Shown: piece after piece, positions 1 through 34,370 of the stretch
How positions within the stretch are numbered: the stretch's first letter is position 1
Layout of the letters: each line of letters starts with the position of its first letter
NCBI GenBank assembly: GCA_001774945.1
Contig: MFBL01000058.1
Coordinates: 1-34,370 of the forward strand
Direction of reading: 5' to 3'
From: Candidatus Curtissbacteria bacterium RIFCSPHIGHO2_12_FULL_41_17
Lineage (GTDB): Bacteria; Patescibacteriota; Microgenomatia; Curtissbacterales; GWA2-41-24
Length of the DNA stretch: 34,370 bases
The notes under the pieces: model-generated
Database searches by the model: none
The model's input: the letters and a program-made list of their open reading frames with translations, nothing else
Told to the model about the DNA's origin: nothing
Translations under genes and position numbers: made by a program

Positions 1-2
1 CA

Positions 3-878
3 CCGGGCCCTGACTGGGTGCAGGATGGGCAAGTTTTAGACACCTGGTTTTCGTCCGGTCTGTGGCCAATGTCAACACTTGGATGGCCAAATGATTGGAA
101 AATGGTAAATGGTAAATGGAAAATTGAAAATTCTTATTTTCCGTGGGATTTTGAAATATCGGCACCGGAAATTAAATACTTATGGATTGCGCGAATGATT
201 ATGTTTTCCGTTTACTTTACAGATCAAATTCCATTTAAAACTATGTTTTTCCATGGGATGCTTAGGGACTTGCAAGGACGCAAGTTTTCAAAATCACTCG
301 GCAATGGAATCGATCCTACCTACTTAATTAAAAACTGGGGGGTTGATACAACAAGAATGGCGCTTTATTCATACGCAATTCCTGGCCGCGATGGACGGGT
401 ATCAAAAGCAATATTAGATGAGAGGGGCAAAAATTTCCGTAATTTCGGGACAAAGCTGCGAAATATCACCAGATTTATACTCGAGCTGGCGCCCGAAAAA
501 ACAGATGGTTCACGGTTCGCAGTTGACGGTTCACAGTTTAAACACCCGGATGATAAATGGATTAAAAAGGAGTTAGACAGTCTGTGCGCTAGAGTGACTA
601 AGCACCTTGAACAAATCGAGCTTCATTTAGCAGTTGACCAACTATATGAGTTTGTCTGGCATCAATTTGCTGATGTTTACATCGAAAAATCCAAAAAGAG
701 AAGACTCCAGGCACAGTCAATATTAGAGTACGTTCTAAAAAACGTTTTAATTCTTCTTCATCCATTTATGCCTTTTGTCACAGAGGAACTCTACCAGAAG
801 TTTGACAATAGGGAAAAGTCTATTATGTTAGAGTCATGGCCATCCTTCGCTAAAGCTACGGATGGTAAACCTTCATAA
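3..878 (+). CDS. valS: Valine--tRNA ligase, C-terminal part (truncated by window start)
   Basis: Reading frame open from the window edge; PDWVQDGQVLDTWFSSGLWPMSTLGWP, LWIARMIMF, and the KFSKSLGNGIDP form of the class I KMSKS signature, followed by an anticodon-binding domain. Confidence 0.95.
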   Translation, partial: PGPDWVQDGQVLDTWFSSGLWPMSTLGWPNDWKMVNGKWKIENSYFPWDFEISAPEIKYLWIARMIMFSVYFTDQIPFKTMFFHGMLRDLQGRKFSKSLGNGIDPTYLIKNWGVDTTRMALYSYAIPGRDGRVSKAILDERGKNFRNFGTKLRNITRFILELAPEKTDGSRFAVDGSQFKHPDDKWIKKELDSLCARVTKHLEQIELHLAVDQLYEFVWHQFADVYIEKSKKRRLQAQSILEYVLKNVLILLHPFMPFVTEELYQKFDNREKSIMLESWPSFAKATDGKPS

Positions 879-1481
879 ATGTATTTACCGCATAATTCTC
901 GCCCTTCGATAAACTCAGGGCTTCGAAATTTGCAATTCCCGCAAATTTCTCGCATTATTTCCCGCACTTCGCTTTTTATTAAAAGCTTCGGCGGGCAAGC
1001 CCGCGGCATTTCTATTTTTACTTTGCTTAGGATTCTAGGCGTAGCAATCGTTTGCGCTTCTTTTTTAATTTACTTTTCGAATCAAAACCAACAACAGGCA
1101 AGCAGAATCAATGCCTTGGAAAAAGCGGTTAGTCTTAAACCTTCTGATTTTAATAAGAGACTAAGGCTTGCTCTTTCATATGAGGAGGAATTTAAAAAAA
1201 CCAGCAATTTGCAAAATTTAGAAAAAGCCCTGGAAGAAGCTAAAGTCGCCCAGCAACTCGATCCTCAGAATTTAAATGCTCAAAGACTAATATTGCGGCT
1301 TAATAAGGAAAACTCTGCCGAAATTAAAAAGGAAATTCAACAGGTTGCGACGATTGTTAAAAATCGACCAGACTACCAGGCAGCGTGGTTGAAACTGGCA
1401 GCACTTTACGAAAAATTGGGAGATGAAAAGAATGCACATGATGCCAGGAACAGGGCAAAATTATTAAATCAAAACTTTTAA
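879..1481 (+). CDS. Membrane-anchored TPR-like protein; first ~45 codons overlap palindromic repeats, so the start is uncertain (TM helix begins ~1012)
   Basis: TM segment ISIFTLLRILGVAIVCASFLIYF, then helical TPR-like repeats (KPSDFNKRLRLALSYEEE..., RPDYQAAWLKLAALYEKLGDEKNA). Confidence 0.6.
   Translation: MYLPHNSRPSINSGLRNLQFPQISRIISRTSLFIKSFGGQARGISIFTLLRILGVAIVCASFLIYFSNQNQQQASRINALEKAVSLKPSDFNKRLRLALSYEEEFKKTSNLQNLEKALEEAKVAQQLDPQNLNAQRLILRLNKENSAEIKKEIQQVATIVKNRPDYQAAWLKLAALYEKLGDEKNAHDARNRAKLLNQNF
901..1004. repeat. Cluster of three palindromes at the 5' end of the TPR ORF
   Basis: GCCCT-TCGATAAACTC-AGGGC (901-921); GAAATTTGC-N7-GCAAATTTC (925-949); GCGGGC-AA-GCCCGC (991-1004). Confidence 0.85.
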
Positions 1482-1483
1482 AG

Positions 1484-2110
1484 CTAAATCTGATCTCTCC
1501 CTGAGAATTTGCCTTCGACAAACTTAAACCTGATTAAAACGATTGAGGGAAGCGAAAGATATAAACCATCGGCTTTCTGCAGGTAGGTCAAGTTAGGGCT
1601 ATAGACAAACATTTGATCGCTTCCGATAGGCGGTGTTTGTGCAAAAGTCAAATAACCGGCGTTTTCGGCATAAAGTTGAAGTGATTCAGCTATAGGCGAA
1701 ACTGAATCTATTGTCTTAGGTTCGCCTAGTGGTTTTGACTGAACATACCCGAGAGCTTTCTCCAAATCAAAACTAGGATCAAGAGGTACAAACCCGTTAG
1801 GCGAAGCCAAATTAGGGTTTGCTCTTCGCTCAGCCAGCGGAATCGGGAGAGCATTTTCAGCAAACTCGTGGTAAAGGTAGGTCACATCGGGAAGTGATGC
1901 TATTATCAGACTCTTGATTCCAACCTCAAAGGTCAATCTGCCATCAAGTCCAACCTTGACAACTGTTCCATCGTTAGGAATGACAATCTCTGGAATTTCT
2001 TTTGTCCTTTGAGGCTCTTTAGTAGAACAGCCAATCGTGAGTAAAATTAACTTTAATCCAGCTTCAATAAACCACTTATTAAATTCTCTACGGGAAATTA
2101 TTTCGACCAT
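1484..2110 (-). CDS. Hypothetical putative lipoprotein with twin-arginine-like N-terminus
   Basis: 208 aa ORF; N-terminus SRREFNKWFIEAGLKLILLTIGC resembles a Tat motif plus hydrophobic stretch plus Cys. Confidence 0.6.
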   Translation of the reverse strand: MVEIISRREFNKWFIEAGLKLILLTIGCSTKEPQRTKEIPEIVIPNDGTVVKVGLDGRLTFEVGIKSLIIASLPDVTYLYHEFAENALPIPLAERRANPNLASPNGFVPLDPSFDLEKALGYVQSKPLGEPKTIDSVSPIAESLQLYAENAGYLTFAQTPPIGSDQMFVYSPNLTYLQKADGLYLSLPSIVLIRFKFVEGKFSGRDQI

Positions 2111-2133
2111 GATAAAGATGATAGGAGGGTGGA

Positions 2134-2880
2134 TTACTTCTTTGGTTCTGACTTTACCTCTTCCTCTGGTTCTCCTGCCGTTTCTTCTGCCTTTTCTGCG
2201 CCTTCGGCTTCAGGCACTTCTGCGACTTCGGCTTCCCCGACTTTTTCTTCGCCCTCTGCCGCCTGCGCGACAACTTCGGCTTGCTCTGCCTCAATCTCCG
2301 CTTCGACAGCCTCCATCTCTTTAGTAACAAGTTCACCTATCTGGGCAACGACAAGTTCGGCATCATGAAGAATCGTCACTTTATTTCTGTCAACGGCTAG
2401 ATCCTTGATCTTAATTTCGTCACCGATATTTTCCAGTTTGGAAACGTCAAGTGCTATTTTCTCCGGAATATCAGCCGGCAAGGCTTCGATCTCGACTTCC
2501 GAAACCGGAGTCAAAAGAAGACCAATTTTCTTTTCAACGGCTGGAGCCTCGCCGACAATCTCAATCGGCACGTTGACTTTTACTTTTTCCGTAAGGTTAA
2601 CCTGATAAAAATCGATATGCAAATGTTCACTTGTTACGGGATGAAGCTGGACGTTTCTTACCAGAACCGGCTTTTTTGAGCCGTCTACCGCCAGATTAAT
2701 GATTCCTGTTTCCCCTACCTTTTCAAAGACTTTGGAAAAGTCGCTGTTTTTTACCTGAACGTGAATGGTAGTTATTTTGTGGCCGAAAACATGCGCCGGA
2801 ATTATCCCTTCCCGCCTTAGGGTTTTAACTTTCCTTCCCAAAACATTTCTTTTTTGAGCAGTTAAAGGCACTTGTTCCAT
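2134..2880 (-). CDS. rplY: 50S ribosomal protein bL25, CTC form with acidic Ala/Glu-rich tail
   Basis: LTAQKRNVLGRKVKTLRREGIIPAHVFG...HIDFYQVNLTEKVKVNVPIEIVGEAPAV. Confidence 0.95.
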   Translation of the reverse strand: MEQVPLTAQKRNVLGRKVKTLRREGIIPAHVFGHKITTIHVQVKNSDFSKVFEKVGETGIINLAVDGSKKPVLVRNVQLHPVTSEHLHIDFYQVNLTEKVKVNVPIEIVGEAPAVEKKIGLLLTPVSEVEIEALPADIPEKIALDVSKLENIGDEIKIKDLAVDRNKVTILHDAELVVAQIGELVTKEMEAVEAEIEAEQAEVVAQAAEGEEKVGEAEVAEVPEAEGAEKAEETAGEPEEEVKSEPKK

Positions 2881-3013
2881 GGTCGAATGATATTAACAAA
2901 ATAAACATGACAGGTCAACTAGATTTAGATGTCACCTCTTTACAACTTCAATCTTCAGACTATCTCTTAATTTTACATTCAATATCAAACGTTTCATGGT
3001 ATAATCCGCAGCT

Positions 3014-3292
3014 ATGATTGAGAGAGGGTTTGAACTTTTAAGAAAACTTCCAGCAAAGGCCGAAGCGGTTATTGGGGCAGTTGGAACAACCGCTTACGGA
3101 GTAACTGCGGCTGCTCCGGCTGAAGTCCAAGATGTTTACGGAGAAGTTCCCATAAGCGGGTGGTTGATAAACATATTGTCAGCAGCCGATTTAAGAATAG
3201 CGGCAGGAGCTTTAGTAATTGTTTTTGGGGCTGTAGCTTTTGACGGTCTTAAGAGACTGCTGAGTGAGCGGCATGCCGCAGGTGATGAGTAA
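3014..3292 (+). CDS. Small hypothetical membrane protein
   Basis: 92 aa ORF with hydrophobic segments; TATAAT at 3000-3005 just upstream. Confidence 0.5.
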   Translation: MIERGFELLRKLPAKAEAVIGAVGTTAYGVTAAAPAEVQDVYGEVPISGWLINILSAADLRIAAGALVIVFGAVAFDGLKRLLSERHAAGDE

Positions 3293-3294
3293 AA

Positions 3295-3378
3295 TTATCT
3301 TCTGGTCACTTCAATTGTAAACTGACGATCGACTGCCAAATCGGTTGGAATTTTGAGGTTTTGCTTATTTTGGCTTTA
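3295..3378 (-). pseudogene. Remnant of a paralogue of the DUF4012 fusion protein C-terminus
   Basis: Reverse-strand translation NKQNLKIPTDLAVDRQFTIEVTRR* aligns with the C-terminus of the 3664..6555 product, NKQNLTVETDLAADRQFEIEVVKK*. Confidence 0.7.
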
Positions 3379-3449
3379 TTTCTATCTTTTGCTTTGGCTT
3401 ATCAAAACAAACCTTGAAATTATCAAAAAAGCCTTTTTGGCCTAAGAGA

Positions 3450-3647
3450 CTATACGAATATTGGACCGACTAGAGGGACCACGGCTTGAGGGACTTTCGT
3501 TAGAATTGGCTCTTTAAAGCCTTTCTCGTGAGCTTCACGATAGACCTTTTTAGCCGTGTCTCCTGAGGAGATCACTCTCTTTTCGTCTGGCGTGAGAGCC
3601 ACCCGTTTGCCTTTATATTTTTTATGAATTTCTTTAAAACTAGCCAT
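3450..3647 (-). CDS. Small DUF5678-like protein
   Basis: MASFKEIHKKYKGKRVALTPDEKRVISSGDTAKKVYREAHEKGFKEPILTKVP resembles the DUF5678 pattern; internal Met start preferred over the longer ORF call. Confidence 0.6.
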   Translation of the reverse strand: MASFKEIHKKYKGKRVALTPDEKRVISSGDTAKKVYREAHEKGFKEPILTKVPQAVVPLVGPIFV

Positions 3648-3663
3648 AATTGTTCCAATTATA

Positions 3664-6555
3664 TCATTTCTTAACAACTTCGATTTCAAACTGGCGGTCG
3701 GCTGCTAAATCGGTTTCGACGGTGAGGTTTTGCTTATTTGAGTACTTTTCATCTCCATTGACAGATTTTGTCAGCAGGTAACCGGGCAGGTTAAATTTAA
3801 ATTCCAAAGGGTCATTTTCGGTTCCGGGCTGTTTTTGGATATACAAGTGATAAGTGGGGGCGCTTTCAAGTTTAATGTTTCTGGGTATGCGATAAGAAAA
3901 ACTTACTTGTTTAGTTGATTTAATAGGCACTTCTACATACGTTGCAAACGTGGCAAGAGGCCCTGTGGTGGTAACTTCAACGGATTTAAGGTCAGTGATG
4001 TCGCCGTTTTTAATCTCAAACAAATCACTTCCCGCGGGTACGTAAACGCGCAGGAAATTAACGTATTTGCCAGCCGGCCAGGTTTCTGCCTGGCTATTAT
4101 TTGTATAAGTAATTGTTAAGCGGCCGACCAGATCCGCATCGCGGCCCACAGTCATTTCGTATGAAATTTTCCTTTGCAAAAACCTATTGACTTTATTGGC
4201 GCCAAGATTAGCTTCGGAAATAGCCAAAAAATCTCTGGTTTGGGTACTGTTATCACTAACATCAAATTGTCTGGGAGGCAATGGGCTGTCCCATCCGTGA
4301 GTGGCTACATAGGAAGCAAGGGTCGGGTTGTCAAATGAGACCAAGATGTGTTTTTTCTCCAGGCTTTCTTTAAAAACTTGCACAAGGGGTAAAAGCGGGG
4401 AAGCTGTCTTTTCATTATCTTTTAAAGTAGTAATTTGGGCAATGTCAGCCAAAACCTGGCTGATCATCTTTCTGGATAAAGACCCAAAAAAATCCCTTTT
4501 TTGGGTGGAACCCGGGAAAAAGCCGACCTCGCTGTAATATTCTCCCCGTTCGAACAGATTCTGGGCAGAAATTTCCTCATTATAATCATCAAGTTTGACA
4601 GGCCCCATTTTCCCAAGAACATCCTGAATAAAAGTTAGGTCGAAAGCAATTACTCCATCGACATTTCGGCCCGTTTCCTTTTTGAAAAAGTCTCTGGCGG
4701 TAGCGGCATTAAGGGCAAAATCGCCGCTCCAGTTAGAATCGCGAAGAAAAAAATTGTCAATTCCTAATTTTTCCTTAAGTTGTTTTGGGGGCTGGATTTT
4801 TTCCTTAAGTTGGCCGTCAATTGTGTAAATATCATCAACATTAACAGCATTTAGTTTCCCGCCTTCAAACTCAAGAGTGCCGAAATTGCCGATAAAGCCT
4901 CCGCCAGGCCGCAGTTCACTATTGTTTTGCAAAAGGATTAGGTAGGTTTTTTGCCCACCGCCGGTGAAGTCATTTAAAAGTTGCGTTATTTCCAGAGCCG
5001 AGGAGGATAAGTTATGGAGTTTTTCGAATGAGTCCTTTAAGGATTCAATTTTTGCTGCAAATGGCGCCGATTTTTTAGCTTGTGAACTTAAGACGACTGC
5101 TTTTGAGGAAAAAAACAAGGCCCTCTTAAAATCAGCTGAGGGCGCCTCCAAATCAAACCCATCGCTACTTGTTTGTTTAGAGGTGATGAGCGCAAAGTCT
5201 TCTGAGAGTGTTTTTGCACCCAGGCTAAAATAGAATAACGATTGAGAACCTGCGCCAGCTGCCGCAAATGCCAGATTGGTGCTTTTTATCTTCTGGGAAA
5301 TTACTAAACTCAATGGGAAAGACAGAATATTAAACTTATTTTGTGCTGCTTTAAAAGAATTTTGGGCACCTTTGGCTTTACTTTCAGCTTTATCAAAGTT
5401 TGCCAACATTAAAGCTTTTTTGGCATCATTTAATTTACTTGCCCCCAAATAAACATCAAGCCCTGTTTTTAAAATAGAGCCAAAAAGAATTAAAAGCAGT
5501 AAGATAACCAAATTTTTAAAACGTAAATTTAAGGTAATTTTGGGGACTTTTAGCCTTAGTCTTTCGGAAAAAGACTGAGTATCTGCCTCTTGGGGGTGCA
5601 ACTTTTCCCAAGACGGGCTTTGGTAATTTGTCCTTTGATGTTCCCTTGGAACTTGGTTTGCGCTTGAAAAAAGGCCCTTATCTTTAAAATATTCAAAGGT
5701 TAGCTTTAGGCCTTCTGTGAGTTTAATATTGGGATTAAAACCTAAATGTGACGCGTTAACTAACGGTTGCGGCGTGATTTTGTTTTTTGCAGGTCCTCCT
5801 GCAAAAAACAAACCCAGCTGCTTTGCACCGACAAGTGAGGCAACATTTTGAATTTCATAAGCAACCGAAAGAGAAGAAATTGGCTCCTCGCAGACAATAA
5901 TCTGCACGTCTTTGGTTTTAGGCGAAAAGGCAAATTTATTAATAGCTTCAACTGCGTCACTGATATAAGTCGGGTAGATCATTTTCATGCCTTCTTCTTC
6001 AAGGATTACCTTGTCTGTTGCAACTGCTTGGGAAATAAGAGATGCCAACTCCTTTTGGACCGGCCCTAGGCTGATTTGAGAAGAAACTGGCATTTTAGGG
6101 CCATAAATGTCACCTACAAGAAATATCCTCAGCTTGGCGCAAGTTGCATCATCTTTTATCAAATAATCAAATGAATCTATCCTAAATGAAAGAGGGGCTA
6201 CCAAAACTACTTGCGTCTTGCCAGTTTGGGCGAGGGCAATTATCGATTTGGTCGCCTGCGAAAAATGATGGAGAGCCTCATACGAATCCTTAGCAACGCC
6301 TGCTTCATCAAGATGAAAGATAAGATCAAACTGTGGTAAATAAGAGGGTAAAGGCTGACCTAATTCAAGCTCAAGAAGCGTAAAATTTTCCTTTGAAAGA
6401 AAAGGACTAAGCAGGCGGGAATTGCCTACCCCAAAAACATCGCAATTTTCAAGTATCAGAGAATCGGTAAGAGATGCACCCAGGTATGAGCCTGCACCGG
6501 TTATGAGAACCTGAGTCCTGTTATTTGAAAGTTTCAAGCGGGCAGATTCTTCCAT
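3664..6555 (-). CDS. N-terminal NAD(P)-dependent epimerase/dehydratase (SDR) domain fused through a TM helix to DUF4012
   Basis: N-term QVLITGAGSYLGASLTDSLI; TM ~ NLVILLLLILFGSILKTGLDVYLGA; DUF4012 signature TYLILLQNNSELRPGGGFIGNFG...DSNWSGDF. Confidence 0.85.
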   Translation of the reverse strand: MEESARLKLSNNRTQVLITGAGSYLGASLTDSLILENCDVFGVGNSRLLSPFLSKENFTLLELELGQPLPSYLPQFDLIFHLDEAGVAKDSYEALHHFSQATKSIIALAQTGKTQVVLVAPLSFRIDSFDYLIKDDATCAKLRIFLVGDIYGPKMPVSSQISLGPVQKELASLISQAVATDKVILEEEGMKMIYPTYISDAVEAINKFAFSPKTKDVQIIVCEEPISSLSVAYEIQNVASLVGAKQLGLFFAGGPAKNKITPQPLVNASHLGFNPNIKLTEGLKLTFEYFKDKGLFSSANQVPREHQRTNYQSPSWEKLHPQEADTQSFSERLRLKVPKITLNLRFKNLVILLLLILFGSILKTGLDVYLGASKLNDAKKALMLANFDKAESKAKGAQNSFKAAQNKFNILSFPLSLVISQKIKSTNLAFAAAGAGSQSLFYFSLGAKTLSEDFALITSKQTSSDGFDLEAPSADFKRALFFSSKAVVLSSQAKKSAPFAAKIESLKDSFEKLHNLSSSALEITQLLNDFTGGGQKTYLILLQNNSELRPGGGFIGNFGTLEFEGGKLNAVNVDDIYTIDGQLKEKIQPPKQLKEKLGIDNFFLRDSNWSGDFALNAATARDFFKKETGRNVDGVIAFDLTFIQDVLGKMGPVKLDDYNEEISAQNLFERGEYYSEVGFFPGSTQKRDFFGSLSRKMISQVLADIAQITTLKDNEKTASPLLPLVQVFKESLEKKHILVSFDNPTLASYVATHGWDSPLPPRQFDVSDNSTQTRDFLAISEANLGANKVNRFLQRKISYEMTVGRDADLVGRLTITYTNNSQAETWPAGKYVNFLRVYVPAGSDLFEIKNGDITDLKSVEVTTTGPLATFATYVEVPIKSTKQVSFSYRIPRNIKLESAPTYHLYIQKQPGTENDPLEFKFNLPGYLLTKSVNGDEKYSNKQNLTVETDLAADRQFEIEVVKK

Positions 6556-6607
6556 ATTTCGATTTTACTCAATATGGAACCCTGAGTTTGCCGAAGGGTT
6601 CCATTTT
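6550..6607 (-). repeat. 58-bp direct repeat copy A (hairpin leader upstream of the DUF4012 fusion)
   Basis: Differs from 7220-7277 at one position; contains the perfect stem ATGGAACCCT/AGGGTTCCAT. Confidence 0.95.
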
Positions 6608-7225
6608 CTAAACTTTAAAGTAAGTTTTAAAACCAATCGTTACAAGGGCAAAAACAAATCCTGCGATTGCCCCAAAGATGATAAGGGCTTTGGGTTGAGG
6701 TTGTGCAGTCACAGGCACAATAGCAGTACCAATCGGTTTAAGCTGAAATTCACTGTCCCCAGTCAAATCAACAATTTTTTGATTGAAGCGATCTTTTGTC
6801 TTGTTCATAGTTGATCTGGCACTGTCTAAATTTGCAGCATAGATTGAAAGCCGAATAAGTTGAGGGGCAATTTTTCTGGCAGATAAGGCAGTGGCTTGGG
6901 TTGTCACTTCATTTTTAAAATCAGGGCTTAGAATAATAGCAAGAGCAGTGTCCGTAAAATTCCTGGCTTTCTCGGTGGCGTAAAAGCCTTCAAAACGATA
7001 GACAGCATCTTGCGCTTCTTTGGTGGAAGCAATAGATTCCCCCGTTCTTTCGGCCGGGGTTCTTTCTTCTTCACTCACGCTCATAATAAAAAACAGCTGT
7101 TCATAGCGGGGACCTTTGTTGATTTTTGAGACAAAAACGAGGGCCAAAGCTATCCCTAAAACTGTAAAAAGGGCAACAAGATATGCGTTTTTTTTAAGTA
7201 TTTTGATGTATTCTGCAAGTTCCAT
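6608..7225 (-). CDS. Wzz-like polysaccharide chain-length determinant protein
   Basis: MELAEYIKILKKNAYLVALFTVLGIALALVF N-term TM, second TM near the C-terminus, polysaccharide gene context. Confidence 0.75.
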   Translation of the reverse strand: MELAEYIKILKKNAYLVALFTVLGIALALVFVSKINKGPRYEQLFFIMSVSEEERTPAERTGESIASTKEAQDAVYRFEGFYATEKARNFTDTALAIILSPDFKNEVTTQATALSARKIAPQLIRLSIYAANLDSARSTMNKTKDRFNQKIVDLTGDSEFQLKPIGTAIVPVTAQPQPKALIIFGAIAGFVFALVTIGFKTYFKV

Positions 7226-7277
7226 ATTTCGATTTTAATCAATATGGAACCCTGAGTTTGCCGAAGGGTTCCATTTT
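7220..7277 (-). repeat. 58-bp direct repeat copy B (hairpin leader upstream of wzz-like gene)
   Basis: See copy A at 6550-6607. Confidence 0.95.
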
Positions 7278-7681
7278 TATGTTGCGCCATTTAGCGCGAT
7301 ATTTACCAGTCTATCTGCCTCCTTATTTTTAGCCCTTTCAATATGGCGATAAGAAATTTTACCAAAGTTTGCCTCAAGGCTTCGGACTTTAAAAATCAGT
7401 TCCCTAAGTTTGGCGTTTTTAACCTTATAGCGGCCAGCCATTTGTAAGACCACCAGCTGAGAATCAAGATAAATATTTAAATCGTAAGCTTTAAAGTTTT
7501 GCGATAACCACTTGAGGGCCTCAACCAGTGCAGTATACTCAGCAACATTATTGGTGGCAACACCAATGAAACCGGCCGCTTCTTTTTTTAAGGTACCGTT
7601 TTTTTTAACCACAAATCCCCAGGCAGCCGGCCCGGGATTGCCTCTTGCGCCACCATCGCAATATACGCTAAGTGTGCTCAT
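7277..7681 (-). CDS. rnhA: RNase HI-like protein
   Basis: YCDGGARGNPGPAAWGFVV, NNVAEYTALVEAL, YLDSQLVV, NKEADRLVN (D-E-D-D family residues). Confidence 0.88.
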   Translation of the reverse strand: MSTLSVYCDGGARGNPGPAAWGFVVKKNGTLKKEAAGFIGVATNNVAEYTALVEALKWLSQNFKAYDLNIYLDSQLVVLQMAGRYKVKNAKLRELIFKVRSLEANFGKISYRHIERAKNKEADRLVNIALNGAT

Positions 7682-8949
7682 ATTTTAGATATTATATTCC
7701 TTTGGCTTTTTAATACCGCTACTACTAAAAGGAGCAGGATAAAAGCTTCTGAGACGACTGTCACAATTGCCGCCGCCATATATCCAAATTGGGGGATATA
7801 GATTAAGTTTAAAATTATATTAAATGCCGCACCCGAGAAATAAATAAGAGCCAGATATTTTTGTTTTTTTATGATTATTAACAAGTGCCAAAGCAAAGCA
7901 GAAATGAAAAAGAAAGGCATACCAAGTGCTAAAACCGCAAGAGCCGTTTGCGATCCTATAAATCTTGCATCATAAATAGCGGGGATTAAAAATGATACGG
8001 CAATTAAAAAACCGGTCAAAAATACTGAAAGGGATAGAAGAATCACCAGAGTGCGTTTAATATGCGATTTGAATTTTGAATAGCTTTTTTTTAGAAATTC
8101 TTCATTAAGTAAAGGATAAATGGCGTTGACCAAAAAAATAGGCAAAGCGAGCGCCGCTTCAAAAAACTGGTAGGCCAAACCATAAATTCCCACCTCGGAG
8201 CTTTCGCGAAAATTGGAAAGAATCAAGACATCGATTCGAAAGTAAATTAAGTTGAAAATTAAGGCAAGACCTATCGGCCAGGAGGCGGAAACGAGTCTTT
8301 GTGTGCTGTTTTTTTCAAATTTGGGAAGGATAAATTTTTTAATCCTTTTTGTAATAAGAAAGTAAGCAGCGCAAACTAAAACAAAACCTCCTAAAACATA
8401 GGAGGCGACGTAGCCTAGCAGATTGCCGCCGGAAAAAGTTATTGCAAGTGTACTTGTTAAAATAACCAAGTAACCGGCGATTGCTGCTATGGTCGACAGG
8501 TCATACCTCAGATTTCTTTGGAAATAAGCGTTAGCAGTGGTAAAAAGTGCCTGAGTTAAAATTGTTAATGATCCTATAAGAATACCCGCCTTTACAAGCG
8601 GTGAAAAACCTGTTTGTTTAACCAAATCATGTGGCAGTACAAATGAAATTGAGATAGCAGCAGCAAAAAGAATAAGCGCCAAAATAAGTCTTACACCGAC
8701 CAAGACCTTAAAAAGATTAAATTCAGATTTTTTATCGGCAGTTCTAACATAAATACTATTTAGTCCAAAATCCGCAAAAGTGTAAAAATAGCCGACAAAA
8801 ACAAAAATTTTGGTAAATTCTCCAAAGCCGGCCGGGCCAAGTGTTCTGGCAATTAAAAGAGTAATTATTAGGGTGATCGTTGCAGTGAATGCTTTGCCGA
8901 AGACCTGAAAAACGGTATTGTAAAATACTTTTTTATACATTGATAGCAC
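7678..8949 (-). CDS. Polysaccharide flippase (Wzx/MATE-like)
   Basis: Multi-TM; TLLIARTLGPAGFGEFTKIFVFVGYFYTFADFGLNSIYVR. Confidence 0.85.
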   Translation of the reverse strand: MLSMYKKVFYNTVFQVFGKAFTATITLIITLLIARTLGPAGFGEFTKIFVFVGYFYTFADFGLNSIYVRTADKKSEFNLFKVLVGVRLILALILFAAAISISFVLPHDLVKQTGFSPLVKAGILIGSLTILTQALFTTANAYFQRNLRYDLSTIAAIAGYLVILTSTLAITFSGGNLLGYVASYVLGGFVLVCAAYFLITKRIKKFILPKFEKNSTQRLVSASWPIGLALIFNLIYFRIDVLILSNFRESSEVGIYGLAYQFFEAALALPIFLVNAIYPLLNEEFLKKSYSKFKSHIKRTLVILLSLSVFLTGFLIAVSFLIPAIYDARFIGSQTALAVLALGMPFFFISALLWHLLIIIKKQKYLALIYFSGAAFNIILNLIYIPQFGYMAAAIVTVVSEAFILLLLVVAVLKSQRNIISKI

Positions 8950-8962
8950 CCAATATATCAGT

Positions 8963-10201
8963 TTAATTTTTTTTAGGCGAACTGATAATGTAGGCGCAAG
9001 CCAACCAGAATAGCAGTCTGCCCTGATTTAGGGTCCATAAAAAATGGTCAAAGCTGGCAAAAATCACAAGACTGATAAAAAGAAGGATTTTAGCTTTGGT
9101 TTTGGCCTTTTTAAGTACAAAAAGCAGCAAAAATGCAAAAATGATAAGCCCAAAAAAGCCATTTTCGGCAAGGATTAAAAGAAAAACATTATGAACAGGC
9201 TGCAGCAGACGGATTTGGTTGGCTGAAGTCAGATTTTGCAAAGCAAGCTGGGGAATAAAATTGAGACTCCCGACTCCAAACAGGGGATTTTTGGCAAAAA
9301 TATCAATTGCCGCACTAATTAAAACCAGTCTTTCCGAAAGTGAAGCAATCTGCGCTTCGGGCAAAAATCTTATGATAAACAGGACGAGTGCCGCAAGTGC
9401 CGCAACTCCTAAAATTTGAGGTAATTTTTTAAAAAGAGTCACTAAATATAAAAAGAGTAAGAATATGCCGGACTTGGAAGAGGTGGCGATCAGGGACAAG
9501 GGCAATAGAATCAAGGTGATGATTCTTGCTGCTTTTTTCTTTAATAATAATTTATGAGAATCAATGATAATAAAACTTATAAGCAGAAAAGCTGCCAGCA
9601 CATTCGGGTGAGGAAAAGTTCCGTAGGGCCTTAAAAATTGGCGGCCAAAAAGTTGGCCGTGGGCAATATTGACTGTTGAAGAATCAAAACTGCGCTCACC
9701 CAATATCCACAGCCCTAGGGATTTCTGCAAGGCAAACTGCCCTAAAGCAACTAGCGACTGCCAGATAGCCGAAAAGAGCAAGACAAAAATACTGATTCTT
9801 GCTAAATTGCGGTTTTTAAGAGTTTTTGCTGCGTAAATCCCAAATAAGGAAGCAGTTAAAAATCTAATAAAAAATATATAAGAAAGAGCAGTAATCCTTG
9901 CGAAAAAAATTGTATCGGCTAATAGGTAGAGAGTTAAAATTAACCAAATTAAAAGGAAACTCTTTTGAGTTTCGTAATCTTTTACTAAATTTTTAAGAGC
10001 CTGCCGGCCGGCAAGCAGGTTTTCCAGGCTAAATGTGGCTATATAGAAAAAAAGCGCAAAGTCTACCAAATAAAGACTAATGGCCAAATAATCAATAGGT
10101 ATTCCTAAGACGAAAGATTCGGGATGGAAAAAAAATTTACCAAGCTGAATGGGGATTAGCGCTAAAGTAAGAAGAAAAAATCCATCGGATGGGCGCATCA
10201 A
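8963..10201 (-). CDS. O-antigen ligase/polymerase family membrane protein
   Basis: Multi-TM; RPYGTFPHPNVLAAFLLISF and NPLFGVGSLNFIP...PVHNVFLLILAENGFFGLI are typical of the Wzy/WaaL family. Confidence 0.85.
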   Translation of the reverse strand: MMRPSDGFFLLTLALIPIQLGKFFFHPESFVLGIPIDYLAISLYLVDFALFFYIATFSLENLLAGRQALKNLVKDYETQKSFLLIWLILTLYLLADTIFFARITALSYIFFIRFLTASLFGIYAAKTLKNRNLARISIFVLLFSAIWQSLVALGQFALQKSLGLWILGERSFDSSTVNIAHGQLFGRQFLRPYGTFPHPNVLAAFLLISFIIIDSHKLLLKKKAARIITLILLPLSLIATSSKSGIFLLFLYLVTLFKKLPQILGVAALAALVLFIIRFLPEAQIASLSERLVLISAAIDIFAKNPLFGVGSLNFIPQLALQNLTSANQIRLLQPVHNVFLLILAENGFFGLIIFAFLLLFVLKKAKTKAKILLFISLVIFASFDHFLWTLNQGRLLFWLACAYIISSPKKN

Positions 10202-10668
10202 CTTTCGGCAGATTTAGGTTTAACTATCAGATGCCTGTCAGGACCTTCACCTTCGGAGACAGTAGAAACTTTTGGGTGTTCGGCCAGGACGGTGTGAATC
10301 ACTCTTCTCTCACTGCTTTTCAGATTATAAATCGGTTGTTCTTCGGCGCTTTGGGCAACTTGTTCGGCAATACTGATGGCCATTTTTTTAAGCTTCTCTT
10401 CTTTCTGCCTGCGCCAGTCATTTATATCTACAAAAACTTCAAAATCTTCATTGCCGGTCAGTGCTTTAATTCTAACTGCCAATATAAACTGGAGGCTTTC
10501 TAAATTAGCGCCATATTTGCCAATTAAAAGCGCACTATCCGGTGATGAAATATCCACAAAGAAAATTTCGCCTTCTTTTGATACCTCAACGGTTGCCGAT
10601 ACATCCAAGCCCTCAATGATCTGTCTGATATTTTCGGCTACGAAATTTTCGTCTAATTTATGTTTCAT
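10198..10668 (-). CDS. jag: Jag/KhpB RNA-binding protein (KH + R3H)
   Basis: LLIGKYGANLESLQFI KH motif; R3H region SSERRVIHTVLAEHPKVSTVSEGEGPDRHLIVKP; located next to yidC. Confidence 0.92.
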   Translation of the reverse strand: MKHKLDENFVAENIRQIIEGLDVSATVEVSKEGEIFFVDISSPDSALLIGKYGANLESLQFILAVRIKALTGNEDFEVFVDINDWRRQKEEKLKKMAISIAEQVAQSAEEQPIYNLKSSERRVIHTVLAEHPKVSTVSEGEGPDRHLIVKPKSAES

Positions 10669-10686
10669 GCAAATTGACGCGAATTT

Positions 10687-11502
10687 TTATTTGCGCCACT
10701 TTTCCGGTAGATACTTATTAAGACCTCCAGCACCTGCAATTATATACTGCTGGATGATACCAATTATCGTAAAAGTGTTCCAGTAAAGAGAAAGGCCAAT
10801 CGGGAATCCATAAGAAAAAAAGGCGATCATTGCCGGCATGATCAAGATCATTTGAGACTGCATCTGGGCCATACTGTCTTCAAGGCCTTCCTTCCCTTCC
10901 TTTTTGACCGGTGCCGGGCTTTTAGCGGACGGGGACATCATTTTTGACTGGATATACTGTAAAATCCCTGTGACAATGGGAACAAGAAGAATCAGAAAAC
11001 CGACAGTGCGCCAATCCGAAGGTTTGGCTGCCAGGCTAACGCCAAGATATGAGGGGTCAGGGATTTTTTCGAGAAAAAGAAATGGGGAATAGAGTCTATC
11101 ATTAATATTAGTTAAAAAATCATTTTTGGAAAAATCCACAATCTTTAACAAAACCTGGTAAAGGGCTATAAAAACCGGCATCTGGATTATTAGAGGCAGA
11201 CAACCGGCCAGAGGATTGACTCCGTGTTCCTTATAAAGCTTGGAAACCTCCTGTTGGTGACGCGTTTTGTCATGCCCATGTTCGGACTTAATTCTATCCA
11301 AGTGCGGCTTTAATGCCGCCATTTTCTGGGTACTTTTTAGCTGGGCGGAAATTAAGGGCCAAAGGGCCAGCCGAATTACAACTGTTAAAAGAATAATGGC
11401 AAATCCTAAAGCACCAGGAATGGGAAGTAGGGCAAAACCTTTATAAAAAAGCAGGAGCAGATTAAGGATCGGGTTGATTAGAAAAGAATCAAAAGGGTTC
11501 AT
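10687..11502 (-). CDS. yidC: YidC/Oxa1 membrane protein insertase
   Basis: [50 protein letters not shown]-like signature. Confidence 0.95.
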   Translation of the reverse strand: [271 protein letters not shown]

Positions 11503-11518
11503 AAATTTAGTTTAAAAT

Positions 11519-11725
11519 TCAAACCGGATCATAGAATGGCCGTTTGGAAAAAGGATGGCAGGCGCAAATTCTTTTCAAACCCATAACGCTGCCCTTCAAT
11601 ATGCCGTATTTTTCGATTGCCTGGCTCACATAAGCAGAGCAAGATGGCCTAAAACGGCAAGAAGGCAGGCTGCCGGCAAAAAGCACCTGGTAAATTTTAA
11701 TTAAGAATATGGCAATTTGCTTCAT
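11519..11725 (-). CDS. yidD: Membrane protein insertion efficiency factor YidD
   Basis: [49 protein letters not shown]. Confidence 0.95.
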
Positions 11726-11964
11726 TTAACTTTTCTAATCTTTTCAATTAACAATTTTTCGACCTGGTGCATTTTAAGATCTTTTATATTCTCTTTAACA
11801 ATTATAACCAGTTCCCCCGTAAGTTGGATCTTTCGGGCTGCCTCCATAAATAGCCTTCTAATTCGATTGCGGTCGACTGCTTTTGGTGCTACCTTTTTTG
11901 AAACGACCACCTTTATTTTAGAAAAAGGCAGGTTTTTTTTAAAAATTACAGAAAATTTGTCCAC
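11722..11964 (-). CDS. rnpA: Ribonuclease P protein component (GTG start)
   Basis: [25 protein letters not shown]; located between rpmH and yidD. Confidence 0.92.
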
Positions 11965-12102
11965 CTAAACAGCCAGTTTCACGCGACCTCTTATTCTTCT
12001 TCTTGCCAAAACCCTGCGCCCGTCGGTAGTTCTCATACGTTTTCTAAAACCGTGGGTTTTGGCGCGCTTTCTCTTTTTGGGCTGGTAAGTTCTTTTCGGC
12101 AT
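11965..12102 (-). CDS. rpmH: 50S ribosomal protein bL34 (45 aa; missing from the ORF track)
   Basis: My translation: [45 protein letters not shown]. Confidence 0.95.
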
Positions 12103-12120
12103 GAATACTCCCTTCGGTCG

Positions 12121-12210
12121 CTTAATTCAAAATTTAAAGTTCAAAATTAAAAATTTAAAAATTCTGACTTTTTACTTGAACTTTCGACCTTTGACTTTTA
12201 AGTTTTGAGT
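12121..12210. repeat. AT-rich short-word repeat tract in the rpmH-dnaA intergenic region
   Basis: Iterated words: ttcaaaatttaaagttcaaaattaaaaatttaaaaattctgac... Confidence 0.6.
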
Positions 12211-12296
12211 TTATTGCTTAGGTTACTAGAAATTAAATGAGATATCAAGTCACAAAAATCTTAAGTTTTGCACAAAAATTTTAACCAGTTGACAAC

Positions 12297-12305
12297 TGTT
12301 GATAA
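12297..12305 (-). promoter_or_regulatory. Putative DnaA box (TTATCAACA) upstream of dnaA
   Basis: tgttgataa on + strand = TTATCAACA on - strand; lies downstream of a TTGACA hexamer at 12289-12294. Confidence 0.55.
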
Positions 12306-12434
12306 CTCTTGTAATCATAGATGTTGGCGCAATTATTTTTAAATTTCTTCAGCCTGATCTTCAATTAATATTTGTCTGCTAAATTTTGACTAACTTTGCG
12401 CCAAATTAATTTTTAAAATTCATTAAATACACAG

Positions 12435-13805
12435 GTGGAAGCAAAAAAAATCTGGGCTAAAATTCTATCGGAAATCAAAAGGCATGTTTCGGCCTCAACC
12501 TTCAAGACGTGGTTTGCCGGATCATTTATTGTGGAGTACAAAAAAACCGCCGTTAAAAGTGTTTTAATTATTGCCTTTAAAAATAATTTTTTGAAAGAAC
12601 AGGTCGAAAAAAGATATTTGCCGCAAGTTGCCAAAATCGCAAGCAGAGAGCTCGGCGAGCCAACAGAGATCCTCCTGATAGTTACCCAAAAACAAAATCA
12701 AATAAAAGAAAAAGGGCCGATTTTTTCCGGAGTTGCACCTTTGCAATTTTTAAAGACAAGGCAGGCAAATGATCTAAAAAGTGATCATACTTTTGATAAT
12801 TTTGTGGTGGGCAACTCCAATAATCTGGCTTATCTGGTTGCCAAACAAGTAAGTGAAAACCCCGGAACAAATTACAATCCTCTTTTGTTTTTTGGGCCGA
12901 CGGGCGTTGGCAAAACTCACCTTTTGCAGGCCATAGGCAATGCGATAAAAAAAAGGGCAATTGAAGCTAAAATCCTTTATGCGTCTGCAGAAAAATTTAC
13001 CAACGACTATTTAGAATCCTTATCTTTTAAAACTCAAGCTTCCTTTCGCGCAAGGTATCGCGGGTCTGACGTTCTTTTAGTTGACGACATTCAGTTTTTG
13101 GCCGGCAAGGAAAGCACACAAGAAGAATTTTTTTATACATTTAACGAACTGTATCTTGCAAATAGGCAAATTGTTATTGCCGCAGACAGGCACCCTAAAG
13201 AACTGGGCAAACTTAAAGAAAGACTTGTTAGCCGATTTCTGCAGGGGATGGTTGCCGATATTGCCCCTCCAGATTTTGAAATGAAGATGGCAATTTTAAA
13301 AACTAAATGCAAAGAGCGGGGAATGAGTCTTGACGATGAAAGCATCTCTTATATTGCCAATACCTGCTTTGGGAGTGCGCGGGAACTTGAAGGAGTTTTG
13401 ATATCCACATTTTCTCTTGCTAAATTGTCAGGCAACAAGGTTGATTTGGCAAAAATTAAATTAATTGTTGAAAGAAATCAGACAAACAACCAAAAAGCTA
13501 CCCCCCAAACCATTATTGAAGCTGTATGCAGTTATTTTAATGTCAAACCTTCCGATCTTTCGAGTCCTTCAAGAAAATCCAATTTAGTCTTTGCCAGACA
13601 AATACTCATGTATCTTTTGCGAAAAGAGCTGCAGCTTCCACTTTCTGCGATCGGCCAGTTCGTTGGCGGCAGAGACCATTCAACAATTATCCATGGTGTG
13701 GAAAAAGTTGAAAAAGATGTTCTTTCCAACCAACCGCGAAAGGATGAGGTTCTGAGGATTAGATCCCTTTTCAACAATTACCGGGAAGTTATCGGCAAGA
13801 CTTAG
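12435..13805 (+). CDS. dnaA: Chromosomal replication initiator DnaA (GTG start)
   Basis: Walker A FFGPTGVGKTHLLQAIGNA; Walker B VLLVDDIQFLAGKESTQEEFF; C-terminal FVGGRDHSTIIHGVEKV. Confidence 0.97.
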   Translation: MEAKKIWAKILSEIKRHVSASTFKTWFAGSFIVEYKKTAVKSVLIIAFKNNFLKEQVEKRYLPQVAKIASRELGEPTEILLIVTQKQNQIKEKGPIFSGVAPLQFLKTRQANDLKSDHTFDNFVVGNSNNLAYLVAKQVSENPGTNYNPLLFFGPTGVGKTHLLQAIGNAIKKRAIEAKILYASAEKFTNDYLESLSFKTQASFRARYRGSDVLLVDDIQFLAGKESTQEEFFYTFNELYLANRQIVIAADRHPKELGKLKERLVSRFLQGMVADIAPPDFEMKMAILKTKCKERGMSLDDESISYIANTCFGSARELEGVLISTFSLAKLSGNKVDLAKIKLIVERNQTNNQKATPQTIIEAVCSYFNVKPSDLSSPSRKSNLVFARQILMYLLRKELQLPLSAIGQFVGGRDHSTIIHGVEKVEKDVLSNQPRKDEVLRIRSLFNNYREVIGKT

Positions 13806-13832
13806 ATGTCGGGTTTTTAGTTTGTCAACAAG

Positions 13833-13841
13833 TTATCAACA
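13833..13841 (+). promoter_or_regulatory. Putative DnaA box TTATCAACA
   Basis: Exact copy in the dnaA-dnaN spacer. Confidence 0.6.
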
Positions 13842-13872
13842 AAGAATATGCTTTTACGGGTTGGCTTTGCAG

Positions 13873-13881
13873 TTATCAACA
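13873..13881 (+). promoter_or_regulatory. Putative DnaA box TTATCAACA
   Basis: Exact copy in the dnaA-dnaN spacer, followed by an AT-rich stretch. Confidence 0.6.
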
Positions 13882-13944
13882 AACCTAATAATACTAATAC
13901 TTTGTTTAATATAAAAGGATAGTAGTGGATGGTATTTTATAAAT

Positions 13945-13953
13945 TGTTGATAT
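13945..13953 (-). promoter_or_regulatory. Degenerate DnaA box (ATATCAACA)
   Basis: One mismatch to TTATCAACA. Confidence 0.35.
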
Positions 13954-14001
13954 ATAATCAAAAAACTTCTGCCGACCAAACCCTTTCCTTAGAAAGCTAA
14001 A

Positions 14002-15126
14002 ATGAAATGTAAAGTCGCCCAAAATGAACTAGCAAAAGCTTTAAAAGCATGCGAAAAATCGTTTCTAGTTCGTGCCAATTTACCGGTTTTATCAAACATT
14101 TTACTTACTATAAGCAAAAATGGCTTGGAAGCACTTTCGACAAACCTGGAAACAGCTACCAGGGTGGCTGTACCCTGTCAAGGGGAAATTGATGGACGTA
14201 TTACCCTTCCGGGAAGGGTTTTTATGGATTTTATCTGGCAGCTCCCGGAGCAAACACTGGCAATTGAATTACTTGGAGAGGAAGTGCTGGTGACAACAAA
14301 GGGTTATAGCGCAAGGTTTGCCTCAATGCCGGCTGAAGAGTTCCCAGCAATTCCCAAAATAGAAAGCGGTAAAAAAATCGAAATTGAAGCAAGTGTTTTT
14401 GCCAAAGCTTGCGCCCAGGTCGTTTTTTGTGCAGCACAGGACGAAGGCAGGCCTACCTTAAACGGGATTCTTTGCGAACTTAATAAACAGAATTTTTCGA
14501 TGGTGGCAACTGACGGCTACCGTTTGGGATTTGTAACGATTCCAATCGCCGGATCAGTAAGTTTAATAAAGATGATAATACCAGCAAAGACACTCGGGGA
14601 AGTGATTAAGCTGGCAAGTGAATTAGAACAGGAAGAAGACGGAAAATCACTGACAATTACAATAGCAGACACTTTAACCCAGGCTAATTTTAAACTGGGC
14701 AATATCGAGTTTACCTCAAGATTAATTGAGGGCGAATTTCCCAATTGGCAAAAAATAATTCCGGCGAATTTTGCCACCAGCGCCAAAATTTTGCGTGAAG
14801 AATTAACAAGAAGGGTAAGAATAGCAGCTGTTTTTGCCAGGGATAGCGGCAATATCGTCAGGCTTAAATTGGAGGGTAAAAAGCTGACAATTTTGGCAAC
14901 CACAGCTCAGGTGGGTTCAAACGAAACGGAAATGGAGGCGGAGATTAGCGGCAAAGGCGGGGAGATTGCTTTCAACTACCGTTACATTTTAGAGGCACTT
15001 TCTGCGATTGATAGTGAAGTTATTAATTTCCAGATGAGCGAGAGCTTAACCCCCGGGAGGATAACACCCGAAGATACCAAAAGCGGCCTCTTCCAGATCA
15101 TTATGCCGGTCCGACTTCAAGGCTGA
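14002..15126 (+). CDS. dnaN: DNA polymerase III subunit beta (sliding clamp)
   Basis: LPVLSNILLTISKNGLEALSTNLE, FSMVATDGYRLGFV, C-terminal IMPVRL. Confidence 0.96.
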   Translation: MKCKVAQNELAKALKACEKSFLVRANLPVLSNILLTISKNGLEALSTNLETATRVAVPCQGEIDGRITLPGRVFMDFIWQLPEQTLAIELLGEEVLVTTKGYSARFASMPAEEFPAIPKIESGKKIEIEASVFAKACAQVVFCAAQDEGRPTLNGILCELNKQNFSMVATDGYRLGFVTIPIAGSVSLIKMIIPAKTLGEVIKLASELEQEEDGKSLTITIADTLTQANFKLGNIEFTSRLIEGEFPNWQKIIPANFATSAKILREELTRRVRIAAVFARDSGNIVRLKLEGKKLTILATTAQVGSNETEMEAEISGKGGEIAFNYRYILEALSAIDSEVINFQMSESLTPGRITPEDTKSGLFQIIMPVRLQG

Positions 15127-15564
15127 CATTTGACAATTGACCATTAACATTTAACATATGCGCAAGTTCCGCTTTAGAAAATTTAAAGTTTACCAAGACG
15201 CCATCAGGTTTCGAATGCGCATTAAGGCTTTAACGAATAAGTATTTCCCAAAAGACGAGAAGTATTTAATTATAGATCAAATCATTAGGGCAGCAAACTC
15301 AATTGTTCTGGCAATTGCTGAGGGCGCGGATCGATCAACTGACAAAGACTTTGCTTTATTTCTCAATCGTGCCCACACCTCTTTAAACGAGGTTGTTGCT
15401 TGTTTAGATATTGCCCTTGCCGAGAAATTTATAAGCCTGCGGGTTTACTTGGAGTATGTTGCCGAAGCGGAGAATTTGGCAAACCAGATAACCGCATTTA
15501 GAAGAAAATTATTAATAAGCCCTTCTAAGTAGTATTTTTGTCAATTGTCACCTGTCAAATGTCA
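15124..15564 (+). mobile_element. Putative four-helix-bundle element 1 (ORF flanked by inverted repeats)
   Basis: Left arm TGACATTTGACA (15124-15135) plus ATTGAC; right arm TGTCAAATGTCA (15553-15564) preceded by GTCAATTGTCA (15540-15550); 4HB ORF lies between. Confidence 0.5.
15158..15532 (+). CDS. Four-helix-bundle protein (23S rRNA-intervening-sequence protein / S23 family)
   Basis: KFKVYQDAIRFRMRIKALTNKYFPKDEKYLIIDQIIRAANSIVLAIAEGADRSTDKDFALFLNRAHTSLNEVVACLDIALAEKFI. Confidence 0.85.
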   Translation: MRKFRFRKFKVYQDAIRFRMRIKALTNKYFPKDEKYLIIDQIIRAANSIVLAIAEGADRSTDKDFALFLNRAHTSLNEVVACLDIALAEKFISLRVYLEYVAEAENLANQITAFRRKLLISPSK

Positions 15565-15583
15565 ATTGTATACTACTGTGGGA

Positions 15584-15886
15584 ATGTTTAACTCCATTGG
15601 TGATTTAATTCGCACAATACCCGTACGTTCACGCTCTCCACGGGCAATACTTGCCCTTCAGGTAAGAAATGCCGCTTTGGAATCATTGGCTTTGGTTTGC
15701 AGTGATTTACCAAAAGAAATAATAGAGGCGATCAAGCCCTCTGTTTTTAAAGGCGGAGTGCTGACAATAACTGCTCCTCAAATGGTGACAGGTGAGCTTC
15801 AGATGCGCTCTGAGGGGCTGATAAAGGAAATAAATAAGGTGTTGGGGAAAAGAATTGTTACGCGCTTAAGGTTTAGGGTTGGTTAA
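15584..15886 (+). CDS. DciA/DUF721 family protein (probable replicative helicase-loading factor); start placed after the element 1 right arm
   Basis: MFNSIGDLIRTI...LALVCSDLPKEIIEAIKPSVFKGGVLTITAPQMVTGELQMRSEGLIKEINKVLGKRIVTRLRFRVG; position after dnaN. Confidence 0.65.
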   Translation: MFNSIGDLIRTIPVRSRSPRAILALQVRNAALESLALVCSDLPKEIIEAIKPSVFKGGVLTITAPQMVTGELQMRSEGLIKEINKVLGKRIVTRLRFRVG

Positions 15887-16939
15887 GAATTGACTTTTGA
15901 TTGCGGGTAAAATCATACTGATTTCGCCACCTTTTTTATCTTCAGTTACAACATTCCCTATAAATACATATACTGGTTGTAAAAAAGCTTGTTCGGGAAT
16001 AGGTAAGTAGTACCCGAGATTCACTTTGGTAATTGACAATGAACTGACTCTAATTATTTGGGTTTCCCCTTCACCTTGTATTGGCTCGCTTGGTTTAAAG
16101 CCAGCGATAACACCGCCTCCTGCTAAAATTTCTTTTACTGCTTCATCAACTGATTTAACTGGGTACTTTTCGAGGGGCTGGAGTTCGGGAATCAGCCTTA
16201 CTGATAGCGCGGTGACCTCCCCCTCTTTAGTGATGGTAAGAGACGCCAACATTTGGTCCGCATTATGGTCGAGAAGTGGATACTGACCCAGCTTTAGAGT
16301 TACTAAGACGTTTATTTTGTCTGCTTGGGAAATGTCGCTTACTTTCTGGGGTGCGGCACTGGGTGTATTTTTATAATAAGAAATCTTTTCGGCATTTATC
16401 TCTACGGTATCTTCGAGCAAGCCTTTTTGTTTAAGAAAAACCCTGATTGTTTGTTCCAGATCTTCCTCGGTAAAAATTTTCCTTACCGAATAGGCAATTG
16501 GGGTTTTGAGGGGTGAAGTTTTTTTATAGTTTAGCCTGAATCTATCAATTGAGAGTGAGATTTCCGGCAAATTCCAGCGATAAGTTTCGCCCAGAATGGC
16601 GTCTTGGGCTGTTTGGGGTTCTTGTGGAATTCCGAAATTGCTTGCGATTTGGATTGCCCTATTTTTATTTAGCGGTTTGTCATTCCACTGAAAAACAAGT
16701 ACAGGTGGTACTTTTTCTTGAGTTTGGCTGATGTTTTGGTTAATTCTCAGCGACCCAGACTTTTCTATTAGGGGGGTCTGTACGATGGCAGGGGGTGCGA
16801 TTTTAGTTTGGGGGGGCACGTTTTGTTGTTGCGCATGTTGACGTAGCCAGATTAAAAAAAATAGAGAGAGAATGATAACGGCTCCCAATATGGGAATTGA
16901 GATTTTTTTAAATATTTGGGAAAGACTCGTCAGGTTCAT
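15866..16939 (-). CDS. Hypothetical membrane-anchored protein (single N-terminal TM)
   Basis: N-term IPILGAVIILSLFFLIWL; long extracellular region without a recognised motif; converges on the DciA gene. Confidence 0.65.
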   Translation of the reverse strand: MNLTSLSQIFKKISIPILGAVIILSLFFLIWLRQHAQQQNVPPQTKIAPPAIVQTPLIEKSGSLRINQNISQTQEKVPPVLVFQWNDKPLNKNRAIQIASNFGIPQEPQTAQDAILGETYRWNLPEISLSIDRFRLNYKKTSPLKTPIAYSVRKIFTEEDLEQTIRVFLKQKGLLEDTVEINAEKISYYKNTPSAAPQKVSDISQADKINVLVTLKLGQYPLLDHNADQMLASLTITKEGEVTALSVRLIPELQPLEKYPVKSVDEAVKEILAGGGVIAGFKPSEPIQGEGETQIIRVSSLSITKVNLGYYLPIPEQAFLQPVYVFIGNVVTEDKKGGEISMILPAIKSQFLTNPKP

Positions 16940-16942
16940 TCT

Positions 16943-19900
16943 TTAAGGGATACAACTTTGTAGATCATTTATTGAGAGACCTACTGTCGGTTCTGCTGGA
17001 ATATTAGGAGGTGCCATTGCCCCGCCTGATTTAAAATCATAGTGCAAGTGGCTACCACTAGGTTTATCATCAGGGTCTGTAAGACCGGAATAGCCCATCG
17101 TTCCGACCACTTGACCGCACGATACAGTTTGATTTTGGGACACGGAAAAAGATTGCATATGAGCATAGAGAATCCTAAAGTCATCCTTAACGATATTGAT
17201 AAAGTTGCCGGCTAATTCATTTGAATCACACTCGTGGTTGTCATACTCGGCCTCCGAGCAATCGTTAACACTCACCGTTACTTTACCGTTGTTGATTGTC
17301 GCATAGAGAGGTGTTCCGAGAGCGTTGGTAATGTCTATGGTCTCATTGTGGTATGGGGGGACGTGAGTTCCTTGGCTAATCGTTCCTGTCGTTGGCCAGC
17401 CGCATGGATGGGTCTCACATACTGGCGGATTGCCTATTTTGACACTTGCAGAATCACTGCCGGTGATTGTATCTGGTTGGCCTTCCGGTTTGGCTGTGAC
17501 GGTTACGGTATTGACTACCAATGTATCGGTGTAGTCGTTGTTAATAGAATTGATTTTAAAGCTGCAGCTCCAGGTTGCATGAGCGGTCAAGCTTGTAGGT
17601 GGGGCTGGGTTGCAATCGATAAGGAGGGGTTGGTGGCCCTGATCATTTTGCTTAATGTCGTAATGTTTATTTAGGCCATCTACCGTAATGTTATCGTCGG
17701 TTATTACGATTTCTGACAAGTTGGTATCCTTGACAGTTAAGGTAATCGTAAAAGTGATGTTGGTATCTGGGAGAATAAGCGTTGTAGGATTCGCACTTTT
17801 TTCGATTTTAAAATAGGCGTTATCCGCATTAGTGGGGCCACCAATTTCTTTATCCGTACTAAAAAAACTGGTGGCGGTGGTGATGCCGACGATTAAAGAG
17901 CCGATGGTAATCGCGCCGATTCCGCCGAATACCGGCACGGCGATTACAAAAGTAGGAATCGACAAAGACCCGAGCCCTCCGACTAAAAATCCCATGGCGC
18001 CGGATAAACCTGAGAAAGCTATTCCTACTCCGGCGGTAAGACCGCCCCAGATAGTTGAGGCCAGACCGGTGACAAAACCGGCAAGTCCCGTCGCCGCCCC
18101 AGCACCAACATTGCCGGCGCCGGTAAGAAAATCCTTCACCTGGGACCAGCCTCCGGCTAGTAACCAACCGATGCCGGCACCAATTAAAGCACCGGGCGGT
18201 CCGCCAAAGTAAAATCCAATGGCTGCTCCGGCTAGGGCTCCCGAAGCCGGTGCGCCGATTGTGCCAATGACGTATTTCCCAACTAGGTAACCAATAGCTG
18301 CTCCCACAAAAGTACCGACAACTGCTCCGATCGCTGCACCGGTAAATGCTCCCATAGCGGTAAAAACAGGAATTAATGGGGTTGCTAGGCCGCCGGTAAT
18401 GACAGCAAGACCAGTACCGATAGCGGTGCCAATGCTGGCGCCGACAACTGCTCCCGCGTAAGTGCCGATAACTCCGCCAATTGCCGCACCACCGCCCATG
18501 GAAACAGCCGTTGTGCTACCGGAGGTAAGTCCAAGTGCTATCAATCCACCAGCAACTCCACCTACAAACGCGCCAACAAATCCCCCGCCAAGTATCCCTA
18601 ACCCGGTAAATATTGGAATTGATAAGCCAAAAGTAAACGGAGCTAGCGCAACACCGATTTGAAAGCCGAGGAATCCACCGACTCCCATTCCGACAACCCC
18701 ACCCACACCTGCCCCAATAAGGGCTCCCATAAGCGCTGCCTTACCAAACATCATATAGAAGAAGAGCAGCATGCCTCCAACAAGGACAGCAGCCCCCTTC
18801 CAAATACGATTCATCAAATTACCTGCTGCGGAAGCAATACCCAAGCCTAAACTTTTAGTTGTAATTGTTTTTCCCATACCAAGTGTCGGCGACATAAAAC
18901 TTTCTCTAAGTGACCCGAAAAGATCACCCAGTCCCAGCTTTGGAGAAAGCAGGCTTAAGGTGTTGCGGGCCATAAATATGGGGTTGCCGGAAAGGCTTCT
19001 TGGAGCATAGACTCCGGGGAAGTTACCCATTGCCGCTTCTCGTGAGGTGATTGCGGCCTGATAGGCAAGCGTTAAATTATGTCCGCCGGCAGGCGCAGGT
19101 ATAGACTGCACCAAAGCCATCCAGTTTTTGGCACGCTGTTCGTTTTTAGCCCTGAATGTAAATGCCCTCCCTAAAGCTTGCAAATTTTTCTGGGCTAAAA
19201 GATAGGCTTTGCGGTCTTTGTAAGTTAGCGATCTTTGCTTTTTAAGTTTTTCGACTTGGGATCTTGCCCCGCTTAATTGTTTTTCCAGCCAGCCTCTGTC
19301 GTGGCTGATTAGGGCGTTGTCAAATTGCTCCTGACCCTTGTTTGAAGCAAGCATCATTCTCATCATGAAAGCGTTAACCCCTTTTGCCTGCCCGACAGAT
19401 GCAAACTGGGTGCTTTGCGGATCCAGTCCTAAAATGAAGCCAATTCTGTTGGTAATATCGGTCGGATCAATTCTGCCTTTGAACCTGACGTTTTTGGCAA
19501 ATTCTCCTGAAGCTTCACTGAATGCGGCCGATTTGGCAGTCTGATATGAGGCAAAATCGGGTATTTTACCCTGGGAAAGTTGCGGCTGTATGCGCGCATT
19601 TAAATTGCCAAGATAAGTCTGCAGAAAACCGGAGGTATTGCCGTATAAAGTTTGGTTTACATCGGGTTTGGCCAGAGGCATTCTTGTGGCAACCGCTTGA
19701 TCGACGGCTCCGACAACTAGGGTTCTTAATTGTTCGTCCGGTTTTTCGAGCCTGGCAATATTGACGATTGAGCCTAAAACAGCCGCTTTGGCCAAATCAT
19801 TTTGGTGAGCTTGGGCAACGTCTTGCGTCTGCTTGAGCAGCCCTGCAAATATTTTTCCTTCATTTATCTTCAATTTTCCGTCAAGTTCGGGATGGGCGAC

Positions 19901-20239
19901 GATTGACTGGGTGAGGCTGTCGGCAATCACGGTATTGGCCTCGTTAAAATTATTTATTTTGGCGATATTTTCCAAAATATCGCGGCTGCTTTCGGCGGCG
20001 ATTTCGGCGGCAAGCCGGCTAACAGTACTTTTATCAACGCCGGAAACTACTCTATTTAGAGTTTGGCTGATTTTTGCCTCAAGTGTTGCTGCCAGTTTTT
20101 GCGATACTTCACTTTGATGACTGGCTAAATCTTTCTGAAGAGTGGATATTTCAAGCCTGGAGGTACTATTTTGGGCAGGTTTGGCAGACGTTTGAGTTGG
20201 CATGACAGACTCCACGTTCATGTTAACTGAACGTGGCAA
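16943..20239 (-). CDS. Multi-domain T4SS-associated protein: helical N-terminus, long glycine-zipper TM region, DUF11-like domain, C-terminal M23 peptidase
   Basis: GAVVGTFVGAAIGYLVG-type Gly-zipper repeats; EKSANPTTLILPDTNITFTITLTVKDTNL; M23 residues HNETIDI...YAHM...SGSHLHYDF. First Met uncertain (NMNVESV is an alternative). Confidence 0.8.
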   Translation of the reverse strand: MPRSVNMNVESVMPTQTSAKPAQNSTSRLEISTLQKDLASHQSEVSQKLAATLEAKISQTLNRVVSGVDKSTVSRLAAEIAAESSRDILENIAKINNFNEANTVIADSLTQSIVAHPELDGKLKINEGKIFAGLLKQTQDVAQAHQNDLAKAAVLGSIVNIARLEKPDEQLRTLVVGAVDQAVATRMPLAKPDVNQTLYGNTSGFLQTYLGNLNARIQPQLSQGKIPDFASYQTAKSAAFSEASGEFAKNVRFKGRIDPTDITNRIGFILGLDPQSTQFASVGQAKGVNAFMMRMMLASNKGQEQFDNALISHDRGWLEKQLSGARSQVEKLKKQRSLTYKDRKAYLLAQKNLQALGRAFTFRAKNEQRAKNWMALVQSIPAPAGGHNLTLAYQAAITSREAAMGNFPGVYAPRSLSGNPIFMARNTLSLLSPKLGLGDLFGSLRESFMSPTLGMGKTITTKSLGLGIASAAGNLMNRIWKGAAVLVGGMLLFFYMMFGKAALMGALIGAGVGGVVGMGVGGFLGFQIGVALAPFTFGLSIPIFTGLGILGGGFVGAFVGGVAGGLIALGLTSGSTTAVSMGGGAAIGGVIGTYAGAVVGASIGTAIGTGLAVITGGLATPLIPVFTAMGAFTGAAIGAVVGTFVGAAIGYLVGKYVIGTIGAPASGALAGAAIGFYFGGPPGALIGAGIGWLLAGGWSQVKDFLTGAGNVGAGAATGLAGFVTGLASTIWGGLTAGVGIAFSGLSGAMGFLVGGLGSLSIPTFVIAVPVFGGIGAITIGSLIVGITTATSFFSTDKEIGGPTNADNAYFKIEKSANPTTLILPDTNITFTITLTVKDTNLSEIVITDDNITVDGLNKHYDIKQNDQGHQPLLIDCNPAPPTSLTAHATWSCSFKINSINNDYTDTLVVNTVTVTAKPEGQPDTITGSDSASVKIGNPPVCETHPCGWPTTGTISQGTHVPPYHNETIDITNALGTPLYATINNGKVTVSVNDCSEAEYDNHECDSNELAGNFINIVKDDFRILYAHMQSFSVSQNQTVSCGQVVGTMGYSGLTDPDDKPSGSHLHYDFKSGGAMAPPNIPAEPTVGLSINDLQSCIP

Positions 20240-20276
20240 GGAAACTCCTAGCTAGATTAAATATATCACAGGGTGA

Positions 20277-20383
20277 CGTTAATCGGTTACGAAGCCCGTA
20301 TCGTAAAGCGTTTTTCGGTAACGTGATTAATACGCTTGACGTAACCGCTCAACGAAACGAGCATCGTTACCGTAAACCGACCT
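20277..20383 (-). repeat. Solo (ORF-less) copy of the element 2 termini; imperfect palindrome, MITE-like
   Basis: Reverse complement carries CGGTAACGATGCTCGTTTCGTT...CGGTTACGT and ACGATACGGGCTTCGTAACCGATTAACG, matching 26581-26620 and 27049-27076. Confidence 0.7.
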
Positions 20384-20395
20384 ACGCTCCAGTTG

Positions 20396-22246
20396 TCAGC
20401 CGCTTGGCGGATTCTGTGGCGTCTGGTCTTCGAATTCTTTAAGAATGGCTGCTGATTTTTTCTGCATCTCCAAAAGCTCTTCCGGGTTGGTGGTAACCAA
20501 GTAGTGTTCGTCTTCGGAGGCAACTACCCTGATTGCCACATGATTTGGGCCGGCAAAGAAAATACCCTCGCCGACATCTGCGGACAAAAGCAAATGTTTC
20601 TCGCCTTCTGAAAGATAAAAAACCTCGGAAACCTGATCGATTGCCGCAGGCGACTGTTTAAGAAGAATTTGGATGGAAGAGTTGGTGACAATGGCCTTAC
20701 CGTAATCTGTAGCTAAGAAATCCTGAACGTCTTGGGTGATAGTCGTTAATCCCAAATAATATTTTCTCGCTCTTTTGGCAATGGAATACATAAAAGTGGC
20801 GCTGTCCGGATACTGCATCAGGTACCAGGCTTCATCAACTATCAGGATTCTTTTCCTGATGTCGTTTTTGATGCGTGTCCAGATGTAGTCTAAAATCAGG
20901 TACATGGCAATCGGCCTAAGCTCGTCTTCCAGATCTTTAATCGAAAAGACAGTGAAGGTGTTTTTAATATCGATATTTGACTGCTGGTTAAAAATGCCAA
21001 TCAGGGAACCCTTAACAAATTTTTCTAAGCGATCGGCAAGACCTTTTGCCTGGGGTTCTTCCATTCCAAGAAGTGCCTTGTATAGATCTTCCATTAAGGG
21101 CGGTTCGTTTTTTTGCGTTGCCGGATCGGGAGTAATGCCTTTTGATTTATAAGTGGCAACCAAGGCTCTATCTAAAATCGCGTCTTCAGTCGGGGTAAGT
21201 TGGCCCATGATAACTCTAAGGAGTCCGTGCAGAGAAAGAATTTTAAGTCCAAGTTCATTTTCTCCTTCCTCATAAACCCCGGAAAGATCAAAGGGATTAA
21301 TTTTGGCAGCAGAGCTGAAATTAAATGAAATGTATTCTCCGCCTATCGCCTCACAAAGATTTTTATATTCCTCTTCGGGATCAATGACAATGATTTCCGT
21401 GCCGAACATTAAAGACCTTAAAGCTTCCAGTTTAACCAGATAAGATTTGCCGGCACCGGACTTGGCAAAAATGACGGCATTGGCATTTTCCTGGCTGAAT
21501 CTGTCAAAAATTACCAATGAGCCGTTATGCTCGTTGACTCCGTACATTACACCGGTATTGGATGAGAGGGTTGATGAGATAAAAGGGAAGGTGGTGGCCA
21601 GTGAGGTCGTATCCATATTTCGGGTAATATAAATATGGTCTGTTCCCTGGGGCAGAGTTGTTTTGAAAGCCTCCTCCTGCTGCAGGGTTGCGTGTTTGGG
21701 GACGAGCAAAAGAGCACCCAGGGTTGATTCTACTTGTTTGGAAATGGAGGCCAATTCTTCCAGCGAGTCTGCTGGAACCGTAACATAGAGTCCGAACTGG
21801 AAAAAGCGCTCTGCACCCTTAACTAATTCTTCCTGTAAAATCTGGGCATCTTCCAAAGCTGCCTGTACAGCCGGGTCGAGGACTTTGCCATGCTGAATAT
21901 CGGTAGCAATGGTTGCCTCCATTTCGGTCACCTTTCTTTTTAAATCGTCAAGCACACCCTTTGCCTCCACAGGGTAACAATACATGGCAATTTCCAGGGT
22001 ATGTTCAAAGTTAATTATAGGTGCGAGCCAGTTTGCCTGGACAAACCTTGGGTAGCCGACGACAAACAGGGTTCGAAAGAAAGTTGAGCCGACTTTTAAG
22101 TAGTCAAAATCGACCTCGATTGCCGGAGGGGCAACGATATCCTTAACAGAAACTATCCCGTTGGCTAGTGTCTGGGCCCACTTCTTTTCCCTCTCAGGAA
22201 GCTGTGTTTGGGTTTTTTTGGGTTTTAACAAATCAAATAAACTCAT
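20396..22246 (-). CDS. virB4: VirB4-like T4SS ATPase
   Basis: Walker A FAKSGAGKSYLVKLEALRSLMFG; IDPEEEYKNLCEAIGGEYISF; ILIVDEAWYLMQYPDSATF. Confidence 0.92.
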   Translation of the reverse strand: MSLFDLLKPKKTQTQLPEREKKWAQTLANGIVSVKDIVAPPAIEVDFDYLKVGSTFFRTLFVVGYPRFVQANWLAPIINFEHTLEIAMYCYPVEAKGVLDDLKRKVTEMEATIATDIQHGKVLDPAVQAALEDAQILQEELVKGAERFFQFGLYVTVPADSLEELASISKQVESTLGALLLVPKHATLQQEEAFKTTLPQGTDHIYITRNMDTTSLATTFPFISSTLSSNTGVMYGVNEHNGSLVIFDRFSQENANAVIFAKSGAGKSYLVKLEALRSLMFGTEIIVIDPEEEYKNLCEAIGGEYISFNFSSAAKINPFDLSGVYEEGENELGLKILSLHGLLRVIMGQLTPTEDAILDRALVATYKSKGITPDPATQKNEPPLMEDLYKALLGMEEPQAKGLADRLEKFVKGSLIGIFNQQSNIDIKNTFTVFSIKDLEDELRPIAMYLILDYIWTRIKNDIRKRILIVDEAWYLMQYPDSATFMYSIAKRARKYYLGLTTITQDVQDFLATDYGKAIVTNSSIQILLKQSPAAIDQVSEVFYLSEGEKHLLLSADVGEGIFFAGPNHVAIRVVASEDEHYLVTTNPEELLEMQKKSAAILKEFEDQTPQNPPSG

Positions 22247-23439
22247 ATGCTTTGTTTAAGCTGCCCCTGGCCGTTTTGGCTGACAGCCTGAGTCTTTGTA
22301 CTCTTATTCGTAGAAAAGCTTTGCTTATCAACGAATTGGGCGACCTTGGCTGCGGCTGTTTGCAAATTGGCAAGGGCGGCTTTTTGGTCAGCGGTCAAAT
22401 CGGGACTGGGCTGTGGAGGCCCAGCTGGGACAGTTGTTGCCGGTTGTATCTGGGAAGCTATGCTTTGTTGGGGTGCAGGCCTTAGCTGTTCCTGGGCGGT
22501 TGGAGTTGGCAAGGGTTGATCTTTTGCCTGCGGAGCCGCGTTTGACGGCGGCGGGACGTCTAACGTCCCTGCTGCGTTTGACTGCAGCGGTAAGTCAGAC
22601 TTGCCAGCCACGTTTGACGGTGGCGGGGGTACCGGGATCAGGTTACTTGGAAAAGGCGTACCTGCCTGAGGAGAAGGCGGAGTTTGGTTTGACGGCTGCG
22701 AGGTTGGCTGTTCGGTGGTGGTAGGAACTTGCGGGGTACTAGCTGGTGGCGGGGCAGGGACAGGCTCTTCGATGGCTGGTTCAACTATTGGTATCGTGTA
22801 GGATGCTGAATCTAAAATTACCCTTTGAGTACCGGTTGGCGCGGGGTTGTAAATATCATAAAATAATTCGATTAATTCCTGGGATGAAAGCTGCCGGGCA
22901 GTAAGTCCTAACCTTGCCAGCTGTTTAATAATGTGATCTCTTTTAGGGGAAAGGGCGGCTTTGGCATCCTCAATAAGCGCTCTTTTGCTTTTTGTTTTTT
23001 CGACGTTTCTTTTACCTAAACCTTTAAAGCCCATCTCAAGCGGCGAAAAATTGATAATAATATAAAACCTTTTGTCCAGAACCGCCCTTTGCTGAACAAT
23101 TGACTGGATAAAATCCCGGTATTTTTGAATCTGCCTTTTGATATCCGGATTAACTTGCCCTTTTTCTGCTTCTTCCAGATTGTTAAAATAAGCGGTAATA
23201 TCGGCTTTTTTTGACCTGATTAAAATTTGTACGGGGAAGGTTATGGAATTTAAAAATGCCCCGTATGCATAGATTGTGGCGTCCTGCTCGGCTTCCGAAA
23301 GAAGATCAAAGTTGACGGCGGTGGTTGATAAGACTAAGCCGACCCAGCCAGTCTTAAAAATTATCAGATCGTCTGCGATATCATCAAAATCAAGGTGCTC
23401 TTGCGTTGAAGATTTGATTTTAGTTAGATTTTTGGCCAT
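22243..23439 (-). CDS. TraC-like T4SS protein with Pro-rich C-terminal half
   Basis: LIFKTGWVGLVLSTTAVNFDLLSEAEQDATIYAYGAFLNSITFPVQILIRSKKADI; between VirB4 and PrgI; overlaps virB4 by 4 nt. Confidence 0.7.
   Translation of the reverse strand: MAKNLTKIKSSTQEHLDFDDIADDLIIFKTGWVGLVLSTTAVNFDLLSEAEQDATIYAYGAFLNSITFPVQILIRSKKADITAYFNNLEEAEKGQVNPDIKRQIQKYRDFIQSIVQQRAVLDKRFYIIINFSPLEMGFKGLGKRNVEKTKSKRALIEDAKAALSPKRDHIIKQLARLGLTARQLSSQELIELFYDIYNPAPTGTQRVILDSASYTIPIVEPAIEEPVPAPPPASTPQVPTTTEQPTSQPSNQTPPSPQAGTPFPSNLIPVPPPPSNVAGKSDLPLQSNAAGTLDVPPPSNAAPQAKDQPLPTPTAQEQLRPAPQQSIASQIQPATTVPAGPPQPSPDLTADQKAALANLQTAAAKVAQFVDKQSFSTNKSTKTQAVSQNGQGQLKQSI
22535..22642 (-). repeat. Three 36-nt tandem units, each with a covarying hairpin, inside the TraC-like CDS
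   Basis: Units at 22535, 22571 and 22607; hairpins GCCGC-GTTTGACG-GCGGC, GCTGC-GTTTGACT-GCAGC, GCCAC-GTTTGACG-GTGGC. Confidence 0.85.
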
Positions 23440-25051
23440 GAGATCCTCCTTTTTCTTTAATTGCCAACGGTGACAAGACCTCTCCAGTCAGGTTGAGCTT
23501 AATTGGTTCAAATAGTGCCTGGCGGCTTTCAACTTCCAGAATATATGTACCGTTTGGAAGTGACGTTGCCGAAAGAAACTGCCCAAGCTTATTTGTTTTG
23601 AGGGCACGTACAGGAATACCGTTTGTGTCTCTGACAGTAATAATTGCTCCAACAACCGGTGATTCGTCAAATTTTAAAACAAGACCGGAAAGGACATTAG
23701 GCCTGTTTGTTAAGGGGATAAGCTGGGCCCTATTTAAAGTTTCAGATGGGATAGTTATTGCCGGTGTTTTTTGGGCATTAATAGAAATTTTAGAATCAGT
23801 GGTGATTTGCTCCTGTGGTTTTAATGAAACTCCCTGAGCGGTTTGGAGTTTTACCTGGAAGGCAGGGATTATTTCTTGCGCCTTAAAGATACCAGCGTTG
23901 TCTACCTTTTTTTGATCGATAGCCATTGGCGCTGGTACCTGCGGTTTTAAAACATTTTCAGTCGGTAAAATAACGGGAGGGGCTTGGTCTGCTCCTGCCT
24001 CTATAAAAGAATCCTCAATATCATAGTGTTTTTTTAATTCTTCAGAGATTTCAAATCGCTTTTCTCCTCGAATTGGCAAGTTAGCGATATTAAAATTGGC
24101 AGGGGGCGCAAAGTGCAGTTTACGAACTCGGGTTTTACCGATTCCGGGAATAAATGTAATGGTTTCCTTGTGGCTTACCGGAATAAAGACATCGTAAAGG
24201 AAATTGTTTTCAGAGGCTAAGTGGGCCGCAGGTGTTATCGTAATTGGAGATTTGATAAGTTCCACAGGCTCAAAACCTGGTTCTTGCCCAACTTGTGATT
24301 TTTGCAGCTTTTTTTCGATCCCAGCAAGGGTATAGGGTTTAGCATGGTCTGAGATTTTGACTTTTTTTTGTGCCGGAGCCGCCTGCTCTTTTGGTATTTG
24401 GGGATGGACTTGGGGAAGGGCCTGGCCCATTTTGCCAAGATATTCTTCTTCCGGCTTCATTGCCCGAAAACCGGCCGGGTTATTTTGCTGTGGCAGTGAT
24501 GCTCCCAAATAAACAGGCGCCTGCGGATAAATTTGGGATGGAAAGATGATAGGCGGCGGAAGGATGCCCTGGCTGGTTACAACAGGCGTAAGATTAAGTC
24601 TCTCAATTGAAGTTTGCTCCTTGATATCAAGAGGTGTTTCTAAATTTTTCGGTAAGGAGCGCAGATAAGCGACTAATCTTTCGCGGCCCTGGGTTGTAAT
24701 TTCCTCAGGAGCATTTTGCGTATAACTTGGCGAAGTAACAACATTTAAAAATTCGGGGATTTTTTCCTCTTTTATCCAGATTCTTTGAGTTGGTGAAAGG
24801 ATAGCCTTGATAAAAGCGACGACCCATTTATCAAAAGGCCTGCCGCCTATGGGCACAAGAGCAGAAAAGATGCCGAATCCGCCAAAGAGTATAGCCAAAG
24901 GCAGCCGAATTATTGGATTTAAATTGGAGAAAAAGAAAATGGCCGCAAAGGACATAGGAATAGCCAGAGTGACAAACTGCCTGACTGTTAAGTTGCCGAA
25001 CAGCTTGAATTCAAACGAAGCGATATGTTGCGGGACAGGATGTTGTTCCAT
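23420..25051 (-). CDS. PrgI-family protein with long linker and C-terminal carboxypeptidase-regulatory-like (beta-sandwich) domain
   Basis: N-term MEQHPVPQHIASFEFKLFGNLTVRQFVTLAIP with two TM; C-term VLSGLVLKFDESPVVGAIITVRDTNGIPVRALKTNKLGQFLSATSLPNGTYILEVES. Confidence 0.85.
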   Translation of the reverse strand: MEQHPVPQHIASFEFKLFGNLTVRQFVTLAIPMSFAAIFFFSNLNPIIRLPLAILFGGFGIFSALVPIGGRPFDKWVVAFIKAILSPTQRIWIKEEKIPEFLNVVTSPSYTQNAPEEITTQGRERLVAYLRSLPKNLETPLDIKEQTSIERLNLTPVVTSQGILPPPIIFPSQIYPQAPVYLGASLPQQNNPAGFRAMKPEEEYLGKMGQALPQVHPQIPKEQAAPAQKKVKISDHAKPYTLAGIEKKLQKSQVGQEPGFEPVELIKSPITITPAAHLASENNFLYDVFIPVSHKETITFIPGIGKTRVRKLHFAPPANFNIANLPIRGEKRFEISEELKKHYDIEDSFIEAGADQAPPVILPTENVLKPQVPAPMAIDQKKVDNAGIFKAQEIIPAFQVKLQTAQGVSLKPQEQITTDSKISINAQKTPAITIPSETLNRAQLIPLTNRPNVLSGLVLKFDESPVVGAIITVRDTNGIPVRALKTNKLGQFLSATSLPNGTYILEVESRQALFEPIKLNLTGEVLSPLAIKEKGGSHGQKSN

Positions 25052-25140
25052 TTCCTTAGAAAATTTTCAATTTACAATTTTAAATTTTCAATCAATTTAT
25101 AATAATTTAATTTTTAAACATTTAGATTTCATTTCAAATT

Positions 25141-25175
25141 AAAAATTAAAAATTATCCAGGCTTTGCCTAAAGCC
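25141..25175 (-). terminator. Putative intrinsic terminator downstream of the ATPase-wHTH regulator
   Basis: Minus strand GGCTTTAGGCAAAGCC (6-bp stem, 4-nt loop) followed by TGGATAATTTTTAATTTTT. Confidence 0.5.
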
Positions 25176-25254
25176 ACCATACCATATGAAACAAGGGGCG
25201 GAAAGTAGATCAAACAGCCTCAAAATAGGTGAATTTTCACAAAAACGGAAGCTT

Positions 25255-26565
25255 CTACGGATTAAAGCGGAAGCCCTGCCCTTTTACTGTTATTGTATGC
25301 TTAGGATTGTTGGGATCATCCTCGGTTTTTTTACGCAGGCGATAAATTAGCTGGTCAATTGCTTCGTCTGTGATACCCTCGGCGACTAGGGCTTGCGGCC
25401 AGACTGCTTTGATGATTTCATCGCGAGTTATAAGGCGGCCTTGATTTTCGATTAAAAACTGCAGCAGGCGATATTCTTGCGGCGAAAGCAGGTCAGTAAT
25501 CAGATTTTGCCCCCTCATTATCTCCTTTGTCTTCTCGTTAAAAGTAAATTTTTCCGAAATCAGAGTGGGAACAGTGCTTATTACAAATTCTTTTAACAAT
25601 GGGATAGTAAAAATATATTGTTGTATTGTTAAATTGCCTGCCTGCCGGCGAGGCAGGTTAGATTGTTCCAATTTCTTAAGCAAATCGAATTTAATAAGAT
25701 TCTCCAGGGTATCTTTCATCGGCTCTTTGTTTTGGGCAACTGACCTGAGAGCCTGTTGCTCCGGAGCAGTTAAGGCCAGCCAAATTTCGGAAAGGGTCGC
25801 TTGGACAATTTGTGTTTTAAGGAGAGTATCCATATCAAGCGAAATATTTTCCCTGAGATGTGATTCTGCCAAGACTTTAGTCAGTTTAATATGTCCGCCT
25901 GAAATATCTATGATTTTTTCTTTATCTTTTTGGGGAATTTTTTTGTCAAATACCCGTTCAATTTGCGAAAAGAGGAGATTAGTGGCAGCCTCGTCATGGA
26001 TTGCAAGATAGACAATATTGCCGGTAAAAAAATCATAGAAATCCTTCAAAATCTCCCCGTCAACAAGTTCTGTCAGATCTCTTCTGGTTGCAAAGGCTAC
26101 TGCAAATTTATATTTGGCGATACTTTTGAGGCTTCTTAACAGCTGAAAGAATGATCTGGGAATCCGGTTTTGATATTCGTCAAAGTGATCGAAAAGAAAA
26201 ATAATAGTTTGACCTTGTACAACAAGTTTATTGACAGCCTCGGTTAACTTTTTTGTCAGAACAAAGTAATCGCCAGTATTAGGCGCTTTTTCGTCGAGTG
26301 CTACAAGCAAAAACTTGGCGATCTGTTCCTCTTGATAGTTAGTATGTTCCAAATTTAAGTAGAGAAAACGGACAGCCTCCTCTTTTTCTTTAAGGTGGAA
26401 CTTTAGCAAATTGCGGTTATGGGAAAGAAGCCGAAGAATTGTGGCTTTGCCGGCACCGGGAATGCAGACAATTTGGCAGAATTTACCCGTAAGTACATAG
26501 TCTAATATTTGTTTGACTTCCCCCCGGCGGTAGTCGTTTGGGAATGTGGACTCGAAGATAAGCAT
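25255..26565 (-). CDS. P-loop ATPase fused to C-terminal OmpR/PhoB-type winged helix (putative regulator)
   Basis: CIPGAGKATILRLL P-loop; IIFLFDHFDE Walker B; C-term LLSPQEYRLLQFLIENQGRLITRDEIIKAVWP...IDQLIYRLRKKTEDDPNNPKHTITVKGQGFRF. Confidence 0.85.
   Translation of the reverse strand: MLIFESTFPNDYRRGEVKQILDYVLTGKFCQIVCIPGAGKATILRLLSHNRNLLKFHLKEKEEAVRFLYLNLEHTNYQEEQIAKFLLVALDEKAPNTGDYFVLTKKLTEAVNKLVVQGQTIIFLFDHFDEYQNRIPRSFFQLLRSLKSIAKYKFAVAFATRRDLTELVDGEILKDFYDFFTGNIVYLAIHDEAATNLLFSQIERVFDKKIPQKDKEKIIDISGGHIKLTKVLAESHLRENISLDMDTLLKTQIVQATLSEIWLALTAPEQQALRSVAQNKEPMKDTLENLIKFDLLKKLEQSNLPRRQAGNLTIQQYIFTIPLLKEFVISTVPTLISEKFTFNEKTKEIMRGQNLITDLLSPQEYRLLQFLIENQGRLITRDEIIKAVWPQALVAEGITDEAIDQLIYRLRKKTEDDPNNPKHTITVKGQGFRFNP
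25637..25657. repeat. Palindromic repeat CCTGCCT-GCCGGCG-AGGCAGG in frame within the regulator CDS
   Basis: Perfect 7-bp stem; encodes LPRRQAGN. Confidence 0.85.
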
Positions 26566-26580
26566 TCTAATAAGTTGTAT

Positions 26581-27076
26581 CGGTTACGGTAACGATGCCC
26601 GTTTCGTTTGTCGGTTACGTGGTAAGTCTTTTGAACTTACTCCAAGCGATACTTAATTTGTAAAGCTGTCTTCCGGATTTATCGTAAATATCAACGAGTT
26701 GATCAATAATTTTCTTGTCTATGTTATATAGATCGCGAGCTTGCTCGAGGCTAACAATCGTCTCATTGCACTCGCCCATGGCATCGTCAAGGTACTTCTG
26801 AAAACCAGCCCTCTGATGCCGTTTAGCATAACCTTCTGCTATAAGCCTTGGAATTGCCTTTGCGGATCTTGCGAGTTGATCGTGAAGATCAAACTTCTCA
26901 CTGTTTGGTAGCTTGGGTAATACTTCTTTATAAACTATGATCATTGCTTTATAAGTATTTTGGTAGACTTCAAGATCTCTAAAGCTTTTTATAATAGTTT
27001 TGTTCCCTGAGCTGTTCATAATTCAGTACCCCTTAACGTTACCCCTAAACGATACGGGCCTCGTAACCGATTAACG
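26581..27076 (-). mobile_element. Putative four-helix-bundle element 2 (ORF flanked by inverted repeats)
   Basis: Left arm 26581-26620 and right arm 27037-27076 are imperfect inverted repeats (CGGTTACG...GCCCGTTTCGTTT / GCCCGTATCGTTT); the ORF stop codon lies in the arm. Confidence 0.6.
26615..27019 (-). CDS. Four-helix-bundle protein (S23 family)
   Basis: FRDLEVYQNTYKAMIIVYKEVLPKLPNSEKFDLHDQLARSAKAIPRLIAEGYAKRHQRAGFQKYLDDAMGECNETIVSLEQARDL. Confidence 0.9.
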   Translation of the reverse strand: MNSSGNKTIIKSFRDLEVYQNTYKAMIIVYKEVLPKLPNSEKFDLHDQLARSAKAIPRLIAEGYAKRHQRAGFQKYLDDAMGECNETIVSLEQARDLYNIDKKIIDQLVDIYDKSGRQLYKLSIAWSKFKRLTT

Positions 27077-27165
27077 CTAAACTAATCAAATTATAAGCGA
27101 AATATAAGGAACTTGTTACCCAGATATCAAGCGAAGCTGGAAGCACTTGTGTAGGATTTGGGGCT

Positions 27166-30100
27166 ATGAATGAACATTCGGTTGCAATTGGAAGTCCGAG
27201 ATCTTATCCTATAAGTAGAGGCAATATTATGGCCGAGCCTGCAGTTCGGGAAGAAACTTCCAGTCAAACTCCATCTGCCCAGAATGAAGAGGTCGAAAGA
27301 AATCTCCAAGATAGAGAGCGTGAGCGGGGGCGTAAGGCCAGAGCGGAGCAAACCCGAAGGAAAGAGATAGAAAAAAAAGCGGAAAAGTTCAAGCAAATAA
27401 AGCTCACGTTTGCCCAGCAAAAAAAAATTGCCGATGTAGTCAGTAGAGTTCAGGCAGAGAAACAAGCCGCAGTTTTTCCAAGACAATTAGCGGAGTTTAA
27501 AGCATTACTTGCCAAAACTAAGGCATACGGCAGAATTCACCTGTTGAGGATGAAGCCGCAAGAAATTGTGGCAGAAACCCAACTTCTTTTGCGTTATGCA
27601 CAAAGGGAGACACTAACCCCAAGCGATTTACCCGAGCTGTCGCGGGTTCCCTTAAAAAACAGAGAAGTGAAGCGAAAGTTAATTGAAAAAGAGGTAGAGA
27701 AAGCCGCAAGTCTCGATGAGGAAGAGTTAACTCCTGACAAAATAAAAGAGCATTTGCAGATAGCGGGAATCGAAGAGGCTGGTACAGAACTGCCAACTGC
27801 TTTGGATGAAGTGAAGTGGGTTGAGGCAGACGAGCACCTTGAAGAAATAACTGACAGGGAAAGAGCCGAAGAAATTTTGCGCCAACATGGGATAAAAGAT
27901 GAGCTCCCGAAAAAATGGGAAGAAATGACGCCACTTCAGAGAGTCGAGTGGCAGGAAGAACATTCAATATTTAGCCACGCAACAAATCGAGAGGAAGACG
28001 AGATTTTCTACACGGCTCCAGAAATCGATCTAGCTAAGCTCTCTGCTGCAGTAGGAGATGTCAAAAGCGAGGCACCCCTTGAAACGCTTCTAAGAGAAGA
28101 GGTTGCAGAGAAATTGAGGGTTGCAGAAGTTGGAGCTCAGATTCCAGAGGAATGGAATGATATGGATGTTGCACGCAGGTTAGATATTCTGGCGGGAACA
28201 GGTATTGTCAATGAGGTTGAGCCGCCTATAGAAACCGTGAAAATAGGAGAGAAGGAGTACCGTGTCTGGGAAGACAAAACCGGCAGAAAGGTAATATTCG
28301 GCTTTCAGACGCTTAGCAAGAAAGAGGTAGAAGCTGTTTTCAAAAAGCTTGGCGTCAAGGTTAAACTTCCGAGGGATTGGGATAATCCGGCAGTGATAAG
28401 GCCAGATGGTACTCGGATCAAAGGAAGAAAGAAAATTGGAGAGGCTGGAAGAGGAGTTTGGATGGACGAGAAGCAACTTTGGCTGGAGGCCAAAGGGGTG
28501 CAGACAATTCTTGCGTCTAAGGACAAAGGTGATTATTCACTTTTAGAACCAAGATCGTTGGGGTTAACATCTGGGCAAGTCAAAGAACTTTATGGCTTTG
28601 ATCCAGGGAGGGATTGGTATCTTTTGTCTGCTAGTGATCGGGCAAAAGTCTTTATGTCGCATGGTTATATACAGTCTGTGGGAGGAGGCGCATTTGAGCA
28701 TCCGGAATGGAACGATGTTGTTGGCGAAAAAAATCCTCTTGACCCAATTGATCCTGTGACAAATCCGGCGACACTTAATCCGGGTGCCAATGTCAGAATC
28801 CCCCTTGCTGAAATTATTAAAAGGCGGCTAAGACTTGTTACAGAAGGACGGGCAATTTCGGGGCCAGTTCCTGCGGGAGCTCTACCCCATGATTGGGATG
28901 AATTACATACCGCAATGCTTGCCCAGACAGCCAGAATGACAGCTGCCGATTATAAAAATTTCGGTGACATAATGGGTAACTGGGAGGAAATGAACAAGCT
29001 TGTTCGCTGGGTTTCTGCCTCTGGGGAACCTCATAATGAAATGATATTAGATTGGATCCTCCCGCAAACCATAAGATTGGATATTCAAACTAAAATAACT
29101 GCACTCGACGCAGAAATCACTGCAAGGGTGGCAGCATTGCCGCCTCAAGCACGCATGGCACTGTTTAACGATTTAAAAGATAAGAGTGTTGATTTGTTAA
29201 ATTCCCTAAAGAGCGGTTGGTACAGTGAGGAATATATTAGGGATGAGTTACTTAAGAAAGCCCGAGAAAGTACGCTTAATACATTTCCTGGCTACGAGGG
29301 TATAAGGGAATGGTTTGTTTGGCAAAGGGAATTCCCCAATGTTCAAGCAATTATGGAAGAATTCCGGGAGCTTAAAGCAGTTACGGATCCAGCAGAAATG
29401 GAAACGGTTGTCAGGCGCGGCTTAATGAAAGTTATGGCTACAGCACTTAATGCTCAAGATGTGCAAAATTACTACCAGAGAATTCTGTCGCTGCTGCAGG
29501 ACTATCCGCGTTTCCAAAGCAAAGAATTCTTGGAACAAGCAAATAGGCTTTACGGCATGGTGAATGCCCATTTAATGGTTACAAAAGAATACCTGACTTC
29601 CCAAGGAGACCAGGGCGACCCGGCCAAAGAACTTCAAGTTTATCAGGAAATTAACGATTATTTGGCAGAAAGGGGAATAAATACATGGGAACTGCTTTTA
29701 AAGTCCTTCAGGATGACCTATACAGACGGTCGAGCAATTGAGGGGGACGATAAGCTGCCGATTTTGGATGCTGCTGGTAACGAATATGATTTTAATCTGC
29801 TTTCCGATGCGCTTAATGTTTACTACTTTTGGTTGGCTCAGGAAAAGCTAATGTTTAACGAAATTGTAAGATTCCAGCGTGAGGGCGGTGCCTTAAATGC
29901 AGCAGTTTTTGCCGCCTGCGGAGTACCACCCCCTGCCGTTTTTTCACGAGATGGGCTTGAGGCCTGGGCTCGCAGAAACACCTTTTTGCAAGCGAACAAT
30001 GAGCCACGTATTTTGCCTGATGGCACACCCGGTACAAATTTCGAGTACCAGAATTTGATGATGAAAGAGCGCATAAAGGATTTTCTGCAAGATTTTAGAG

Positions 30101-31239
30101 GTATCGACCCGGCGATCTTGAACAGAGTCCCAGGAGTGAAAGGGCGAATGGAGCGGTTACTGGATTCTGTTAATTTGGCGGCCTTCAGGTGGGTGAGGGT
30201 TAAGGGCCTTTCGGAATATGACGGACTTCAGGTTTATGGCGCTGATAGGCATAGACAAAGCGTTCTTTATGGGGACCACACGCCTTTCTTTTGTCGGGAA
30301 ATAGACAATATCTGGTGGCATAATTCCAATGAGGAGAGAGGACGGGCAAGAGAGGTTAACGATATTATGGAAGAACAATTCAGGGGTTACCAGTTGCCCA
30401 CAGTCAGAAAGCTTGTGCGTTTTACCGATATTATGTTCTTTAAGGCAGCAAATTCTCCGCTTTTGCGTGACCCTGCAGGTTTTACTGCCGAATTTGGTGT
30501 TGCTCTGCCGGCTAACCCTACAATCAAAAATGCAGTAGATGGGCTAAAAGCCCAATATGTTGCCGGGCGTAAAACCAATGAGGCTAATGCCGAAGGCGAG
30601 GCAATCGCGGACATGATTGATCGAGGTTATATCCGCTTCGGATGGTTGCCAAATCCGGGAGAGAATCCTAACAACGTGTTGATTAACTGGGAAGAAGAGG
30701 TCGTAGACGCTACCCGCTTTAACTTTGTTGATTTTTCGGGTGACAGAGCAAAAGCTAAAAAAATGTTTGAGGAGTCAATGCAGAATTATATATTAAATCC
30801 GACATTCGAGAATTTAATGAAATGGTACAGAGAAGACTTTTATTCAAAGCGAACCAAGAGGATGTTCCCAAATTTTAAAATGGCGCTTAAGGCGCATTAT
30901 GAAGTTATGAGGAGAGTCAAGACGACGTTTAACCGCCAGGAGAATATTTCCGCTCCTGTAATGTGGGCAAATATCCAAACAGCCATGGAATCGGGAATGA
31001 TTACCATTGCTGATGCTGAAGACCTGAAAAGGGATATCTTGGGTATTGGTCCAAGGTGGCTGAGGATTCCGGGAATCGGGCCAGTCCGCTATGCAAGGAT
31101 GTGGGCAGATTTCAGCTATTATGTAGGCAAACAAGTCTATAGCCCAGCGGGTATTGCAGGCAATATATTCTCCGCACTTTTCCAGTTTTTCGCAGAAGCT
31201 TTTAAACAATCAGCACAACAATTCGGGGCAACTCGCTAG
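27166..31239 (+). CDS. Giant (1357 aa) hypothetical protein in T4SS-like locus; charged coiled-coil N-terminus and repeated P-x-x-W motifs
   Basis: Uninterrupted 4.07 kb ORF; start may be the internal Met (MAEPAVREE). Confidence 0.8.
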   Translation: MNEHSVAIGSPRSYPISRGNIMAEPAVREETSSQTPSAQNEEVERNLQDRERERGRKARAEQTRRKEIEKKAEKFKQIKLTFAQQKKIADVVSRVQAEKQAAVFPRQLAEFKALLAKTKAYGRIHLLRMKPQEIVAETQLLLRYAQRETLTPSDLPELSRVPLKNREVKRKLIEKEVEKAASLDEEELTPDKIKEHLQIAGIEEAGTELPTALDEVKWVEADEHLEEITDRERAEEILRQHGIKDELPKKWEEMTPLQRVEWQEEHSIFSHATNREEDEIFYTAPEIDLAKLSAAVGDVKSEAPLETLLREEVAEKLRVAEVGAQIPEEWNDMDVARRLDILAGTGIVNEVEPPIETVKIGEKEYRVWEDKTGRKVIFGFQTLSKKEVEAVFKKLGVKVKLPRDWDNPAVIRPDGTRIKGRKKIGEAGRGVWMDEKQLWLEAKGVQTILASKDKGDYSLLEPRSLGLTSGQVKELYGFDPGRDWYLLSASDRAKVFMSHGYIQSVGGGAFEHPEWNDVVGEKNPLDPIDPVTNPATLNPGANVRIPLAEIIKRRLRLVTEGRAISGPVPAGALPHDWDELHTAMLAQTARMTAADYKNFGDIMGNWEEMNKLVRWVSASGEPHNEMILDWILPQTIRLDIQTKITALDAEITARVAALPPQARMALFNDLKDKSVDLLNSLKSGWYSEEYIRDELLKKARESTLNTFPGYEGIREWFVWQREFPNVQAIMEEFRELKAVTDPAEMETVVRRGLMKVMATALNAQDVQNYYQRILSLLQDYPRFQSKEFLEQANRLYGMVNAHLMVTKEYLTSQGDQGDPAKELQVYQEINDYLAERGINTWELLLKSFRMTYTDGRAIEGDDKLPILDAAGNEYDFNLLSDALNVYYFWLAQEKLMFNEIVRFQREGGALNAAVFAACGVPPPAVFSRDGLEAWARRNTFLQANNEPRILPDGTPGTNFEYQNLMMKERIKDFLQDFRGIDPAILNRVPGVKGRMERLLDSVNLAAFRWVRVKGLSEYDGLQVYGADRHRQSVLYGDHTPFFCREIDNIWWHNSNEERGRAREVNDIMEEQFRGYQLPTVRKLVRFTDIMFFKAANSPLLRDPAGFTAEFGVALPANPTIKNAVDGLKAQYVAGRKTNEANAEGEAIADMIDRGYIRFGWLPNPGENPNNVLINWEEEVVDATRFNFVDFSGDRAKAKKMFEESMQNYILNPTFENLMKWYREDFYSKRTKRMFPNFKMALKAHYEVMRRVKTTFNRQENISAPVMWANIQTAMESGMITIADAEDLKRDILGIGPRWLRIPGIGPVRYARMWADFSYYVGKQVYSPAGIAGNIFSALFQFFAEAFKQSAQQFGATR

Positions 31240-32861
31240 CCACCTGAGCCATCATCAGGAGGTCTTCTTCCGAGATACAATTCTCTTCTTTTTCTTGCGG
31301 CGCTTCCGAGGAAGCCTGGGAGTTTTGTTGCTCTGTCCTCTTGTGCTGCCTGACCGGCTGATTGGAATGCGCCCCTTACATGTCCCACAGCTGCCCTTGC
31401 GCCTGATCCTGTATAGGCTACTCCTGCACCTGCGCCGAGGGCGCCGCCGATTGCGCCTCCGACTCCTGCTCCGCCGCCAAGACCTTTTGCGCCGATTGCT
31501 TCTTTGATCATCTTTGCCGCCTCCGGAGTCATAAATAAGACTCCGAGTGCGATTATTTTACCAATTGCAGCCGGCTCAAATCCACCGACGAGTAAAGGGA
31601 ACTTGAGAGCCCCTGAATCTGCTCCACCAAATGCACCTTCACCCTTTCCGCCAAAGGCCTCGATGCCGCCTACAATGCCGGCGAAAATGATCATTAAGGC
31701 AACTGTCGGGAAAACAGAAAGGTTGGCAGCCATTTGCTTAAACCACTCTTTGGCGCCGTTGTTGCCCGGAAGCGCCTGGATTAAAAAATAAAAAGGGGAA
31801 GCTATAGTCATAATAAGAATCATCACATAGGCCATCAAAAGCATTAGAAAAACCCTGAACATGATAAAAAGGGCGGCAATACCGACTATCAGACCGGCTA
31901 GTCCGGCTAACGGCCATTTACCAAGAAATTTAATGATATCGATGAGTGTTCCCCCACTGTCAAATATTGTATCGAGAAAGCTTGCAATAGCTTGGGCGGT
32001 TGTCACAAAAATTTCACCCCAGGAGCTAGTAATAACGCCGAAGATGCTTTTATCAAAGGCCACACCTTTAGCTGTATCTGGATCGATCAGTGTACCTGGT
32101 AATGCGTTTATAATAACGTTTAAACCCAGAAACATTAAGTCGATCATTAGACCAGCAATGGCATAGCTAAAGGTGACAAGTATTAAAGCAACAACTATTC
32201 TTGGCAGAGAGTCCTGAACAGTAGCCACAGCTTGCGGTGAAATGTGGGCTCGAAACATTATCATAAAGCCCATGATCACAAAAATTATTACAAACCCAAG
32301 ATAAGCAATATTCCTGAAGGCTTCCCAGAGTGCTTTGACAGGCTCTAATGCTCCATAGCCAAAACCCTGCGCATAGGCAGGCTGAACAGGGTTAAATTTC
32401 TGGATTTGCTGGGCGAAATACTGGACGCCGGAGGCTGGCGGTTTTGAGTATAGGCTGGCAACAAGATTGGAAGTGGCGGCCAAAGCGCCGCGACCGGCTG
32501 TGACCTCGTCTGTTTCGGGGTGAAGCAGAGAGATGCCCAAAAGATGGGTATTGAGGCTGTCGATGGTACCGGCGATTTGGTTCAGGTTAAATACCTTGTC
32601 GTCAAAGGCGTTCTTCTTAATCGCGCATTTGTTTATTACGTCGATAGCTTGCTGGGCTGTTGCATCATCTGGAATTTGACATTCGGCTGTGGGGCTGGGG
32701 GATGGTCCGACGGCGTGGGCGGGGCGGGGGGCAACGATAAACAATAAACTAGAAACTAGAAACAAGAAACTTACGGCAAGAAGCGTTAAGCGTTTAGCGT
32801 TTAGCGTTAAGCAGGCAGCGATTCTCATCCTTCGACCCTTCGGTAAGCTCAGGGCAAGCAC
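31236..32861 (-). CDS. VirB6/TrbL-like multi-TM T4SS protein with Gly-rich C-terminus; N-terminus overlaps repeats
   Basis: IAYLGFVIIFVIMGFMIMFRAHISPQAVATVQDSLPRIVVALILVTFSYAIAGLMIDLMFLG plus further TMs; T4SS context. Confidence 0.7.
   Translation of the reverse strand: MLALSLPKGRRMRIAACLTLNAKRLTLLAVSFLFLVSSLLFIVAPRPAHAVGPSPSPTAECQIPDDATAQQAIDVINKCAIKKNAFDDKVFNLNQIAGTIDSLNTHLLGISLLHPETDEVTAGRGALAATSNLVASLYSKPPASGVQYFAQQIQKFNPVQPAYAQGFGYGALEPVKALWEAFRNIAYLGFVIIFVIMGFMIMFRAHISPQAVATVQDSLPRIVVALILVTFSYAIAGLMIDLMFLGLNVIINALPGTLIDPDTAKGVAFDKSIFGVITSSWGEIFVTTAQAIASFLDTIFDSGGTLIDIIKFLGKWPLAGLAGLIVGIAALFIMFRVFLMLLMAYVMILIMTIASPFYFLIQALPGNNGAKEWFKQMAANLSVFPTVALMIIFAGIVGGIEAFGGKGEGAFGGADSGALKFPLLVGGFEPAAIGKIIALGVLFMTPEAAKMIKEAIGAKGLGGGAGVGGAIGGALGAGAGVAYTGSGARAAVGHVRGAFQSAGQAAQEDRATKLPGFLGSAARKRRELYLGRRPPDDGSGG
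32739..32812. repeat. Two short-word repeat tracts encoding the signal-peptide region of the VirB6-like protein
   Basis: aaacaataaactagaaactagaaacaagaaac (32739-32770) and aagcgttaagcgtttagcgtttagcgttaagc (32781-32812). Confidence 0.8.
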
Positions 32862-32878
32862 TTCGATAAACTCAGTGC
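32836..32878. repeat. Two hairpin repeats of the TCGRYAARCTC-loop family
   Basis: CCCT-TCGGTAAGCTC-AGGG (32836-32854) and GCACT-TCGATAAACTC-AGTGC (32858-32878). Confidence 0.85.
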
Positions 32879-32960
32879 ATGCAAGCTCAGGACGAGTGCA
32901 GGCTATAAAGTCTGAAACTCGAACTAATTTAATCTTAAGTCTAAATATTTACTGCGTCAA

Positions 32961-33425
32961 CTACCGCGTAAAATCTTCCAGAATTATCGTTTTAATCTCT
33001 TTAACCTGGTGCCATCTGCGGTCGTTGCCGATGATTGCTTTTGCGCCGGATTCGATGGCTGTTGCAATATGAATAGCGTCCGGGGTTCGCAAGTTATACT
33101 TAGCGCGAATTTTGGCTGCTTCGGTGGCGATTTGTTCGTCAGTAGCAAAGAGAGAAAAATTGGGTAGAGCTTTTATTAAGGTTTTATAGGCGAGAGCTAA
33201 TTGGTGACGACCCAGCCTGTAGGGTTTAATAAGAATTTCAGTGATGATCATGGTTGAACCGCTGGCTTGAATATTACCATTTGGTAAAAGTTCTTTAAAA
33301 ATAATTCTGGTGAGCTCTAAATATTTCCGGTTTTTTTCAATATGGTAAATGAAGCAGGAGCTATCAAGAGAAACATTTTTGGATTTTTTAAGAGTTTGTT
33401 TGAAGTTTTTTAATCGCGGTCCCAC
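32961..33425 (-). CDS. PIN-domain protein (VapC-like toxin)
   Basis: VSLDSSCFIYHIE, MIITEILIKPY, RTPDAIHIATAIESGAKAIIGNDRRW. Confidence 0.88.
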   Translation of the reverse strand: MGPRLKNFKQTLKKSKNVSLDSSCFIYHIEKNRKYLELTRIIFKELLPNGNIQASGSTMIITEILIKPYRLGRHQLALAYKTLIKALPNFSLFATDEQIATEAAKIRAKYNLRTPDAIHIATAIESGAKAIIGNDRRWHQVKEIKTIILEDFTR

Positions 33426-33652
33426 GAGTTTCTTTCTTCTTCTAAGTATTTTTCGCCTTTACCACCCCAGATCTCTTTACCTAGGCCTTCCAGTAGCTGT
33501 CCGGCTTGTTTGGGATCTGCGACGATTACACCAAGGCCGTTTTCGTACAGAATAGTTGCTTTTGAGCCTACTTTAATGCCAATTGCCTCCCTCGCTTTTT
33601 TGGGAATGACTATTTGGGCTTTTTTACCGATAGTGATAGTAACTATTTGCAT
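33410..33652 (-). CDS. AbrB/SpoVT-family antitoxin-like DNA-binding protein
   Basis: IGKKAQIVIPKKAREAIGIKVGSKATILYENG; overlaps the downstream PIN gene. Confidence 0.88.
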   Translation of the reverse strand: MQIVTITIGKKAQIVIPKKAREAIGIKVGSKATILYENGLGVIVADPKQAGQLLEGLGKEIWGGKGEKYLEEERNSWDRD

Positions 33653-33691
33653 ATTTCCTACAATTTACCAAAAATTCATACTTTTTGTCAA

Positions 33692-34348
33692 TTAACATTT
33701 TGATCCGGCTTCCTCTTTGGTTAAACCGCAGTGCGGGCATTTGGTAATACCTTTTCCGCTTTCGATTTGGCTGCCGCAACCTGGGCAGTGGAAGTGATTT
33801 TCTGCTCCTTGGCAATCCGGGCAAGTGGAATTTCCGTACTCCGAAACGCTAAAAGGGAGCGAATTTGTATAAGATAAATAATTCGAATTTGAAAAATCCA
33901 GAGTTTGTGGACCACAGCCTCCTGCAACAAAACGAACAGGATGGGTAGAAAATTGCGGTATGACCCAAAAAGCTAGTTCAGAAGGTGTGTATAGACGCCG
34001 TGCAAGATGTTTTCTTGTTTGGGGATTTAGTACAAATTCATCTGCAACATTGAGGATTATCCTGTAGAGATCTTTACTTTCATCATCATCGCCTCTCTTT
34101 AAGACCTCAATATATTTATTTATTAACGGTGTTATCGCCAAAATCAATGTTTGATATTCATCGTAAGGCATCGTATCTTCTTGAGGGTGAAAAAGCTCAA
34201 TTATTTGTTCACGGGGTAAGCCGGTTACAATCGGATGGGAAAGGAAGAAAGCGTCGTTAAGTTTTTCTCCGTTTGGTTGTTCTAGACCTAAAATTTTTGC
34301 AGCTTCGCCAAAATCCTCAAGAGTCGATGAGGAAGTATATCTGGACAT
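33692..34348 (-). CDS. Hypothetical protein with C-terminal double zinc ribbon
   Basis: CPDCQGAENHFHCPGCGSQIESGKGITKCPHCG. Confidence 0.7.
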   Translation of the reverse strand: MSRYTSSSTLEDFGEAAKILGLEQPNGEKLNDAFFLSHPIVTGLPREQIIELFHPQEDTMPYDEYQTLILAITPLINKYIEVLKRGDDDESKDLYRIILNVADEFVLNPQTRKHLARRLYTPSELAFWVIPQFSTHPVRFVAGGCGPQTLDFSNSNYLSYTNSLPFSVSEYGNSTCPDCQGAENHFHCPGCGSQIESGKGITKCPHCGLTKEEAGSKC

Positions 34349-34370
34349 TTTGACCTTATCCGGTTCTATT

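Follow-up and report, generated by a model that had tools for sequence, protein, structure and literature searches.

The dnaN-dciA locus

The window, by which we mean the whole analysed stretch of 34,370 nucleotides, is contig C58 of an 836-kb genome from Ca. Curtissbacteria, referred to below as the family. On its forward strand, dnaN (14002..15126; TIGR00663, 2.7e-82) is followed by a left arm (15124..15157), a 4HB gene encoding 124 amino acids (15158..15532; PF05635, 8.5e-26; TIGR02436, 7.8e-23), a right arm (15537..15569) and dciA (15587..15886; PF05258, 1.9e-5), which has orthologues in 12 other genomes of the family. The start of dciA is most likely the ATG at 15587, 18 nt beyond the right arm. 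The two arms are inverted tandem arrays of a 7-nt word, WTTGACA. The left arm reads TGACA-TTTGACA-ATTGACC-ATTAACA-TTTAACA-T and abuts the 4HB start codon; the right arm, TTTGTCAATTGTCACCTGTCAAATGTCAATTGT, begins a few bases 3' of the 4HB stop and reads ATTGACA-TTTGACA-GGTGACA-ATTGACA as its reverse complement.

A sequence-only reading of this stretch had placed inverted arms around a 4HB ORF between dnaN and dciA, and these are real: 15124-15149 and 15539-15564 form a 26-nt pair that is 85% complementary, with a spacing of 389 nt. The local alignment score of the arm pair is 18, a value that no shuffle out of 5000 equalled; of 4839 windows of the same geometry across the 34 kb, 5 reached it, overlapping windows on the element itself included. 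The inversion therefore stands, while the extent of the arms had to be refined, as both are heptamer arrays that run to 15157 on the left and over 15537-15569 on the right. It had also been proposed that the element supplies the dnaN stop codon. The TGA at 15124-15126 is indeed the opening triplet of the left arm, but dnaN still ends in its conserved C-terminal RLQ(G), so the position of the stop codon within the arm is incidental. No Rfam family was matched at the locus. At the dnaN 3' ends of L030, L031, L033, L034 and L036 a hairpin element lies downstream, and the final codons and the bases that directly follow the stop make up a short palindrome (e.g. CGACTTCAAGTTTGAAGTCG), possibly a target or a terminator hairpin.

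A second element, on the reverse strand of the window (26570-27086), consists of a 134-residue 4HB gene (26615..27019; PF05635, 3.7e-21), an arm downstream of it (26570..26609) and an arm upstream (27047..27086), the two arms pairing with a score of 19. Its protein is 26% identical to that of the first element. The plan is the same and the word is unrelated, in agreement with the original description of two units sharing one architecture with dissimilar arms. The genome as a whole has 10 PF05635 matches.

The 4HB protein

PF05635 is a widespread family for which we know of no function. The sole ORF in the window element belongs to it, scoring above the curated cut-offs of both PF05635 (90.7 bits vs 33.8) and TIGR02436 (80.8 vs 24). 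Its AlphaFold (AF2) model has four helices with a mean pLDDT of 93.3, which gives a four-helix bundle fold. The closest structures are 2GSC (TM 0.85), a homopentameric ring, and 2RLD; the DGR protein Avd (4DWL, TM 0.74) is more remote. Neither a catalytic domain nor a transposase was found encoded in the 4HB elements.

Inverted arms at 4HB genes

For the surveys, each gene had its 150-bp upstream flank aligned with its reverse-complemented downstream flank, and a score of at least 14 was counted as inverted arms. This threshold was set on the family genomes and then kept fixed for the other families of the class and for a non-CPR set. In the family genomes 38 of 51 4HB genes reached it; the rate was 5 of 201 for control genes and 3.1% when 4HB flanks were mispaired. 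The corresponding counts were 41/63 against 6/182 in the other families of the class, and 49/81 against 7/113 outside CPR, a set mainly of Bacteroidota, with members of other phyla, and biased towards Bacteroidota because a single protein was used as the query. The control genes (2-6% with inverted arms) were taken from sequence stretches chosen around 4HB genes. When the three sets are pooled and compared with intergenic-matched controls, that is, genes with at least 60 bp of intergenic sequence on each side, the proportions are 128/195 and 5/96 (odds ratio 35, p=2e-25). About one third of the 4HB genes fall below the threshold, and direct repeats are not enriched at 4HB flanks.

Among lags 4-12, lag 7 is the only one clearly enriched in the 4HB flanks, and this holds for all three sets. 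Arrays with lag 7 number 58 in 362 kb; the other lags from 4 to 13 give 0-8 each, and shuffles give none. It is common for a heptamer array to lack a 4HB gene. The suggestion that inverted repeats accompany 4HB genes as a property of the protein family is thus borne out. Neither a 4HB gene in all relatives at dnaN-dciA with non-conserved flanks nor an inverted-repeat frequency like that around random genes, the two outcomes named beforehand as contrary to this suggestion, was observed.

Gain, loss and inversion

Presence or absence at dnaN-dciA had been singled out by the sequence-only reading as informative, and occupancy of the spacer does vary among the 13 relatives compared. One 4HB lineage (A) is found in the window's own genome (G000) and in G010, with 72% identity and a frameshift in the G010 copy. 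Another (B) is found in G012 and G002, whose copies are 67% identical to each other and 37-45% identical to lineage A; the two lineages have a word in common at this site. The spacer of G011 holds arms only, and those of G006 and G013 hold half-arrays. In G003, G004 and G014 (ATTCTAA-like) and in G005 (ACGACTAA-like) the occupants are hairpins of other words, and the spacer is empty in G008 and G009. Since G000 and G012 are sisters in the dnaN tree (96/90) and carry lineages A and B respectively, the occupants have been exchanged. Words of the TTGACA/TTAACA type are present in seven of the spacers, so the arms can outlast a given 4HB gene at this site. A hairpin element that has no 4HB gene, measures about 110 bp and carries arms of ATTCTAA / TTTAGGA heptamers recurs in several copies in Curtissbacteria (L098:672-778 and 3189-3316, and the dnaN-dciA spacers of L031, L033 and L034).

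Two elements of G030 and G050 are missing from their sister species G065, with no arms left behind; these are complete genomes of one genus. One of the two sites is intergenic and the other is in the loop of 16S rRNA helix 6, where 16S sequence lies on both flanks of the element in G050 and G030 and the helix is normal in G065. G055 is a third genome with a 4HB element inside 16S. The 16S elements of these three CPR genomes have heptamer arms (L155:2925-3410, L161 and L164:1833-4002), the L155 and L161 elements being in the helix 6 loop. Away from dnaN-dciA, the nearest relatives of the window 4HB protein (40-45% identity) include two 16S elements with TTAAC-type arms, which ties the window element to rRNA intervening sequences. 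No clear target-site duplication was seen at the junctions inspected, and no near-identical copies were seen at two places of one genome. Two Cyclobacteriaceae sequences, L266 (2868-3008) and L284, are about 88-91% identical in this region and differ by 140 bp just 3' of a 4HB gene; the differing stretch contains a small heptamer array with AATATAAT repeats at its bounds, and fast turnover or target duplication is a possible cause.

Changes of orientation were found in a mac-type operon of Algoriphagus. Between the ATPase and permease genes, the 4HB gene is forward in four species and reversed in six, and other species have 4HB-less hairpins of other words there (GAAGACC, CGGATGT, AATTGAA). 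The reversed copy of A. oliviformis nests in the forward clade (99/95), and therefore at least two orientation changes have occurred at this one site. The words of the 4HB-less hairpins recur on 4HB elements next door. The 4HB lineages of this genus include ones with GGAAGTW, GAAGACC and GATGTCG words, and in cultured species a single operon carries elements of two or more words, so that the role proposed below for the 4HB protein could be examined at the bench.

Word and protein lineage

Arm similarity was set against protein identity in 114 elements, excluding every pair in which a neighbouring gene within 3 kb was related. Among these non-syntenic pairs the word is common to 93% at protein identities of at least 70%, 65% at 60-70%, 47% at 55-60%, 14% at 50-55% and 4% below 45%. 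At identities of 60% or more the permutation p-value of word sharing is 2e-4, and matches in the wrong orientation are far rarer. One lineage, with AGTATNN heptamers, is seen again at unrelated loci in many genera.

Hitchhiking of neutral flanks does not account for the word sharing. In 4HB pairs of at least 50% identity the fourfold-degenerate third positions are 33-34% identical, i.e. saturated, while arms that are shared agree at 79-80% of positions over 31-36 nt (in pairs selected for sharing arms). The protein is accordingly under purifying selection and the arms are constrained. The word differs between elements and is inherited together with the protein. In a general test of word sharing within genomes, a genome's 4HB elements and its 4HB-less arrays gave only a weak signal (p=0.036), and for this reason mobilisation in trans is not claimed. 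The heptamer arrays, the tracking of protein lineage by the word, the arms without a 4HB gene and the elements in 16S rRNA had no part in the sequence-only reading.

Proposed explanation and alternatives

The gene and its arms make up a unit whose word is heritable, and this unit comes, goes and turns round. We propose, with a probability of roughly 0.6, that it is a mobile genetic element of about 450 bp in which inverted arrays of a 7-base word, specific to the lineage, enclose a 4HB gene. The gene would move together with its arms into intergenic sites and into rRNA hairpin loops, and could be lost with the arms staying behind. We infer that the 4HB protein, probably a ring-shaped multimer, binds the heptamers and synapses both ends for mobilisation; the ring of five four-helix bundles in a Xanthomonas crystal structure (PMC4990558) would suit a repeat array. 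Cutting and joining of the DNA may fall to a nuclease or recombinase, supplied by the host or acting in trans, or to an unrecognised activity of the 4HB protein. Reverse transcription is unlikely, with no PF00078 match in four family genomes that have 8-10 4HB matches each. An rRNA intervening sequence would be one form of the 4HB element.

The alternative that survives best, although we consider it unlikely, is an element acting at the RNA level, whose arms are kept for pairing in the transcript so that RNase III cuts the insert out of host RNAs as in the 23S rRNA intervening sequence (IVS), the protein being incidental or RNA-binding. RNase III does excise the Coxiella IVS (PMC4990558), some elements are located in 16S rRNA, and the arms pair in the window RNA (z=-3.0). 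However, mismatches between arms show no bias towards G-U pairing on the sense strand (58 vs 65; 147 vs 131), on which ground selection for an RNA stem was rejected, and many of them are transversions. Nor would pairing by itself hold the word to the protein lineage at loci that are unrelated. The arms may nevertheless also have a role at the RNA level beside mobility of the DNA element, and such a role would allow insertions in transcribed regions to be tolerated.

It is also improbable that the heptamer hairpins are a separate repeat family, made by slippage or recombination, into which 4HB genes were inserted as passengers. Such a history would fit the abundance of 4HB-less arrays and the arms-only and half-array states at dnaN-dciA, but the empty sites of G065 are without arms and the word follows the protein lineage. 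The same coupling would not be expected if the 4HB protein were cargo and a Y1 (IS200/REP-RAYT) transposase recognised the arms in trans as terminal sequences, a reading to which we give slightly less credence still. Of the 15 family genomes 13 have Y1_Tnp, and the short hairpin elements look like REP-type repeats, but G005 (88% complete), with its 8 4HB matches, gave none to Y1_Tnp. The -35 consensus is TTGACA, and the region contains 6 sigma-70-like matches where 1.6 are expected. Even with the translational role proposed by MacGregor for TAACTGA heptamers (PMC4679880), it is very improbable that the arms act as local signals, for a promoter or for translation, because the words of other elements are not -35-like and neither the inverted downstream arm nor the pattern of gain and loss is explained.

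Comparison with known systems

Intervening sequences in rRNA have been known for decades. Those encoding S23p/23S_rRNA_IVP resemble the present elements in protein family, size and ends able to pair. The window element likewise has an S23p ORF between complementary ends, but it and most of the surveyed elements are located outside rRNA genes. The 428-nt IVS of Coxiella 23S rRNA, which is cut by RNase III, also has tandem heptamers, with three copies of GACAGAT just upstream of the S23p ORF (PMC4990558), and IVP genes have been found in 16S and 23S insertions of CPR (PMC11270868). Three of the present elements are likewise in 16S rRNA. Heptamer arms at both ends, the coupling of word and protein, and intergenic gain, loss and orientation change are not described in these two papers.

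Insertion sequences and MITEs are alike in having inverted ends tied to the lineage of the encoded protein, and in leaving derivatives that correspond to arms without a 4HB gene. The window element has terminal inverted repeats and encodes no transposase; 4HB elements in general lack a transposase domain, their ends are degenerate heptamer arrays, and the inspected junctions show no clear target duplication. The fold is shared with DGR Avd / bAvd (PF22296), but the bAvd hits of relatives are weak and below the cut-off. No reverse transcriptase (PF00078) was matched in the window's own genome (87% complete) or in several 4HB-rich relatives, and the DGR explanation was rejected. The TAACTGA repeats of Beggiatoaceae are similarly intergenic 7-nt tandem repeats near start codons with a patchy distribution; they differ in having a single word in direct repeats, with one exception, and S23 is not mentioned in the text (PMC4679880).

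Among the open-access PMC papers searched, we found no account of heptamer arms at both 4HB ends, of word-protein coupling or of 4HB elements moving outside rRNA, and the novelty of the heptamer-armed elements is provisional to this extent. Under the proposed explanation PF05635 would have a candidate role, that of recognising heptamers in the service of mobility. The intervening sequences of rRNA would belong with a genome-wide element, and heptamer repeats so far held to be regulatory or unexplained would have a possible origin. In its widest form the proposal would be one of bacteria-wide transposable elements of about 0.45 kb, whose sole protein, a non-enzymatic-looking 4HB ring, recognises the tandem heptamers of either end. 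The word would co-diversify with the protein as terminal repeats do with a transposase, and rRNA IVS and many unexplained intergenic heptamer repeats would be the rRNA-inserted and gene-less forms. We hold this generalisation tentatively, at somewhat below even odds.

Other observations

Prepilin-like ORFs in L096 (6918-7490) and L073 start with, or sit between, heptamer arrays whose translation contributes to the leader (PDTRYQIPDTRYQIPDTK in L096); arrays are thus present in coding sequence as well. Elsewhere in the window, a Wzz-like gene (6608-7225) has REP-like inverted repeats (GGAACCCTTCGGCAAACTCAGGGTTCC) on both flanks, and at 32961-33652 a MazE-type antitoxin (PF04014) adjoins an ORF resembling a PIN-domain toxin.

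Follow-up and report, generated by a model that had tools for sequence, protein, structure and literature searches.

The window analysed here, a 34,370-nucleotide stretch of DNA from a Candidatus Curtissbacteria bacterium, is part of an 836-kb draft genome in 58 contigs and carries an array of small hairpins within the tail of a protein-coding gene (Table 1). The sole Pfam match of the host protein is TraC_F_IV, under its cut-off, so the label TraC-like given to it in an earlier note on this DNA is weak, although the operon, with its VirB4/TraG ATPase and PrgI genes, fits it. Homologues in Curtissbacteria and other CPR bacteria have the N-terminal part in common, and their tails cannot be aligned. 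Because this leaves the related Pro-rich tails unalignable over the array, the host gene itself yields no comparison of filled and empty forms.

Table 1 Genes and hairpins at the array locus, in window coordinates.
Feature	Description	Position	Strand	Model match
Host gene	398-aa protein; N-terminal part conserved, array in the Pro-rich tail (peptide PPPSNVAGKSDLPLQSNAAGTLDVPPPSNAA)	22243..23439	-	
Neighbour	VirB4/TraG-type P-loop ATPase, type IV secretion locus	20396..22246	-	PF19044, E 6e-28
Neighbour	PrgI-family protein	23420..25051	-	PF12666, E 1e-7
Hairpin B1	GCCGC-GT-TTG-AC-(g)-GCGGC, one bulged base	22535..22552	+	
Hairpin A1	GGGACGT-CTA-ACGTCCC, 7 bp, perfect	22553..22569	+	R1, 22553-22588, E 1.6e-4
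Hairpin B2	GCTGC-GT-TTG-AC-(t)-GCAGC	22571..22588	+	
Hairpin A2	GGTAAGT-CAG-ACTTGCC, 7 bp including one T.G pair	22589..22605	+	R1, 22589-22624, E 2.1e-6
Hairpin B3	GCCAC-GT-TTG-AC-(g)-GTGGC, last of the array	22607..22624	+	

The array (22535-22624) had been noticed as three 36-nt units on the + strand of the window, starting at 22535, 22571 and 22607, in which compensating stems (those of B1, B2 and B3) enclose the nearly fixed sequence GTTTGAC plus one base, and both the sequence and the coordinates proved correct. A better description of what was taken for a loop is two extra base pairs (GT/AC), which close a 3-nt loop (TTG), and one bulged base. On folding, all five hairpins of the window follow a common plan, N5-GT-NNN-AC-N5', at a spacing of 18 nt, and they alternate as inverted hairpins in the order B-A-B-A-B. 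Both second hairpins described for units 1 and 2 exist, A1 as the perfect stem that was reported and A2 with one T.G pair, which is a C-A mismatch on the mRNA strand. Unit 3 has no second hairpin; hence the array ends at 22624, and the final 18 nt of the third unit as originally drawn lie outside it. The folding z score is -2.7 for DNA (0 of 200 shuffles) and -2.6 for RNA (4 of 200), and an Rfam scan of the window gave no match at the gathering score. The B stems do coincide with proline and alanine codons, and chance or coding bias might give GC stems wherever a 12-aa protein repeat uses CCN and GCN codons. We find this hardly credible: with the protein held fixed, none of 1,000 synonymous re-draws matched the stems, and their folding was far weaker (-22.5 +/- 4.8 kcal/mol, compared with -43.6 kcal/mol for the array), which shows that the array is not a by-product of these codons; the same hairpins are moreover found outside genes and in other reading frames.

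A search of the window's own genome for related hairpins found an intergenic GGAACGTCAAACGTTCC-AA-CCGCGTCTGACGCGG, spaced by 18 nt as in the array and with different stems, and the core pattern GTYNRAC-N11-GTYNRAC finds hairpin pairs throughout the Curtissbacteria-like family. Since reversed-pattern controls match about as often as the forward pattern in most genomes, it is the paired stems, and not the core pattern alone, that count as evidence. Where places were chosen by the core pattern without any demand for pairing, in 18 of 26 the bases outside the core form a stem of 4 bp or more (about 0.2 expected, by our estimate). A covariance model, R1, was built from 13 copies elsewhere, with the window sequence excluded; 96% of their stem cells are paired, double changes number 42 where shuffles give 13.7, and the covariation score is 0.604 compared with 0.189 (0 of 500 shuffles), although some of these 13 were kept because their stems were present, the unselected figure being the 18 of 26. 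The model matches the window array in two places (Table 1). The earlier note proposed selection on nucleic-acid structure and not only on protein; structure, and not the protein, is indeed the conserved feature, as is seen from this covariation across genomes and from hairpins that occur intergenically, where the note had suggested looking for them, or that other genes read in other frames. The covariance-model search of related genomes that it also suggested gives matches in 13 of the 15 family genomes at E<=1 and in 11 of 15 at E<=1e-4. Across the class the distribution is patchy (22 of 137 genomes at E<=1e-4); the order-level genome set consists of the same 15 genomes as the family, and because few candidates in each genome were scored in the search of the phylum, absence outside the class is weak evidence. 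We found no description of such repeats from CPR bacteria in the open-access papers searched, where absence is not proof.

The usual element is an inverted pair of 17-nt hairpins of the plan given above, about 32 nt long and without an interior. Among 42 pairs the first loop is CAA in 27 and the second TTG in 22; TTG is the reverse complement of CAA, and hence the two hairpins are inverted copies, separated by a 1-nt spacer in 29 pairs. The arms follow the pattern N1-N2-C-R-M: what is fixed is the shape of the hairpin with its loop and closing bases, and the stem sequence is free provided that pairing holds. Arm positions 2 and 4 differ between the hairpins of a pair beyond expectation (p ~0.01 for either position, 0.05 overall), differences that would stop the hairpins from pairing with one another. 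Outer flank pairs were not above shuffles, which gives no outer stem around both hairpins. After one tmRNA gene (L158, 1235-1305) two hairpins lie about 46 nt apart with other sequence between them, a variant that may be a longer version of the element.

Of 39 pairs, ten extend 2-4 nt into the end of a tRNA gene, where we would expect about 0.05 from roughly 45 tRNA genes per Mb, and in two further cases a tmRNA gene has a copy at its 3' end or close to it (L158, and L147 as judged from its sequence only). In-gene copies are found in DnaX, ValS, a glycosyltransferase and an adhesin-like protein, and the element is in frame in dnaX, valS and the glycosyltransferase gene as it is in the window gene; for ValS, the flanks align with 11 orthologues and the insert is in the G013 copy only. 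In two unrelated genomes (L037, ~680-740; L163, ~1480-1560) a tRNA-Asn 5' fragment, cut off by another repeat, lies beside a hairpin element about 300 nt from an intact tRNA-Asn, possibly as the scar of an integrating element.

The borders of the element carry direct repeats of 3-4 nt. Over four positions, left and right borders of pairs match at rates of.52/.78/.80/.72, compared with.32/.56/.50/.33 in shuffles, and 21 of 46 copies have 4 or more equal bases in a row, where 5.8 are expected (0 of 1,000 shuffles); among single hairpins, 11 of 63 have abutting 3-nt repeats (2.4 expected). These genomes also contain another common repeat, which several single hairpins split so that it reads CCTTCGACTTC-[17-nt hairpin]-TTCGCTCAGG with TTC duplicated, as at L070 in the window's own genome, and its uninterrupted form CCTTCGACTTCGCTCAGG is present at about ten places, the comparison being between filled and empty forms of one repeat and not of one site. 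The flanking repeats of pairs sit 2 nt inside the outer arms and those of single hairpins do not, so the element boundaries are provisional. The outer arm bases agree with the local target sequence, and the inner arm complements them.

Orthologous sites show how stems behave over time. At the 5' site of tRNA-Asn in three genera the element is retained; one hairpin has a compensated C-G to T-A change (G010), and the other has lost pairs in two of the three genomes. A tRNA-Ser site common to the window's genome and G014 has a one-sided stem change. Therefore compensation is common between copies and is not strict within one copy over time. The earlier note would have taken uncompensated stems, or a lack of covariation, as speaking against it, and the outcome is mixed: some orthologous stems have changed without compensation, whereas others are compensated and covariation is strong. 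Template switching during replication makes and repairs perfect stems (PMC8794818; also PMC7202029, PMC8604942), for which reason covariation here is not proof of selection. The combination of differing stems and a constant loop characterises the family; it is there when a copy originates or is maintained later.

We consider it likely that a short palindromic repeat is spreading by insertion among the genomes of this Curtissbacteria-like CPR family and that the five hairpins of the window are an array of it inside a gene. Comparison of the sequences establishes the dispersal, the covariation between copies, the flanking repeats, the copies in genes and at tRNA ends, and the interrupted and uninterrupted target repeat; of these, the dispersal, the flanking repeats and the interrupted repeat with its TTC duplication argue for insertion of a REP/RPE-like element over a structure selected within the gene. 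The selection on structure inside the coding sequence that the earlier note suggested is thus not upheld, and the gene would instead carry copies of a dispersed, inserted element. Some features count against insertion: the RAYT transposase genes of the window's genome have no such hairpin in their flanks, the flanking repeats of pairs are placed differently from those of single hairpins, and most copies have stem sequences unlike each other, in contrast to what a recently copied master element would leave. Mechanistically, an enzyme may recognise the hairpin as single-stranded DNA and insert the element, which would have entered the host gene at a disordered Pro-rich tail able to accept 12-aa steps; the 36-nt unit could then have multiplied in frame, through repeat insertion or slippage. 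The arms would stay complementary partly through template switching, one arm being copied onto the other, or through re-making at insertion, and so not solely through selection. This account would require no function of the TraC-like gene.

Several other accounts have to be weighed. Selection might maintain the hairpins as functional RNA or DNA structures, such as signals for tRNA processing or for termination, or sites bound by a protein that reads the loop; the gene copy would then be a regulatory structure of the mRNA. The strong covariation across genomes would fit, as would the exact placement at tRNA and tmRNA gene ends and the retention before tRNA-Asn in three genera with its one compensated change. 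We nevertheless think it unlikely, in view of copies that occupy unrelated genes of single genomes in different reading frames, a patchy distribution, direct repeats at the borders, insertion into another repeat, and one hairpin that decays uncompensated in two of three tRNA-Asn orthologues; the host-gene structure even pairs slightly better on the strand that is not the mRNA. A closer contender, to which we give somewhat less than an even chance, keeps all of the insertion account and has stem compensation made by a mutation process, template switching between the arms, and not by selection. The process is a documented one that creates and repairs perfect stems, and outer arms made of local target bases with complementary inner arms are what arm homogenisation would give, but orthologous copies keep uncompensated mismatches, so homogenisation would be slow at best. 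It is also conceivable, though quite improbable, that only the loop and the shape are carried over and that the outer arms are rewritten at each insertion as the complement of target bases, with tRNA and tmRNA ends preferred. This is allowed by direct repeats that overlap outer arm bases and by stems that vary within one genome and, if true, would give every copy a different but perfect stem.

As to what moves the inserted element, RAYT (IS200-like Y1) transposases, as proposed for REP sequences, are possible movers that we hold tentatively, at less than even odds. Y1_Tnp genes are found in 13 of the 15 family genomes, the inverted pairs and arrays resemble REP dimers, and within 500 nt of RAYT genes there are 7 GT-YNR-AC hairpins in 20.8 kb, compared with 0.02 per kb in sampled own-genome DNA, a density about 17 times higher. 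However, these are mostly other, G-rich stems, closely placed hairpins of the window type being found only beside a RAYT gene in G002 (L092), and G005 has elements and no detected RAYT. Y1 enzymes are also not expected to leave direct repeats when they insert, which counts against them. In the window's genome neither of the two RAYT genes has such a hairpin in its flanks, and RAYT was rejected as the mover there; one of the two ends with a different hairpin, AAGGAGAATCCTT. The link between RAYT and the element has partial support and is a lead, not a result, which leaves RAYT genes as candidate movers. An unsystematic look through ~0.6 Mb of sampled G014 and G086 sequence saw no autonomous parent that shares the ends of the element. 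In three genomes (L091, L093, L106) a AAGGAGAATCCTT-type hairpin stands at or near the RAYT gene, likely a REP family of its own. Another RAYT gene (L100) has GGGGTTAAACCCC hairpins at both ends (1897-1924, 2578-2600), and tandem GGGGTCCGACCCC...GGGGTTGAACCCC pairs occur elsewhere (L099, L047); together these form a sister type that is G-rich and likewise closes on GT-NNN-AC.

Among known systems, Rickettsia palindromic elements (RPE) are likewise short palindromic inserts found intergenically and in frame in unrelated genes, including replication and translation genes, and in-frame copies in unrelated protein genes are found here too (the window gene, DnaX, ValS and the glycosyltransferase). 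RPE-4 and RPE-6 correspond to repeats that carry a CGTC tag, a stem of 8-9 bp and a loop of 4-5 nt (PMC3733652), whereas the present element has 5+2-bp stems of free sequence, 3-nt loops, fixed closing bases and no CGTC tag, and is tightly placed at tRNA ends. REP, BIME and REPtron sequences (GTAG or CGTC families) are also small hairpins, mostly in inverted hetero-pairs and alternating arrays and some of them in genes, their genomes carry RAYT transposases, and REP pairs also tend to be unlike (PMC3733652). Inverted dimers and clusters are equally found here, with hetero-pairs preferred at arm positions 2 and 4, but flanking base counts in 39 pairs gave no GTAG or CGTC tetranucleotide at the hairpin foot, and the element differs in its fixed loop and closing bases, variable stems and 3-4-nt flanking direct repeats. 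MITEs are similar as non-autonomous elements with terminal inverted repeats and a target-site duplication, which is found here as well; the present element, in contrast, is ~32 nt long without an interior, each terminal repeat is itself a hairpin, and its partner transposase is only a candidate. TIGR arrays (TIGR-Tas, PMC12045711) also repeat every 36 nt and alternate two conserved blocks separated by variable stretches, but here the variable stretches pair with each other around the conserved block, and copies are mostly isolated pairs, many at tRNA ends, with the window array inside an ORF. A TIGR-Tas array was rejected, since the spacers form stems and the neighbours lack a Nop domain, none being found among six neighbouring proteins scanned. 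The element is best explained as a palindromic repeat of the REP/RPE type that lacks the REP tag and is unlike the named RPE families in stem, loop and tag. What it adds to known palindromic repeats is the placement at tRNA ends, the border duplications and the freely varying stems.

An apparent RNA structure within a gene would in this way lead to a traceable family of mobile hairpins in bacteria with very small genomes, one that lands precisely at tRNA and tmRNA ends with a 3-4-base duplication. As the stems change while loop and shape stay, the family lends itself to the question of whether covariation invariably reflects selection or may also result from template switching, and covariation tests on repeats should be read with caution, for they can report insertion history. 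The window has further small repeats that are read into ORFs (25637-25657; 18-878; 32781-32883), with the peptides 'NLPRRQAGN' (hairpin CCTGCCT-GCCGGCG-AGGCAGG), 'SFAKATDGK' and 'ALSLPKGRR'/'PFGKLRAST', which seem to represent distinct families of palindromic repeats in this genome. A 15-bp perfect inverted repeat, TTTGTTTTTTGCAGG-TCCT-CCTGCAAAAAACAAA, lies at 5779-5812 within a 963-aa ORF on the minus strand.
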